This document shows positions 1 through 64,000 of a DNA stretch of 64,000 nucleotides, one piece after another. The stretch lies in NCBI RefSeq assembly GCF_001010945.1, contig NZ_LBHB01000001.1, positions 62,001-126,000 of the forward strand. Direction: 5' to 3'. Origin of the DNA: Aurantiacibacter luteus (GTDB taxonomy: Bacteria; Pseudomonadota; Alphaproteobacteria; Sphingomonadales; Sphingomonadaceae). Each line of letters begins with the position of its first letter. The stretch's first letter is position 1. Below the pieces are notes generated by a model. That model had not been told where the DNA came from, made no database searches, and saw only the letters and a program-made list of their open reading frames with translations. The translations under genes and the position numbers were made by a program.

Positions 1-35
1 CCCCGCTATAAGCAACCTCGCCGTTCGGAGTTACC

Positions 36-749
36 TTGGCGCAACAATCTTTCATCCGGTCCCTGGCGAGAACCCTTTCCCCCGGGATGCACGCGGACCT
101 GCTCGCCGACGAACTCGGTTTCGACAAAGCGCACGATATGCTCGACAGCGGTGTATTGGAAGCACAAGACAGTCGGGTTCGGACCTTTCTCGCGCGCAGC
201 CTGTCCTTGACTGACGGCGATGGACGGCGGCTGGCCTTGCTGCCCGGCGGCTACGCCATCGACGTGGCAGACGGTGACGTCGACCTGCGCCTGCAGATGC
301 GCGGGCCGCCGCCCGCCGAATTGCACCTGTCCGTCGCGCCATTCCCCGGGGTAGAGGGCCATCAGGCCTTCGTCAGCCTGCGCGACCGGGGGCGGATAGT
401 GCAGCAGTTCATGCTCGCCGCCGACAAGCCGCCGCAAGTGAACTACGCGGGTACGGCGGCTGGGGCATGGGCGGTGATTGGCACCTTCCTGCCGAGCGGG
501 GCCTGGCACGGGCTGTTCGGCCTCGTCCACAGCTTTGGCTTCGTTTTCGTGCTGCGCGAGTTCGGCCTGCCGCCGGGCAACCTCGCGGTCTCGCTGCTGG
601 CTTTCAACCTCGGGGTGGAGCTGGGCCAGCTTGCCATCGTGGTGCCAGTGGCGCTGATGCTGGCGGCGATCCGACGCCGCGATGCGTGCCGGGCGAGATG
701 GATCGCGAAAGGCGGATCGCTTGCGGTCGTGGCCGCGGGTCTATCCTGA
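36..749 (+). pseudogene. HupE/UreJ-like membrane protein, internally deleted
   Basis: A 237-codon frame opens at a TTG, with an in-frame stop at 9-11. The N-terminal 140 residues look like the extracytoplasmic part of HupE/UreJ_2-type membrane proteins. They run to GTFLPSGAWHG and then jump directly to LFGLVHSFGF, LPPGNLA and FNLGVELGQ, which are the late-helix motifs of that family. The expected block with the GxDHLLF motif and the first four or so helices (roughly 70-90 residues) is absent. The frame also stops just after the next hydrophobic start (LAVVAAGLS). Family members are usually integral membrane proteins of metal or hydrogenase/urease context. I read this as a deleted, probably non-functional copy; the start codon is uncertain because the gene sits at the window edge. 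Confidence 0.6.
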
Positions 750-1085
750 TTCGTTGACAGAGTCCTAAAAATTGGGGAGCGGATACGGCACGAGACTGCT
801 GGCGATCCCATCGGTCATTCAGCTGACGGGCGGCGCGGTCACCGCGGTCACCGCGGTGTTCGCGCAAGGATTGCCGGGCATCGAGCCGATCGAGCAGGTC
901 AGCGAGCACGTTTTCAGGATAGCTTGCGCGGGCGGCAATGCCGTTGTCTTTTGTTCGGGATTCGGACGTGGTGCTGGTCGATACCAAGGTGCAGGGTCAG
1001 GGCGAGGCTCTCGATCGGGCAGACCTGGTCTTAGTGCGCCTTGGCCTTGGCCCGCGCCGCGTTGAGCGCGTCCGAGGACGACGCG
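750..1085. other. Gene-free stretch, possibly decayed DNA
   Basis: No frame on either strand gives a recognisable protein between the broken HupE-like gene and the short frame before xdhC. It holds a tandem repeat of GGTCACCGC-like units near 835-856 and an AT-richer patch (CCTAAAAATT) at about 763-773 right after the upstream stop. That patch might mark a recombination junction, but no terminal inverted repeats or transposase motifs were seen. Confidence 0.35.
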
Positions 1086-1265
1086 ATGGCGCGCCTCAAC
1101 GCCACGCCCAGCTTTGCGCTGTTCATGGGCTCCGAGCCGCTGCCGGGCCTTGCCTACGGTGGCACGCCGCGCAGCCGTGCGCGCATCAACCTGCGCGTCG
1201 CGATGGCCGAACTGCGCGGGGAAGAGGTGCCGCTGATCATGAACTTGCCGCCGGACCAGCAATAG
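1086..1265 (+). pseudogene. Short frame of unknown origin, possible 3' remnant
   Basis: The frame is open from 1035 to the TAG at 1265, with a TTG at 1041 and an ATG at 1086. The product (about 59 residues from the ATG) contains TPSFALFMGSE, GGTPRSRARIN and EEVPLIMNLPPDQQ. This is a plausible protein composition, but I do not recognise the family. It ends 15 nt before xdhC. It could be a small real gene or the tail of a larger gene whose 5' part was lost together with the neighbouring stretch. Confidence 0.3.
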
Positions 1266-1280
1266 GCCACTGGCGGCAGC

Positions 1281-2126
1281 GTGACGCTGCCCTTCGCCGA
1301 CGACCTCACCGCTCTTCGCGCCGTTGCCTCGCACGAGGGGACGGGCCTGTGCACGATCGTCGGCATCGAGGGCAGCTTTTCGCGTCGCCTCGGCGCGCAG
1401 CTGGCGGTGCTGCCTGACGGGAGCGTGGCGGGAAGCCTCGCCGACGGCTGCCTCGAGCGCGAACTGGCGAGCGAGGTGCTGGCGGGCGGAGCGCCGCGCG
1501 TGCTGCGCTATGGCGCGGGATCGCCGAAGATCGATTTTCGCCTGCCGTGCGGCGGCGGGCTCGACATCCTGATCGATCCCGCGCCGGATCGCACGGCAGC
1601 GCAGGCGGTGCTGACCCGGCTGGACGCGCGCGAGGAGGCGGCACTGGTGCTGCCCGAGCCTTCGCCGATGGCCGGGCGGCGCTATGTCCCGCAGCTGCGG
1701 CTGGTGCTGCTGGGCGAGGGGTCGGAGCTGGCCGCGCTGGAGCATATCGGCGCGCAGGCCGGCATCGCGGTCGAGAGCCACGGGCGCGAGACGCTGGCGC
1801 TGGGCACGCGGCCCGATCACCTCATCGCCGACCGCTGGACCGCCGTGGCGCTGATGTTCCACGATCACGAATGGGAGAGGGCGATCCTCGACTGGGCGCT
1901 CAGGACGCCGGCCTTCTTCATCGGCGCGCAGGGCGGCGCCCCGGCCCGCGCCACACGCGAGGCGGCGCTGGTGGAGGCCGGTTTCGACCCGCGCCAGGTC
2001 GCCCGCGTGGCGAGCCCCATCGGCACGGTCAAGCATAGCCGCGAGCCTGCGGGTCTCGCGCTCTCGGTGCTCGCCGCCATCGCAGGGGCCTACGAACTGC
2101 GCCACCCGCACCACCGTGACCGCTAG
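1281..2126 (+). CDS. xdhC: XdhC/CoxI family molybdenum-cofactor insertion protein
   Basis: The product (281 aa, GTG start) belongs to the XdhC/CoxI family, which handles molybdenum cofactor for xanthine dehydrogenase/CO dehydrogenase-type hydroxylases. In known members it binds the cofactor, protects it and helps its sulfuration and insertion. The N-terminal part carries the typical blocks TIVGIEGSFSRRLGAQ, SLADGCLER and LPCGGGLDI. The C-terminal half is the NAD-binding-like domain ending in PIGTVKHSREP and LAAIAGAYELR. Its 3' end overlaps the mocA-like gene by 11 nt, so the two are probably translated together. The hydroxylase it would serve is not in this window. Its Walker-like start LVLLGEGSE is slightly atypical. 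Confidence 0.85.
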   Translation: MTLPFADDLTALRAVASHEGTGLCTIVGIEGSFSRRLGAQLAVLPDGSVAGSLADGCLERELASEVLAGGAPRVLRYGAGSPKIDFRLPCGGGLDILIDPAPDRTAAQAVLTRLDAREEAALVLPEPSPMAGRRYVPQLRLVLLGEGSELAALEHIGAQAGIAVESHGRETLALGTRPDHLIADRWTAVALMFHDHEWERAILDWALRTPAFFIGAQGGAPARATREAALVEAGFDPRQVARVASPIGTVKHSREPAGLALSVLAAIAGAYELRHPHHRDR

Positions 2127-2700
2127 GCCGACGCTTGTCGCCGTGCTCGCCGCGGGCTCGGCGAGGCGCTTCGGCGGGGGCAAGCTCGATACAACCTGCG
2201 CCGGACGACGGGTGGCGGCCTGGGTGCTCGATGCCGTGGCGCGGGCCGGGCTGGCGTCGGGCGTGATCGTCGTTCCCGCGGATGCGCCGGCCTTTGCCCG
2301 CGAGGCGAGCGGCTGGCACCTGCTGCCCAACCCGCGCAGCGAGACGGGTCTCGGCACGAGCGTTGCGCTCGCCGCCCGGCGGGCGCGCACGCAGGGGCGG
2401 GATATCCTCCTGCTGCTCGCCGATATGCCGCTGATCGAGCCAATGCATTTGTGCGCCTTGTTGGCAGGCGAGGGAGCGGCGGCAACCGATCACGCCGGGC
2501 GCGCCGGGGTCCCGGCGTTCGTGCCCTACGACTTGCTGGACCCGCTCGCCCGACTGGAGGGCAAGAGCGGTGCCGGGGCTTTCCTGTCGAGCCTGCCAGA
2601 CCTGCGCCTCGTCTCCGCGCCGCCAGGCACGCTGGCGGACGTCGACCGGCCCGAAGACCTTCAGGCCGTCGCCGAAGCCCTCGCGCGCCGCATCGCATAG
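2116..2700 (+). CDS. mocA: MobA/MocA-like nucleotidyltransferase
   Basis: The 194-residue protein (GTG start) has the NTP-transferase signature LAAGSARRFGGGKL at residues 11-24, then SETGLGTSVA and LLLADMPLI (the metal-binding D in ADMP). This pattern matches the MobA-like NTP transferases that attach CMP to molybdopterin (MocA) for xanthine-dehydrogenase-family enzymes. The directly upstream, overlapping xdhC supports that role rather than GMP transfer by housekeeping MobA. The gene ends tail-to-tail with the next minus-strand gene with a 40-nt overlap. The exact nucleotide (CTP or GTP) cannot be settled from sequence alone. Confidence 0.8.
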   Translation: MTARPTLVAVLAAGSARRFGGGKLDTTCAGRRVAAWVLDAVARAGLASGVIVVPADAPAFAREASGWHLLPNPRSETGLGTSVALAARRARTQGRDILLLLADMPLIEPMHLCALLAGEGAAATDHAGRAGVPAFVPYDLLDPLARLEGKSGAGAFLSSLPDLRLVSAPPGTLADVDRPEDLQAVAEALARRIA

Positions 2701-3470
2701 GCCGCCAGCTGCGGCGCGAAGAAGGCCGCCCCGCGCCGCCGGGCCTCGACTTTGGGAATGGTCCGCACCGCATTGTCGAGCCGGGCCACGTTGTCGTCGG
2801 TCAGCGTGCCAAGCGGCGCGACATGGACGCCGATGGTGAAGACGATCGCGCCCGTTTCCGGCAGGCGGCGCAGGGTCTGGCGCTCGCAGCGCGCGAAGAG
2901 GGTCTCGCCCGCATTCTCCGCCGTCACGCCGGCAAAGGTCGCCTCCGGCGGCTCGGTGTCGATCCAGCGCAGCGAGGGCCCCGGGCTGACGAACCAGTTG
3001 CAGCGGCCGAACACGCGGCCCGGCCGCAGCTTGGCCATGAAATGGTCGACCCCGCTGGCGAGCTGCTCGGCATAGCCGTCGATGGGCGCGTGCATCGCGG
3101 CGAGCGGCAGGCCGAGCTTGTGCGCCGGATGCCAGTCGGTGGGGAAGGCGACCGCTGCGCCGATCAGCCGGTAGGGCTCGCCCTCGGCATCGGGCAGCAG
3201 CAGGCACATGTCTTCCCAAGCCGAACGCGCCGCGCCTTCCAGCCCGCCGTCCGCACCCAGGATGGCTGCCAGCTCCTCGCCCGCCGCAGTGGCGCGAGGC
3301 GTAAGCTGCACGCTCTCGGGATGGGCGTCGAAGGCGGCCTTGCGCACCGCGAGATCGGGGTCGGGCCGCAACCATTCGTCCTCGCCCAGCGCCACCAGCC
3401 CCATTCTGAGCGCCCCGCCACCGCGCGCCATCGGCAGCAGCTCGTCGACGCTGAAGCCGAGCTTAGCCAA
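2661..3470 (-). CDS. DUF3445 family, heme-dependent oxidative N-demethylase-like
   Basis: The 269-aa protein (TTG start at 3470) matches the DUF3445 family, characterised members of which are heme-dependent oxidative N-demethylases acting on secondary amines. Visible family features are the N-terminal GLVALGEDEWL and the block IGAAVAFPTDWHPAHKLGLPLAAMHAPI. Next come VFGRCNWFVSPGPSLRW and LFARCERQTLRRLPETGAIVFTI, the last of these resembling the region with the proximal Cys/Arg set. No signal peptide is seen, so it should be cytoplasmic. It stands alone on this strand; its 3' end overlaps mocA. The substrate is unknown. Confidence 0.8.
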   Translation of the reverse strand: MAKLGFSVDELLPMARGGGALRMGLVALGEDEWLRPDPDLAVRKAAFDAHPESVQLTPRATAAGEELAAILGADGGLEGAARSAWEDMCLLLPDAEGEPYRLIGAAVAFPTDWHPAHKLGLPLAAMHAPIDGYAEQLASGVDHFMAKLRPGRVFGRCNWFVSPGPSLRWIDTEPPEATFAGVTAENAGETLFARCERQTLRRLPETGAIVFTIGVHVAPLGTLTDDNVARLDNAVRTIPKVEARRRGAAFFAPQLAAYAMRRARASATA

Positions 3471-3618
3471 GGCGGCAGGCCGTCACGAGTTCGGGGATGG
3501 ACGACAGGACGAGATTGCGTCGTCGCTCGGGCGGTGTCCCGCCGAGATCGAGCAAGAGGCCACGGAAAGATCGGGCCGGTTTACGCAAGGTGGACTGCCA
3601 TGGTCTCTCACGTGTCGC

Positions 3619-4488
3619 TCAGTCCTGGCGATCGGCCGTGACCGAGCGGATGAAAACGCTCGCGTCGTCCAGCGTGCTCGCCCGCCCGCGCAGGGGACGA
3701 GACAGGGCCAGCAGGATGTTGATGTGCGCCACGCCCGGATATTCGCGCACCTGTGCCGGTACGCCCGCCGCTTGCAGCCGCTCGGCCAGCGCGTAGGAGT
3801 TGCGCGGGCGCACGGTCTCGTCGTCCGCGCCGGTCAGCAGCAATGCCGGGGGATCGCCGGCTCCCGCCCAGGTTACCGGCTGGGTTTCGGACGGATCGGG
3901 CCACCGACCGAACGCCTCCTGCGCCGCGCCGGGATCGAAGGGCGCGAAATCGTATGGCCCGGCCAGGCCGACGAGGCCGCGCACGCCCGCGCGGTCCGCG
4001 CCCAGCCAGCGATCGTCCACGGCCAGCATGGCGGCGATGTAGCCGCCCGCCGAATGGCCCATCAGCACGATCTTGTCGGGATCGCCGCCGTAGCGGGCCA
4101 CGTTGGCGCGCGTCCAGCGCACGGCGGCAGCGCCGTCCTCGACGAAAGCGGGATAGCGCACCTCGGGCACCAGCCGATAGTCGGGCACCACGGCCACGAA
4201 CCCGCGCGAGGCGAGCGCGCGGCCGACGAAATCGTAACCTTCCCGCGTGCCGGAATTCCAGCTGCCGCCGTAGAAGAACACCACCACCGGCGCGTCCTGC
4301 ACGGTTCCCTCCGGCGCGTAGATGTCGAGCATCTGCCGCTCGCCCGCGGCATAGGGCACGTCCGATGCAACTCGCTCTCCCCCCGGATCGCGCGGGGCGA
4401 GGGCGTTGAAGGTCCGGAGCGGCGAGCACGCGGCCGAAAGGCCGAGCGCCAGCAGCGCGACGAGAACCAGAGCAAATCCGAATTTCAT
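3619..4488 (-). CDS. Alpha/beta-hydrolase lipoprotein (BD-FAE/carboxylesterase type)
   Basis: The product (289 aa) begins with a lipoprotein signal ending LGLSAAC, giving a lipidated Cys21. The fold is an esterase of the BD-FAE/HSL-like group: FFYGGSW (oxyanion segment, near residue 72), PDYRLVPE, and nucleophile elbow GHSAGG with Ser146. An Asp in LLTGADDETV and a His in GVAHI near the end complete the triad. It probably hydrolyses a small ester or acyl substrate at the membrane; the substrate is unknown. It lies 4 nt downstream of the AraC-type regulator gene and is likely co-transcribed with it, which makes regulation by that protein plausible but unproven. Confidence 0.82.
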   Translation of the reverse strand: MKFGFALVLVALLALGLSAACSPLRTFNALAPRDPGGERVASDVPYAAGERQMLDIYAPEGTVQDAPVVVFFYGGSWNSGTREGYDFVGRALASRGFVAVVPDYRLVPEVRYPAFVEDGAAAVRWTRANVARYGGDPDKIVLMGHSAGGYIAAMLAVDDRWLGADRAGVRGLVGLAGPYDFAPFDPGAAQEAFGRWPDPSETQPVTWAGAGDPPALLLTGADDETVRPRNSYALAERLQAAGVPAQVREYPGVAHINILLALSRPLRGRASTLDDASVFIRSVTADRQD

Positions 4489-4492
4489 GCCG

Positions 4493-5467
4493 TCATCCCA
4501 AGGTCTGCGGGGCGTGCCCGGCCCGCCACTGGCTGGGCGTCAGCCCGAAGCGCTTGCGGAACAGGCGGGTAAAATAGCCGGGATCGAGGAATCCCGTGCG
4601 ATAGGCGACATCTGCCACCGAAAGCGCCCGCGCCCGCGCATCGATCAACAGGTCGCTCGCCCGGTCGAGCCGCATGGCGTTCAGTTCCTGCACGAAGCTC
4701 GTGCCGCTGCCCGCCAGCAGGGTTTGCAGGTAGCGTTTGGAAATGCCGCAGTCTCCGGCCACGCGCTCGGGGCTGAGTTCGGGATCGGAATAGTCGCTCT
4801 CTATCCGGCGCAGGATGCGCCGGGCCAGTTGGCCGCGATGGCGGGTCGCCTCCTCGGGTTCGTGGAAGCCGGTGGCCAGCGCGAGCAGGCTGCCGACCTG
4901 TTCGGCGATCAGCGGGCGCGGCAACGGGCAGGTGTCGAGCCCGTCTGCCAAGGTCTCCAGCAATGCGCCGAGCGGCGCGCCCCACCCCTCGCGTGCGCTG
5001 ATCGGGCGGGAGAGCAGCGCCTGCGGATCAGGGAGGTGCTTTTCCAGCCAGGCCTGCGGCATCATCAGGTCGAGCGCCTCGTGCGGGGTGGCCATTTCCA
5101 TCTGGTAGTATTTGGTGTTGTCGACCAGCACGAATTGCCCCGGATCGACATTGAACCGCCTGCCGCCCATCGCCGTCTTCAGCGTGCCCTGCCGGGCATA
5201 GACGAGCTGGATGGAGGGCGCGGCGCGGCCCGCGCTACCGTCGCTGCCGGTATGGGTCACACGCTGGGCGGGGGCGAACAGGTGAAGCAGGATCAGCTGG
5301 CCGATGCCATGGCTCATCCAGCGCGCGGCGAAGTGGCCGGGGTTGAAGACCTCGACCTCCAGCGGGCCGATGGTGCTGGCCGCCCATTCGCGCCATTGGC
5401 TGATGGCCTCCGGACGGGCGAGGCCGTCGGAACTCCAGCTCTGGTCGTCTTTCGCGAGTGCCGCCAT
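4493..5467 (-). CDS. AraC family transcriptional regulator
   Basis: The 324-residue protein has a C-terminal AraC/XylS DNA-binding domain (about residues 215-320). The first helix-turn-helix contains LSPERVAGDCGISKRYLQTLL, and the second contains SVADVAYRTGFLDPGYFTRLFRKRFGLTPSQWR. The N-terminal half resembles the AraC_binding_2 sensor domain (NPGHFAARWMSHGIGQL, VLVDNTKYYQ). This architecture is typical of regulators of aromatic or aliphatic catabolism. The lipoprotein esterase follows after 4 nt and the YgiD-type dioxygenase lies upstream on the same strand. The effector is unknown. Confidence 0.85.
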   Translation of the reverse strand: MAALAKDDQSWSSDGLARPEAISQWREWAASTIGPLEVEVFNPGHFAARWMSHGIGQLILLHLFAPAQRVTHTGSDGSAGRAAPSIQLVYARQGTLKTAMGGRRFNVDPGQFVLVDNTKYYQMEMATPHEALDLMMPQAWLEKHLPDPQALLSRPISAREGWGAPLGALLETLADGLDTCPLPRPLIAEQVGSLLALATGFHEPEEATRHRGQLARRILRRIESDYSDPELSPERVAGDCGISKRYLQTLLAGSGTSFVQELNAMRLDRASDLLIDARARALSVADVAYRTGFLDPGYFTRLFRKRFGLTPSQWRAGHAPQTLG

Positions 5468-5522
5468 TGGAACAATTTACCGCGCAATCGTCCTCTCTGG
5501 CAAGCGGCGCGCACTCCGATGC

Positions 5523-6335
5523 CTATTGCGGGACAGGTGCGGTACCGAACCGGAAGCTGGAGGCGGTGATCGCGCCGAAGAAATCGTTTTGGTGATAGGC
5601 CAGGCTGCCGGGCGCGTCGGCGGCGGCACCCACAGCGACGTGCAGCGGCATCAGATGATCCTCTCGCGGGTGGACGAGGCGGGCGGCGGGCGCTTGTTCC
5701 CAGTGCAGCAGTGCCTCGTCGCGCGCCGGGCCTTGCTTGCCGATCAGCGATCGTTGCAGCCAGCCATCGAAGGCGGCGGATGCCTGGCGTCCCTGCGTCC
5801 CCATCGCCCGCAGGTTGTGGAAGCTGAGCCCGCTGCCGATAATCGCCACGCCCGCGTCCCGCAGCGGCGCGAGCAGCCGCCCGGCGGCGAGGTGCAGCGC
5901 GGGATCGTAGTCGCGGCGGATCGACATCTGCACCACGGGCAGCTGCGCCGCCGGCCAGATCGCCTGCATCAGGCTGAAGGTGCCGTGGTCGAAGCCGCGC
6001 CGTGCATCGGTGGAGGCCGCCATACCGCCGCCGCGCAGCAGGCCAGCCGCCTGCTCGGCCAGCGCGGGCAGGCCGGGGGCGGGATAGACGATCTCGTAGG
6101 TCTCGGGCGGGAAGCCGGAATAATCGTAGATCATGCCGGGGCTCTCTGCGGCAGAGAAGGCAAAGTCTTCGGTCTCCCAGTGCGCGGTCACCACCAACAC
6201 GGCGCGCGGAGCCTCGTCGAGTTCGCGGCGCAGCGCCTTCAACGAGGCACCGAGGACGGCGTAGGTGGGCGCGGCCTGCGGCATCCATGGCCAGGGTCCG
6301 CCGCCGTGGCTGAGGTAGTAGGTCGGCAGGGTCAT
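5523..6335 (-). CDS. ygiD: YgiD/LigB-type extradiol ring-cleavage dioxygenase
   Basis: The product (270 aa) belongs to the class III extradiol dioxygenase family related to LigB and 4,5-DOPA dioxygenase (YgiD). Metal-ligand-type histidines are visible in YLSHGGGP near the start, VTAHWE, FDHGTFS, GLSFHNLR and the C-terminal HPREDHLMPL. The length matches the usual 260-270 aa of YgiD. It probably cleaves a catechol-like substrate; 4,5-DOPA is the model substrate, but the native one is not known. It lies upstream of the AraC regulator on the same strand (55-nt gap) and close to the ferulate genes, though a catabolic link is only inference. Confidence 0.85.
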   Translation of the reverse strand: MTLPTYYLSHGGGPWPWMPQAAPTYAVLGASLKALRRELDEAPRAVLVVTAHWETEDFAFSAAESPGMIYDYSGFPPETYEIVYPAPGLPALAEQAAGLLRGGGMAASTDARRGFDHGTFSLMQAIWPAAQLPVVQMSIRRDYDPALHLAAGRLLAPLRDAGVAIIGSGLSFHNLRAMGTQGRQASAAFDGWLQRSLIGKQGPARDEALLHWEQAPAARLVHPREDHLMPLHVAVGAAADAPGSLAYHQNDFFGAITASSFRFGTAPVPQ

Positions 6336-6536
6336 GCCCCGTAGGTGGCGTTATATGGCGGCGGCGACAACAAACTTTCCCTTGGGCCAGGCCCCGCGAA
6401 GATGTTTGCCAGCGCCGCGCGATATCCGAACGGACCACCGGCAGGTGGCCGATGGCGGCGGCCTGGATCATGAGGGTGATGGTTGTCCCGCGATGCCGGA
6501 ATCCCCATAAACACCGCGTGACGGGGGACGCATGAG

Positions 6537-6974
6537 ATGATCGCGCTGACGGGTTTTCTGCTAATCGTCCTCGTCGCGATGCTCGCCGGGAAGGGCACGC
6601 CCTTCGCCAGGCTATGCCACCGTGAACTGGTGGAGCGGCCCGTGGCGGCGCTGGCGAAGTTTCGCAGCCATCACCTGATCTACGCCGTTATCCTCGTGCC
6701 CGTGCTGCTTGCCGGGGGTGAGTTCATCGCGATCCTGGGTCCGGAGTTTCTGGCCGCCTACGCGATGGAGCTTGCTTTCTATTTTGATGCGATGATCGTG
6801 ACGCTCGCGGTCGCGGCGTGGAAGCAGGTGAAGGGTGCCGCTGGTCACGTGGCACTGCTGGTGCGCATGCCGCGCGCCCGTTCCCGCGCCAGGCGCAAGC
6901 GCACGGCCTCGGTAAGACCGTCGCGGCGGCACGCCAACGACGACGACCCTCCGGATGTTCGCCGCGTAGCCTAG
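6537..6974 (+). CDS. Small membrane protein of unknown function
   Basis: The 145-residue product has an N-terminal hydrophobic segment (IALTGFLLIVLVAML), a second one around residues 48-65 (LIYAVILVPVLLAGGEFIAIL) and a third around 75-92. A strongly basic tail ([10 protein letters not shown]) follows and ends in NDDDPPDVRRVA. The start ATG follows GGGGGACGCATGAG. I do not recognise the family. It is divergent from the ygiD gene (about 200 nt between them) and convergent with the ferC-like gene. A minus-strand frame covers the same DNA but looks like a composition shadow. Confidence 0.55.
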   Translation: MIALTGFLLIVLVAMLAGKGTPFARLCHRELVERPVAALAKFRSHHLIYAVILVPVLLAGGEFIAILGPEFLAAYAMELAFYFDAMIVTLAVAAWKQVKGAAGHVALLVRMPRARSRARRKRTASVRPSRRHANDDDPPDVRRVA

Positions 6975-7138
6975 GCCTTGGGCGGCCGCGTGACGACAGA
7001 CGGCGCGGTGATCGTCGAACGCCTCGAAAGCGGACTTGCGGTCGTGGCTGTCCAGGGCCGCGCCGTGCTCGGGCTTAATCGGGCTCATGCTGAATTCGTG
7101 GAGGCCGGTGCGGGGCATGGGGGCGGGTAACCTCTTGC

Positions 7139-7549
7139 TCAGTCCCACAAGGCATTGAGCGCTGGCAGCAAATGGTCGCGGTGCTCCTCCGGCACGCGGG
7201 CGAGGAGTTCGGCCTCGAAGGTCTCGACCACCTTGCGTGCATCGGCACAGGTACGCATCCCTTCCTCGGTCAGGACGAGGCCCTGCGACTTGCCGTCGAT
7301 GGCGCGGCGGTCGATCAGGCCGGCCTGCTCCAGGCGTTTGAGCAGCGGCACCATGTTGGCACGCTGGATATCGAGCTTGCGGCCGAGCGCACTGGCGGTG
7401 ATGTCGGGATTGGCCTCGACCAGCATCAGCACCGACATGGAAGCTTGTCGCAGGCCCATTTCGCCCAGCCGCTCGTTCAGTACGGCCCCCGCGGCAGAAG
7501 CGGCACGGCGCAGGGCATAGCCGGGATAGCGGGCGAGAGGATCGGTCAT
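7139..7549 (-). CDS. ferC: MarR-type repressor of the ferulate operon (FerC-like)
   Basis: The protein (136 aa) is a MarR-family winged-helix regulator: ITASALGRKLDIQRANMVPLLKRLEQAGLIDRR is the recognition region and DGKSQGLVLTEEGM the wing. The start is the ATG at 7549. A much longer upstream extension of the frame covers the divergent ferB gene and is not credible. It is transcribed divergently from ferB-ferA. This arrangement matches Sphingobium sp. SYK-6, where FerC represses ferBA and is relieved by hydroxycinnamoyl-CoA thioesters. An inverted repeat at 7567-7587 in the 105-nt divergent gap is a candidate binding site. The assignment rests on context more than on residues. Confidence 0.78.
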   Translation of the reverse strand: MTDPLARYPGYALRRAASAAGAVLNERLGEMGLRQASMSVLMLVEANPDITASALGRKLDIQRANMVPLLKRLEQAGLIDRRAIDGKSQGLVLTEEGMRTCADARKVVETFEAELLARVPEEHRDHLLPALNALWD

Positions 7550-7566
7550 CGCGAACCACTCTAGCA

Positions 7567-7587
7567 ATTGTTGTTGCGTATAACAAT
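7567..7587. promoter_or_regulatory. Inverted repeat, candidate FerC operator
   Basis: ATTGTT (7567-7572) and AACAAT (7582-7587) are perfect inverted arms separated by 9 nt, in the short divergent region between the MarR gene and ferB. Size and symmetry suit a MarR dimer. It lies only 18 nt upstream of the regulator's start codon and 68 nt upstream of ferB, so it could control both directions. Confidence 0.5.
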
Positions 7588-7654
7588 CCGGGAAAGTAGG
7601 AACTGCGGCAATCGAAATGGTCCGACGGAGTCGGGCGAGACAGGAGATCCCGGA

Positions 7655-8524
7655 ATGAAACAGCCCGCCAAAGGCCCCTCGCAGCCCGACCCGCGCCCGC
7701 AGGAGGAAACGGTGGGTTACGACGTCATCGACGGCGTCGCCTGGGTGCGCTTCAACCGCCCCGACAAGCGCAACTGCATGAGCCCCAAGCTCAATCGCCA
7801 GATGCTCAAGGTGCTGGAGGAACTGGAGTTCGACGACCGCGTGCAGGTGCTCGTGCTGACGGGCGAGGGCGAGGCATGGTCCGCCGGCATGGACCTGCTC
7901 GAATACTTCCGCGCCGCCGAGCAGGAGGGCCTCCACAAGACCCGCCAGCACCAGCGCGAGGCCTACGGCTGGTGGGAACGCCTGCGCTGGTACGAGAAGC
8001 CGACGATCGCCATGATCAACGGCTGGTGCTTCGGCGGCGCCTACGGCCCGCTGTTCGCCTGCGATCTCGCCTTCTGCTCCGACGACGCGCAGTTTGGCCT
8101 GTCTGAGATCAACTGGGCCATCCTGCCCGGCGGCGGCGCCTCCAAGGTGGCGGCAGAGCTGATGGGTTTCCGCGATGCCATGTACCACGCGATGATGGGT
8201 GAAAACCTCTCCGGCAAGGAAGCCGCGGCCAAGGGCATGGTCAACGAGAGCCTGCCCGCCGACCAACTGAAGGACCGCGTGCAGGCCGTCGCCGACGTGC
8301 TCAAGAAGAAGGACGGCCACGCCCTGCGCGCGACCAAGTGGGCCGTGCGCCGCGTGCGCGAGATGACCTACGACAACGCCGAGGACTACCTGATCCGCGC
8401 GCAGGAAGCATTGAACGACTTCGGCGGCTGGGAGACGCGCAAGGAGGCGACCCGCCAGTTCCTCGACGAGAAGACCTTCAAGCCGGGCCTCGGCGCTTTC
8501 GACAAGAGCAAGCTGGAAGGCTGA
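7655..8524 (+). CDS. ferB: Feruloyl-CoA (p-hydroxycinnamoyl-CoA) hydratase/lyase
   Basis: The product (289 aa) is a crotonase-superfamily enzyme of the hydroxycinnamoyl-CoA hydratase-lyase type. These hydrate feruloyl-CoA and split it to vanillin and acetyl-CoA. Typical blocks are NRPDKRNCMSPKLN, SAGMDLLEYF (oxyanion/active region, with the M-D-L-x-E-Y-F pattern of this subfamily), NGWCFGGAYGPL and LSEINWAILPGGG. The ATG at 7655 follows ACAGGAG at a good distance. The acyl-CoA synthetase gene starts 2 nt after its stop, giving a ferBA operon. No vanillin dehydrogenase gene is in the window, so the next step must be encoded elsewhere. Confidence 0.9.
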   Translation: MKQPAKGPSQPDPRPQEETVGYDVIDGVAWVRFNRPDKRNCMSPKLNRQMLKVLEELEFDDRVQVLVLTGEGEAWSAGMDLLEYFRAAEQEGLHKTRQHQREAYGWWERLRWYEKPTIAMINGWCFGGAYGPLFACDLAFCSDDAQFGLSEINWAILPGGGASKVAAELMGFRDAMYHAMMGENLSGKEAAAKGMVNESLPADQLKDRVQAVADVLKKKDGHALRATKWAVRRVREMTYDNAEDYLIRAQEALNDFGGWETRKEATRQFLDEKTFKPGLGAFDKSKLEG

Positions 8525-8526
8525 CC

Positions 8527-10656
8527 ATGATCACCTCGCGCCGTTTCACCAATGCCCAGATCGACCGGCTGCTGCGCCCGAAATCGGTGGCGGTGATCGG
8601 CGCGTCGGACAGGCACGGCGCGCTCGGCTGCACTTTGCTGAACAACCTCGTGCAGTACGAGTTCGGGGGCGCGATCTATCCGGTCAATCCCAAGCGCGAC
8701 GAGTTGCAGGGGCTGGCCGTGGTGAAGGATGTGGCCGACCTGCCGGACGGGGTAGATTGCGCCGTGCTGGCCATCCCGCGTGCCTTCGTGGTCGATACCG
8801 TGCGCCAGCTCGGCGAAAAGGGCTGCGGCGCGGTGGTGATCTACGCCGCGGGCTTTTCCGAAGCGGGCAAAGATGGTGCGCGCGACCAGGCCGAAATCGC
8901 CCGCATCGCTGCCCGGCACGGCATGATCGTCGAAGGGCCCAACTGCCTCGGCTGCACCAACTATGTCGACCGCATCCCGCTGACCTTCGTCGAGATCAAC
9001 ATGGCAACGCCGCCCGCAGGAGCGCGCGCGGTCGGCATCGCCAGCCAGTCCGGCGCGCTCGCGGCGGTAATCGCGACGACGCTGCACCCGCGCGGCTGCT
9101 ACGTGTCCACATCGGTTTCGACCGGTAACGAGGCGGCCTCGGGCGTGGAGGACTACGTCGAATGGCTGGTGGACGACCCGGCGACCCACGTCATCGCCAT
9201 GTACGTCGAGACCTTTCGCCGTCCCGCCGCCTTCCTCGCCGCCGCCCGCCGCGCGCGGGAGGCTGGCAAGCCCATCGTGCTGCTGCACCCGGGCAAGAGC
9301 GCCAAGGCGCAGGAAAGCGCCGCCACGCACACCGGCGCGATGGCGGGAGACTACCAGCTGATGCGCGCCAAGCTCGCGCGCGAGGGAGTGATCTTCGCCG
9401 ACACGCTGGAGGAGCTTTGCGACATCGCCACCATCGCCGTCACCTGCGACAGCCTGCCCGGCGCGAACATGGTGGTGCTGGGGGAGAGCGGCGCGCTGCG
9501 CGGTCTCGCCTTCGACCTGGCGCAGGACGTGGGGCTCGACCTGCTGCATCTCGACGACGAGAACTCGCCGGAACTGCGCGCGGTGCTGCCGGACTTCGTG
9601 CCCGTTTCCAACCCCACCGATATCACCGCCGTGGGCCTCTCCGAACCGGCGATCTATACCCACCTTCTGCGTGCGTTGCTGGACGACGACCGCGTGGGCA
9701 GCGTGGTCGCCAGCATAATCCAGTCCGATCCGATCACCTCGAAAATCAAGTTTCCCGCCATCCGCGCCGCGCTGGACGGCGGCAAGGTGAGCAAGCCACT
9801 GGTTTTTGCCGGGGTGGACGAGGGCGCGACAGTGCCGCCCGAATACGTCGCCGACCTGCGCGCCGCGGGCATTCCGTGGTTCCCCAGCACCGAGCGCGCC
9901 TACCGCGCCATCGCCCGCCTCGCCGATCTCGCCAAGCGCGACCTGGCGGACCGTTCGGGCGATCCCATCGTGCTGGACGGACTGGACGCGGTCGGCGGCG
10001 TGGTCCCCGAATACCGTGCCAAGGACCTGTTGCGGACCGCGGGCATCGAATTTCCGCGAGGCCGGTTCGTAGCGATGGACCAGGGCGCGGTGCAGGACGC
10101 GGGGCGCGAGCTCGGCTACCCGGTGGTGCTCAAGGCGCAGTCCGCGCGCCTCAGCCACAAGTCCGATGCCGGCGGCGTGGCGGTGAGCCTCGCCGATGAC
10201 GGCGCGCTGTGCCAGGCCTATCGAGACATGGCGCTGGCCCTGCGCACATACAATGCGAGCATCGAATACGACGGGATGCTGGTGGAGGCGATGGGTGCGC
10301 GCGGCACCGAGATGATCGTCGGCGCCAAACACGATCCCGAATGGGGGCCGGTGGTGCTGGCGGGCTTCGGCGGGGTAACGGCGGAAATCCTGAAGGACGT
10401 GAAACTGTTCACGCCCGACCTCGGCGTGGAGCAGGTCAGAGCCGGGCTGCTGGGCCTGCAACAGGCCCCGCTTCTGATCGGCTGGCGCGGTTCGCCCGCG
10501 CTCGATGTGGACGCGCTGGCGGAGCTGATAGTCCGGGTCGGGCGGGTGATGGCGGGCAACCCGCGCATACGCGAGATCGACCTCAACCCGGTCGTCGCCT
10601 ATCCGGCTGGGCAGGGGGTGATGGCGCTCGATGCGCTGATGCTCGTCGAGGACTGA
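8527..10656 (+). CDS. ferA: Feruloyl-CoA synthetase, NDP-forming acyl-CoA synthetase family
   Basis: The 709-aa protein has the fused layout of NDP-forming acyl-CoA synthetases. A CoA-binding domain comes first (LLRPKSVAVIGAS, YPVNPKRDEL). A succinyl-CoA-ligase-like domain follows, with the phospho-His-type segment AATHTGAMAGDY around residue 265. An ATP-grasp domain (about 480-700) closes the protein, with PVVLKAQSARLSHKSDAGGV and REIDLNPVVAYP. FerA of SYK-6, which activates ferulate and related hydroxycinnamates, belongs to this family rather than to the AMP-forming one. Direct coupling to the hydratase/lyase gene supports the same role here. The ATG at 8527 follows the ferB stop by 2 nt. 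Substrate range is inferred. Confidence 0.87.
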   Translation: MITSRRFTNAQIDRLLRPKSVAVIGASDRHGALGCTLLNNLVQYEFGGAIYPVNPKRDELQGLAVVKDVADLPDGVDCAVLAIPRAFVVDTVRQLGEKGCGAVVIYAAGFSEAGKDGARDQAEIARIAARHGMIVEGPNCLGCTNYVDRIPLTFVEINMATPPAGARAVGIASQSGALAAVIATTLHPRGCYVSTSVSTGNEAASGVEDYVEWLVDDPATHVIAMYVETFRRPAAFLAAARRAREAGKPIVLLHPGKSAKAQESAATHTGAMAGDYQLMRAKLAREGVIFADTLEELCDIATIAVTCDSLPGANMVVLGESGALRGLAFDLAQDVGLDLLHLDDENSPELRAVLPDFVPVSNPTDITAVGLSEPAIYTHLLRALLDDDRVGSVVASIIQSDPITSKIKFPAIRAALDGGKVSKPLVFAGVDEGATVPPEYVADLRAAGIPWFPSTERAYRAIARLADLAKRDLADRSGDPIVLDGLDAVGGVVPEYRAKDLLRTAGIEFPRGRFVAMDQGAVQDAGRELGYPVVLKAQSARLSHKSDAGGVAVSLADDGALCQAYRDMALALRTYNASIEYDGMLVEAMGARGTEMIVGAKHDPEWGPVVLAGFGGVTAEILKDVKLFTPDLGVEQVRAGLLGLQQAPLLIGWRGSPALDVDALAELIVRVGRVMAGNPRIREIDLNPVVAYPAGQGVMALDALMLVED

Positions 10657-11136
10657 CTTTCGTGAGCTTTGCCGCGGCTGTTGCTGCAGCGCGGCGCACT
10701 ATGGCGAAGCAATTGTCAGGTGCGCGGCAGTACGGCCAGGTTAGGGACAGACTGACAGACAATGGCTTGGCAAAAACCGACCATCTGAGCAGTTCTCCTT
10801 AAACCGCAAGAATAGCTGCGAAGGCGCCTCGTAAATTCGATTGCGCAGCAGGCCCATCGCCAAACAGTCTCGATTGCAGCGCCCGGCCGTTAATGGCGGA
10901 CTTTCTGTCACACTGCAGCTTCGGATTGATCGCTGCCGATGACCGTCCCGATCGTAGTCGTTCCGCTCGGACCTCCAGCTGAGGCCCGGCAAGCTGGAGC
11001 GCGCAAATCTGCTTGAGGCGACGAGCGACTTTGCCACGCTCAGGATTAAGGATTGGGCATTTTCAATGACCCTGAGCTCTCGTTGAGGCTATCGGAGCAG
11101 GAGACAGCAGATATCAGACCCGCCTACGCAAAAGAA
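10657..11136. other. Gene-poor stretch, probably decayed coding DNA
   Basis: Between ferA and the OmpA terminator there are about 480 nt of lower GC than the flanks. The only sizeable frame is on the minus strand (10741-11037, 98 codons, rich in Ser, Arg and Cys), and it has no recognisable motif or ribosome-binding site. No terminator for ferBA, promoter or RNA gene is obvious. Decayed coding or mobile DNA is the simplest reading. Confidence 0.4.
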
Positions 11137-11166
11137 AAGGCCGCCGGGATCGTTCCCGGCGGCCTT
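11137..11166 (-). terminator. Rho-independent terminator of the OmpA gene
   Basis: A perfect 13-bp stem (11137-11149 with 11154-11166) has a 4-nt loop and starts about 24 nt beyond the OmpA stop codon. Read on the minus strand it is followed by TTTTCTTTTG, a good U-tract. The plus strand after the stem reads TTCCTTTGCC, which is weaker, so it works mainly for ompA. Confidence 0.88.
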
Positions 11167-11189
11167 TCCTTTGCCTTGGCGGCTAGGGC

Positions 11190-12407
11190 TTAGTTGCCCG
11201 AGCCCGGACCGTAGGTCACTTCCACGCGGCGGTTCTGCAGCTCGCGCACACCGTCGGCGGTGGCGACGCGCGGCTGGGATTCGCCGAACGCCTGGCTGGA
11301 GATGCGCGCGGCGGGGATGCCACGGCCGGTCATGTAGTCGCGCACGGCGGCGTTACGACGCTCGGACAGGCCGACGTTGTAGGTCGCGGTACCCGAACGG
11401 TCGGCGTGACCGGCGAGCATGACGCGGGCGGTTCCGCAGTCACGGTAGGCGGTGACGGCCGAGTTCAGCACGGTCGCAGCTTCCGGCGTGATGTCCGAGC
11501 GATCCCAGTCGAAGAACACGATGTACGGACCCGTGTTGCACTGCGCCACAGGCGGCGGAGGCGGCGGGGGCGGCGGCGGCGGGGGCGGCGGGGGCGGCGG
11601 CGGCGGCGGGGGCGGCGGAGGCGCGATCACCTCGTCCACACCGCCGAGCATGAAGCGCAGGCCCAGCGACGCGATGTGCTGGGTCGAATCGACTTCGAAG
11701 CTGCCCGGGAAGTTGCGATCGATGATGTTGGCTTCGTCGATCAGGCCGCGGTACTTGTACTCGGCAAAAAGCTGGGTACGCGGACCGAGGTCGCCCGACA
11801 CGCCGAGGATGCCCTGATAGGCAAAGGTGGTGTCCGCATCGTTGGCGATCAGGACGCCGCTCGGGATGTAGTCGACGTCGATGACGTAGATACCGGCACC
11901 GGCACCGATGTAAGGCTTAACCGCACCGAGGTTGAAGTCGTACAGCGCGTTCAGGAAGACGCCGTAGGTCTCCACGTCGCCCTGGCCGTCGGCCAGCGCT
12001 TCGTCGACGGAGTTGCCGGTGATTGCGCCGCGGGTCAGGATGGCGGCATCCTGCTGGCCGATGTTCGTGCCACCGACGAAGGCATTGCGGTGGAAGTCGA
12101 TGTCGTAGGTGACATACGAACCGTCCAGCTCCAGGCGGAAGCCGTTGTCGAAGGCGTAGCCGAGCTGCGCGTTGGCATTCCAGCCGAGATCGACATTGGT
12201 GTCGAAGCCGTATTCGGTACCGGCCGCGATGGCGGGGTAGTTACGGTTCGGACGGGTGGTGGCGGGCACGGTGTCGTCCAGCGTGCCGCGGTTTTCCATG
12301 TCCTCGGCGGTGGCAACGCCGCCGCTGATGGCGATGTAGGGGTCGGCGTGTGCGACCGCCGGAATGGCGAGCGCCGCAACCGACGCAGTAAGCAGGAGTT
12401 TCTTCAT
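11190..12407 (-). CDS. ompA: OmpA family outer-membrane porin with polyproline linker
   Basis: The product (405 aa) has a signal peptide ending AIPAVAHA, then an eight-stranded-barrel-type domain (about residues 22-255, with YIGAGAGIYVIDVDY and IASLGLRFML). A run of 24 prolines follows at residues 263-286, then the peptidoglycan-binding OmpA domain (YIVFFDWDRSDITPEA, MLAGHADRSGT, NVGLSERRNAAVRDYM, NRRVEV). It should sit in the outer membrane and anchor it to the cell wall. The start at 12407 follows AAGGAAAAATA; the longer upstream frame lacks a signal peptide. A strong terminator follows. The proline run is coded almost only by CCG/CCC/CCT and may vary in length. Confidence 0.92.
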   Translation of the reverse strand: MKKLLLTASVAALAIPAVAHADPYIAISGGVATAEDMENRGTLDDTVPATTRPNRNYPAIAAGTEYGFDTNVDLGWNANAQLGYAFDNGFRLELDGSYVTYDIDFHRNAFVGGTNIGQQDAAILTRGAITGNSVDEALADGQGDVETYGVFLNALYDFNLGAVKPYIGAGAGIYVIDVDYIPSGVLIANDADTTFAYQGILGVSGDLGPRTQLFAEYKYRGLIDEANIIDRNFPGSFEVDSTQHIASLGLRFMLGGVDEVIAPPPPPPPPPPPPPPPPPPPPPPPPVAQCNTGPYIVFFDWDRSDITPEAATVLNSAVTAYRDCGTARVMLAGHADRSGTATYNVGLSERRNAAVRDYMTGRGIPAARISSQAFGESQPRVATADGVRELQNRRVEVTYGPGSGN

Positions 12408-12558
12408 TATTTTTCCTTCGTTATTAGCGGGGGCTGCTTCCATCCCGCGTTGGTAAGGCAATTCACGCTCTACGCCTTCGTTCCGCGACTGCGAAGACTC
12501 CGGTGTTTCTAATTGAAGGGTGTTGCGAAATTGCCGCACATGGCGATCGGCAAGCTTA

Positions 12559-13743
12559 TCAGAATGCGGAAATCCCCGTGATCGCCCGGCCGAGGATCAG
12601 CGCGTGCACATCGTGCGTACCCTCGTAGGTGTTTACGGTTTCCAAATTCGCCATGTGGCGCATCACCTGATATTCCTCGGAAATTCCGTTACCGCCGTGC
12701 ATGTCGCGCGCCACGCGCGCAATGGCGAGCGCCTTGCCCACGTTGTTGCGCTTGACCACGCTGATCATTTCGGGCGCGAACCGCCCTTCGTCCATCAGCC
12801 TGCCGACGCGTAACGAACCCTGCAGGCCGAGCCCGATCTCGGTCGCCATGTCGGCGAGCTTGAGCTGGTAGAGCTGCTTGGAGGCCAGCGGGACGCCGAA
12901 CTGGTGCCGGTCGAGCCCGTATTGCCGCGCGGCGTGATAGCAGAACTCGGCCGCACCCATGCTGCCCCATGAAATGCCGTAGCGCGCGCGGTTGAGGCAG
13001 CCGAAGGGGCCCTTCATGCCCTCGACATTGGGCAGCAGGGCATCTGCCGGCAGCTTCACCTCGTCCATCTGGATCATGCCGGTGGTGCTGGCGCGCAGCG
13101 AAAGCTTGCCGTGGATCTTGGGCGCTTCCAGCCCTTTCATGCCCTTGTCGAGCACGAAGCCGCGCACCTTGCCGCCGTGGGCCTCGCTCTTGGCCCAGAC
13201 CACGAAGACGTCGGCGAATGGGGCGTTCGAGATCCAGGTCTTGGCGCCGCTGATGGAATATCCGTCGCCGTCCTTCTTCGCGACGGTCCGCATCCCGGCG
13301 GGATCGGAGCCGGCATCGGGCTCGGTGAGGCCGAAGCACCCGATCAGTTCGCCGCTGGCGAGACCGGGAAGATATTTCGCGTGCTGTTCGGCAGAGCCGT
13401 AGGCGTGGATCGGATACATCACGAGGCTCGACTGCACGCTCGCCATCGAGCGGTAGCCGCTGTCCACGCGCTCGATCTCGCGCGCGACGAGTCCATAGGC
13501 GACATAGCTCGCCCCAGCGCCGCCGAATTCCTCGGGGATGGTGACGCCCAGCAGGCCCGCCGCGCCCATCATAGGGAACAGCTCGGGATCGTCTTTCTCC
13601 TGCGAATAGGCCGCGATGACGCGCGGTTGCAGTTCGCCCTGCGCGAACGCGCGCGCGGCATCGCGCACCAAGCGTTCCTCGTCGGTGAGCTGGGTTTCGA
13701 GATCGAAGGGGTCGGCCCAATCGAAGGGCACCATGCCGGCCAT
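12559..13743 (-). CDS. gcdH: Glutaryl-CoA dehydrogenase (acyl-CoA dehydrogenase)
   Basis: The 394-aa protein shows the glutaryl-CoA dehydrogenase pattern: N-terminal [32 protein letters not shown] and [19 protein letters not shown]. The C-terminal catalytic-Glu block [19 protein letters not shown] follows. It would oxidise and decarboxylate glutaryl-CoA to crotonyl-CoA in lysine/tryptophan breakdown, with FAD and electron-transfer flavoprotein. The ATG at 13743 is preceded by AAGGAGACC; an upstream in-frame extension has no such site. It appears monocistronic, with OmpA downstream and a receiver gene upstream. Confidence 0.9.
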
Positions 13744-13807
13744 GAATCTGGTCTCCTTTGAAACCGCCCTAGGCAAGGTCGCCGTGGGCGGCAAGGAGGG
13801 ATCGGGA

Positions 13808-14188
13808 CTAGTGCACCCGTTCGCGCGCGCACTCGATCATGGCGATCAGCTTGTCGGGCGGACACGGCTTGCTGGCAGCCTGCGCCAAGGGATACCGCTG
13901 GGCAATCTCGCCGGGCGTAACGTGGCCGGAATGGAAGATGATGGGGACGCCCGCCTCGGTCAGCGCGTCGGCCAGTGGGAAGACCTCGCCACCGGCGGTC
14001 ATCACGTCGAGGATGGCCACGTCGGGCATTTCCTGGTCGATCGCGATGAAGGCATGGTCCTTGTTGGCGTAAGGCCCTTCAACCTTGTAGCCGAGATCGC
14101 GCACGGTCTCGGACAGGTCGAGCGCGATGATGAACTCGTCTTCGACCACGAGCACGGTGGGCTGATGTGAAAGGTTCTGACTTACCAT
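13808..14188 (-). CDS. Single-domain response regulator receiver
   Basis: The product (126 aa) is a lone receiver domain. The acidic pair lies in VVEDEF, the phospho-acceptor Asp in VAILDVM, the Thr/Ser-type switch in IIFHSGH and the conserved Lys in AASKPCPP. There is no output domain, so it would act by protein contact, like the CheY-like proteins common in alphaproteobacterial stress (PhyR-related) or motility circuits. No kinase gene is near. The upstream 100 nt contain a direct start context, but no clear promoter was identified. Confidence 0.85.
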
Positions 14189-14291
14189 AGTGAGTTCGCG
14201 CTCCGTCCGTCCACCGAAGTGTAACAAACATTACGTCACAAAGGCCGTAGGGTTCCCGCGAAGCCTTATGGCGGGTTAACCCTTTCGCGGG

Positions 14292-14930
14292 TCAGAGCTT
14301 GCCGAAGCGTTCTTCGTAACCGGTTATATCGTCCGCTGCCAAGAAGCGGGCCTGTTCCACCCATTCATCGCGGGCAATACGGCCTTGGAAGCGGCCGAGC
14401 TGGTCGTCGATACGCACTATTTCGGCATCGTCCCAGGCGGCGATCTGGGCGAAGCTGGTGACGCCGAGCCCGGCGAGCAGGTTGACGATCTTGGGGCCAA
14501 CGCCCTTGATGCGAAGCAGGTCGTCGCCTTCGCTGGCGGCGGGTGCGGGCCGTTCCGCCAGCTCGGCGGGAACCTCTTTCATCGCGTCGCGCGCGTTGCC
14601 GGGCGCGCCGGCCTCGGCGTCGGCTATTTCGGTGGCGGCGGCGGTGCGGTCGAAGTTGGCGGCGGCCGAGGTGGGCCCGGGCGCAACCTCGGCGATTTCC
14701 TGCCGTTCGATCCGCTCGTCCGCAGCCTCGCGCCGGGGCATGGCCGCCTCGGCGGCGCTCGGCGCGTCGATCAGCGCCTGGTTTCGGCGAGCGACCCCTT
14801 CGCCCTCGGGCCGCTCGGCAATCTCCACCCTGGTCTTGCGCGAAGCGTGGAACAGCCAGAACGCCAGCGCCGCCGCAACGACGAGCGCGATGATGACGAG
14901 GGCGAGATTGTCTTGCAGAACCTGGGGCAT
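14292..14930 (-). CDS. Membrane-anchored helix-hairpin-helix domain protein
   Basis: The 212-residue protein has one N-terminal membrane helix (LALVIIALVVAAALAFWLF). An Ala/Glu-rich low-complexity middle (about 35-135) follows. The C-terminal helix-hairpin-helix module reads LLRIKGVGPKIVNLLAGLGVTSFAQIAAW and then IDDQLGRFQGRIARDEWVEQA. The latter resembles the tail found in several alphaproteobacterial NuoE-associated or flap-endonuclease-like proteins. The function is unknown; DNA or protein binding near the membrane is possible. It lies just downstream of the VWA protein gene on the same strand (40-nt gap). Confidence 0.7.
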   Translation of the reverse strand: MPQVLQDNLALVIIALVVAAALAFWLFHASRKTRVEIAERPEGEGVARRNQALIDAPSAAEAAMPRREAADERIERQEIAEVAPGPTSAAANFDRTAAATEIADAEAGAPGNARDAMKEVPAELAERPAPAASEGDDLLRIKGVGPKIVNLLAGLGVTSFAQIAAWDDAEIVRIDDQLGRFQGRIARDEWVEQARFLAADDITGYEERFGKL

Positions 14931-14970
14931 GGGGCGGCAAATCCTTGTGGGTCGTGCCGCCCCCTAACCG

Positions 14971-16788
14971 TCAGGGGCGGCGTGTGTCCATCGCCTGCGC
15001 GAGACTGGCGAGCTGGAGGAACTCGGACCTCCAGTAACCATCCTGCGCGCCCGCCAGTTCCACCGCGTCGCGGTAGGTGAAGCCATTCATCAGCGTGTCG
15101 CCGCGCAGCAGCTGGCCGTAGGCGGCCACCGCGCTGGCAAAGGCGAGGTCGCCTCGCGCCGGGCCCGCACGTTCCATCGTGCGCGCCGCGATGGGGCGCT
15201 CGATCAGCCGCGAGCGGTCCTCGCCCGGCAGTTTGTAGCGCAGCTGGACGAAGGCCATCTCGTCGGTCCGGGTAGGGGCGGGCGCGTCGGGCCGCGCTTC
15301 GTAACGCCGCTCGCGCATCCAGCCTCTGCCGCCTGCCGGAACGACCTCGTAGAGCGCGGTGACCTGATGGCCTGCACCGATGTCGCCCGCATCGACGGCG
15401 TCGTTGTCGAAGTCCTCCTCGCGCAGGGCGCGGTTCTCGTAGCCGATCAGGCGATACTGGCTGACGCGGGCGGGATTGAACTCGACCTGGATCTTCACGT
15501 CGTGGGCGATGGTGAAGAGGGTGGAGGTCATCTCCTCGGACAGCACCTTGCGCGCCTCGAACGCTGAGTCGATGTAGGCGTAGTTGCCGTTCCCGTGGTC
15601 GGCGATCTGCTCCATCATCGCGTCGTTGAGGTTGCCGGTGCCGAAACCCAGCGTGGTCAGCGTGATGCCGCTGTCGCGCTGCTGCTCGATCAGTTCGATC
15701 AGCGCATCGCGGTCGCTGACGCCGACATTGAAGTCGCCGTCGGTCGCCAGGATCACGCGGTTGACGCCGTCCTCGATGAAGCTGCCGCGCGCGACGTCGT
15801 AGGCGAGCTGGATACCGGCGCCGCCAGCGGTCGAGCCGCCGGCGTAGAGGCTGGCGAGCGCCTGGCGGATCCTGCACTCGTCGTTGGTCGGCTCCAGCAC
15901 AACGCCCGCCGCCCCGGCATAGACGACGATGGAGACGCGGTCGCCGCGCTGCAGTTCGCTCGCCAGCATGGCCATCGCGGTCTGCACCAGCGGCAGCTTG
16001 TCGCGGCTGTTCATCGAGCCCGACACGTCGAGCAGGAAGATGAGGTTCGCCGCCGGCCGCTCTGCGCGTGGCAGGTCGTATCCGCGCAGGCCCACGCGTA
16101 GCAGGCGGGTGTCGGCATTCCACGGCGTGACCGCCATGTCAGTGGTGACGCTGAATGGCTGGGTGCGGTCCTCGGGCAGCGGGTAGTCGTAGCGGAAGTA
16201 GTTGATCATCTCCTCGGTCCGCACGGCGGCGGCGGGCGGCATGTTGCCGTCGGACAGGAAGCGGCGGACGTTGGCATAGGCGCCGGTGTCGACATCGACC
16301 GAGAAGGTGCTGACAGGCTGCCGGTGCGCCCAGATCGCCGGTGCGACCTCTTCGCCGTCGTACTGCTCGCGGCCCGGATCGACGGGGGCCTGGACGGCGG
16401 GGATCCAGTGGTAGCGGCTTTCGGAGACAGCGGGCGGGGCGCTCGCCGGACTTGTGGCAGCCTCGGCGGCATCTGCTAAAGCATCGCCGATGCGCGAGCC
16501 CGTGACGACGAGTGGAGCGGACGGGGAAACCATGACCGGCGGTGGGGGCGGTGGTGGCGGAGGCGGAGGCGGCGGAGCGACGCCCTGCACGCTCGCCTGC
16601 CGGCCATAGGCGATCTCGCGCTGGTCGCGCGGCTCGGGCAGCTTGCAGCCATCGGGCAGAGGCGGAGCCTCGGCGATTGGCAGGGCGATGCGAGAGCCTT
16701 GCTGCGCCTGCAACGGCGCGAAGCCGCTCGGCCCTGCGAGCATCCCGGCGATGGCGAGAACGGCAGTGCTTCTGGCAAAAAGGTTCAT
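14971..16788 (-). CDS. Secreted von Willebrand factor A domain protein (YfbK-like)
   Basis: The product (605 aa) has a signal peptide (cleavage near PLQA-QQ), a 13-proline run at about residues 72-84, and a VWA-associated N-terminal region (STFSVDVDTGAYANVRRFL). The VWA domain itself carries an intact MIDAS, LLDVSGSMN, with ATDGDFNVG further on. A C-terminal DUF3520-like part ends the protein. E. coli YfbK has the same order. It probably mediates metal-dependent adhesion or assembly in the periplasm or outer membrane. The ATG at 16788 follows AGGGGGAAA. The frame extends far upstream into the flippase gene, but that part is antisense noise. Confidence 0.85.
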   Translation of the reverse strand: MNLFARSTAVLAIAGMLAGPSGFAPLQAQQGSRIALPIAEAPPLPDGCKLPEPRDQREIAYGRQASVQGVAPPPPPPPPPPPPPVMVSPSAPLVVTGSRIGDALADAAEAATSPASAPPAVSESRYHWIPAVQAPVDPGREQYDGEEVAPAIWAHRQPVSTFSVDVDTGAYANVRRFLSDGNMPPAAAVRTEEMINYFRYDYPLPEDRTQPFSVTTDMAVTPWNADTRLLRVGLRGYDLPRAERPAANLIFLLDVSGSMNSRDKLPLVQTAMAMLASELQRGDRVSIVVYAGAAGVVLEPTNDECRIRQALASLYAGGSTAGGAGIQLAYDVARGSFIEDGVNRVILATDGDFNVGVSDRDALIELIEQQRDSGITLTTLGFGTGNLNDAMMEQIADHGNGNYAYIDSAFEARKVLSEEMTSTLFTIAHDVKIQVEFNPARVSQYRLIGYENRALREEDFDNDAVDAGDIGAGHQVTALYEVVPAGGRGWMRERRYEARPDAPAPTRTDEMAFVQLRYKLPGEDRSRLIERPIAARTMERAGPARGDLAFASAVAAYGQLLRGDTLMNGFTYRDAVELAGAQDGYWRSEFLQLASLAQAMDTRRP

Positions 16789-16868
16789 CGATTTCCCCCT
16801 ATGATATTTTGCATCATTGATGCGCGGGGGCGGTGAACGGCTTGTGAATGGCGATGAAGCGAGCGTCG

Positions 16869-18428
16869 TCAGGCCGAACCCGAAGGCGGAGCAGCGGGAT
16901 CCACCGCTTCCTCGGCGCGCCGCGCAAAAAGCTTGCGATCTTCCGGGCCGAAGCCCTTGTGCCAGATGACGAAGCCGTAGGTGCCGAGGATGAGCGGGAT
17001 GCCGAAAGCGAGCTCGGCCCACTCGGGCAGGCGGATGACCAGCTGGCCCACCAGCACCGCCGCGAGTGCCGCCCAGACCAGCGGCCAACGCCAGTTGTTG
17101 ATGCCCTGCTGGAGGATGCGCGAGAGCAGCACCGACTTGACCACCGAGCTGACCCCCAGCGCCACCATCAGCGCCGCGGCGGCGGCGGCGGCGCGGTAAA
17201 GATCGGCGCGCTCGGGCGTGGCAAAGTCCCAGCGGTCCACCACTTCCATCGCCGCGACCGTCAGCACCACCTGCAGCGCGATGACGCCGATGGAAATCCA
17301 CAGGTTGCGCACCCGGGCGACGTAGACCAGCGCGGCCTCGCTGACGACGGCGGTGGCGGCGACGACCTCTGCCGCCAGCAGGAAGGCGAGTGCGGCGGTG
17401 CCGCCGACGAATTCCGGCCCCGTGAGACCCATGATGCCCTGGCCCGGAATGCCCAGCGCCAGCGCGATGCCCGCCTGCGCGGCGGTGATCCAGAAGCCCA
17501 CCTGGCACACCTGTCTGGCGATGGCGGCAAAGTCGTTCTCGCGCAGGGCCTTCGTGATGACGGGGCCCAGGATCGGCTCGAAGCTGGTCTTGAGCTTCTG
17601 CGGCAGGCTGGCGACCTGCTGGGCGACGTAATAGATGCCCACCGCCGTCGGCCCGGCGTAGATGCCGAGGATCGCGATATCGACGCGCCGCGTGCCCCAT
17701 TCGATCGCATCGGCCATGGCGAGCGGCGTCGCGCGCCAGGTCATGCGCGCGAGCGCGACCGGCCGCACCTGCCAGCCGCGCGGCCAGCCGTAGGTTTTGA
17801 AGAAGGTCCACAACGCCGTCGCCAGACCGGCGTAGATCGAGGCGAGGTAGGCCATGGCAAGGCCCGAGTGCTCGATGAAGGGCACGAACCAGAACACGCC
17901 CGCCAGGATTGAGATCGTCCACGGCTCCACCACCGCGCGGGCGCGCACCGTGGTGGCGATGTCGTAGCGATAGGCCTGCGCGGCGAGCACGATCTCGGTC
18001 AGCGCGTAGCCCGGAATGGCGAGGACCAGCAGCCGGTCGAGCGGGCCGTTCATGCCGTTGGGAAACAGCGGGGCGGGGAAGAACCACAGGATGAGCGCCG
18101 CCAGTACGGACAGCGCCGTCGCCACGAACATGCCGTCGTAGACAAGCGTGGTGGCGCGCCCCTCGGACTTGTGCTCGACGTCGCTCAGACGCTGGGCGAG
18201 GCCGCGCTTCTCGCCGAGCGAACAGAGCAGGGCGACCAGTTCGACCACCACCAGCGCGCTGGCGAAACGGCCGAGATCGTCCGCGCCGTAGAGCCGCCCG
18301 GCGATGAACAGGAACGGCAGCCGCGCGGCGAGCCGCAGCAGGAAGCCGAAGAAGTTGGTGCGACCGCCTTTGGCCAGCGCCTCGATGTCGCCGCCCGGCT
18401 CGCTCGCCGCATCCGTTGCGGTGCTCAA
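16869..18428 (-). CDS. Polysaccharide/oligosaccharide flippase-like membrane protein
   Basis: The 519-aa protein is an integral membrane protein with about 12-14 hydrophobic segments and an arrangement like Wzx/MurJ-type polysaccharide exporters. It opens with NFFGFLLRLAARLPFLFIAGRLYGADDLG and later has GPTAVGIYYVAQQVASLPQKLKTSFEPI. It probably flips lipid-linked sugar across the inner membrane. The best start is a TTG whose last two bases overlap the gpsA stop (TTGA), implying translational coupling; no ATG is found before residue 100. No glycosyltransferase genes are adjacent. The length fits the family. Confidence 0.78.
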   Translation of the reverse strand: MSTATDAASEPGGDIEALAKGGRTNFFGFLLRLAARLPFLFIAGRLYGADDLGRFASALVVVELVALLCSLGEKRGLAQRLSDVEHKSEGRATTLVYDGMFVATALSVLAALILWFFPAPLFPNGMNGPLDRLLVLAIPGYALTEIVLAAQAYRYDIATTVRARAVVEPWTISILAGVFWFVPFIEHSGLAMAYLASIYAGLATALWTFFKTYGWPRGWQVRPVALARMTWRATPLAMADAIEWGTRRVDIAILGIYAGPTAVGIYYVAQQVASLPQKLKTSFEPILGPVITKALRENDFAAIARQVCQVGFWITAAQAGIALALGIPGQGIMGLTGPEFVGGTAALAFLLAAEVVAATAVVSEAALVYVARVRNLWISIGVIALQVVLTVAAMEVVDRWDFATPERADLYRAAAAAAALMVALGVSSVVKSVLLSRILQQGINNWRWPLVWAALAAVLVGQLVIRLPEWAELAFGIPLILGTYGFVIWHKGFGPEDRKLFARRAEEAVDPAAPPSGSA

Positions 18429-19438
18429 ACCGACAGGCCCTCGCGCTTCAGCGGGCGGGCGAGGAGGGCGGCGACCACGTCCTTCGCGCTGGCACCTGCC
18501 AAGAGTTCGTTCACCGCCTCCACGATCGGCATCTGCACGTCCATGTTGGCGGCGATGCGGGCGAGCACCGGCGCGGTGTGCGCGCCTTCTGCGACGGTGC
18601 GCTTGTCGGCCAGCGCTTCGGCCGCGCTCATGCCTTCGCCCAGCGCCTTGCCAAGCGAAAAGTTGCGGCTGGAGGTGGAGGAGCAGGTGAGCACCAGATC
18701 GCCGAGGCCGCACAAGCCGTTCAGCGTCTCCGCCTTGCCGCCGCGCGCCACGCCGAACCGCAGCATCTCGGCAAAGCCGCGGGTGATGAGCGCGTTGCGC
18801 GCGTTCTGGCCGAGGCTCAGGCCCTCGACCACGCCGCAGGCGATGGCGAGCACGTTCTTGACCGCCCCGCCGACCTCCGCCCCCACGACGTCGTCCGAGT
18901 AGTAGGGCCGCAGGGCAGGGCGCGCGACGGCGGGGGCCAGCCGCTCCCACTGTGCCTCGCCGCCGCCGCAGGCGAGGGTGACTGCGCAAGGCAGCCCGGC
19001 GGCGACCTCGTGCGCGAAGGTGGGGCCGGAAAGGACGGCGATAACGCTGCCGGGCGCGGCCTCGTGCGCCACGTCGTGCATCATCCGCCCCGTGCCCGCC
19101 TCGATACCCTTGGAACACAGCACGAGATCGCGCGGAAAATGCGGCATTTTTGCCAGTGTCGCCGCAGTATGCTGCGCGGGGGTAACGATCAGCAGCGCGT
19201 CGCAGTCGGCCATGGAAGCAAGGTCGCCGGTCGCCTCGATGCTGGGGGCGAGCGTGGCGGAGGGCAGGTAGGGCTCGTTCCGGCGCGTGGTGTTGATGGC
19301 CTCGGCAAGGCCGTCCTCCAGCGCCCAGAGGCGCACGGGCCGCCCGTCCGACGCCAGCGCCTGGGCCAGCGCCGTGCCCCAGGCGCCTGCTCCGACCACA
19401 CCAATGATCCGCTCACCCTGAGCTTGTCGAAGGGTCAT
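18425..19438 (-). CDS. gpsA: Glycerol-3-phosphate dehydrogenase (NAD(P)+)
   Basis: The product (337 aa) reduces dihydroxyacetone phosphate to sn-glycerol 3-phosphate for phospholipid synthesis. It has the Rossmann motif [12 protein letters not shown], the block [16 protein letters not shown], and catalytic-Lys segments [15 protein letters not shown] and [14 protein letters not shown]. Residues 2-9 (TLRQAQGE) are coded by a copy of the dispersed GAGCTTGTCGAAG-type element, so the N-terminus is an in-frame remnant of a repeat. The ATG overlaps the tsaD stop (ATGA), and the gene overlaps the flippase start at its other end, giving a three-gene operon. Confidence 0.95.
19416..19434. repeat. REP-like dispersed palindromic element inside gpsA start
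   Basis: CCCTGAGCTTGTCGAAGGG is present here as an imperfect palindrome. A close copy and an inverted relative occur at 41236-41254 and 41321-41340. In sphingomonads this element is common between genes; here it lies within the first codons of gpsA. Confidence 0.8.
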
Positions 19439-20472
19439 GCCTTTACTCCCGCGCCGCGCGCCGGTTCGGCATCGGGATCGAGCGGCCAGCGCGGGCGCGC
19501 CTGGAAATCGAGCGGGTCCGCCGGGAAACACGCGGCGAGGCGCTCGACGCCGGCCCAGGCGATCATCGCGGCGTTGTCCGTGCACAGCGGCAGCGGCGGG
19601 GCGGTGAAGGGCAGGGCGAACTCGGCGGCGAGGCCTTCCAGCCCGGCGCGCACCGTGCGGTTGGCCGCCACGCCGCCCGCGACGACCAGCGCAGTCACCT
19701 CGCCCATCTCGGCAAGCGCGCGGCGCGTGCGGTCGAGGATGCAGTCGAGCGCGGCCTGCTGGAAGCTGGCGGCGAGGTCGGCATCGGAATACTGCCCGCT
19801 CTCCTTGGCCCGCAGCACGGCGCTCTTGAGACCGGCGAAGCTGAAATGCGGCTCGGGCCGGCCCTTCAGCGGACGCGGCAGCGGCACGGCCTTGGGATTG
19901 CCCTCCAGCGCCAGCTTTTCCACTGCCGGTCCGCCGGGGTAGCCGAGCCCCAAAATCTTGGCGGTCTTGTCGAAAGCCTCGCCCAGCGCATCGTCGATGG
20001 TGGTGGCGAGGCGGCGATACTTGCCCACGCCTTCCACGCGCAAGATCTGGCAGTGCCCGCCGCTCACCAGCAGCAGGGCGTAGGGGTATGCGAGCGAGGC
20101 ATCGGCCAGTCGCGGCGAGAGCGCGTGGCCTTCGAGGTGATTGATGGCGAACAGCGGCCTGTCGCTCGCCATCGCCAGCGCCTTGGCACTGACGAGGCCG
20201 ACCATCACCCCGCCGATGAGGCCCGGTCCGGCGGTGGCGGCCACCGCGTCGCAATCCGCAAGGGTCACGCCCGCCTCGTCCAGCACCCGCGCGATCAGCG
20301 GGGCGAGGCGCTCGGCATGGGCGCGCGCGGCGATCTCCGGCACCACGCCGCCGTAGGGCGCGTGCTCGGCTTCCTGGCTGGCGATGGCCTGGGCGAGGAT
20401 GACGCGCCCGTCCGTCACCAGCGCGGCCGCCGTCTCGTCGCAGCTGCTTTCGATGCCGAGAACCAGGGTCAT
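19435..20472 (-). CDS. tsaD: tRNA N6-adenosine threonylcarbamoyltransferase
   Basis: The protein (345 aa) transfers threonylcarbamoyl to A37 of ANN-decoding tRNAs, together with TsaB/TsaE. It has the Kae1/TsaD signatures [10 protein letters not shown], the metal-binding pair in NHLEGHAL (His112 and His116), VSGGHCQI, and the C-terminal VAGGVAANR. Length and order match bacterial TsaD. The ATG at 20472 is 43 nt from the divergent hemC start. Its stop overlaps gpsA, matching the frequent tsaD-gpsA pairing in this class. Confidence 0.96.
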
Positions 20473-20515
20473 GCCGCTTGCCTTAGCGTGTCGGGCCGCT
20501 AGGGCAAGCGCACCC

Positions 20516-21448
20516 ATGCCCGATGCCCCCCTCCTCAAGCTCGGAACCCGCCGTTCGCCGCTGGCGATGGCGCAGGCCGAGGAAGCGCGCGCGCGGCTGT
20601 GCGCGGCGCACGGCTGGCCGGACAGCGCGGTGGAACTGGTCCCCGTCATCGCCAGCGGCGACAAGGTGCAGGACCGCGCGCTGGCCGAGATCGGCGGCAA
20701 GGCGCTGTGGACCAAGGAGCTCGACCAGTGGCTGGCGGACGGCACGATCGATGCCGCGGTCCACTCGCTGAAGGACGTGGAGACGGTGCGGCCCGATAGC
20801 CTTGCCATCGCCGCCGTGCTGCCGCGCGCCGACAAGCGCGACCGGCTGGTGGGCGCATCGTCCATCGCCGGGCTGCCGCAGGGCGCGGTGGTGGGCACCA
20901 GCGCGCCCAGGCGCGCCGCGCAGCTGCTCCACGCCCGACCCGATTGCACGGTCGTGACATTCCGCGGCAATGTCGCCACCCGCCTCGCCAAGTTGCAGGC
21001 GGGAGAGGCGGACGCGACCTTCCTCGCCGCCGCGGGGCTGGAGCGGCTGGGCCGCTCCGACGTGGGCCACGCGCTGGATCCCGCCGACTGGCTGCCCGCG
21101 CCTGCGCAAGGGGCCATCGCCATCGAGTGCCGCGCCTTCGACGAGCGGGCGCGAGACCTGCTGGCCGCCATCGACCATGCCCCCAGTCGCGCCGAGGTCA
21201 TGGCGGAGCGCGCTCTGCTGCTGGCGCTCGGCGGCAACTGCCATTCGCCCATCGCCGTGCTTTGCGATCTCGACGGCGACGCGCTTGCCATGCGTGCCGC
21301 CCTGTTCAGCCCCGCCGGGCAGGAGCGGATCGACGGGGAGGCGCGCTTCGCTGCCGGCGATACCGAAGCGCCCGCTCGGCTCGCCGCCGACCTTCTCGCC
21401 CGCGCGCCAACCGGCATCGCCGCCTTTTTCGCCGGGCCGCCGAAGTGA
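20516..21448 (+). CDS. hemC: Porphobilinogen deaminase (hydroxymethylbilane synthase)
   Basis: The product (310 aa) polymerises four porphobilinogens to hydroxymethylbilane. Visible features are [13 protein letters not shown] at the N-terminus, [21 protein letters not shown] and [21 protein letters not shown] follows, and the dipyrromethane-cofactor cysteine Cys242 lies in [10 protein letters not shown]. The ATG is the only good start after the divergent tsaD. hemD starts 7 nt after its stop, so the two are co-transcribed as in most bacteria. Confidence 0.96.
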
Positions 21449-21455
21449 GCCCGGC

Positions 21456-22127
21456 GTGATCTTCGCCATCCGCCCGGAACCCGGCCTGCAGGCGACGCTG
21501 CAACGCGGGCGCGACATGGGTCTTGCCGTACTCGGGCGGCCATTGTTCGAGGTGGTGCCGCTGCGCTGGACCCCGCCGCCCGCCGATCGGTTCGACGCGC
21601 TGCTGATCGGCAGCGCCAACGCCGTGCGCCACGCGGGCTCGGCGCTGGAGGCCTTCGTCCACCTGCCCGTGCACGCAGTGGGCGAGGCGACGGCCGATGC
21701 GGCGCGCGAGGCGGGCCTGACCGTCGCCCACGTCGGTACCGGCGGATTGCAGCAGGTGGTGACCGCGGAGAAGGGGGATAAGCGCTTCCTTCGCCTCGCC
21801 GGGGCCGAGCACGTGGCGCTCAAGCACCCCAGGCGCATCGCCATCACCGTCCGCGAGGTTTACGACGTGCGCGCGCTGCCGATCACCGGCAGCGACGAGG
21901 TTTCCCTGCGGGTCGGCGATCCAATCGTCCTGCTCCACTCCGCCGCCGCCGCGGCGCATTTCGCCAGCGAGTGCGATCGCCGCGGACTCGACCGGGGTCG
22001 CATAGCGCTCGCATGCATCGGGCCGCGCGTCGCCGCCGCCGCCGGCAAGGGGTGGAAGGCCTGTCGCAGCGCTCCACAGCCCGACGATGCGGCGCTGCTT
22101 TCCCTAGCCGAAAACATGTGCCATTAA
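21456..22127 (+). CDS. hemD: Uroporphyrinogen-III synthase
   Basis: The product (223 aa, GTG start) sits directly behind hemC and has the loose HemD pattern: IRPEPG near the start, [43 protein letters not shown] and [10 protein letters not shown]. HemD proteins diverge strongly, so the call leans on position, length and these blocks. It would close and rearrange hydroxymethylbilane to uroporphyrinogen III. A frame extension upstream into hemC is antisense-free but out of context. Confidence 0.88.
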
Positions 22128-22188
22128 TGCTACGCGCCTGAAGGGAGAGGATAAGGGATCGCCTCCTCCACGGGTGCGAAGGACGGAT

Positions 22189-23103
22189 ATGGACCAAGGC
22201 CACGATTTCCGGCCCGCCACCTTGCGCCAGGGCAGGCCGGGGGTGCGACCGGTGCTTTACGGCGTGATTGCCGCGTTTTTGCTGGGCGCGCTGGCGATGT
22301 GGGCGCTTGCCCGCAGCGATGCGCTCGGCGGCCTGCTGACCGTGCGCGCAGATGCACCGGTAGCCGCCACCACCACTGCTACCGATGAGCCCCTGCCGCT
22401 GGCCGCCGGCGACCTGGCCGAGCCCGCGCCCACGCCGTCCGCCTCTTCCGTCGCCGCGCAAACGCGCCAGGCGGTGGCGGACGTGGCGCAGCAACAGGGC
22501 GGCATCGACGCGCGCGTGGCCGCGCTGGAGCAGCGGCTGACCCGGCTCGATATCCAGGCACAGAACGCCTCCTCCAACACCGCGCGGGCCGAGGCGCTGT
22601 TCATCGCCTTTGCCGCGCGCCGCGTGATCGAGCGGGGCGAACCGCTCGACTACCTCGCCGACCAGCTGCGCCTGCGCTTCGGCGAGGATCGTCCGCGCGC
22701 GGTGCAGACCATCATCGACGCCTCGCGCGATCCGGTCACGCTCGACCAGCTGCTGGCCCGGTTCGAGGGGCTGGCTCCGCAGCTAGACGACGCGCCTGAG
22801 GGGGAGGACGTCTTCACCCGGCTCGGCCGCGAAATCTCGGAAATCTTCATCGTCCGCCGCGAGACCACCGCCTCGCCGGTCGCGCAGCGCCGGATCGAGC
22901 GCGCGCGCAGCTTCCTCGAAGCCGGGCGGCTGGAACCCGCGGTCTCGGAAGTGCGGCAACTGCCCAATTCGGCCGCGGCGCTCGACTGGATCGCCGATGC
23001 CGAACGCTATGCAGCGGCGCAGCGGGCGCTGGAAACGCTGGAGACCGTGGCCGTGCGCGACCCGCGCGAGCTGCGCGATGGGCGCGGCGAACCGATCGAC
23101 TAA
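22189..23103 (+). CDS. Mitofilin/HemX-like single-pass membrane protein
   Basis: The 304-residue protein has one membrane helix (VLYGVIAAFLLGALAMWALA, about residues 23-42) and a Pro/Ala/Thr linker. A short coiled coil (VAALEQRLTRLDIQAQ) follows, then a helical C-terminal domain (SFLEAGRLEPAVSEVRQLPNSAAALDWIADAERYAAAQRALETL). The latter resembles the mitofilin signature of alphaproteobacterial proteins located after hemC-hemD. It is probably periplasmic-facing and involved in inner-membrane organisation; a direct role in heme synthesis is not shown. RBS GAAGGA precedes the ATG. Confidence 0.75.
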   Translation: MDQGHDFRPATLRQGRPGVRPVLYGVIAAFLLGALAMWALARSDALGGLLTVRADAPVAATTTATDEPLPLAAGDLAEPAPTPSASSVAAQTRQAVADVAQQQGGIDARVAALEQRLTRLDIQAQNASSNTARAEALFIAFAARRVIERGEPLDYLADQLRLRFGEDRPRAVQTIIDASRDPVTLDQLLARFEGLAPQLDDAPEGEDVFTRLGREISEIFIVRRETTASPVAQRRIERARSFLEAGRLEPAVSEVRQLPNSAAALDWIADAERYAAAQRALETLETVAVRDPRELRDGRGEPID

Positions 23104-23106
23104 ATC

Positions 23107-24348
23107 CTAGCCGCGCAGCAGCTCGGGCAAGTCGCCGCTCATCCCGCGCGCCTCGTCCATGAACCAGCGCTTCAGGGCAGGCATCCGCTGGACCCCGGCC
23201 ATGCCGAGGCGGCGCACCATGCTCGGCGCCTTGCCGGGAATGCCGAACAGGCGGGTGAGCCCGTCGGTCGCCAGCGCGACCATGAAGGCATCGAGCCCGC
23301 GCCATTTCTCGTACCGCGCGAGCAGCTGCGCATCGCCCGGCTCGAGCCCGATCCGCGCTCCCTCGGCGATGACCTCCACCAGCGCACCCACGTCGCGCAG
23401 GCCCAGGTTCAGGCCCTGGCCGGCAATGGGGTGAATACCGTGCGCGGCATCGCCCACCAGCGCCAACCGTTGCCCGACAATCCTGGCCGTGTGGTGGAAG
23501 CCGAGCGGATAGGAACTGCGCGGGCCGTTCAATTCGACCTTGCCGAACACGCCGTGCATCCGCTTCTCGACCTCGGCGAGGAAGGCGCGGTCCGAAAGCT
23601 TGAGTGTGCCCGCCGCGTCCTTCTCGTCCACCGTCCACACCAGCGCCGAGCGATGGCGGCCCTCCGCGTCATCTAGCAGGGGCAGCAGCGCGAAGGGCCC
23701 GGTGGGGTAGAATATCTCCCAGGCCACGCCCTCGTGTGCGCGTTCGTGCGTCAGCCCGGAGATGATGGCGCGGTGACTGTAGTCCCACTTGGCGATGGGA
23801 ATTGCCGCATCCTCGCGCGTGGGCGAGCCGCGCCCTTCCGCGCCGACCATCAGCGCGGCTTCCAGCACCTGGCCCTCGGCCAGCGTCGCGGAAACTTGGT
23901 GCTCGCCGCGAAGGCGCTCCACGATCTCGGCGCGCGGATGCCAGGCGATAAGCGGCTCGTCCCTGGCCGCCTCGAACAGCGCGAGGCGCAGTGTGCGATT
24001 GGCGAACATCCGGCCCAGAGTGTCTTTTTGGGGCGTTCCTTCGTGCGGTTCGGGCACGAAGTCGATGCGGCCGGGCCTCATCGCGTCGCTGACGGCAATG
24101 CTCTCGATCGGGCAGCCATGCGGTTCGAGCGCATCGGCAAGGCCGATGTTGGTGAACAGGTTCCAGCTGGCGGTGGAGATGGCCGAAGCGCGGCCGTCGA
24201 AGCCCTCGGCGGTGAGATCGGCCGGGTCGGCGCGGTCGACGACGTGGCTCGACAAACCCTTCTTCGCCGCTGCCAGCGCCAGCGTCATGCCGACGAGCCC
24301 GCCGCCGAGGATGAGGAGATCGCGCCGGGGATTTGCCTTGTCGGTCAT
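23107..24348 (-). CDS. UbiH/UbiF-family FAD-dependent hydroxylase
   Basis: The product (413 aa) is a flavoprotein monooxygenase of the ubiquinone-hydroxylase type. It has a dinucleotide-binding start LLILGGGLVGMTLALAAAKKG, the middle block LMVGAEGRGSPTRE, and the second FAD motif LVGDAAHGIHPIAGQGLNLGLRD. It most likely hydroxylates the ring of a ubiquinone precursor (UbiH, UbiF or the alphaproteobacterial UbiL); which position cannot be decided here. The ATG at 24348 is 27 nt from the divergent dsbD start region. It is convergent with the mitofilin-like gene, 3 nt apart. Confidence 0.85.
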   Translation of the reverse strand: MTDKANPRRDLLILGGGLVGMTLALAAAKKGLSSHVVDRADPADLTAEGFDGRASAISTASWNLFTNIGLADALEPHGCPIESIAVSDAMRPGRIDFVPEPHEGTPQKDTLGRMFANRTLRLALFEAARDEPLIAWHPRAEIVERLRGEHQVSATLAEGQVLEAALMVGAEGRGSPTREDAAIPIAKWDYSHRAIISGLTHERAHEGVAWEIFYPTGPFALLPLLDDAEGRHRSALVWTVDEKDAAGTLKLSDRAFLAEVEKRMHGVFGKVELNGPRSSYPLGFHHTARIVGQRLALVGDAAHGIHPIAGQGLNLGLRDVGALVEVIAEGARIGLEPGDAQLLARYEKWRGLDAFMVALATDGLTRLFGIPGKAPSMVRRLGMAGVQRMPALKRWFMDEARGMSGDLPELLRG

Positions 24349-24375
24349 GTTCCCAGCACCTAGGTGCAGCGCGAT

Positions 24376-26394
24376 ATGCAGGCAAGCCTGACCTTGATGC
24401 GGTACCTGCTCGCGGCGCTGCTGTTGTGGGCCCATCTGCTGTTTGTCATGCCTGCCGACGCGCAGGCGCCGCTACAGGCCAATCGCATCGCCGCCGACCT
24501 CGTCGCCGAGCACGCTCCCGTACCGGGCGAGACTCTCACCGTGGCGCTCCGCTTCCGCCCGCAGGAGGGCTGGCACGGTTACTGGTCGAACCCGGGGGAG
24601 GCAGGTCTCGGCATGACGCTCGATTGGCGCCTGCCGCCGGGCTGGCGGGCGGGCGAGCCGCAATATCCCGTGCCCGAGCTCCTCTGGCTGTTCGACATCG
24701 CCAACCACGCCTACGAGCGCGACTATGCCGTGCTGGTGCCGCTGGAGGTGCCTGAAGGTGCGATGCCGGGCGCGCCGGTCACGCTCGATGCGCAGTGGCT
24801 CGCCTGTTCGGACCAGCTCTGCGTACCCGAGCGCGCCACGCTCACCCTGCGCTATCCGCAGGCCTCGCCCGCATTTGCCGCGCAGTTCGATGCCGACCGC
24901 GCCGCCATCCCGCCGCCGCTCGAGAGCCGGGCGCGCTTCGCCTTCTCCCCGGACCGTCTGCGCCTCGCCATCCCGCTTCCGGCGGCAATGACCATCGGCG
25001 ATCCGCACGTCTTCATCGCCCAGCAAAACCTCGTCGACTATGGCGCGGTGCAGACCTATTCCCGCGAGGGCGACCTGCTGGTGGCCGAGATCCCGCGTGG
25101 CGGCCTGCGGGAGGAAGCAAGCCTGGTCGGCGGCATCCTCGCGTTCGGCAACGGCGAGGGCGTGCGGTTCGAAGCGGTGGCGGGCGATGTACCGACCGGC
25201 GGCCGCCCGCTGCGCGGCGAGGGCAGCGATGCGCCGCTGTGGCTGCTCCTTGGCGGCGCATTGCTCGGCGGCTTGTTGCTCAACCTCATGCCGTGCGTCT
25301 TTCCCATCCTCAGCCTCAAGGCGCTGACGCTGGCCCGCGTGGGGGAAAGCGAGGCCAAGGCCCGGGCCGAGGGCGTGGCCTATACCGCGGGCGTGGTGCT
25401 CGCCTGCACGGCGCTGGGCGCGATCATGCTGCTGCTGCGCGGTGCGGGCGAGCAGGTGGGCTGGGCCTTCCAGCTGCAACAGCCGCTGGTCGTCGCCGCG
25501 TTGCTGGTGCTGGCCGTGCTCGTGACCGCCAATCTCGCCGGGCTGTTCGAGCTGCCGATGCTGCCGATCCGCAGCGGGGGCCGGATGAGCGCCTTTGCCA
25601 CCGGCCTTCTCGCCGCCGTCGTGGCGACGCCGTGCACCGGCCCCTTCATGGCCGCCGCGATGGGCGCCGCGCTGCTCCTTCCCGCGCCGGAAGCCATGCT
25701 GCTGTTCGCCGCGCTGGGGCTGGGGCTGGCGCTGCCGTTCCTGCTGCTCGGGTTCGTGCCGCCGCTGCGGCGCCTGCTTCCGAGACCGGGCGCATGGATG
25801 GAGCGATTCCGCCGCATCATGGCCGTGCCGATGGGGCTGACCGCACTCGCGCTCGTGTGGCTGGCATGGCGGCTCGGCGGCCTGCATTTCGCCTTTGCCG
25901 CGCTGGCGCTGGGCGTGCTGCTGGTGACGCTGTTCGTGGCCTGGCGCTGGGACAACTTGCCGGTGGCGGCCATCGCCGGGGCGGTCGCACTCTACTTTGT
26001 CGCCTCGCTGCCTTTCCGCGCAGAGGAGCAGGCCGCTGCCGCCGAGGCGAGCCTGCTTGACCCGGTACCCTTCAGCGAGACCGCGCTGGCCGAGGCGCGC
26101 GCGTCGGGTCGACCGGTCTTCCTGTGGTTCACCGCTGACTGGTGCGTCACCTGCAAGGTCAACGAGCGCGTGGCCATCGAGCGCGAGGATACCCGCGCGG
26201 CCTTCGCGGCGGCGGGCGTTACCGCCGTACGCGGCGACTGGACGCGCGCGGACCCGGCCATCACCCGCTTCCTCGAAGCGCAGGGCGCGGCGGGCGTGCC
26301 GCTCTACCTGTGGTATCCGGCAGGCGGCGGCACGCCCGAACAGCTGCCGCAGATCCTGACCCCGGCCATGCTGGCACAGCGCGCCGCGCGCTAG
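24376..26394 (+). CDS. dsbD: Thiol:disulfide interchange protein DsbD
   Basis: The 672-aa protein passes electrons from cytoplasmic thioredoxin to periplasmic disulfide partners. It has a signal peptide (ending PADAQA), an N-terminal DsbD-alpha-like domain with CSDQLC, and a polytopic core with the paired motifs NLMPCVFPIL and VATPCTGPFM. The C-terminal thioredoxin domain has WCVTC (ADWCVTCKVNE). All six redox cysteines of the family are visible. The start is chosen at the ATG at 24376; the next ATG (24397) would also leave a complete signal peptide. The 3' end overlaps the next minus-strand gene by 4 nt. Confidence 0.92.
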   Translation: MQASLTLMRYLLAALLLWAHLLFVMPADAQAPLQANRIAADLVAEHAPVPGETLTVALRFRPQEGWHGYWSNPGEAGLGMTLDWRLPPGWRAGEPQYPVPELLWLFDIANHAYERDYAVLVPLEVPEGAMPGAPVTLDAQWLACSDQLCVPERATLTLRYPQASPAFAAQFDADRAAIPPPLESRARFAFSPDRLRLAIPLPAAMTIGDPHVFIAQQNLVDYGAVQTYSREGDLLVAEIPRGGLREEASLVGGILAFGNGEGVRFEAVAGDVPTGGRPLRGEGSDAPLWLLLGGALLGGLLLNLMPCVFPILSLKALTLARVGESEAKARAEGVAYTAGVVLACTALGAIMLLLRGAGEQVGWAFQLQQPLVVAALLVLAVLVTANLAGLFELPMLPIRSGGRMSAFATGLLAAVVATPCTGPFMAAAMGAALLLPAPEAMLLFAALGLGLALPFLLLGFVPPLRRLLPRPGAWMERFRRIMAVPMGLTALALVWLAWRLGGLHFAFAALALGVLLVTLFVAWRWDNLPVAAIAGAVALYFVASLPFRAEEQAAAAEASLLDPVPFSETALAEARASGRPVFLWFTADWCVTCKVNERVAIEREDTRAAFAAAGVTAVRGDWTRADPAITRFLEAQGAAGVPLYLWYPAGGGTPEQLPQILTPAMLAQRAAR

Positions 26395-26987
26395 GGCGTC
26401 GTCGTCGGGCCCGGCGCCGGGGTCGGGCTGGGGGTGGCTTCGGGAGCGGGCATCCGCGCCTGTCCGCCCGAGCGGCACCAGTCGAGGAACTCGCCCGGCA
26501 TCCGACTGCCCCTGATCTCCAGCATTCCGTGGCCCGGCAGCGTCGCGTCGATGTCGCGCGTGCCCTCGAACACCTCGGTCATGGGATCGTCCGAGGGAAG
26601 CCTCGCCTCCCACCGCCATTCCCCGTCATGCAGCGCCGCGTCGGCGAGGAAGCGGCTGATCATGCCGTTGCCCACGAAGGGGAACAGCGCGCTCTGGCCG
26701 GGAAAGGTCTCGGCATGGCGCACGATCACCAGCTCGGTCGGCGAAGCGTCCAGCTTGCATTCCAGCGAGAGCCACGGCGCCGCGCCCGCGTTGCCGAAGT
26801 CGATGCCCTGTCCGTCCGAGGCGACGCGCCAGCGCGCCATCGACGTATCCGGCGCCGGCTCTGCCGTCCCCTCGTGCACGCGCACGTCTTCCAGCGCCAT
26901 GCGGCTCGGCTCGGGCGCGGGCTGGGCAGGCTCGCTGCCGCAGGCGGCCAGCGCCAGCAACGCCGGCAGGGCGAATGCGCGGATCAC
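26391..26987 (-). CDS. Lipoprotein of unknown function
   Basis: The product (198 aa) starts with a lipoprotein signal ending LLALAAC, so Cys16 would be lipidated. The rest has WRVASDGQGIDFGN, PWLSLECKLDASPTELVIVRHAETFPGQ and a C-terminal Pro/Thr-rich tail. The middle block recurs in other sphingomonad lipoproteins of unknown role, as far as I recall. It begins 1 nt after the stop of the S10 peptidase gene and is almost certainly co-transcribed with it. No enzymatic motif is seen. Confidence 0.72.
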   Translation of the reverse strand: MIRAFALPALLALAACGSEPAQPAPEPSRMALEDVRVHEGTAEPAPDTSMARWRVASDGQGIDFGNAGAAPWLSLECKLDASPTELVIVRHAETFPGQSALFPFVGNGMISRFLADAALHDGEWRWEARLPSDDPMTEVFEGTRDIDATLPGHGMLEIRGSRMPGEFLDWCRSGGQARMPAPEATPSPTPAPGPTTTP

Positions 26988-26988
26988 G

Positions 26989-28482
26989 TCAATGGTTGCG
27001 GATGAAGGCGCGCAGGTCCGCGGACAGCTTTGCCCGGTCCTCGTCGCGAATGTACATCATGTGCCCGCTTTCGTAGTAGTGGAACTCCACCCGGTCCTGC
27101 GGGATGCCGACGCGGGTCAGCGAATATTCCGCCCCGAAGAACGGCGTGGCGAAATCGTAGTAACCCTGGCCCACGAAGGTGCGTAGCGCGCTGTTTCCGC
27201 GCATGGCCGTGCCGATCAGCGGGGCGACGTTGAGATAGGCCGCGCGCCCCCTGCCGCCCAGCGACCAGTTCCACGGGCCGACGCTGCCGATCGACTGGTA
27301 TTCGCGGTCGGTCCGGAAGCCCAGCCGCTCGCGCGTCCAGGTGTTGATCGCGGCGGTGTAGCCGGCATCGATGCCATAGAAGCTGGGATCGTTGTCCACG
27401 CTCTCCCCGGCGTTGTCGTAGTCGCGCCCGGTGTAGCGCGCATCCAGCCGCCCGATGGTCAGGCCGCGGTCGCGCAGCAACTCCTTGTAGAACCGGTCGT
27501 CGGTCACCCGCAGCTCGGCATTGTCGAGGAACCGCTCGGACAGGCCGGTCAGCCGGGCAAGCTCGGCGCGGACCGAGGCGCGCTCGTCCGCCGGAAGGTT
27601 CTGGCCCTGCAGCAGTGCGTGGGCGTAGGGGCCGATGGCGAACTGGCGCGCTTCCTCCACGATCGCCTCGACCGAGGGCGCCTGCACCAGCCCGTGGTAA
27701 TAGGCCGCCGCCGCCTGGCTGGGCAGCAGGGTGATGTAGGCCATCTCGTTGCCCGGCGTGGGCTCGCGCGCGGCGAAATCGAGGATGGTGGAGATGAGGA
27801 TGAGGCCGTTCAGGCCGACGTCATTGTAGGTGCTGCCCTCCAGCTCGTCGACGACCATCGCGGTGCGCGTGGTGCCGTAGCTCTCGCCGCCGAGATACTT
27901 CGGGCTGTTCCAGCGGCCATTGTCGTTAATCCAGCGGCGGATCACCTCGGCCACGGCGCGCGCATCCTCGCGCAAGCCATAATAATCCGCGGTGTCGGTG
28001 CCCGGCGTAACGTAGCTGAAGCCCGTCCCCGGCGGATCGATGAAGACGAGGTCGGCGACGTCGAGCAGGCTGTCGGGGTTGTCGACGATGGGATAGGGCG
28101 GCGCCCCGTCGTCGCGCGCGTCGGAGGGAATGGCGACCCGCACCGGCCCGAACGCGCCCATCTGCAACCACACCGAGCCCGATCCGGGTCCGCCGTTGTA
28201 GATGAAGAAGACCGGGCGCGAGGCATCGCGCGGGGTGCGAACGTAACTGGTGGTGACGATCACGGCTTCCTGCCGCCCTTCGTCGCTCTCGATGATCGTC
28301 TCGCCCATTGTCACCCGATAGGGCACCCGAACCCCGCCGAAAGTGCCGACCATGTCGGCGGTGCGGACCTGCGGCACAATGGCTTCGGCCTGCGCGGCGA
28401 CAGCGGGCGCGTCCTGCGCAAACAGTGGGAGGGGAAGGGCGAGAAACGCGGCGGAAGCCAGCGCGAACAGGCGAAACGTCAT
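26989..28482 (-). CDS. Secreted S10-family serine carboxypeptidase-like protein
   Basis: The 497-residue product has a signal peptide ending LPLFAQD. The peptidase S10 layout follows: NGGPGSGSVW (oxyanion hole), IDPPGTGFSY, nucleophile GESYG (Ser near residue 202), Asp in GYYDFATPF and His in YESGHMMY. All triad members appear intact. It should release C-terminal amino acids from peptides in the periplasm or outside the cell. A lipoprotein gene follows after 1 nt. No regulator is adjacent. Confidence 0.87.
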   Translation of the reverse strand: MTFRLFALASAAFLALPLPLFAQDAPAVAAQAEAIVPQVRTADMVGTFGGVRVPYRVTMGETIIESDEGRQEAVIVTTSYVRTPRDASRPVFFIYNGGPGSGSVWLQMGAFGPVRVAIPSDARDDGAPPYPIVDNPDSLLDVADLVFIDPPGTGFSYVTPGTDTADYYGLREDARAVAEVIRRWINDNGRWNSPKYLGGESYGTTRTAMVVDELEGSTYNDVGLNGLILISTILDFAAREPTPGNEMAYITLLPSQAAAAYYHGLVQAPSVEAIVEEARQFAIGPYAHALLQGQNLPADERASVRAELARLTGLSERFLDNAELRVTDDRFYKELLRDRGLTIGRLDARYTGRDYDNAGESVDNDPSFYGIDAGYTAAINTWTRERLGFRTDREYQSIGSVGPWNWSLGGRGRAAYLNVAPLIGTAMRGNSALRTFVGQGYYDFATPFFGAEYSLTRVGIPQDRVEFHYYESGHMMYIRDEDRAKLSADLRAFIRNH

Positions 28483-28532
28483 GGCGCGCGCTTGTGGCAG
28501 ATGGCGCCCACGGGGGCAATCGCGCCTTCGGG

Positions 28533-30719
<2,187 letters not shown>

Positions 30720-30741
30720 TGCCGGGGATATGGGCGCGGCG

Positions 30742-30756
30742 GAACGGAATGGCAAC
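30742..30756 (-). promoter_or_regulatory. Near-consensus LexA box upstream of uvrB
   Basis: On the minus strand the sequence is GTTG-N7-GTTC, one base from the alphaproteobacterial SOS consensus GTTC-N7-GTTC. It is 23-37 nt before the uvrB start codon. Position fits repression, but a single mismatch makes it only a candidate. Confidence 0.4.
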
Positions 30757-30817
30757 GCGGCCTTTGCGCGATGTTTACGCCTTACTAGCAGGCAGGGCTT
30801 GGAACAGGAGGAATGCC

Positions 30818-31312
30818 ATGATCCCGCGCCACGTCATCGCCCTGCTCGCGCTGTTGCTGGGCGGCTGCGGCGACGATCCCGACAACGTGCCCGAATACGG
30901 CCAGTGGGAGCTCGTCCGCACGCTCGATTCGGTGACCATAGACGGCATGGTGCTCGCGCCCGAGGGTGTTGCCGAGTTCCGCCAGTTCGAGGGCACGGAG
31001 CAGCACTGCGGGGAGCCTATCTACACCCGGGCCGAGTGGCAGGCGGACGATGTTTCCGACCGCACCGGCGGGCAGTGCGAGCTGACAGACTACTCGCACG
31101 ACACGCGCGGCGCGCGGCTAGTCGGACGTTGCACGATCGAAGGCGAGGGGGTGGAATATACGCCCACGCTCACCGGCCGCTCGACCTTCGATGCCACTTC
31201 CACGCGCGACGTCGTGACGATGGAGGGCACTCTCACCGTTCCCGGCGATTCCTCGCCCCACGTGATGAAGGCCATCGCCGTGCAGGAGGGGCGGCGCATC
31301 GACGATTGCTAG
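30818..31312 (+). CDS. DUF3617-like lipoprotein, first of four
   Basis: The protein (164 aa) has a lipoprotein signal (LLALLLGGC, Cys17) and the DUF3617 pattern of small periplasmic proteins. It has [15 protein letters not shown] near the start, Cys in EQHCGEP, Cys in GGQCEL, Cys in VGRCTIEG and a terminal R-x-D-D-C. The start follows ACAGGAGGAATGCC. Function is unknown. Three related genes follow in the same direction, with gaps of 68 and 155 nt and then an overlap, so this is a tandem family. Homology among them is judged from the shared layout and the common C-terminal (R-x-x-D-C) motif. Confidence 0.75.
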
Positions 31313-31380
31313 GGCGCTTGATCGCGGGCGGGCCATGCGGCACCCTCGCGCCATCGACTGCCGCCGAGGGGAAGACCTTA

Positions 31381-31968
31381 TGCCACGCCAATTCGTCGCC
31401 AACCTGGCCATAGCTGCCGCTGCACCCCTGCTGATGCTGGCTGCCCTCGAACGATCCCGGCGACGAGGCCGATGCCGATACCGCTGCCGCGACCGAAACC
31501 GGGAGCGAAGAGCAGACCGGCATGGCGGGGGCGGCGACCCGGCTGGGCGAGGAAGGGATGCGCCCGCAGGCCGGGCAGTACCGCGTGACCACCGAGCTGC
31601 TGGAATTCTCCATGCCGGGCGCGCCGGCCGGGGCCGCCGACATGATCCGCCAGCAGATGGCCGAGAACCAGGGCAGCGAATATTGCCTGACCCAGGCCGA
31701 GGTCGACGAAGGCTATGAGGAAATGGCACGCCGTTCGCAGGAGGCGGGCGAGAACTGCAGCTTCAGGCGCTTCGATGCGAACGGCGGCAACATCGATGCC
31801 GAGATGGTCTGCGCCACGCCGGGGCAGGGCGAGATGACCGTCACAATGACGGGGCGGGGCACGCCGACGAGCTCGGTGATGGAGACGCGCCTCACCGGAT
31901 CGCTGCCCGGCATGGGCGAGATGGCCATGCGCGCCCGCGCCACGCACGAGCGCATCGGCGATTGCTGA
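31381..31968 (+). pseudogene. DUF3617-like lipoprotein, second of four, frameshifted
   Basis: From the ATG at 31381 (RBS GAGGGGAAG) the frame reads a clean signal peptide, MPRQFVANLAIAAAAPLLMLAA, then LERSRRR in a basic run. The DUF3617 body (GMRPQAGQYRVTTELLEFSMPG to ERIGDC) lies in another frame from about 31450. Inserting TG after position 31445 would restore LMLAACSNDPGDEADAD and join the two. This suggests a 2-nt deletion that removes the lipobox cysteine. Either the gene is dead or there is a base-call error. The body could still be made from an internal ATG at 31522, but it would lack a signal peptide. Confidence 0.7.
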
Positions 31969-32123
31969 CCCGGCACGACGCTTGCACGGCTGGCCCGATT
32001 TGGGACGCGCCGCGCGGCGCGCGCCCGGGGTCATTGGCAGCGCGCTGCCGCGAGGGTAGCCCAACGGCCGATCGCATTGCGCCAGCTCGCGCCGTGCCGC
32101 CGGAACCGATTGAGGATACGACC

Positions 32124-32663
32124 ATGCGCCCGACCCGTCCTGCCCGCACCCTTCTCCCGCTTGCCGCGGCGCTCGCCCTCGCGGCCTGCAATTCGGAAGA
32201 GCCCGCGATCGATGCCGCGCTGACCGGGGAGGAGGTCGCCGGAATGTCCGACAATGGCACCGCGCTGCAGCCGGGCGAATATTCCACCGCGCTGGAACTG
32301 ATCGAGATCGACGCGCCCGGCGCGAGCGAAGAGCAGCTGGCCGAAATGCGCTCCGAATTCGCCAGCGGCGCCGAAGAACCGCAGCTCTATTGCGTCACCG
32401 ACGGGATGAGCCGCGAGGATTGGCTTTCCGCGATGGCGCAGGCTAGTTGCACGCTTTCGAGCCTCACTGCCGAGGGCAGCTCGATCGAAGGAGCGATGTC
32501 GTGCAACGCCGACGAGGGCCTGAACGGACGGGTGGAATTTGCCGGCACGGTGAACCAGTCCGACGCCGACCTGCGCCTGACCTATCCGCTGCCGCTGCAA
32601 ACGGGCGAGGCGACCGTGCGGTTCGGCGTGAAGTCCCAGCGCACCGGCGACAGCTGCGGCTGA
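32124..32663 (+). CDS. DUF3617-like lipoprotein, third of four
   Basis: The product (179 aa) has a signal peptide ending ALALAAC, so Cys would be lipidated. The body contains LQPGEYSTALELIEIDAPGASEEQ, closely like the second copy (ELLEFSMPGAPAG). Cys residues lie in LYCVTDG, ASCTL and MSCNAD, with a C-terminal RTGDSC. Its last codons overlap the presumed start of the fourth copy. Function is unknown; a periplasmic binding or stress role is only a guess. Confidence 0.78.
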   Translation: MRPTRPARTLLPLAAALALAACNSEEPAIDAALTGEEVAGMSDNGTALQPGEYSTALELIEIDAPGASEEQLAEMRSEFASGAEEPQLYCVTDGMSREDWLSAMAQASCTLSSLTAEGSSIEGAMSCNADEGLNGRVEFAGTVNQSDADLRLTYPLPLQTGEATVRFGVKSQRTGDSCG

Positions 32664-33211
32664 TCGCGCTGCTCGCGGCGGCGGGCCTGGCGCTCGTCGC
32701 CTGCGGTGACGACGGCCCGGTGGACGAGCGGGTGCTGATCGCCCGCGCGGACACGCTGCCACGGCCGCAGCCCGGCCTCTATCGCACCACCAACACGCTC
32801 GTCAGCTTCGCGATGGCCGATCCCGGCCCGGCGGACGAGGCCTTTGCGCGCGAGAACCTGCGCACCGGCATCGAGTCGCAAGGCGAGCATTGCATCACCG
32901 CTGCGCAGGCCGCGCGCGGCTATCGCCCGATGCTGGAAGCGATGAACGAGGACCAGTGCCGGTTCGACCGTTTCGACGTGGACGGCGAGCGCGCCGCGGC
33001 CGAGATTGACTGCGGCCAGCAGGGTGCCGCGACCATGCAGATCGCCATGACGATGACGGCGCGGGCCACTTCCTCGCGCATGGAAAGCCGCGTCGTGCAG
33101 ACGGGCCCGGACGTTCCCGGCCAGCGGCTCGAACTGGTGCGGCTCACCGAAAGCGAGCGGATCGGCGAATGCCCCGCACCCGCTCCGCCGCAGGCCGCGG
33201 CGCCGGGCTGA
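32654..33211 (+). CDS. DUF3617-like lipoprotein, fourth of four, non-canonical start
   Basis: The frame gives a perfect lipoprotein leader RLIALLAAAGLALVAC and then a DUF3617 body (RPQPGLYRTTNTLVSFAMADPG, EHCITAAQA, DQCRFDRF and a terminal ESERIGEC). No ATG, GTG or TTG precedes it in frame within a sensible distance. The best start is a CTG at 32654, overlapping the stop of the third copy. The length would be 185 aa. Either a rare CTG start with coupling is used, or the original start was lost through an indel. The body itself looks intact. Confidence 0.6.
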   Translation: MRLIALLAAAGLALVACGDDGPVDERVLIARADTLPRPQPGLYRTTNTLVSFAMADPGPADEAFARENLRTGIESQGEHCITAAQAARGYRPMLEAMNEDQCRFDRFDVDGERAAAEIDCGQQGAATMQIAMTMTARATSSRMESRVVQTGPDVPGQRLELVRLTESERIGECPAPAPPQAAAPG

Positions 33212-33213
33212 GC

Positions 33214-34011
33214 GTGCCGCTGTTTCCCGTCGAGAGCGACGAGGAGCCGCTCCTCGCCCGCATGAAGCGCGGCCTCGCGGGCATGGGCTCGGCGCTCGCG
33301 GGCAGGGCGCAGCTGATGCGCGGCACTGCGCCGGCCGAGGCCCATGTCCCGCCGCTGCGACTGTTCCTTGCAGAGCTCGGCGCCGTGGCCGAGCCGCTGC
33401 GCATCCGCTTCCGCCCCGACCTGCCGATCAGGCCTGCGCAAAGGCCGCGCGTCGTCATCCTTATCCCCGGTTTCGCCACCGGGCCCACGCGCATGCGCTA
33501 CATGGCCGAGCAGCTCGAGCGCGCCGGGCACACAGTCAAGCGCTGGGGCCTGGGACACAACATGGGCCCTACGCCCGAGACGCTGGACCTGATCGCCGCG
33601 CGGGTAGAGCAGGTGCGCGAACGCTACGGGCAGCAAGTTGTGCTGGTGGGCTGGAGCCTGGGCGGGGTCTTCGCGCGCGAGGTCGCCAAGCGCGTGCCGC
33701 AGCACGTCGCCAAGGTAGTGACGATGGGATCGCCTTTCAGCCACACGCCCTATTCCAACAATATCTGGCGAACCTACCAGGTGGTCGCCGGGCACCGGGT
33801 GGAGGCGCCGCCCGTCGCCGCCGACCCGCGAACCAAGCCGCCGGTCGAGACGGTCGCCTTCTGGAGCCCGCGCGACGGCGTGATCTCGCGCCGGGCGGCC
33901 AGCGGCACTGCGGACGAGCGCGACCGGGCGGTGGCCCTCAGGTGCACGCACCTCACCTTTCCCACCTCGCCCGACTGCATCATGGCGCTTGTGCGGGAAC
34001 TGGAAAGCTGA
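33214..34011 (+). CDS. Alpha/beta-hydrolase fold protein
   Basis: The 265-residue product has the nucleophile elbow GWSLGG, an oxyanion segment in VVILIPGFATGPTRMRYMAEQLERAGH, and a C-terminal His in RCTHLTFPTSPD. The layout resembles small bacterial lipase/esterase or acyltransferase-like proteins. There is no signal peptide, so it is probably cytoplasmic. I choose the GTG at 33214, 2 nt after the previous stop; an ATG at 33169 would overlap that gene by 43 nt and read antisense-like residues. It is 45 nt before the ATP-grasp gene, so it may belong to the same transcript. Confidence 0.7.
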   Translation: MPLFPVESDEEPLLARMKRGLAGMGSALAGRAQLMRGTAPAEAHVPPLRLFLAELGAVAEPLRIRFRPDLPIRPAQRPRVVILIPGFATGPTRMRYMAEQLERAGHTVKRWGLGHNMGPTPETLDLIAARVEQVRERYGQQVVLVGWSLGGVFAREVAKRVPQHVAKVVTMGSPFSHTPYSNNIWRTYQVVAGHRVEAPPVAADPRTKPPVETVAFWSPRDGVISRRAASGTADERDRAVALRCTHLTFPTSPDCIMALVRELES

Positions 34012-34056
34012 CAACCCTGTTATAGAGAGGAGGCGCCGCGACCGTGCAACGGGGCG

Positions 34057-35529
34057 GTGAACGCCGCGTCACACTCTCGAGGGGTCATCACCGTTTCCGA
34101 GCAGCCGACATTCGACGAGATGCACGCGCCCGACGGTTCGGTGCGCGAGGCCTATGCCGGCTATCAGGAATGGCTGGGCGCGCAGGACGAGAGCTGGATG
34201 CGCTCGAAGAACTTCGAGGCGGAGAGTTTCTTCCGCCGCACCGGCATCACCTTCAACGTCTATGGCGAGGACGATGCCGAGGAACGGCTGATCCCCTTCG
34301 ACATGGTGCCGCGCATCATCACTGCGGGCGAGTGGCGGCGGCTGTCGAAGGGCATCGAGCAGCGGGTGAGGGCATTGAACGCTTTCATGCACGATCTCTA
34401 CCACCGGCAGGAGATCATCCGTTCCGGCCGCCTGCCCGAACGCCTGTTCCGCAACAACAAGGCTTGGCTGCCGCAGATGGTGGGCTTCAACCCGCCCGGC
34501 GGCGTCTACACGCACATCACCGGCATCGACCTGGTGCGGACCGGCCCGGACGAATTCCTGGTGCTGGAGGACAATGCGCGCACTCCGTCGGGCGTCAGCT
34601 ACATGCTGGAAAACCGCGAGACGATGATGGCCATGTTCCCCGAGCTGTTCAGCAAGGTGAACGTGCGCCCCGTGTCGGATTATCCGCGCCGCCTCGCCAA
34701 CAGCCTCGCCGCCTGCGCGCCCGAGGCGGTGGCCAAGGGTTCGGGCGGCAAGCCGACCATCGCCGTGCTGACGCCGGGCATCTACAATTCCGCCTACTAC
34801 GAACACGCCTTCCTCGCCGACCAGATGGGCGCGGAACTGGTCGAGGGCAGCGACCTGCGCGTGGTGAACGGCCGCGTGCAGATGCGCACCACGATAGGGT
34901 TCAAGCCGGTCGACGTGATCTATCGCCGGGTGGACGACGAGTTCCTCGATCCACTCACCTTCAATCCCGCCAGCGTGCTCGGCGTGCCGGGCATCATGGA
35001 TGTCTACCGCGCGGGCCGGGTCACCATCGCCAATGCGCCGGGCACGGGCGTGGCGGACGACAAGGCGATCTATTCGTTCATGCCCGACATCGTGGAATTC
35101 TACACCGGCGAGAAGCCGCTGCTGCCCAATGTCGATACCTGGCGCTGCGCCGATCCAGATTCGCTCAAGTACGTGCTCGACAACCTTGCCGAACTGGTGG
35201 TGAAGGAAGTGCACGGCTCGGGCGGTTACGGCATGCTGATCGGCCCGACGTCGAGCAGGCAGGAAATCGAGACCTTCCGCGCCAAGCTCATCGCCGATCC
35301 GGACAACTACATCGCCCAGCCCACGCTCTCGCTCTCGACCTGCCCGATCTTCACCCGCAAGGGTCTCGCCCCGCGTCACGTCGACCTGAGGCCCTACGTG
35401 CTGTGCTCGCCCGACGGGGTGGAAATCACCCCCGGCGGACTGACCCGCGTGGCGCTGAAGAAGGGTTCGCTGGTGGTCAACTCCTCGCAGGGCGGCGGCA
35501 CCAAGGACAGCTGGGTGCTCGATGACTGA
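34057..35529 (+). CDS. Circularly permuted ATP-grasp protein (Anbu cluster)
   Basis: The product (490 aa, GTG start) belongs to the circularly permuted ATP-grasp family (formerly DUF404/407). Visible blocks are FNVYGEDDAEERLIPFDMVPRII, RALNAFMHDLYHRQEII, VLEDNARTPSGVSYMLENRETM, VVKEVHGSGGYGMLIGP and the C-terminal VNSSQGGGTKDSWVL. Such proteins are thought to form amide bonds using ATP. The next three genes encode an alpha-E protein, a transglutaminase and Anbu, the set repeatedly found together in bacteria with Anbu. The substrate is unknown; peptide ligation is inference from the family. Confidence 0.88.
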   Translation: MNAASHSRGVITVSEQPTFDEMHAPDGSVREAYAGYQEWLGAQDESWMRSKNFEAESFFRRTGITFNVYGEDDAEERLIPFDMVPRIITAGEWRRLSKGIEQRVRALNAFMHDLYHRQEIIRSGRLPERLFRNNKAWLPQMVGFNPPGGVYTHITGIDLVRTGPDEFLVLEDNARTPSGVSYMLENRETMMAMFPELFSKVNVRPVSDYPRRLANSLAACAPEAVAKGSGGKPTIAVLTPGIYNSAYYEHAFLADQMGAELVEGSDLRVVNGRVQMRTTIGFKPVDVIYRRVDDEFLDPLTFNPASVLGVPGIMDVYRAGRVTIANAPGTGVADDKAIYSFMPDIVEFYTGEKPLLPNVDTWRCADPDSLKYVLDNLAELVVKEVHGSGGYGMLIGPTSSRQEIETFRAKLIADPDNYIAQPTLSLSTCPIFTRKGLAPRHVDLRPYVLCSPDGVEITPGGLTRVALKKGSLVVNSSQGGGTKDSWVLDD

Positions 35530-35544
35530 GAGGGGGCCGCTATC

Positions 35545-36489
35545 TTGCTAGGCCGCGTCGCTAACGGCATCTTCTGGATGTACCGCTACCTCGAACGGGC
35601 GGAGAATACCGCGCGCCTGCTCGCCGCCGGGCACCGCATGACGCTGACCCGCGGGCCGGACGTCGCCAGTCAGGAATGGAAGTCGGTGCTGACCACGCTC
35701 GGCCTCAAGAGCGCCTACGAGGCGCGGCACGGCGACTATACCGGCGCGCAGGTGAGCGATTTCGTGCTGCGCAGCCGCCACAATCCGGAAAGCGTGCTGT
35801 CGATGGTGGAACGCGCGCGTACCAATGCCCGCTCGTGCCGTTCGGCGCTGACCGGCGAGGTCTGGGAAGCGGTCAACGAGGGGTGGATGTCCTTGCGCGA
35901 CCTGCTGGAAAAGCCCGTGCGCGATGCCAACCTCAACCAGTGCCTGCACGCCATCCGGCGGGAGAGCACGCTGGCGCGCGGGGCGACCCACGGCTCCATG
36001 CTGCGCAACGAGACCTACGGTTTCGCGCGGCTGGGCACTTTCCTCGAACGGGCGGACAATACCGCGCGAATCCTCGATGTGAAATACTACCTGCTGCTTC
36101 CCTCGCTCAGCTATGTCGGGACTGCGCTCGACAGCGGGCAGTGGGACAACGTGCTGCGCTCGCTTTCGGCCGAGCGCGCCTATCGCTGGCTTAACGCAGG
36201 GCGCATGGACGCGCGCTCCATCGCCGACTTCCTGATCCTCGACACGCGGTTCCCGCGCAGCCTCGTGTTCTGCTACGCCATGATGCGCCAGAACCTTTCC
36301 GAGCTTGCCCAGCTCCACGGCGAGGAGAACGAAGCGCACATGCGCATGCGCGAGGCCGACCTGCGCCTCGCCGATCGCACGATCGAACAGATCTTCGACC
36401 AGGGTCTGCACGAATTCCTGATCGACTTCATCGCCGGCAACCAGGCCATCGCCGGTGCCATCGCCCAAGACTATCGTTTCACCAACTAG
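35545..36489 (+). CDS. Alpha-E domain protein (DUF403)
   Basis: The 314-aa protein (TTG start) is an all-helical alpha-E protein. It opens with MLGRVANGIFWMYRYLERAENTARLLAAGH, the family's N-terminal signature, and repeats the pattern in FARLGTFLERADNTARILDVKYYLLLPS. It also has RFPRSLVFCYAMM. Alpha-E proteins are almost always encoded beside permuted ATP-grasp and transglutaminase genes and are sometimes fused to the ATP-grasp, so they likely form a complex. The start is 15 nt after the ATP-grasp stop. No catalytic residues are recognisable. Confidence 0.9.
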   Translation: MLGRVANGIFWMYRYLERAENTARLLAAGHRMTLTRGPDVASQEWKSVLTTLGLKSAYEARHGDYTGAQVSDFVLRSRHNPESVLSMVERARTNARSCRSALTGEVWEAVNEGWMSLRDLLEKPVRDANLNQCLHAIRRESTLARGATHGSMLRNETYGFARLGTFLERADNTARILDVKYYLLLPSLSYVGTALDSGQWDNVLRSLSAERAYRWLNAGRMDARSIADFLILDTRFPRSLVFCYAMMRQNLSELAQLHGEENEAHMRMREADLRLADRTIEQIFDQGLHEFLIDFIAGNQAIAGAIAQDYRFTN

Positions 36490-36506
36490 GGGAGAGGAGA
36501 CAGACG

Positions 36507-37322
36507 ATGCGCCTCTCGATCCGCCACACCACGCGCTATCGCTTCGCCGATTCCGTGTCGCACGGCGTCCAGCGATTGCGCCTGACGCCCAAGGAAACGC
36601 AGGGCCAGACGATCCTCGACTGGTCGATGTTCTACGAAGGCGCGCAAGAGCAGCTGAGCTACGACGACCAGAACTTCAACCACGTCACCCTGATCGCGGT
36701 GGAAGAGGGCGCGCGCGAGGTCGTCGTGACCTGCCAGGGTCACGTGCAGACCGAGGACAATGCGGGCGTCATCGGACAGCACGCCGGGCACCTGCCGCTG
36801 TGGGCCTTTCTCGGTTATACGCCGCTGACGAAGCCGGGGCCGAAGATCAAGGCGCTGATCGCCAAGGTCGAGCGCAGCGCAGACGGCATGGTCGGCACCC
36901 TTCACAACCTGTCCGCCGCCATCCGCGAAAGCGTGGAATACGGGGTGGGCACCACGGGCGTCAACACGACGGCGGAAGAGGCGGTCGTCTGCGGAAGCGG
37001 CGTGTGCCAGGACCACGCGCATATCTTCATCGCCGCCGCGCGCAGTCTCGACATCCCGGCGCGCTATGTGTCCGGCTACCTGATGATGAACGACCGCATC
37101 GAACAGGACGCGACCCACGCCTGGGCCGAGGCGCACGTGCAGGGACTGGGCTGGGTGGGCTTCGATATCTCCAACGGCATCAGTCCCGATCCGCGTTACG
37201 TGCGCGTGGCGACGGGCCGCGACTATGCCGACGCAGCGCCCGTCACCGGCATTTCCTTCGGCGCGCTGACCGAGGATCTTCAGGTCGATCTCTCGGTGGA
37301 GCAGCAAACGGTGGAACAGTAA
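36507..37322 (+). CDS. Transglutaminase-like cysteine peptidase family protein
   Basis: The product (271 aa) has a transglutaminase N-terminal domain (MRLSIRHTTRYRFADSV) and a transglutaminase core. The triad is clear: Cys167 in GSGVCQDHAH, His204 in THAWAE and Asp220 in GFDISNG. In bacteria such enzymes often cut rather than crosslink peptides. RBS GGGGAGAGGAG precedes the ATG, 17 nt after the alpha-E stop. It belongs to the Anbu cluster; with the ATP-grasp protein it may form a peptide-making and peptide-breaking pair, an inference from conserved linkage. Confidence 0.9.
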   Translation: MRLSIRHTTRYRFADSVSHGVQRLRLTPKETQGQTILDWSMFYEGAQEQLSYDDQNFNHVTLIAVEEGAREVVVTCQGHVQTEDNAGVIGQHAGHLPLWAFLGYTPLTKPGPKIKALIAKVERSADGMVGTLHNLSAAIRESVEYGVGTTGVNTTAEEAVVCGSGVCQDHAHIFIAAARSLDIPARYVSGYLMMNDRIEQDATHAWAEAHVQGLGWVGFDISNGISPDPRYVRVATGRDYADAAPVTGISFGALTEDLQVDLSVEQQTVEQ

Positions 37323-37367
37323 GCCGCGCCCTTTGCCCGCGTGTCCGCCCGGAGGTAGACCCTGCCC

Positions 37368-38123
37368 ATGACCTATTGCGTTGGAATGGTTCTCGACAAA
37401 GGCCTCGTGCTGATGAGCGACACCCGGACGAACTCGGGCGTCGACAACATCTCGGTGTTCCGCAAGATGTTCACCTGGTCCAAGCCCGGCGAGCGGATCA
37501 TCTCGATGATGACCGCGGGCAACCTTGCCACTACCCAGGCAGTCATCAGCAAGCTGGAGGAGCGCACCAAGACCCCGGCGGAGCGCAACAACTCGCTGAT
37601 GGAACTGCCCACCATGTTCCAGGTGGCCGCCGAAACCGGCGCACTGCTGCGCGAAACGGTGAAGGAGACGCAGGAGAGCAACGGCGCGCGCGGGCGCGGG
37701 CGCTTCACCGCATCGATCATCCTGGCCGGCCAGATCAAGGGCATGGAGCCGCGCCTGTTCCTGATTTATCCGGAAGGCAATTTCATCGAGGCGAGCTTCG
37801 ACACGCCGTTCTTCCAGATCGGCGAGACCAAGTACGGCCGTCCCATCATCATTCGCGGCTACGACCGGCAGATGAGCTTCGAGGACGCGGTAAAGCTGCT
37901 GATGGTCAGTTTCGATTCGACCCTCAAGGCCAATCTCTCCGTCGGTCTGCCGCTGGACTTGCTGGTGATCGAACGCGACACCTTCGAGCGCACGCACGAG
38001 AAGCGCATCGAGCACACCGATCCCTATTTCGACGCGATCTCGAGCAGCTGGAGCGACGCGCTGCGCAACGCCTTCCACTCGCTGCCGGATTACTCGTTTT
38101 ACCAGCCCAGTGAAACTACGTAG
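37368..38123 (+). CDS. Anbu, ancestral proteasome beta-type subunit
   Basis: The 251-residue protein matches Anbu, the bacterial proteasome/HslV-related peptidase. It starts MTYCVGMVLDKGLVLMSDTRTNSGVD, so removal of Met would expose Thr as the nucleophile. The SDTRTN and ISVFRKMF blocks supply the usual Asp/Lys pair, and RFTASIILAGQI follows. Length and the adjacent ATP-grasp, alpha-E and transglutaminase genes agree with the class described in comparative work. No unfoldase partner is in the window; in known cases Anbu assembles on its own. RBS GGAGGTAG. The gene ends the cluster. Confidence 0.92.
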   Translation: MTYCVGMVLDKGLVLMSDTRTNSGVDNISVFRKMFTWSKPGERIISMMTAGNLATTQAVISKLEERTKTPAERNNSLMELPTMFQVAAETGALLRETVKETQESNGARGRGRFTASIILAGQIKGMEPRLFLIYPEGNFIEASFDTPFFQIGETKYGRPIIIRGYDRQMSFEDAVKLLMVSFDSTLKANLSVGLPLDLLVIERDTFERTHEKRIEHTDPYFDAISSSWSDALRNAFHSLPDYSFYQPSETT

Positions 38124-38220
38124 TGCTGCCGCGAATTTGCCTGACGTTGAAATGCTCTGATAGCTTGAGCGACACAGAAACTGACTAATTACTCGCAAGA
38201 TCACTGCCCACTAAGTGCGT

Positions 38221-38238
38221 TTCCGTAGTTTTACGGAA
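38221..38238. promoter_or_regulatory. Short palindrome upstream of LuxR-type gene
   Basis: TTCCGTA (38221-38227) and TACGGAA (38232-38238) are perfect inverted arms around a 4-nt loop in an AT-rich stretch, 60 nt before the regulator's start codon. It may be an operator for that regulator or a small hairpin. There is no homologous copy in the window that I could see. Confidence 0.35.
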
Positions 38239-38267
38239 TGCTTTTCTCCGCGTTTCCACGGCACAGT

Positions 38268-38289
38268 CCCCGCATCACAATTTGCGGGG
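38268..38289 (+). promoter_or_regulatory. Hairpin covering the Shine-Dalgarno of the LuxR-type gene
   Basis: CCCCGCA (38268-38274) pairs with TGCGGGG (38283-38289) around an 8-nt loop. The only purine-rich candidate ribosome-binding site before the ATG at 38298 is the GCGGGG in the 3' arm, so the fold would hide it. This could give translational control. Confidence 0.4.
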
Positions 38290-38297
38290 CAATTCAG

Positions 38298-38993
38298 ATG
38301 GATCAGCGAATTACGATGCACATCGTGGGCGGCGACAGCCGTTCGCGCGCCGCCCAGTCGCGGATGGTGCTGTCGATGGGCCACCATGCCGAGGTCTACT
38401 CCGATCTCGTCGAGCTGCTCGATCGACCGCCGGTGGACGGCATCATCGTCGCCTCCAGCAACGTGGCCCGGGAAGGGACGGTCGAACTGCTCGAGGAACT
38501 GGCCGACAACGGCATCTGGCTGCCGCTGGTCGCCGCTTGCGAGGATCCGGGCGTGGACGAGGTCGTGGCGGCGATCCAGGCGGGCGCGCTCGACTTCATC
38601 TCGCTGCCGATGACCGAGGACGAACTGCGCCGCGTGGTCGCCCATGTCCGCTCCGATGCCGGCCGCCATGCCGAGGCGCGGCGACGCCTGATCGACGCGC
38701 GCCGACGCATCTCGGCCCTGTCGAAGCGCGAACGCGAGGTGCTCGACTGGCTGAGCGAGGGCTGCTCCAACAAGGCCATTGCCCGCGAGCTGGAAATCAG
38801 CCCGCGCACGGTGGAGATTCACCGCGCCAACATGATGGGCAAGCTGGGCGCCAACCACGCTGCCGAGGCGGTTCGCCTGCGGCTCGAGGCGGGGACACGT
38901 CGCCGAAAAAAGCCGGTGGCGGCGGCCCGGCGCGCTACTGACACGCAGGGCGAACTGATCCAGACCATGATCATCCCGCAGCGAATAGGGTGA
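38298..38993 (+). CDS. LuxR/FixJ-type regulator with degenerate receiver
   Basis: The product (231 aa) has a receiver-like N-terminus (about 5-120) and a C-terminal LuxR helix-turn-helix (LSKREREVLDWLSEGCSNKAIARELEISPRTVEIHRANMMGKLG, about 140-185). At the place of the phospho-acceptor Asp the sequence is DGIIVASSN, with no Asp, and the N-terminal acidic pair reads VGGDSR. Phosphorylation is therefore unlikely, and it may be constitutive or respond to a partner. The ATG at 38298 is the only good start. It is isolated, with a hairpin over its ribosome-binding site and a palindrome upstream. Confidence 0.82.
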   Translation: MDQRITMHIVGGDSRSRAAQSRMVLSMGHHAEVYSDLVELLDRPPVDGIIVASSNVAREGTVELLEELADNGIWLPLVAACEDPGVDEVVAAIQAGALDFISLPMTEDELRRVVAHVRSDAGRHAEARRRLIDARRRISALSKREREVLDWLSEGCSNKAIARELEISPRTVEIHRANMMGKLGANHAAEAVRLRLEAGTRRRKKPVAAARRATDTQGELIQTMIIPQRIG

Positions 38994-39001
38994 TCTGTCT
39001 G

Positions 39002-39023
39002 CGAAGCCGCGTCCGCGGCTTCG
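39002..39023 (+). terminator. Hairpin after the LuxR-type gene
   Basis: A 9-bp perfect stem CGAAGCCGC/GCGGCTTCG (39002-39010 and 39015-39023) with a GTCC loop starts 9 nt after the stop codon. There is no T-tract after it, so it is a candidate terminator or RNA-stabilising element only. A second GC-rich hairpin is centred near 39060. Confidence 0.5.
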
Positions 39024-39136
39024 TCCTCGCTAGACGCGCTCCGCCTTCCGCCGCGCCCGCTGCGGGCGGGCGGTCGCGCCCGTCGGCGAAGCTCAGGACA
39101 GGCTTGCGGTCGGATGGTCGCCGACCGGGGTGAATC

Positions 39137-39847
39137 TCATCGACAATACGAATTCCCCTCGACCACGCCTTCGACATGAAGGTGATCGTGGTGCGCGGCA
39201 TTGTAGTCCGGGCCCAGCACCGTGCCGAAGCGGCGGCAGGCGCTGCGCTGCACCGTGCGCAGGAACTCGCGCTCGGCCGCGGTGCCGCCGTTCCAGCCCG
39301 CCTGCACGGTAATGCGCCGCCCGTCGGCGAGGGTGAAGCCGCCCACGTCGATCGCCGCCGCGGTGGCGTGGGCCGATCGGCGGGTGCTGCCCGCCACGTT
39401 GCGGCACGAATAGCTGCCCATCGTCTGGATGCTCGCCAGCGGGCTGCCGAGGATCTGCCGCGCCGCGCGGTCCACGCCGAACCGCGCCCAGGCGGCGAAT
39501 GCGGCGCCGACCGGGCAGGTGACGGGGCCGATGTTGCTGACGCCGAGATCGCCCGAATCGCCGCGAAGGGCATGCATCTGCACAGTGCCGAGCGTGGCGC
39601 AGCCCTGCTCGCGGTACCGGTCGGGCAGGGGGTCGAAGCGCACGCCGCTCTGGCCCAGTGCGCTCAGGCACTGCGCCGCGGCGGCACTGCGGGCGGCGGG
39701 CAGCGGCGCGGCGATGCGCGGAGCGGGGGCGGTCGACGCGCGGCCCGCGTTCGTCGTGCGGGCGTCCCGCTCACCGCCGCCGCCCGGCAGCATGGAGCAT
39801 CCCGCGAGCGCGAGGCTCAGGAGAGGGAGTAGCGCGATGGTCCTCAT
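39137..39847 (-). CDS. Extensin-like C-terminal domain lipoprotein
   Basis: The product (236 aa) has a lipoprotein signal (LLSLALAGC, Cys17) and an extensin-like C-terminal domain, a bacterial family with a D-Ala-D-Ala-peptidase-like fold. Blocks are CPVGAAFAAWARFGVD, SYSCRNVAGSTRRSAHATAAAIDVGGF and the terminal HHDHLHVE. The His/Asp set resembles the zinc site of M15 peptidases, so a cell-wall role is plausible. The nearest start is the ATG at 39847 (another is 9 nt upstream). Upstream in-frame extension is unlikely. Confidence 0.83.
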   Translation of the reverse strand: MRTIALLPLLSLALAGCSMLPGGGGERDARTTNAGRASTAPAPRIAAPLPAARSAAAAQCLSALGQSGVRFDPLPDRYREQGCATLGTVQMHALRGDSGDLGVSNIGPVTCPVGAAFAAWARFGVDRAARQILGSPLASIQTMGSYSCRNVAGSTRRSAHATAAAIDVGGFTLADGRRITVQAGWNGGTAAEREFLRTVQRSACRRFGTVLGPDYNAAHHDHLHVEGVVEGNSYCR

Positions 39848-40049
39848 GGCGATCATCCTGCGGCGTTCAGCGTCCCCCGTGGTTAGGACCGGCATGGTTA
39901 ACACCGCTCTAACGCGCCGCATCGTCGCGGGCGGCGGAACCGGCAGACGGTTTCGCAAGTAACCTTTGACTCGTGACCACGCATCCCTAGTGCCGCCGGC
40001 GGGCCACGCGGTCCCAACGCCGCGCGAGCTCTCTGCAAGGAGAGAATAC

Positions 40050-41210
40050 ATGACTGACCAACCCGCTCTGAAGCCGGAGCGCCCGTTCTTTTCGTCCGGC
40101 CCCACCGCCAAGCCTCCGGGCTGGTCGCTGGACAAGATCGACACCCGTAGTATGGGCCGTTCGCACCGCTCGAAGCTCGGCAAGTCCCGCCTCAAATACG
40201 CCATCGACCTCAGCCGCGAACTGCTGGGCGTGCCCGACGACTATCTCGTCGGCATCATGCCTGGCAGTGACACCGGCGCGCTGGAATGCGCGATGTGGAC
40301 CATGCTGGGCGCCGGGCCGGCGACGGTCGCGGCGTGGGAAAGCTTCGGCAACGTGTGGATTCAGGACGCGGTCAAGCAGCTCAAGCTGCCCGACCTGACC
40401 GTGCTCGAGGCCGACTACGGCGAAATCCCCGACCTCGCCAGCATCCCGCAGGACAACGACGTCGTCTTCACCTGGAACGGCACCACCTCGGGCGCGAAGA
40501 TCGCGGACACCGACTGGCTGGTTCCAGGCCGCAAGGGCGTGACGATCAACGATGCCACCAGCGCCGTCTTCGCGCAGGAGATGGACTGGGCCAAGCTCGA
40601 TGCCACCACCTACTCGTGGCAAAAGGTGATGGGCAGCGAGGCCGCGCACGGGATGCTGGTCCTCAGCCCCAAGGCCGTCGAGCGCATCGAGAGCTACGAT
40701 CCCGCCTGGCCTCTGCCCAAGCTGTTCCGCCTGAAGAAGGGCGGCAAGCTGAACCGCGACATCTTCGAAGGCGCGACCATCAACACCCCCTCCATGCTGG
40801 CGACCGAGGATTACATCGTCAGCCTCGAATGGGCGCAGTCTATCGGCGGGCGTCAGGCCATGTTCGAGCGCGCCGACGCGAACGCGAAGATCGTCACCGA
40901 CTGGATCGAGGCGACACCGTGGCTGCGAAACATGGTGCCCGACCCGGCCCAGCGGACCAACACCGGCGTGTGCATGGTCTTCCAGGGCGACTGGTACGAG
41001 AGCCTTTCGCCCGACGATCAGGCCGCGGTGCCGAAGAACATTGCTTCCAAGCTGGAAGCGCTGGACGTCGGCTACGACTTCAACGGCTACCGCGACGCCC
41101 CGCCGTCCTTGCGCATCTGGTGCGGCGGCTCGGTCGAGCAGGAGGACATCAAGCGCCTGCTGCCGTGGATCGAGTGGGCCTATGCCGAGGCGCAGGCCGG
41201 GCGGCTCTAG
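40050..41210 (+). CDS. serC: Phosphoserine aminotransferase
   Basis: The 386-aa protein is the PLP-dependent transaminase of serine synthesis and, in some bacteria, pyridoxal synthesis. It has the alphaproteobacterial-type N-terminus RPFFSSGPTAKPPGW, IMPGSDTGALECAMW, FTWNGTTSGAKI and the PLP-Lys block YSWQKVMGSEAAHG. RIWCGGSVEQEDI lies near the end. The ATG at 40050 follows AAGGAGAGAATAC. Two REP-like elements separate it from serA, with which it forms the serine pathway. pdxJ, which also depends on this route in some organisms, is elsewhere in the window. Confidence 0.95.
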   Translation: MTDQPALKPERPFFSSGPTAKPPGWSLDKIDTRSMGRSHRSKLGKSRLKYAIDLSRELLGVPDDYLVGIMPGSDTGALECAMWTMLGAGPATVAAWESFGNVWIQDAVKQLKLPDLTVLEADYGEIPDLASIPQDNDVVFTWNGTTSGAKIADTDWLVPGRKGVTINDATSAVFAQEMDWAKLDATTYSWQKVMGSEAAHGMLVLSPKAVERIESYDPAWPLPKLFRLKKGGKLNRDIFEGATINTPSMLATEDYIVSLEWAQSIGGRQAMFERADANAKIVTDWIEATPWLRNMVPDPAQRTNTGVCMVFQGDWYESLSPDDQAAVPKNIASKLEALDVGYDFNGYRDAPPSLRIWCGGSVEQEDIKRLLPWIEWAYAEAQAGRL

Positions 41211-41235
41211 CCACTGCTTGTCCCTTCACAGCTCA

Positions 41236-41340
41236 TCCTGAGCTTGTCGAAGGATCGCTTTTCTTTTTCCGCCGCGTCCAGAGGAAAGGACGACCGTTGG
41301 CCTTTCAGGCCCTCTGCGAGTCCGACAGGCTCAGGGCGAG
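41236..41340. repeat. REP-like inverted pair between serC and serA
   Basis: TCCTGAGCTTGTCGAAGGA at 41236-41254 and TCCGACAGGCTCAGGGCGAG at 41321-41340 are opposite copies of the dispersed element also present inside gpsA. A small GGCCT/AGGCC hairpin (41299-41311) sits between them. The block can fold as a long imperfect stem-loop, like a BIME, and may end or stabilise transcripts between the two genes. Confidence 0.75.
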
Positions 41341-41364
41341 CGGATTTTGTTTTCCGAGGTTGAT

Positions 41365-42966
41365 ATGTCCCAGAAACCCAAAGTCCTCATTTCCGACAAG
41401 ATGGACCCCAACGCCGCGCGCATCTTCGAGGAGCGCGGCTGCGACGTCGATGTCATCACCGGCGAGACGCCGGAACAGCTCGCCGCGCGCGTCGGCGAAT
41501 ACGACGGCCTCGCCATCCGTTCCTCGACTAAGGTGACGAAGGAAATTCTCGCCGCCGCCGACAACCTGAAGGTGATCGGCCGCGCCGGGATCGGCGTCGA
41601 CAACGTCGACATTCCCGCCGCCAGCGCCAAGGGCGTGGTGGTGATGAACACGCCGTTCGGCAATTCCATCACCACCGCCGAACACGCCATCGCCCTCATC
41701 ATGGCGCTCGCCCGGCAGATCCCCGAGGCCAATGCCGAGACGCAGGCGGGTGAATGGCCCAAGTCCAAGTTCATGGGCGTGGAGGTGACCGGCAAGACGC
41801 TCGGCCTGATCGGGTCGGGCAACATTGGCTCCATCGTGGCTTCCCGCGCGCAGGGCCTGAAGATGAAGGTCGTCGCCTACGATCCTTTCCTCTCGCCCGA
41901 GCGGGCGCTGGAACTGGGCGTGGAGAAGGTGGATCTGGGCGATCTGCTCGCCCGCGCCGACTTCATCACGCTGCACACCCCGCTGACGGAGGAGACGCGC
42001 AACATCCTCAGCCGCGAGCGGCTCGAGCAGACGAAGCAGGGCGTGCGGATCGTCAACTGCGCGCGTGGCGGGCTGATCGACGAGGCGGCGCTGAAGGACG
42101 GGCTCGACAGCGGCCACATCGCCGGCGCCGCGCTCGATGTCTTTGCCACCGAACCGCCGCCCGCCGACCACCCGCTGTTCGGCACGCCGGGCTTCACCTG
42201 CACCCCGCACCTGGGCGCTTCGACCACCGAGGCGCAGGTCAACGTGGCGCTGCAGGTCGCCGAGCAGATGGCCGACTACCTCGTCACCGGCGGCGTCACC
42301 AATGCGCTGAACGTGCCTTCGCTCAGCGCCGAGGAGGCCCCACGCCTGAAGCCCTATATCGCGCTGGCCGAGAAGCTCGGCTCGCTGGTCGGCCAGCTCG
42401 AGGGGCCAGGCGTGAAATCGCTGACCGTCGAGGTCGAAGGCGCGGCGGCCGAACTGAACTTGAAGCCCATCACCGCCGCCGTGCTGGCGGGCATGATGCG
42501 CACCTTCTCCGACACCATCAACATGGTCAACGCGCCCATCCTCGCCAAGGAGAACGGGCTCGACGTGCGCGAGGTGCGGCGCGGCAAGGAAGGCAATTAC
42601 CACACGCTGCTGCGCGTGGTCGCCAAGACGCCCGACCGCACGCGCGAGGTGGCCGGCAGCCTGTTCGGCGAGGACGAGATGCGGCTGGTGGAGATCGCCG
42701 GAACGCGGATCGAGACCGACCTCGAAGGCCACATGATCTACATCGTCAACGAGGACGCGCCGGGCTTCATCGGACGGCTCGGCTCCACGCTGGGCAATGC
42801 CGGGGTCAACATCGGCAACTTCCACCTGGGTCGCCGCCTGCCGGACAAGCACCAGGGCGGCGATGCCGTGCTGATGCTCAGCCTCGACCAGCAGCCCGAC
42901 GATGCGACGGTAAAGGCCATCTGCGCGCTGGAAGGCGTGAAGAAGGTGAAGTCGCTTTCGTTCTGA
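41365..42966 (+). CDS. serA: D-3-phosphoglycerate dehydrogenase, long form
   Basis: The product (533 aa) catalyses the first step of serine synthesis. It is the long type with an intervening domain and C-terminal ACT domain: VLISDKMDPNAARIFEERG, the NAD motif LIGSGNIGSIVASRA, VNCARGGLIDE, the catalytic His block PHLGASTTEAQ, and ACT-like EDAPGFIGRLGSTLG. The ATG at 41365 is chosen (the upstream M at 41347 has no separate RBS). hisZ follows after 25 nt. Confidence 0.95.
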   Translation: MSQKPKVLISDKMDPNAARIFEERGCDVDVITGETPEQLAARVGEYDGLAIRSSTKVTKEILAAADNLKVIGRAGIGVDNVDIPAASAKGVVVMNTPFGNSITTAEHAIALIMALARQIPEANAETQAGEWPKSKFMGVEVTGKTLGLIGSGNIGSIVASRAQGLKMKVVAYDPFLSPERALELGVEKVDLGDLLARADFITLHTPLTEETRNILSRERLEQTKQGVRIVNCARGGLIDEAALKDGLDSGHIAGAALDVFATEPPPADHPLFGTPGFTCTPHLGASTTEAQVNVALQVAEQMADYLVTGGVTNALNVPSLSAEEAPRLKPYIALAEKLGSLVGQLEGPGVKSLTVEVEGAAAELNLKPITAAVLAGMMRTFSDTINMVNAPILAKENGLDVREVRRGKEGNYHTLLRVVAKTPDRTREVAGSLFGEDEMRLVEIAGTRIETDLEGHMIYIVNEDAPGFIGRLGSTLGNAGVNIGNFHLGRRLPDKHQGGDAVLMLSLDQQPDDATVKAICALEGVKKVKSLSF

Positions 42967-42991
42967 AAGCGTCGCGGTTAGGGCACCGGCC

Positions 42992-44113
42992 ATGACGACC
43001 GACCCGACCCGCGACCTCCTTCCCGAGGGCCTAGAAGATCGCCTGCCGCAAAGCGCGGCGGCGGTCGCCCGCATCCAGCGCGCCGTGCTCGACGTGATGC
43101 GCAGCCACGGGTATGACCGCGTGCGCCCGCCGCTCATCGAGTTCGAGGCCAGCATGGCGAGCCGCATGGACGGCCTATCCACGCGGCAGATGTTTCGCTT
43201 CGTCGATCCCAAAAGCCTGCGCACGCTGGCCCTGCGCTCTGACATCACCGTGCAGGTCGGGCGGATCGCGGCCACCGGCCTCTCCGGCGCGGCACGCCCG
43301 CTCAGGCTGTGTTACGCCGGGCAGGTGGCGCGTATCGCGGGCGACATGCTCGATCCCCGGCGCGAGGAATTGCAGCTGGGGGCCGAACTCGTCGGCGCGG
43401 ATAGCGTGGCCGCCGCGGGCGAGGTGGTCGAGGTCGCCATCGAGGCGCTGGAGGCCGCGGGCGCCACCGGGGTCTCGGTCGATTTCACGCTGCCCGATCT
43501 CGTCGATACGCTGGCCGATGGCCCGCTGCCGCTGGACGCTGCCACGCGCGAGGCCGTTCGGCGCGAGCTCGACGCCAAGGACGCTGGCGGACTGGTGGAG
43601 GCGGGGGGCGAGGCCTACCTGCCGTTGATCCACGCCGCGGGCGCTTTCGACGAGGCGGTGGAGCGCCTCGACGCGATCGACGGTGCGGGCGTTCTCGATA
43701 GCCGCATCGCGGGCCTGAAGGAGATCGCCGAGCGTGTGCGTGGAAGGGCGCGCCTTACGCTCGACCCCAGCGAGCGCCACGGCTTCGCTTACCAGAGCTG
43801 GCTGGGTTTCACCCTTTACGCAGATGGCGTGCGCGGCGCGCTGGGGCGCGGGGGCACCTATCGCATCGGCGGCAGCGACGAGGCCGCGACGGGCTTCTCG
43901 CTCTACCCGGAAGGTCTGGTGGAGGCGGTCAAGGCCGATGAGGACCTAGGCCGCCGCCTGTTCCTGCCGCTTGGGCACGACCGCGAGGCCGCTGCGCGCC
44001 TGCGATCGGAAGGCTGGCGAACGGTCGCGGCGCTCTCCGAAGCCGACGAGGCGGCGGAGCTGGGCTGCTCGCACCGCCTCGATGGCGCTGAGGCCATTTC
44101 CGTCAGAAGCTAG
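42992..44113 (+). CDS. hisZ: ATP phosphoribosyltransferase regulatory subunit
   Basis: The 373-aa protein is a histidyl-tRNA-synthetase-like paralogue, HisZ, which regulates the short form of HisG. It has LLPEGLEDRLPQSAAAVARIQRAVLDVMRSHGYD, LRSDITVQVGRIAA and TYRIGGSDEAATGFSLYPE. It is shorter than HisS and lacks the anticodon-binding domain, so HisS is excluded. serA-hisZ-purA order is common in sphingomonads; here two minus-strand genes separate it from purA. Its 3' end overlaps the aldo/keto reductase gene by 11 nt tail-to-tail. HisG is not in the window. Confidence 0.88.
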   Translation: MTTDPTRDLLPEGLEDRLPQSAAAVARIQRAVLDVMRSHGYDRVRPPLIEFEASMASRMDGLSTRQMFRFVDPKSLRTLALRSDITVQVGRIAATGLSGAARPLRLCYAGQVARIAGDMLDPRREELQLGAELVGADSVAAAGEVVEVAIEALEAAGATGVSVDFTLPDLVDTLADGPLPLDAATREAVRRELDAKDAGGLVEAGGEAYLPLIHAAGAFDEAVERLDAIDGAGVLDSRIAGLKEIAERVRGRARLTLDPSERHGFAYQSWLGFTLYADGVRGALGRGGTYRIGGSDEAATGFSLYPEGLVEAVKADEDLGRRLFLPLGHDREAAARLRSEGWRTVAALSEADEAAELGCSHRLDGAEAISVRS

Positions 44114-44915
44114 ACGGTTCGGGCCCCATGCGGCCGTCCGCGCTGTCGAGCGCGTCTATGGCGGCCATCTGCTCGTCCGAGAGCGTCACCTCCAGCGCGC
44201 GGAAGTTCTCGGCGATGTGATCGCGGCTGCTGGAGCGGGGCAGCGGGTTCAGCCCGTGTTGCAGATGCCAGGCGAGGATGACGGCGGAGGCGGGTGCGCC
44301 AACTTCTTTGGCGATGCGGCCGACGACCTCGCCCTGCAATCCCTCGCCCTGGCCGAGCGGCGACCAGGTCTGGGTAACGATTCCCATCTCGTCGTGCACG
44401 CGGCGCAGGTCTCGCTGCTGGAAGCTGGGGTGCAGTTCGATCTGGTTGAGCGCGGGCACCACGCCCGTCGCATCGACAATGGCCTTCAGGTCTTCCTCAC
44501 GAAAATTGCTGACGCCGATGGACTTGGCCTTGCCCTGGTCTCTCGCCTCGATCAGCGCCTTCCAGGTGTCGACCGCCTTGCCAGCGCTCGGCACCGGCCA
44601 GTGGATGAGCAGCATATCGACATAGTCGCGGCCCAGACGCTCAAGGCTCGCATCGAAGGCGGCCAGCGCCTTGTCGTAGCCCTGGTCGTCGTTCCAGATC
44701 TTTGTCTGGAGGAAGATGTCGCTCCATTCGCCGATGCCGCGGCCCACCTGCTCTTCGTTCTTGTAGATCGAGGCGGTGTCGATCAGCCAGTAGCCGACAT
44801 CGAGCGCGGATTTCACCGCGTCGGTCGCGGTCTCTCCCTCCAGTTTCCAGGTGCCGAAGCCCAGCTGCGGGATCTGGCGGTCATCGTTGAGGGTGAGGGT
44901 AGGTTGGTCGGTCAT
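44103..44915 (-). CDS. Aldo/keto reductase
   Basis: The product (270 aa) is an NADPH-dependent carbonyl reductase of the DkgA/DkgB-like type. It has GFGTWKLEGE, the active-site block DVGYWLIDTASIYKNEEQVG (catalytic Asp, Tyr), QTKIWNDDQGY (Lys), LIHWPVP (His), SIGVSNFREEDL, and the C-terminal cofactor motif PRSSSRDHIAENFRA. All catalytic tetrad residues are visible. The ATG at 44915 is preceded by AAAGGAGACC. The substrate is unknown (2,5-diketo-D-gluconate or methylglyoxal-type). The gene is probably transcribed alone or with the upstream DUF5694 gene. Confidence 0.88.
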   Translation of the reverse strand: MTDQPTLTLNDDRQIPQLGFGTWKLEGETATDAVKSALDVGYWLIDTASIYKNEEQVGRGIGEWSDIFLQTKIWNDDQGYDKALAAFDASLERLGRDYVDMLLIHWPVPSAGKAVDTWKALIEARDQGKAKSIGVSNFREEDLKAIVDATGVVPALNQIELHPSFQQRDLRRVHDEMGIVTQTWSPLGQGEGLQGEVVGRIAKEVGAPASAVILAWHLQHGLNPLPRSSSRDHIAENFRALEVTLSDEQMAAIDALDSADGRMGPEPSSF

Positions 44916-44955
44916 GTGGTCTCCTTTTGGGAGGCCAACGCACGAACCGCGCAAG

Positions 44956-46065
44956 CTATCCGCCATTCGCCTCTGCGGCCAGGATCGCGTCCAAGTCGGC
45001 GATCTCGACGTCGCTCGTCATGCCGAGGTAGCGTTCGTAATAGGGCTTGTGCGAGGCACCGACCACGGCGAGCACGCGGTAGCCGTCGCCCAGCACCTCG
45101 CGCACGTTGGCGGCCATGCGCATGTTGCGCATCTCCCAGTAGGCGAAATACTGTCGGCCGGCGCCGCGCGGCAGGGTGGAGCCCGCCGCCGCGGCGAAAT
45201 CGCCCTGCACCGCCAGGCGCTGCTCCGTGGGTGAGTTCATGTAGCGGTACCAGTCTATGACGGGCTCGCCCGCCGCGACCCGTGCGTCCCAGCCCGTCAG
45301 GTTGCCCATGCGCTCCTGCGTCGCCGGGTTGTTCCACAACGCCATCATTTCGGCACCGAAGTCTTCCTCGGCAATCGGGGTCAGCCAGCGCACGCCGCGC
45401 TGCTCGTCCACCGGCCAGACGCGCTCGTGCCCCAGCCGGGCGGCGAGCGGCGCGGCGATGATGTTGTCCTCGTTCTGCCGCGTCAGCCGCCGGTCGAGAT
45501 AGGCCGCCAGGTCGGCGGTCAGCGGGCCCTGCGCCACCCGCTCTTCCGGCGGCAGGCGCAGCCACTGCACGGCGGCCGAGGTGGGATTGCCGGTGGCAAG
45601 AAACAGCAGCGCGAGACGGCGGCGCTCGGCGGCAGGGCGGTCTGCCGCGGCCTCGGCGAGCATGGCCTCCAGTTCCTCGGCGGCGGCAGGCTGCGTCATC
45701 CCGAGCGCTGCGAGCGCGGGTGCGGGATTGAGGCAATAGGTTTCCGCCACGTCCGGATAGGCAAAGGCGTAGTCGCGCAGGTACGCGCACTCGGCCCCGC
45801 CGATGCTCTCGATGGCGATGCGATCGGGCGCCCAGGCCGCCAGCCGGTCCAGCAGGGCATCGAAGCGGGCAGTGTCGAAGTCGTCGGGCAGCGAGGAGAG
45901 ATGACTGGTGCCGAGCACGGCGAGCTGGCTCAGGTTGCCGCGCTCGCGCGCCGCGGCATCGGCATATTCGGTTGCCGCGCCGGGGCGATCGTCCTGGGCG
46001 AGGGCGGGGCTGTTCGATAGCGCGAGGGCGGCGAGCGCCAGCAGGGCGCGGGGGGTCCGTTCCAT
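44956..46065 (-). CDS. Secreted DUF5694/TraB-like protein
   Basis: The 369-residue product has a signal peptide ending NSPALAQ. Its body matches the DUF5694 type, with LAVLGTSHLSSLPDDFD near the start, PDRIAIESIGGAECAYL, and the C-terminal RVLAVVGASHKPYYERYL. The His pairs in GTSHL and GASHK recall the TraB/GumN family, whose members are proposed metal-dependent enzymes, but the function is unknown. It is 40 nt upstream of the aldo/keto reductase on the same strand and divergent from purA (124 nt). Confidence 0.72.
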   Translation of the reverse strand: MERTPRALLALAALALSNSPALAQDDRPGAATEYADAAARERGNLSQLAVLGTSHLSSLPDDFDTARFDALLDRLAAWAPDRIAIESIGGAECAYLRDYAFAYPDVAETYCLNPAPALAALGMTQPAAAEELEAMLAEAAADRPAAERRRLALLFLATGNPTSAAVQWLRLPPEERVAQGPLTADLAAYLDRRLTRQNEDNIIAAPLAARLGHERVWPVDEQRGVRWLTPIAEEDFGAEMMALWNNPATQERMGNLTGWDARVAAGEPVIDWYRYMNSPTEQRLAVQGDFAAAAGSTLPRGAGRQYFAYWEMRNMRMAANVREVLGDGYRVLAVVGASHKPYYERYLGMTSDVEIADLDAILAAEANGG

Positions 46066-46189
46066 GCAGCCGCCGATGCCATAGCGGGGCCCTCCGCGCC
46101 AAGGGGAAAGCCGCGTGCTCCCCGGTTGCCCTCGTGCCCGCCAGCGCCTAACGCGCCCACGGTTTCACGCGCGAAGGACAGCTCTGACT

Positions 46190-47479
<1,290 letters not shown>

Positions 47480-47502
47480 CGATCTTGACTTGAGCCCGTT
47501 CT

Positions 47503-47517
47503 GTTCTACTCCTGTTC
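47503..47517 (+). promoter_or_regulatory. Perfect GTTC-N7-GTTC LexA-type (SOS) box
   Basis: GTTC (47503-47506), 7 nt, GTTC (47514-47517) equals the alphaproteobacterial LexA operator consensus. It lies 27-41 nt before the ATG at 47545. A TTGACT at 47485-47490 could be the -35 of an overlapping promoter, so LexA would block it. It is the only perfect match noticed in the window. Confidence 0.65.
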
Positions 47518-47544
47518 CAATAACGCGACTCAGGAGACCGAACG

Positions 47545-48519
47545 ATGGCGCAGGCCGATTTCGCCTATGCACTGGCAGCCGACCCGGCGGGCATTCCGCT
47601 GGGCGTATCGATCTTTGCCGACGATGCGCGCCTGCGCGGCGACATGGAAGACGACGTGGCGCAGGCGGGTTTCACCCTGCTGCACACCGGCGGGCTCGAC
47701 GAGCTCATGGCCGGCCATGCGCGTTCGCTGGGGGAACTGGTGCTGGTCGACTGCCCGCAGCCCGACGGCAAGGCGATGGCGGCGCTGACGCGGCTGGACG
47801 AGCGGGTCTCGCGCTCCGGCGCGCGACTGATCGTCTCCACCTCGATGGAATATCTCGACACGGTGTTCGGTTGCTGTTCCCAATCTAAACCTCAATTCTT
47901 GGTTAACGCTATTAGGGCAGAACGCGTAATTGCACTCGGTCGCGCACTGGCAGACCTTCCCAATATGAGGTTGCGCGAACTGTCCGAAGATGATCGTCTT
48001 AACCTCTTGAGATTGACCGAGCAGGTCGGCCGCATCGCCGAACGACTTGATCGGATGGACAAATCCGGCGGTGGCTGGGGCCAGCGCGCGGGCGGCGGGG
48101 CCTTCCGGTTCGAAAGCCCCTCCGAGGGCTGGCGCGCCGAGCCCGAGTTGATCCGCAAGCCGCGCCCGCCGTTGCCGGACGCGCGGCTGGTGCGCCAGGT
48201 GCTGGCCCACCGCCGCGCACGGGCCAAGTTCTTCGATGGCGACCTGTTTGCCGATCCCGCCTGGGACATGCTGCTCGACCTGACGGCGGCGCGGGTGGAG
48301 CACGCGCGCGTCTCCGTCACCTCGCTGTGCATCGCCTCGGGCGTGCCGCCGACCACGGCGCTCAGGTGGATAGGCCAGATGGTCGATGCCGGGCTGTTCG
48401 TGCGGGTGGAAGACGATGCCGACCGCCGCCGCGCTTTCATCGAGCTGTCGGACAAGGCCGCCGACGCCATGGCACGTTTCTTCGCCGAGGTCGGCAAGGA
48501 CGCGCTGGCGATGGCCTGA
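47545..48519 (+). CDS. Winged-helix (MarR-like) protein, probably SOS-controlled
   Basis: The 324-aa protein has an N-terminal alpha/beta region (about 15-110, receiver-like but without clear phospho-site), a linker with a short helix (VGRIAERLDRM), and a C-terminal winged-helix domain. The latter reads SVTSLCIASGVPPTTALRWIGQMVDAGLFVRVEDDADRRRAFIELSDKA, resembling MarR-like modules of sphingomonad proteins of unknown role. RBS CAGGAGACC. A perfect LexA-type box sits in its promoter region, suggesting induction by DNA damage. I do not know a characterised homologue. It is convergent with the asparaginase gene. Confidence 0.72.
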   Translation: MAQADFAYALAADPAGIPLGVSIFADDARLRGDMEDDVAQAGFTLLHTGGLDELMAGHARSLGELVLVDCPQPDGKAMAALTRLDERVSRSGARLIVSTSMEYLDTVFGCCSQSKPQFLVNAIRAERVIALGRALADLPNMRLRELSEDDRLNLLRLTEQVGRIAERLDRMDKSGGGWGQRAGGGAFRFESPSEGWRAEPELIRKPRPPLPDARLVRQVLAHRRARAKFFDGDLFADPAWDMLLDLTAARVEHARVSVTSLCIASGVPPTTALRWIGQMVDAGLFVRVEDDADRRRAFIELSDKAADAMARFFAEVGKDALAMA

Positions 48520-48542
48520 GCCTCTCCGGCACGGGGAGGGGG

Positions 48543-48559
48543 ACCATGCCAAGCATGGT
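48543..48559. terminator. Hairpin between convergent genes
   Basis: ACCATGC/GCATGGT (7-bp arms, 3-nt loop) sits within a G-rich element GGGGAGGGGG...GGAGGGG, 23 nt after the winged-helix gene and 30 nt from the asparaginase stop. It resembles a dispersed sphingomonad repeat and may end both transcripts; no T-tract is present. Confidence 0.5.
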
Positions 48560-48588
48560 GGAGGGGCACGCTCGCAATTTGATCGGCG

Positions 48589-49569
48589 CTAACGCCGGTC
48601 GAAGGCCGCCTGTGCCGTGGCCGCGTCGGTCACGTCATTGGCCACCAACAGCTGCAACAACACGCGCGCCTTGGCGGGGCCCAGCGCGCGGGCGGCGATA
48701 AAGCCGTTGTCGTCATCTTGCGGCTCGCGATCGACGAGGCCTTCGTCCACCCGGGTCGAGCGCACCACCGGCACCCCGGCGCGCACTGCCTCGGCCAGCG
48801 CCTGCTCGACCGCGCGGGGCGCATTGCCGCTGCCCATTCCGGCCAGCACGATCCCTTCGCACCCCGACGCCAGTTCGCGCGCGATGGCATCAGCCTCCAT
48901 CCCCGCATGGGCGTGGAGGATGGCGACAGGCGGAAAGACCTGGGGAAACGCCAGCCGCGCGCCTTCGCCCTCGCGCCAGGGCGGGCTCAGCCAGTCGAGC
49001 GAGGCGGGCGAGGCGAGCGCGACGGGTCCGCGCGGGAAGCCCGCAAAGGCACCCGCGCCGGTGGTGCGCGCCTTGCGCGCGTCGCGCGCGGCGAAGACCT
49101 GGTCGCCCATCACCAGCAGCACCCCGCGTCCCGAGCCCTGCGGGTCGGCGGCCACGCGCACGGCGTTGGCGAAGTTCCTGAGGCCGTCACTGCCCACCGC
49201 GTCGGCGGGCCGCATCGCGCCCACCAGCACGACCGGCTTGGCGGTCGGCAGCGTCAGGTCGAGCAGGAAGGCGGTCTCCTCCGCGCTATCGGTGCCGTGG
49301 GTAATGATGACCCCGGCGAAGGAGGGATCGTCCATCGCCGCAGCGCAGGCCGTGTGCAGTTCGCGCCAGACGGCGGGGCCGATATCGACCGAATCGATAT
49401 TGGCGACCTGCCGCCCTTCCAGCCGCGCCGCCACGCCCAGTTCGGCAAAGGTGGCGAGAAAATCCTCGATGGCGATCTGCCCGGGCCGATAATCCCGCGC
49501 CACGGCCGATCCGCCCTCGCCGGCGATGGTGCCGCCGGTGGCGAGGACGAGGATCTTGGGTTCGGTCAT
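48589..49569 (-). CDS. ansA: Type II-like L-asparaginase
   Basis: The product (326 aa) has both asparaginase threonine signatures: LATGGTIAGEGG at the start and ITHGTDSAEETA around residue 95. VVLVGAMRPADAVGSDG follows. No signal peptide is seen, so it is probably cytoplasmic. It hydrolyses asparagine to aspartate and ammonia. The start ATG is at 49569; the gene lies downstream of tRNA-Val on the same strand, but likely has its own promoter. Confidence 0.9.
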   Translation of the reverse strand: MTEPKILVLATGGTIAGEGGSAVARDYRPGQIAIEDFLATFAELGVAARLEGRQVANIDSVDIGPAVWRELHTACAAAMDDPSFAGVIITHGTDSAEETAFLLDLTLPTAKPVVLVGAMRPADAVGSDGLRNFANAVRVAADPQGSGRGVLLVMGDQVFAARDARKARTTGAGAFAGFPRGPVALASPASLDWLSPPWREGEGARLAFPQVFPPVAILHAHAGMEADAIARELASGCEGIVLAGMGSGNAPRAVEQALAEAVRAGVPVVRSTRVDEGLVDREPQDDDNGFIAARALGPAKARVLLQLLVANDVTDAATAQAAFDRR

Positions 49570-49646
49570 GGCGGCGGCGTTAGCGAGGGGCGAGGTTCGT
49601 GGCTAGCCGGCTCGGTGCTTGAGTTCCTCCCGCGCTTCGCTTGGGA

Positions 49647-49692
49647 GTTTCGACCCGAAACAGTCCCCCGGACTGTTTCGCGTGGTCGAAAC
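49647..49692. repeat. Nested perfect inverted repeats at the tRNA-Val 3' end
   Basis: Inner arms CGAAACAGTCC/GGACTGTTTCG (49656-49666 and 49670-49680) and outer arms GTTTCGACC/GGTCGAAAC (49647-49655 and 49684-49692) form a 20-bp stem with a 3-nt loop and a 3-nt bulge. It starts directly after the CCA end of the tRNA. On the minus strand it may act as the tRNA terminator or processing signal. Confidence 0.8.
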
Positions 49693-49768
49693 TGGTGGGC
49701 GGTGACGGGCTCGAACCGCCGACCCTCTCGGTGTAAACGAGATGCTCTACCAACTGAGCTAACCGCCC
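49693..49768 (-). tRNA. tRNA-Val (anticodon UAC)
   Basis: The minus strand folds as a standard 76-nt tRNA. The acceptor stem is GGGCGGT with ACCGCCC, the D arm GCTCAGTTGGTAGAGC, the anticodon stem TCTCG/CGAGA with loop TTTACAC (anticodon TAC), and the T arm GGCGGTTCGAGCCCGTC-like with TTCGAGC. CCA is encoded. It reads GUA (and probably other GUN) valine codons. Confidence 0.96.
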
Positions 49769-49832
49769 TCTCCGGTCTTGACCGGACGTGCGCGGTCCCT
49801 AGCGAAAGCGCGGGCACCGCAAAAGGGGGAAC

Positions 49833-51098
49833 ATGCGACACGCCGATATCGCCATTGCCGGTTGCGGCATCGCCGGCCTTGCCGCCGCCACCCTGCTGGC
49901 GCGCGCCGGGCACCGGGTGACGCTCTACGAACGCTTCGAGACCCCGCGCCCGCTCGGCTCGGGCCTGATGATCCAGCCGACCGGCATGGCGGTGCTGGAC
50001 GCTTTGGACCTCGCACAGGCGGCGGTGGGCAAGGGCGCGCCCGTCGCGGCGCTGCTGGGCCGCAACACCGAGGGCGAGGCCGTGCTAGAGGCGGCCTACG
50101 CCGACCTGCCTCTTCCGCAGGCCTTCGGCCTTGGCATTCACCGCGCCAGCCTGTTCGGCCTGCTGTTCGACGCCGCGCTCGGGGCGGGGGCGGAACTGGT
50201 GACGGCCCACGAGATCAAGGGCAGCGACTGGGACAGCGCGGGCCGCACGCTGGCATTCGCCGATGGCTCGAAATCCCGCCCGCACGACCTCGTGATCGAC
50301 GCGCTCGGCCTCGCCTCGCCGCTGGTGCCCGCAGCCGACGGATGGCTGCCCTTCGGCGCGCTGTGGGCCACCGTCGACTGGCCCGGAGCGCCCTTCGACC
50401 CAGCCCTGCTCGAACAGCGCTACGAACGCGCCAGCCGCATGGTCGGCGTGCTGCCCGTTAGCGCGGGGCGCGCGGCCTTCTTCTGGTCGCTGCGGGCTGA
50501 CCGGCTGGACGACTGGAGGCGGCGCGGCATGGCGGCCTTCCGCGACGAGGTCTGCACGCTGTGGCCGCAATGCGAAGCGGTGATGAACCGGCTGACAGAG
50601 CCCGATCAGCTGACCTTTGCCCGCTACGCCCATCGCACCACGCGCCAGCCGACCGGCGAGCGCATCGCGCACGTGGGCGATGCCTGGCACGCGGCGAGTC
50701 CGCAGCTGGGGCAGGGCGCGAACATGGCGCTGCTCGATGCCTTTGCGCTCGCCAAGGCCATCGACGGGAGCGACGACCTGACCGCCGCGTTGAGGAGATA
50801 CGAAGCGCTGCGCTCGGCTCACGTCCGGCTCTATCAATGGCTAACCTGGACCTTTACCCCGCCGTTCCAGTCCGATGCCGCTTGGCCCGCGCTCTTCCGC
50901 GACTTGCTGATGGCCCCGGCCTCGCGCGTGCCGCCCGGCCCGCGGCTGAAGGCGACGCTGGTTGCCGGGCTGGCGGGCGCGAACCTCGCGCGTCTCGGCC
51001 TTGCCCTGCCAGACTACCCGGCGCTCGCCGCCGCCGCGTCCGCCTCGGCCAGCCCCTCGACGATGGCCGCGCGCGCTTCCTCGGTCGACCAGTCGTAG
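49833..51098 (+). CDS. FAD-dependent monooxygenase
   Basis: The product (421 aa) is a flavoprotein of the FAD_binding_3/PHBH-like family. It has AGCGIAGLAAATLLARAGHRVTLYER at the start, the NAD(P)/FAD contact LVIDALGLASP (a variant of the DG motif), and HVGDAWHAASPQLGQGANMALLDAFALA near residue 290. The substrate is unknown; aromatic or polyketide hydroxylation is usual for the family. Its last 28 codons lie opposite the 3' end of the TlpA-like gene (85-nt tail overlap), and the final residues are a low-complexity Ala/Ser stretch, so the natural end may have been lost. Confidence 0.83.
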   Translation: MRHADIAIAGCGIAGLAAATLLARAGHRVTLYERFETPRPLGSGLMIQPTGMAVLDALDLAQAAVGKGAPVAALLGRNTEGEAVLEAAYADLPLPQAFGLGIHRASLFGLLFDAALGAGAELVTAHEIKGSDWDSAGRTLAFADGSKSRPHDLVIDALGLASPLVPAADGWLPFGALWATVDWPGAPFDPALLEQRYERASRMVGVLPVSAGRAAFFWSLRADRLDDWRRRGMAAFRDEVCTLWPQCEAVMNRLTEPDQLTFARYAHRTTRQPTGERIAHVGDAWHAASPQLGQGANMALLDAFALAKAIDGSDDLTAALRRYEALRSAHVRLYQWLTWTFTPPFQSDAAWPALFRDLLMAPASRVPPGPRLKATLVAGLAGANLARLGLALPDYPALAAAASASASPSTMAARASSVDQS

Positions 51099-51634
51099 GC
51101 GCCGATCACGCGCCAGACCTCCTTGCCCCGCGCATCGTAAAGCACCGTCAGCGGCAGCACCGGCCCGCCGCCGTAGGTGAAGGCGAGCACGTTCTCCTGG
51201 TCCATCCAGCGTGGCAGGTTGCCCAAATCGCGGGCCTCGAAGAATGGCTCGACCACTTCGGCGCCCTGCAGGTCCTCGCTGATTGTCAGCACGCGCACCG
51301 TGCTTCGCATCTCGCGCGCAAGGTCGTCGAGCAGCGGCATCTCGTGCACGCAGGGCGCGCACCAGGTGGCCCAGAGGTTGACCAGGACCGGCTCGCGCAA
51401 CTCGGAGAGGACCAGCCGGTTGCCCTCCGGATCGCGTACCAGCGCCTCGGGCATGGCTTCCCCGGCAAAGCTCGCGTCGAGCGTCCCGTCGAGCGTCGGT
51501 TCGCCGATAGCTGCGCTTCCCCCTTGCGTGGCGGCGTTTTCTTGCGCCGCGTCCTCGCTCCTTATATCGCACGCCGCGACCAGCCCCGCCGCGAGCGGGG
51601 CGATAAGAACCAGTGAAAGGCGCAGCTTGGCCAA
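51014..51634 (-). CDS. TlpA-like thioredoxin-fold lipoprotein
   Basis: The product (206 aa) has a lipoprotein signal ending LAAGLVAAC and a TlpA/ResA-like thioredoxin domain with active site [16 protein letters not shown] and a cis-Pro region in [13 protein letters not shown]. It would reduce disulfides in the periplasm, for example in cytochrome c or oxidase assembly. The start is a TTG with GGAGG 8 nt upstream; longer frames run into argH. It is divergent from argH (35 nt) and overlaps the monooxygenase gene tail-to-tail. Confidence 0.85.
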
Positions 51635-51668
51635 GGACGATACCTCCGGTGCCGGTGGTGGCAATGCA

Positions 51669-53045
51669 ATGTGGGGCGGCCGATTCGCCGAGGGCCCCTC
51701 TGCCATAATGCGCGAGATCAACGCGAGTATCCCGTTCGACAAGGCCTTGTGGCGGCAGGACGTGGTCGCGAGCAAGGCGCACGTCGCCATGCTGGTCGCC
51801 TGCGGCATCGTGGCGGACGGCGATGCCAAGGCGATTGTCGAGGGCCTCGACAAGGTCGCCGCCGAGTACGAGGCGAGCGGCGTGCCCGAGGACTGGGACC
51901 TCGAGGACATCCACATGACCACCGAGGCGCGCCTCGCCGAACTCATCGGCCCGGTCGCGGGCCGCCTGCACACGGCGAGGAGCCGCAACGACCAGGTGGC
52001 GACCGACTTTCGCCTCTGGGTGCGCGACGCCATCGACCAGCTGGTGGCGGGGCTTGGTGGGCTTCAGCGCGCTCTCGTCGCCCGCGCGAACGAGCACGCG
52101 GAAAGCATCATGCCCGGCTTCACCCACCTGCAGACCGCGCAGCCGGTGACGCTGGGCCATCACCTGATGGCCTATTACGAGATGGCCGCGCGCGACGTTT
52201 CGCGCTTCGCCGATGCGCGCGCCCGGCTCAACCGCTGCCCGCTCGGCAGCGCGGCGCTGGCGGGCACGGGCTTTCCCATCGACCGCGAGATGACGGCGCA
52301 GGCGCTCGGCTTCGACGGGCCGACCGACAACAGCCTCGATGCGGTCAGCGACCGCGACTTCGCGCTCGATTTCCTCGCCGCCGCCAGCGCCTGCGCGCTG
52401 CACCTCTCGCGGCTAGCGGAGGAGTTCGTGATCTGGGCCAGCCAGCCCTTCGGCTTCGTGCGTCTGCCCGATGCGCTCAGCACCGGCAGCTCCATCATGC
52501 CGCAGAAGAAGAATCCCGACGCCGCCGAGCTCGTGCGCGGCCATGCCGGGCGGATCGTCGGCTGCCAGGTCTCGCTGATGGTGACCATGAAGGGCCTGCC
52601 GCTCGCCTATTCCAAGGACATGCAGGACGACAAGCCGCCGGTGTTCGAGGCCGCGGGCCTCCTCCAGCTGTGTATCGCCGCGATGACCGGCATGGTCGAA
52701 GGCGCGACTTTCCGGACGGAACGGATGCGCGAGGCCGCCGAACTCGGATATGCCACGGCGACCGACCTCGCCGACTGGCTGGTTCGCGCCGCCGACGTGC
52801 CCTTCCGCGAGGCGCACCATATCACCGGCGCGGCGGTCAAGCTGGCCGAGCAGCGCGGCGTGGCGCTCGATGCGCTGGCGCTGGACGATCTGCAGGCCAT
52901 CGATGCGCGGATCGACGAGCGCGTGTACAAGGCATTGAACGTCGAGGCGTCGGTCGCCGCGCGCAAATCGCACGGCGGCACCGCGCCTGACGAGGTTCGC
53001 GCCCGCGTGGCCGAGGCGCGCATGGCATTGGGGATGGACGAATGA
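51669..53045 (+). CDS. argH: Argininosuccinate lyase
   Basis: The 458-aa protein cleaves argininosuccinate to arginine and fumarate. It has [11 protein letters not shown] at the start, [50 protein letters not shown] and the signature [16 protein letters not shown]. The ATG at 51669 matches the family start. The small lipoprotein gene overlaps its stop (ATGA). Confidence 0.97.
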
Positions 53046-53284
53046 AGCGAACCGCACTTGTCGCCGCGCTGCTGCTGGCGCTTGCCGCCTGCGGGCAGAA
53101 GAGCAGCCTCGAACCTGCCGCGGGCGAGGCTCTGCCGCCGCCGCCCTACGGCGCGACGAGCACGCCCGATGCCGACGACCTGCTGGCGCTCGACCCACAG
53201 GCCGCGCCCGAGCGCAGCGTCGAGCTGCGGCGCGAGAGCGAGGAGCGCGAGGACGACCCCTTCGACCTCCCGCCGGAAGACTGA
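53042..53284 (+). CDS. lptM: LptM-like small lipoprotein
   Basis: The 80-residue product has a lipoprotein signal ending [12 protein letters not shown], with Cys17 followed by the G-Q-K-S-x-L pattern of LptM. The rest is Pro/Glu/Asp-rich. LptM helps LptD maturation in E. coli, where it also lies beside a lysine-pathway gene. Here it lies between argH and lysA, the usual alphaproteobacterial place. It overlaps argH by 4 nt and is followed directly by lysA. Confidence 0.82.
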
Positions 53285-54565
53285 GTGGATCATTTCCGCC
53301 TGATCGACGGCGAGCTCCACGCCGAGGACGTGCCGCTGTCGCGCATCGCCGCGGAGGTAGGCACGCCCGTCTACGTTTATTCGCGCGCCACGCTGGAGCG
53401 GCACGCGCGGGTGTTTCGCGAAGGCCTCGCGCCCATCGTGGAGCAGGGCGGGCCAGAGCCGCTGATCGCCTTTGCCGTCAAGTCCAACCCCAATCTCGCG
53501 GTGCTGCGCGTGCTGGCGCGCGAAGGCTACGGGGCGGACGTCGTCTCCGGCGGCGAGCTGGTGCGGGCGCTGGCGGCGGGGATGCCGGCGGAGCGGATCG
53601 TGTTCTCGGGCGTGGGAAAGACCCGCGCCGAGCTGCAACTGGGGCTCGACCGGCGCATCGGCCAGTTCAACATCGAGAGCAGCGAGGAAGGCCGCGAGCT
53701 GGCCGCGCTGGCCGACGGGCAGGGGCTGACGGCGCAGGCGACGCTGCGGATCAACCCGGACGTCGATGCAAAGACCCACGCGAAGATTTCCACCGGCAAG
53801 GCGGAAAACAAGTTCGGCATCCCGCTCATCCGCGCGCGCGAGACGTTCGCCGAGCTGGCTGCGCTCGGCGGCCTGCACCTGCGCGGCGTGGCGGTGCACA
53901 TCGGCAGCCAGCTCCTTGACCTGGAGCCGCTGGAGACGGCCTTCGCCAAGGTTGGCCAGCTGGTGGCGGACCTCAGGGCGGACGGGCACACGATCACCCA
54001 CGTCGATCTCGGCGGCGGGCTTGGCGTGCCCTACCGCGCGGGCGAGAACCCGCCGAGCCCCGCCGACTACGGCGCGATGGTCGCCCGCGTCACCCGCGAC
54101 TGGGGCGTCCATCTCGCCTTCGAGCCGGGCCGCGTGATCGCGGGCAATGCCGGGGTCCTCCTCACCCGCGTGGTACGCGTGAAGCGCGGCGGCAACGGGC
54201 CGCCCTTCGTCATCGTCGATGCCGCCATGAACGACCTTGCACGGCCCGCGCTCTACGGTGCCTGGCACGATTTCGATGCCGTGCGCCCCAGCGGCGAGCG
54301 GATGACCGCCAACGTCGTCGGCCCGATCTGCGAGACCGGAGACACCTTTGCCACCGACCGCGACTGCGACGCCTTGCAATCGGGCGATCTCGCCGTATTC
54401 CGAACCGCCGGCGCCTATGGCGCGACGATGGCGTCGAGCTACAACTCGCGCGGTTTCGTGGCCGAGACGATGGTGGACGGGGCGCGCTATGCCGTGGTCG
54501 CCGACCGCATCGCCGCCGACGTGATCATGGACGCCGAGCGGGTGCCCGACTTCCTGCAGGACTGA
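53285..54565 (+). CDS. lysA: Diaminopimelate decarboxylase
   Basis: The product (426 aa, GTG start adjoining the previous stop) makes lysine from meso-diaminopimelate with PLP. The PLP Lys66 is in FAVKSNPN, HIGSQLLDLEPLE and DLGGGLGVPY follow, and the substrate block GPICETGDTFA contains the active Cys. The length fits. The siroheme-synthase gene follows after 6 nt. Confidence 0.96.
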   Translation: MDHFRLIDGELHAEDVPLSRIAAEVGTPVYVYSRATLERHARVFREGLAPIVEQGGPEPLIAFAVKSNPNLAVLRVLAREGYGADVVSGGELVRALAAGMPAERIVFSGVGKTRAELQLGLDRRIGQFNIESSEEGRELAALADGQGLTAQATLRINPDVDAKTHAKISTGKAENKFGIPLIRARETFAELAALGGLHLRGVAVHIGSQLLDLEPLETAFAKVGQLVADLRADGHTITHVDLGGGLGVPYRAGENPPSPADYGAMVARVTRDWGVHLAFEPGRVIAGNAGVLLTRVVRVKRGGNGPPFVIVDAAMNDLARPALYGAWHDFDAVRPSGERMTANVVGPICETGDTFATDRDCDALQSGDLAVFRTAGAYGATMASSYNSRGFVAETMVDGARYAVVADRIAADVIMDAERVPDFLQD

Positions 54566-54571
54566 CCGGGC

Positions 54572-55354
54572 GTGCGCCAGCTCCCGCTGTTCCATAACAT
54601 CGCCGGGCAACCGGTGCTGGTGCTGGGCGAGGGCGCGGCGGCACTGGCCAAGCGGCGGCTGGTGGAGCGCGCGGGCGGCATGGTCGTCGACGATGTGCAG
54701 CGCGGCGTGGACGAGGGGGCGCGGCTCGCCTTCGTGGCACTCGACGATGCCGCCGCCTGCGAGGCCGAGGCGATCCGCCTTCGCTGCGCCGGTCTGCTGG
54801 TCAACGTCGTCGACCGGCCCGAGCTGTGCGACTTCACCACCCCCAGCGTGCTCGACCGCGATCCGGTGCTGGTGGCCGTGGGCACGGGCAGCGCGTCGGC
54901 CGGTCTCGCCAAGCAGCTTCGGCTGCGGCTTGAGGCGCTGCTGCCCGCCGATCTGGGCGCACTGGCCGATGCCCTGCACGCGGCGCGCGCTGCCCAGCGC
55001 CTGCGCTTTCCCGGCGGTGCCGAGCGCCGCGCCGCCCTCGACGCGGCATTGGCCGAGGGCGGCACGCTCGATCCCCTGCGCGCGGGCGGAGCGGAGCGGG
55101 TGGCGGACTGGCTGGCGGGGGCGGACCATGCAGGGACAGGGGAGGTGTTCGAGTTCGTCCTCACCAGCCCCGACCCCGACGACCTGACCCTGCGCCAGGC
55201 GCGCTTGCTCGGCACGGCGGACGCGGTGCTGACGGACCCTGCCGTCCCGCCGGAAATCCTCGCCCGCGCCCGCGCCGATGCCGAGCAGCTGGCATGGCCG
55301 CCAGCCGACGACCTGCCCGGCGGCATCGTGGTGATCCTGCGCTTCGCCCCCTGA
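54572..55354 (+). CDS. Siroheme synthase N-terminal domain protein with truncated methyltransferase
   Basis: The 260-aa product (GTG start) begins with a precorrin-2 dehydrogenase/ferrochelatase domain: LPLFHNIAGQPVLVLGEGAAALAKRRLVERAG, LLVNVVDRPELCDFTTPSVL and VGTGSASAGLAKQLRLRLE. After about residue 185 it has FVLTSPDPDDLTLRQARLLGTADAVLTDPAVPPEIL, which reads like the start of a uroporphyrin-III methyltransferase (SUMT) domain. It ends about 35 residues later. It is therefore CysG-like but lacks most of SUMT. It follows lysA closely; sulfur-assimilation genes are not seen nearby. Confidence 0.75.
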   Translation: MRQLPLFHNIAGQPVLVLGEGAAALAKRRLVERAGGMVVDDVQRGVDEGARLAFVALDDAAACEAEAIRLRCAGLLVNVVDRPELCDFTTPSVLDRDPVLVAVGTGSASAGLAKQLRLRLEALLPADLGALADALHAARAAQRLRFPGGAERRAALDAALAEGGTLDPLRAGGAERVADWLAGADHAGTGEVFEFVLTSPDPDDLTLRQARLLGTADAVLTDPAVPPEILARARADAEQLAWPPADDLPGGIVVILRFAP

Positions 55355-55530
55355 TTGGACGACATCATCGTCATGCTAGCCGTGCTCGTGTAGGACGCGG
55401 CGCCGCCGTCGCCTTGATGCAATCGGCAAGGGCTTGACAGAGGCTCGATCGGGCACTTCCCGCGCACGGCTATGGGGTTTGACGGCGGGACCGAGCGCGG
55501 CGCGTCGTGGCGGCGGGCGCTGGAAGCGGC

Positions 55531-55947
55531 CTAGAAAAGGCCGCCCGCCAGCCGGTCGATCGCGCCTTGCAGGATGACTGCGGCGGCGTGGCTGTCGATG
55601 CGTGTCGCGCGCTTGGCGCGGCTGAAATCCTGCGCGATCATGTCCCGCTCGGCACTGGCGGAGGACCAGCGCTCGTCCCATAGCAGCACGGGCAGGCCGA
55701 GCACCGCGATATTGCGGGCAAAGGCGCGGGTCGCCTGCGCGCGCGGGCCGCTCGAACCGTCCATGTTCAGCGGGAGGCCGACGACGAGCCCGGCGACGCG
55801 CCGGTCGCGCACGATCGCCTCGATGGCGGCACGATCGGCGGCGAACTTGCCCCTGGCCAGCGTCTTGCCCGCGGTGGCGTAAGACCAGCCGGGATCGCAG
55901 GTCGCGACGCCGATGGTCTTCGTGCCGAGGTCGAGCCCCAGCAGCAC
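55531..55947 (-). CDS. ruvX: Holliday junction resolvase-like RuvX (YqgF)
   Basis: The product (138 aa from GTG at 55947) is RuvX/YqgF, an RNase-H-like fold protein involved in rRNA processing or recombination. It has LLGLDLGTKTIGVATCDPGW, VVGLPLNMDGS, LLWDERWSSASAERDM and a terminal RIDSHAAAVILQGAID. Homologues I recall begin about 14 residues earlier with a sequence like ESAPEFRDALPEGG, which is present upstream in frame but without a start codon (the codon there is GTA). The GTG is therefore a fallback, preceded by GAGGGC. Confidence 0.85.
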   Translation of the reverse strand: MLLGLDLGTKTIGVATCDPGWSYATAGKTLARGKFAADRAAIEAIVRDRRVAGLVVGLPLNMDGSSGPRAQATRAFARNIAVLGLPVLLWDERWSSASAERDMIAQDFSRAKRATRIDSHAAAVILQGAIDRLAGGLF

Positions 55948-55991
55948 GCCGCCCTCGGGCAGCGCGTCGCGAAATTCCGGCGCGCTTTCGG

Positions 55992-57227
55992 TTACGAGCG
56001 CGGCGATGGCCGGTTTCCCGCGACCGGACCGACGCCGGTGAAGTTTCGCACTCGCCGCGCCACGTCGGCCTGCAGGTTCGCCCAGAACAGCGGGATGTCG
56101 TAGACGTGGTAGTTGTTGCCCGGCAGCACGTAACGGCCGAGGTCGGGCGGGCTTCCGATCAGCAGCAGGCCGTTTGTCCCGCACCGCGCCCCCAGCGCGG
56201 CGGGCACCAGCTCGCCAGTGGTAAGCTCGTCGTCGGGCACCAGCGTGCCGAGATTGGCGGCGGCGGGCGCATCGCCGTTCAACGTGCCGGTCAGCGGGTT
56301 GACGCAGAGGATCGGGCTCTCGCCGCGCGGCTGGCCGTCCATGCCTGGCAGCTCGGCATAGCGGCGCAGGAACTGGCCCGGCTCGGCCGGCTCGGCGAAG
56401 CTGGCGTAGGAGAACACGCAGCCGCTCTGATCGGGCGTGGCGCAGGCGGGCAGGGCAAGGCTCGGCAAGTCGTGCTCGATGCTGATCGGCCAGCCGATCG
56501 GATAGGCCATCGCCACGCGCGCCTGCAGCGGCGATCCGGCCACCTTGTCCTGCAACAGGCGGGTGACGTGATAGGCGCCCTGGCTGTGGCCGACGAGGAC
56601 GATGGGCATGTCGGCGGGGATCGAATCGACGAAGAAGTCGAAGGCCTGCGAAATGTCGCGATAGGCCGCGTCGATGGCCTGCGTGCCCGCGGGATCGACG
56701 GTGATGAAGGCCCCGAAGGTAGCCTGCCGGTAGCGCGGCACCCAGATCTCGGCGGCTTGGTTGAACGCGCTCGCCATGCCGCGCACCATCAGCCGCGCGC
56801 GGTTCTGCGATTCGCTGTCGTCGAGCGAGGCGTTCCAGGCGCGGCTGTCGTAGAAGCTGGTCGGGTGGACGAAGAACACGGCGAACCGGGGTGGCTCGCC
56901 CACCGCCGCGCCGGGGGCCGGAGTTGCGGAGGAGGCGGGGGGCGCCGTGGTGGCGGGGCTGGCGGTGGCGCTCGGCGAAGCGGTCGGCGTGGCACTGGCC
57001 GATGCCGCCGGCAGCGCGCCTTCTTCGGGCGCGGCGAAGGCCGGCTGCCAGCGCGCGGGGTCGTTCGCCACGCCCTTGCCGGGGCGGCTGAACCACATGT
57101 CCGGGTCCTGGTAGGCGTTCTGCGCCAGCGGATCCTGCTCGACGAATTCGGTGTCGGGCACCAGTGCGATCTCGGTCAGTTCGTCGCTCCAGATCCGCAG
57201 CGCGAACAGCCCTGCTGCGACCAGCAC
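55992..57227 (-). CDS. DUF3089 alpha/beta-hydrolase-like membrane protein
   Basis: The protein (411 aa from GTG at 57227) has an N-terminal hydrophobic anchor and a Ser/Thr/Ala/Pro-rich linker (about 75-110). A DUF3089 domain follows: FAVFFVHPTSFYDS, RYRQATFGAF, an esterase-type elbow VGHSQGAYH, and DIPLFWANLQADV. It would act outside the inner membrane. The frame continues upstream through RKFLYIVTFLIVLVAAGLF, a complete anchor, but its first codon is CTG (57263) overlapping the stop of the AI-2E gene. CTG use or a lost start are both possible. Confidence 0.72.
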   Translation of the reverse strand: MLVAAGLFALRIWSDELTEIALVPDTEFVEQDPLAQNAYQDPDMWFSRPGKGVANDPARWQPAFAAPEEGALPAASASATPTASPSATASPATTAPPASSATPAPGAAVGEPPRFAVFFVHPTSFYDSRAWNASLDDSESQNRARLMVRGMASAFNQAAEIWVPRYRQATFGAFITVDPAGTQAIDAAYRDISQAFDFFVDSIPADMPIVLVGHSQGAYHVTRLLQDKVAGSPLQARVAMAYPIGWPISIEHDLPSLALPACATPDQSGCVFSYASFAEPAEPGQFLRRYAELPGMDGQPRGESPILCVNPLTGTLNGDAPAAANLGTLVPDDELTTGELVPAALGARCGTNGLLLIGSPPDLGRYVLPGNNYHVYDIPLFWANLQADVARRVRNFTGVGPVAGNRPSPRS

Positions 57228-57255
57228 GATGAGAAAGGTGACGATGTAGAGAAAC

Positions 57256-58407
57256 TTACGCAGGGTGTGCCTCCGTGGTGTGCCCGACCTTTTCCCGCGC
57301 GGCCGCCTCGTCGTCCTCGTCGTTGGCTCTCGAGCGTTCCTCCAGCGCGACCTTGATCATGGCCAGCAGCGGATCGGCCAGGAACAGGCCGAGGATGCCG
57401 AACAGGATGCCCATGACGAGCTGGAAGGCCAGCACCAGCGCGGGCGCGAGGTCGACGGTCTTGCGGGCGATCATCGGCACGATGACGTAGCCGTCGATGT
57501 TCTGCACCACGAGATAGACGACGATGGTATAGATACCCATCTGTGCCCCGCCGGAGAAGCCGACGAGGACCATCAGCACGCCCGACACCACCGCGCCCAC
57601 GTTGGGCACGAAGGCCAGCAGGCCGGTGAGGATCGCTAGCAGGGCGGCCATGGGGATGTATTCGCCGGTGACGAGGCCGTAGGCGAGCAGCGCGAAATAG
57701 GTGAAGAACCCCTCGAACACCATGCCCACCAGTCGCCCTGCCATAAGGCGGCGCATGGTGTAGGCCATCTTGCTGGCCGTATCGTAGAAGCGGTCGCGGT
57801 TGTCCTCGGGCAGCATCCACGCAACGCCGCGTTCGTAAAGGCGCGGCTCCAATGCGACGTAGATACCGACAACCACGATGATGAGCAGTGTCGCAAGGCC
57901 GCCGAAGACGCCGCCGATGGCCTTGGTGACGGCCCCCGCGCCGCTGGCGAACTGGCCGACGAGGCTCTGGATGTCGCCCTGGCTGATGACGAAGCCCTTG
58001 CTCCGCAGCCAGGCGATGGCGCGACCCACCTGTTCGTTGACGATGCTGGGGAACTCGGCCGCCTGCTGCGATACCTGCGAGCCGGTGAAATAGCCGAGCC
58101 AGAGCAGGAAAGCGGTCGCCAGCAGCAGGACGATGGCGATCCTGAGGCCGCGCCCGATCGGCAGAATGCGGCCCAGCAGGCGCGATCCGCCGTCGATCAT
58201 GGCGGCGAAGACCAGCGCGCCGAAGATCACCAGCAGGCTGTCTGCGATGTAGATGCACAGGATGATGAGGCCGATGACCGCGCACCAGACCAGCGCACGC
58301 TTCGCTTCGAACCGCAGCTTGGGGCTGGCGATCCGCGTCGGGCTTGCGCCGACCTGTTCCTCGCCGATGGGCTCACCGTCCTGCTCGACGCCGCCGCTCT
58401 CGCTCAT
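57256..58407 (-). CDS. AI-2E/PerM family transporter-like permease
   Basis: The 383-residue product is a polytopic membrane protein of the AI-2E exporter (PerM/TqsA) family. It has FEAKRALVWCAVIGLIILCIYIADSLLVI, YVALEPRLYERG, the family block IPMAALLAILTGLLAFVPNVGAVVSG, and the C-terminal GILFGILGLFLADPLLAMIKV. Substrates are uncertain: some members export AI-2, others are ion antiporters. The ATG at 58407 (RBS GGGGAGAA) overlaps the lepB stop (ATGA), so it belongs to the pyrE-lepB operon. Confidence 0.88.
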   Translation of the reverse strand: MSESGGVEQDGEPIGEEQVGASPTRIASPKLRFEAKRALVWCAVIGLIILCIYIADSLLVIFGALVFAAMIDGGSRLLGRILPIGRGLRIAIVLLLATAFLLWLGYFTGSQVSQQAAEFPSIVNEQVGRAIAWLRSKGFVISQGDIQSLVGQFASGAGAVTKAIGGVFGGLATLLIIVVVGIYVALEPRLYERGVAWMLPEDNRDRFYDTASKMAYTMRRLMAGRLVGMVFEGFFTYFALLAYGLVTGEYIPMAALLAILTGLLAFVPNVGAVVSGVLMVLVGFSGGAQMGIYTIVVYLVVQNIDGYVIVPMIARKTVDLAPALVLAFQLVMGILFGILGLFLADPLLAMIKVALEERSRANDEDDEAAAREKVGHTTEAHPA

Positions 58408-59261
58408 CTCTGCGATTCTCCCCTGAGTTCGGGCCGCAAGCTGCGCCAAGCGCGCTCCCCGCGCAAGGCTCCCCACCATGTCAGCGGATTATAGCTGGAG
58501 GTGCCGTCGAGCGAGAAGGTGATGAACTCCGCCCGCCCGCCAATGCTGGTGAGCGGCACGGGTCCGCCGAGGCCGAGCCCGAGCGGCGCGGCCTCCGCCC
58601 GGCTGTCGGAGGAATGGTCGCGGTTGTCGCCCATCAGGAACACGTGGCCGTCGGGCACGGTTACGGGGGCGAAGTTGTCGTACCGGCTGTTCTCGACGTG
58701 GTCGACGACCAGGTAACTCGCCCCGTTGGGCAGGGTCTCGCGGTAGGTCGGCGGCTCGAACACCTGCGTGCCGTCCTCCAGCGTGACGCGGTAGGGCTCG
58801 AAGTAGTAGAGGCATTCGATGCCGTCGCACAGGTTGTCGTGATCGGCCGGGATGCGCACGGGCGGCTCGAATTCGCGCGGCACGGGCTCGCCGTTGAGCA
58901 CGATCTGGCCGTTGACCACCGCCACGGTATCGCCGGGCAGCCCGATCACGCGCTTGATGTAGTCCTCCGCCCGGTCCGGCGGCACGGCGATGACGATGTC
59001 GCCGTATTCGGGCGTTGCCGGGGCCACCCGCCAGTCGCTGCGGGGCAGGACGTGGAAGCTCGCCGAGACCCACGACCACCCGTAGGGATACTTGCTCACC
59101 ACCAGCCGGTCGCCCACCAGCAGGTTCGGCACCATGCTGGCGCTGGGGATGTAGAACGGCTTGGCGACGAAGGTGTGGAAGGCCAGCACGGCGAGCAGCA
59201 TGGCCGCGAGGCCGCGCAACTCGGCCCACCAGTTGACGGGTTTCTCTTGCTTGTCGCTCAT
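58404..59261 (-). CDS. lepB: Signal peptidase I
   Basis: The product (285 aa) removes Sec signal peptides. It has one N-terminal membrane helix, the nucleophile block YIPSASMVPNL (Ser42 before Met), the general-base Lys103 in DYIKRVIGLPGD, and GHVFLMGDNRDHSSDSR. The length matches alphaproteobacterial LepB. It sits 10 nt after acpS and overlaps the permease start, as in a long operon pyrE-pdxJ-acpS-lepB. Confidence 0.96.
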   Translation of the reverse strand: MSDKQEKPVNWWAELRGLAAMLLAVLAFHTFVAKPFYIPSASMVPNLLVGDRLVVSKYPYGWSWVSASFHVLPRSDWRVAPATPEYGDIVIAVPPDRAEDYIKRVIGLPGDTVAVVNGQIVLNGEPVPREFEPPVRIPADHDNLCDGIECLYYFEPYRVTLEDGTQVFEPPTYRETLPNGASYLVVDHVENSRYDNFAPVTVPDGHVFLMGDNRDHSSDSRAEAAPLGLGLGGPVPLTSIGGRAEFITFSLDGTSSYNPLTWWGALRGERAWRSLRPELRGESQR

Positions 59262-59271
59262 GGGGGAAGGG

Positions 59272-59676
59272 TCAGGCTTTCGGAATAGCCTCGATGATCA
59301 CGAAGGCCTGCGCCCAGGGGTGATCGTCGGTCAGCGTCAGGTGGATGCGCGCCTCATGGCCGTCCGGCACCATTTCCGCAAGCCGCGCCGCCGCCCCGCC
59401 GGTCAGCGCGAGAGTGGGCGCGCCCGAGGGGGCGTTGACCACGCCGATGTCCTTCATGAAGACACCGCGCTTGAAACCGGTGCCCACCGCCTTGCTGAAG
59501 GCCTCCTTGGCGGCGAAGCGCTTGGCGTACGTGCCCGCCTGGGTGAGCGGCCGGCGCGCGGCCTTGGCGTTCTCGATGTCGGTAAAGCTGCGCTGGCGGA
59601 AACGGTCGCCCCAGCGCTCGAGTGAGTTGGCGATGCGCTCGATGTTGCACAGGTCGGAGCCGAGACCGATTATCAC
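59272..59676 (-). CDS. acpS: Holo-[acyl-carrier-protein] synthase
   Basis: The 134-aa protein attaches 4'-phosphopantetheine to acyl carrier protein. It has [14 protein letters not shown] (Asp) and [16 protein letters not shown] (Glu), the two magnesium-binding blocks, at their usual places. It starts 19 nt after pdxJ and is followed by lepB after 10 nt, the order known in many alphaproteobacteria. Confidence 0.96.
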
Positions 59677-59695
59677 GACGGCAATCCGGGGCCAC

Positions 59696-60436
59696 TCACC
59701 GCGCCAGATCCATCAGCTCGCGCATCTTCAGCACCGCCGGCTCCAGCCCGTCGAAGATCGCCTCGCCGATGAGGTAGTGGCCGATGTTGAGCTCTGCCAG
59801 TTGCGGGATGGCGGCCACGGGCTGGACGTTGTCGTAGGTAAGGCCATGGCCGGCATGCGGCTCGATGCCGTTCTTGGCGGCAAGAGCGGCCATGTCGGCA
59901 ATGCGCTTGAGTTCGCGGGCCACGCGCTCGGCATCGCCGTCAAGCCCGGCGTGGGCATATTCGCCGGTGTGGAACTCCACGACCGGCGCGCCGAGGCGCA
60001 GCGCGGCGTCGAGCTGGCGCTCGCTCGCTTCGATGAACAGGCTGACACGGATGCCCGCGTCCTGCAGGGGGCCGACGATGGAGGTCAGATGATTGTGCAG
60101 GCCGGCGGCATCCAGCCCGCCCTCGGTCGTGCGCTCCTCGCGCTTCTCGGGCACGATGCAGGCGGCGTGCGGCCGGTGGGCGAGCGCGATGGCGAGCATC
60201 TCGGGCGTCGCGGCCATCTCCAGGTTCAGCGGCAGGTCGGTGGCGTCCTGAATGCGCTTCAGGTCGTCGTCGCGGATGTGGCGGCGATCCTCGCGCAGGT
60301 GTGCGGTGATCCCGTCGCCGCCGCAGGCTGCCACGATCTGTGCGGCACGCACCGGGTCCGGATGATCGCCGCCGCGCGCGTTGCGGATGGTGGCGACGTG
60401 GTCGATGTTGACGCCGAGGCGGAGATAGTGCGCCAC
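59696..60436 (-). CDS. pdxJ: Pyridoxine 5'-phosphate synthase
   Basis: The product (246 aa, GTG start) condenses 1-deoxyxylulose 5-phosphate with 3-amino-1-hydroxyacetone phosphate to pyridoxine phosphate. It has [55 protein letters not shown] and [11 protein letters not shown]. The active-site Glu and His residues of the family appear intact. It starts 1 nt after the pyrE stop, so translation is probably coupled. Confidence 0.96.
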
Positions 60437-60437
60437 T

Positions 60438-61016
60438 CTACTTCCGGCTGCCCGGCTTCGTCACCGGCACGGCGGCGAGGTCGGCAGGCACCTCGTCCTC
60501 GGCATAGGTGGGGAAATCGATGTCGACCAGCGGGTAGAAGGGCACGCCGAGATCGGCGGTGCCGCCTGAGCGGTCGACCAGCGCGACCTCGGCCAGCACC
60601 TCGCCGCCTTCGCGCGCGACGGCGGCGATGGCCTCGCGGCTGGAGAGGCCGGTAGTGACCACGTCCTCAACCATCAGCACCTTCGCGCCCTCGGGCAGGG
60701 CGAAGCCGCGGCGCAGGTGGAACTCGCCCTCGGGCCGCTCGAGGAACATCGCGTCGAGGCCCAGCGCTCGGCCCATCTCGTGGCCGATGATGATGCCGCC
60801 CATGGCCGGGCTGACGACGCAGTCCAGGGAGCCGCGAAGGTCGGCGGGCAGGCGATCCGCCAGCGCCTCGGCCAGCCGGGCCGCGCGGTGCGGGTTCATC
60901 AGCACGCGCGCGCACTGCAAGTAGTGGCCGGAGTGCCTGCCGCTCGAAAGCTTGAAGTGCCCTTCCAGCAGCGCCTCGCTGGCGCGGAATTCGTCGAGGA
61001 TCTCGTCCTGCGTCAT
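60438..61016 (-). CDS. pyrE: Orotate phosphoribosyltransferase
   Basis: The 192-aa protein makes orotidine monophosphate from orotate and PRPP. It has GHFKLSSGRHSGHYLQC, VVSPAMGGIIIGHEMGRALG and the PRPP-binding motif VLMVEDVVTTGLSS. The ATG at 61016 is the family start; an upstream extension covers the divergent coxB. It opens the seven-gene minus-strand operon to ruvX; the 187-nt gap to coxB must hold both promoters. Confidence 0.95.
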   Translation of the reverse strand: MTQDEILDEFRASEALLEGHFKLSSGRHSGHYLQCARVLMNPHRAARLAEALADRLPADLRGSLDCVVSPAMGGIIIGHEMGRALGLDAMFLERPEGEFHLRRGFALPEGAKVLMVEDVVTTGLSSREAIAAVAREGGEVLAEVALVDRSGGTADLGVPFYPLVDIDFPTYAEDEVPADLAAVPVTKPGSRK

Positions 61017-61177
61017 GGTGACCTTGTATTGGCCCGGCGCTGGCGCGCGGGACACGGCCTTTGGCCCGCTTGACCCGCCGGGAAAAAAGTCCCTAGTGGC
61101 GCTTGAGGCATGGGGCAAGCGCGCGTATAGGCGCGCCGGACGCGGCCCTCTGCCGGCCGTTGGGTCCTGTTGCCCGC

Positions 61178-61207
61178 ATGAAAAAGATGGAAAGCAACTC
61201 GCAATGA
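61178..61207 (+). CDS. Nine-codon upstream frame overlapping the coxB start
   Basis: ATG at 61178 opens MKKMESNSQ and its TGA (61205-61207) overlaps the coxB ATG at 61204 (ATGA). It may be a leader for translational coupling or chance. There is no clear Shine-Dalgarno before it, and no repeated amino-acid codons as in attenuator peptides. Confidence 0.3.
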   Translation: MKKMESNSQ

Positions 61208-62337
61208 ATTCTGGCGCTTTTGCCCGCACCAAGCTGCATTTCCTGGCACTGCTGCTGGCCGCCTTCGCCTTCGTCTCGCTGCCGCAGGCGGGTTTCGCGC
61301 AGGCTGCCGACCCGGCGGTGGCGGAGGTGACGGATTCGCCGAACACCGACCTTTCGGCCGCGTCCGAGGTGAATGCCAACGCCGCAGAGAACCGCAGCGT
61401 GGCCGAGGGCGAGGTCGTTGCCGGTGACGAGGCGGGCGGCGGGTTCCAGCATTTCGGCCCTGAGATGATCAAGGGCCAGCCCGAGGCAGGCGCATATGGC
61501 TTCCAACCGCAGTATTCGGACAACGGGCGTTTCGGCCTGTGGATGCACGACGCCATCCTGATGCCGATCATCACCATCATCAGCTTCTTCGTGCTCGGCC
61601 TGCTGATGTGGGTGGTGTTCCGGTACAACAAGCGCGCCAACCAGGTGCCCTCGAAGACCAGCCACAACACCCTGATCGAGGTGATCTGGACGGTGCTGCC
61701 GGTGCTGATCCTCGTCGGCATCGCCGTGCCCTCGATCACCCTGCTGGCGCGCCAATACGAATCGCCGCCGGAAAATGCCATCACCATCAAGGCCAACGGC
61801 TACCAGTGGTACTGGGGCTACGAATACGTCGACAACGGTGGGTTCGAGGTGATCTCGAACATGCTCGACGAGGCCGAGGCGCTGGACGCGGGCGAGCCGC
61901 ACCAGCTGGCCGTCGACAACCGCATGGTCGTGCCCGTGGGCGTTCCCATCCGCCTGCAGACCTTCGGGTCCGACGTGATCCACTCGTTCGGCATCCCCTC
62001 GCTGTGGTTCAAGCTGGACGCCGTGCCCGGCCGCATCAACGAACTGATGCTGACCATCGACGAGCCCGGCATTTATTACGGTCAGTGCATGGAGCTTTGC
62101 GGCGCGCTGCACGGGTTCATGCCCATCGCCATCGAGGCGCGCACGCTGGAGGACTACAACGCCTGGGTGCAGACGCAGCCCGGCGGCATGACGGTGGAGC
62201 AGGTCCGCGCGCAGGCGGCGCAGGAAGCCGCGGCCGCCGCCGCTCCCGCCGCTGCCGAGGACGCGGCCGAGCAGGACGGTCCCGCCGCCGAGGAAGAGAA
62301 CGCCGAAGTCGCCGCCTCCGAAGGCCAGACCGCCTGA
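61204..62337 (+). CDS. coxB: Cytochrome c oxidase subunit II
   Basis: The product (377 aa) has a signal peptide (ending QAGFAQA) and an acidic N-terminal extension. Two membrane helices follow (about 115-140 and 155-180; WTVLPVLILVGIAVPSITLL), then the cupredoxin domain. The CuA site is complete: His in DVIHSFGIPSLWFKLD and the block CMELCGALHGFM. The aromatic electron-entry patch YQWYWGYEY is present. A C-terminal Ala/Glu-rich tail of about 50 residues is unusual but seen in relatives. ctaD follows after 53 nt. The start is the ATG overlapping a nine-codon leader. Confidence 0.95.
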   Translation: MNSGAFARTKLHFLALLLAAFAFVSLPQAGFAQAADPAVAEVTDSPNTDLSAASEVNANAAENRSVAEGEVVAGDEAGGGFQHFGPEMIKGQPEAGAYGFQPQYSDNGRFGLWMHDAILMPIITIISFFVLGLLMWVVFRYNKRANQVPSKTSHNTLIEVIWTVLPVLILVGIAVPSITLLARQYESPPENAITIKANGYQWYWGYEYVDNGGFEVISNMLDEAEALDAGEPHQLAVDNRMVVPVGVPIRLQTFGSDVIHSFGIPSLWFKLDAVPGRINELMLTIDEPGIYYGQCMELCGALHGFMPIAIEARTLEDYNAWVQTQPGGMTVEQVRAQAAQEAAAAAAPAAAEDAAEQDGPAAEEENAEVAASEGQTA

Positions 62338-62360
62338 CCGCGCCGCCCGATTTAGAATAG

Positions 62361-64000
<1,640 letters not shown>

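Follow-up and report, generated by a model that had tools for sequence, protein, structure and literature searches.

The four genes at positions 34057-38123 of the window, the 64,000-nucleotide stretch of contig NZ_LBHB01000001.1 of Aurantiacibacter luteus that was analysed here, make up an intact Anbu operon, an ordinary and complete member of an already known cluster, given that the cluster has been described in publications and that structures of Anbu have been solved. We regard the identity of the locus with the known four-gene operon as virtually certain, and chance is ruled out by the profile scores together with the gene order that is conserved among relatives. The comparison of genomes further indicates that the core of the set, which consists of the ATP-grasp and Alpha-E genes accompanied by the gene for a transglutaminase-like enzyme, is more constant than the gene for the proteasome-type peptidase Anbu.

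The operon is described, along with Anbu structures, in PMC5666114 and PMC6376114, where it is credited to Valas and Bourne (2008) and Iyer et al. (2009). The sequence-only reading from which this analysis started had considered the set to be known from genome surveys and to have no known substrate, which is correct as judged by these two papers. Taken as a whole, that reading stands as regards the identification, the intact Thr of Anbu and the survey status of the set, and finds no support for its suggestion that the preceding alpha/beta hydrolase gene may be a further member.

The four genes and their products

The open reading frames and Pfam matches place the genes on the + strand in the order ATP-grasp, Alpha-E, transglutaminase-like enzyme and Anbu, with intergenic gaps of 15, 17 and 45 nt, and the frames and the Pfam matches bear out the four-gene identification and the tight order originally proposed, the fourth gene being recognized as Anbu by its solved relatives. 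The host genome comprises 2.89 Mb in 22 contigs.

The first gene (34057..35529, +) encodes a circularly permuted ATP-grasp protein of 490 aa, a putative amide-bond ligase, that matches the full length of the CP_ATPgrasp_2 profile (PF14403, E=2.3e-164, 547 bits, profile positions 1-374 of 374); its best solved relative is 3n6x, "putative glutathionylspermidine synthase" (E=6.7e-192, residues 16-490). A well-placed ribosome site was not seen upstream of the GTG at 34057, so the exact start of this gene is uncertain. Enzymes of the ATP-grasp family activate carboxylates. A homologous ATP-grasp is reported to release phosphate from ATP, an activity that neither Anbu nor glutamine nor glutamate stimulated (PMC6376114).

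The second gene (35545..36489, +) encodes an Alpha-E protein of 314 aa (PF04168, E=3.2e-87) that consists of two helical repeats. No solved relative was detected by sequence (best match E=0.91), and two fold searches with the AlphaFold2 model (pLDDT 89.2, pTM 0.88) yielded no hit that rose above the noise level given for helical proteins, a result that falls short of proving a new fold. The halves of the protein are repeats of each other (hhalign probability 96.9, E=1.7e-10, 29% identity over 83 columns), with a score of 66.1 compared to at most 21.1 across 30 column shuffles, and Alpha-E is an internal duplication, a point that the present analysis adds. Each half carries one Glu-Arg pair of the "ER motif" of Pfam (E17-R18 in the first, E168-R169 in the second), and neither pair varies in the 29 selected rows (14 single-gene and 15 fused); R14, R99 and R238 are further invariant residues of Alpha-E. 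We infer that the two pairs may form a binding site for an acidic group.

In the transglutaminase-like cysteine enzyme of 271 aa (36507..37322, +), which matches Transglut_core (E=1.3e-21) and Bact_transglu_N (E=6.1e-19), Cys167, His204 and Asp220 are invariant in the 50 aligned rows; both the Cys-His-Asp set and the fold of such an enzyme are present. The last gene (37368..38123, +) encodes Anbu, a proteasome-type Ntn hydrolase of 251 aa (Proteasome, PF00227, E=1.6e-11). Its closest solved relatives, with E values from 1e-83 to 6.1e-62, are the Anbu-type entries 5loy, 5nyj, 5nyf, 5nyw and 5lox, of which the last two are titled just "Peptidase". The N-terminal Thr, Asp17 and Lys32/33 by which Anbu is recognized appear here as T2 (mature Thr1), D18 and K33, in a numbering that includes the initial Met; all three are invariant in 18 of 18 aligned sequences, so the Thr had rightly been called intact. 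We take Cys167-His204-Asp220 of the transglutaminase-like enzyme and Thr2/Asp18/Lys33 of Anbu to be the catalytic residues. For Anbu, this assignment agrees with PMC6376114, and homologues of Anbu form open-ring or helical multimers (PMC5666114, PMC6376114).

The host genome also encodes HslV (G000:C11:959856-960368, L227), so two proteasome-type peptidases coexist in it. Neither the four genes nor six additional frames scanned in the interval 30818-40204 include a cognate AAA+ ATPase.

Conservation of the set and of its core

In the family sample of 99 genomes, which includes the host genome, Anbu and the transglutaminase N-domain are each present in 82 and Alpha-E and ATP-grasp each in 83, and all four genes are found in order at 73 of the 83 Anbu places. 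The ten misses consist of two contig ends (L045, L068), two places that have no transglutaminase-like gene (L085, from a genome that is 86% complete and 7% contaminated and with Alpha-E broken, and L109) and six cases of solo Anbu (L082, L084, L090, L098, L099, L106). Three of the 82 Anbu genomes (G052, G053 and G075, the source of L082, L084 and L090) show no match to the partner families genome-wide, two genomes with solo Anbu (G011, G031) carry the triad on a separate contig (L125, L126), and the remaining one (G081) carries a full operon at another place (L102). The Thr-Asp-Lys set is intact in all five of the solo Anbu proteins that were aligned (L082, L084, L090, L098, L099). Solo Anbu L090 is followed by a gene for arginyl-tRNA-protein transferase on the opposite strand.

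The named set comprises the best 80 loci of at least 597 confirmed relatives and, because the closest 80 were taken, is biased, mostly to Alphaproteobacteria. The complete order is found at 76 of these best 80 loci, the other four being two contig ends (L163, L172), L144, which has no ATP-grasp or Alpha-E gene, and the solo Anbu of L165. On the metagenome-assembled contig of L144 (L144:5884-7811), the segment from within the hydrolase gene up to the transglutaminase-like gene is gone, either by deletion or by misassembly, so that of the four genes the transglutaminase-like one and Anbu remain. Since the four genes occur together at 73 of the 83 family-sample places and at 76 of the 80 named ones (the best 80 of at least 597), the set escapes the finding that the sequence-only reading had named as fatal to it, namely loss of any of the genes in most Anbu-bearing relatives.

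Anbu and Alpha-E, the latter including its fused form, were also counted in a phylum sample of 200 genomes, where Anbu is present in 69, Alpha-E in 112 and both in 68, so that a single genome (G190) has Anbu only and 44 of the 112 Alpha-E genomes have Alpha-E only; the respective numbers for the family sample are 79 with both, three with Anbu only and four with Alpha-E only (G027, G028, G055, G091). Because 68 of the 69 Anbu genomes of the phylum sample have Alpha-E whereas 44 of the 112 Alpha-E genomes have no Anbu, the dependence looks one-sided, with Anbu mostly needing Alpha-E and not the reverse, a relationship newly added here. Of the 69 Anbu places in the phylum sample, 42 have Alpha-E directly upstream at a distance of up to 1.5 kb, and at the other 27 it is otherwise placed within 10 kb (18), far away on the same contig (5) or on another contig or absent (4). 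The tight order is the rule in the family sample and in the named set (the best 80 of at least 597) and is looser across the phylum. Genomes from which the entire unit is missing, or just Anbu, or just the transglutaminase-like gene, can serve as natural controls.

A sister system that has no Anbu was observed in 15 stretches (L207-L221), where a single frame of 843-956 aa encodes ATP-grasp fused to Alpha-E and is adjoined by a transglutaminase-like gene; a large transglutaminase-like frame of about 1100 aa or more precedes the fusion in many of these stretches. The fused set has no match in the host genome.

A separate candidate, the C-terminal tail of the ATP-grasp protein (GGG-x-KD-[TS]-W-V) as an Anbu-specific activator of the HslVU type, was considered and rejected. 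The tail is present in 136 of the 151 Anbu-bearing loci with an ATP-grasp gene, and it is also found in six of the 11 sets that have no adjoining Anbu, two of the five tail-less sets among these carrying Anbu elsewhere in the genome; as it persists in sets that have no Anbu, it is not an Anbu-specific activator.

The neighbourhood of the operon

An alpha/beta hydrolase gene (33169..34011, +; Abhydrolase_1, E=1.8e-11) ends 45 nt ahead of the ATP-grasp gene on the same strand, and is found in the block preceding the operon in 40 of the 99 family-sample genomes. Could it be a fifth member of the pathway? Its position is compatible with membership, as is the alpha/beta hydrolase gene directly upstream of solo Anbu L084, although the latter has no match to the hydrolase of the window. 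The distribution of the gene argues otherwise. Each of the 38 complete family-sample operons accompanied by the hydrolase also has uvrB in its stretch, and the remaining 35 have neither, counting L048, which is cut by a contig end and whose other piece (L120) shows both. Among the complete operons of the named set (best 80 of at least 597), 17 have both genes and 56 have neither; within the same best 80, uvrB accompanies an operon that has no hydrolase at L129 and L151, the hydrolase occurs without uvrB at L146, and at L139 and L149, two of the 17 with both, the hydrolase is not adjacent to the operon. Conversely, the hydrolase gene is retained where all four operon genes are absent, being followed by the extensin-like gene at L121 and, 187 nt on, by a LuxR-type gene at L122. 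Completeness is 85% and 66% for the respective genomes (G018, G082), but each junction is internal to one contig, and there is no match to Anbu or to the other three families genome-wide in either.

Pairwise distances were also compared, by rho and with 500 permutations, over the 32 loci at which none of the eight genes is missing. Among the operon genes themselves rho is 0.48-0.66, whereas against these genes it is 0.03-0.34 for the hydrolase, 0.17-0.29 for uvrB and 0.07-0.12 for the extensin-like gene. For three of the four operon genes, the hydrolase value lies above almost all permutations, as does that of uvrB, an excess that would be expected from common descent alone; by these distances, the hydrolase tracks the divergence of the operon weakly, about as uvrB does. 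Our conclusion, newly added here, is that the hydrolase gene is a conserved neighbour from the uvrB block, to be excluded from the cluster: the earlier suggestion of membership founders on a gene that follows uvrB synteny, persists where the operon is gone and is missing beside operons elsewhere, and a fifth pathway member in this position is highly improbable.

Two other features of this neighbourhood are of note. Three tandem frames that match DUF3617, the first of them below the Pfam cut-off, lie at 30818-32663 of the window, and relatives sit between uvrB and the hydrolase gene in many related loci. On the other side of the operon, a gene for a LuxR/FixJ-like regulator whose receiver domain is weak (38238-38993, +; PF00072, E=0.0047) is found directly downstream of Anbu in 49 of the 58 uvrB-block loci, with a gap of 118-591 nt. 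Its distances correlate with those of the four operon genes (rho 0.35-0.46) and are uncorrelated with those of uvrB, the hydrolase and the extensin-like gene, and at L122 it is kept where the operon is absent; it is a possible candidate for a regulator of the cluster in the present lineage.

Several publications link these families with nitrogen. Anbu is upregulated in nitrogen-limited P. putida, its expression being unchanged in several other conditions (PMC5666114). In Burkholderia, the ATP-grasp, Alpha-E and transglutaminase-like genes are listed, Anbu not being named beside them, as NtrC- and sigma-54-dependent (PMC5491218). The same families are linked with urea metabolism in marine metagenomes (PMC3597751), and COG3484, the proteasome-type protease, is listed under predicted sigma-54-regulated functions in Proteobacteria (PMC12316311). 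A sigma-54 promoter signal was found neither in the window nor, across 146 loci, upstream of the gene; the link to nitrogen is thus unconfirmed for the present lineage and may not hold in it.

Possible functions

The best mechanism that we can offer, and one that we advance tentatively, is that ATP-grasp and Alpha-E build an amide or isopeptide conjugate that the other two enzymes process. The ATP-grasp enzyme would activate a carboxylate using ATP, Alpha-E would act as its partner by helping to bind an acidic substrate or intermediate, and the two together would form an amide or isopeptide bond; the transglutaminase-like enzyme, through its Cys, would then trim or transfer the conjugate, and Anbu would act downstream of these steps as a dispensable Ntn hydrolase, cleaving either the product or the proteins to which it is attached. 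The partnership of ATP-grasp and Alpha-E is included because the two are fused in the sister system (15 stretches). The observed basis of this mechanism consists of the gene set, its order, the intact residues, the one-sided dependence of Anbu and the fusion in the sister system, to which the phosphate release reported for the homologous ATP-grasp (PMC6376114) may be added. Against it stand the reports that Anbu proteins cleaved none of three standard proteasome (20S) substrates, that specific interactions among the operon proteins were not found and that the ATP-grasp was not stimulated (all PMC6376114), as well as the preference of the authors of PMC5666114 for plain protein degradation over a peptide-synthesis role, which they judge less likely. 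The present data also hold points against it: Anbu without partners at six of 83 family places and one of 80 named ones (best 80 of at least 597), absence of the partners genome-wide in three of 82 Anbu genomes, the missing transglutaminase-like gene at L085 and L109, the upstream position of Alpha-E at just 42 of 69 places in the phylum sample and the lack of a sigma-54 signal upstream of the operon.

Somewhat doubtfully, Anbu could instead be a general protease, either ATP-independent or with an unknown activator, that raises protein turnover at nitrogen shortage while the other three proteins modify or prepare the substrates or Anbu itself. Such a role is suggested by the dodecameric open ring, the binding of proteasome inhibitors and the nitrogen response in P. 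putida (PMC5666114), and solo Anbu with an intact Thr-Asp-Lys set does exist, but the reported peptidase activity on the three 20S substrates is nil (PMC6376114), a free-standing protease would not need the Alpha-E that 68 of 69 Anbu genomes of the phylum sample possess, and the host already has HslV. About equally doubtful is a role of the cluster in the synthesis and recycling of a small metabolite, for instance an amino acid-polyamine or a peptide amide, with no protein target and with the Cys enzyme and Anbu as amidases, a notion compatible with the name given to 3n6x by its depositor and with gaps of 15, 17 and 45 nt within the operon that are too small to hold the gene for a tag. A proteasome-like ring of subunits is unusual for a small-molecule amidase. 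PMC6376114 argues that other Ntn hydrolases cleave non-peptide amides, yet no product is known and the phosphate release reported there was unstimulated by glutamine and glutamate.

We consider improbable the addition by the ligase of a peptide tag to proteins, with Anbu removing the tag, similarly to a DUB, or degrading the tagged proteins. Two potential makers of amide bonds do lie beside a relative of the proteasome, and this earlier proposal is restated in PMC6376114; the gaps within the operon, however, leave no space for a gene that would encode the tag (in the flanks, frames of at least 90 aa were considered), and the absence of Anbu from 44 of 112 Alpha-E genomes would be odd for a remover or reader of tags. 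A long shot of comparable standing is that ATP-grasp and the pseudo-twofold Alpha-E, with its unrecognised fold and its Glu-Arg pairs as the substrate site, together form a novel type of ligase in two parts, which would place an amide mark or a polymer on some target in the cell, Anbu being an optional eraser that was recruited later. The results narrow the question, in that ATP-grasp and Alpha-E are best assayed as a pair and the hydrolase can be omitted from such assays.

Comparison with known systems

HslVU, like Anbu, includes an Ntn-hydrolase peptidase of the proteasome family, but the Anbu cluster has no gene for an AAA+ ATPase and the partner of the peptidase is instead an ATP-grasp of the ligase type. 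The solved protein 3n6x is a near full-length relative of the ATP-grasp of the operon, its function being given by the depositor's name only. The fused set that has no Anbu shares the three enzyme families of ATP-grasp, Alpha-E and transglutaminase-like enzyme with the operon, but joins ATP-grasp and Alpha-E in one protein, mostly of about 850 aa, whereas the operon has separate genes. With the Anbu operon of Proteobacteria, finally, the present locus shares the four families, their order and the intact residues, and no difference was found in the four genes; what is particular to this lineage is confined to the local neighbours, that is, the uvrB block, the hydrolase gene and the LuxR-type gene.
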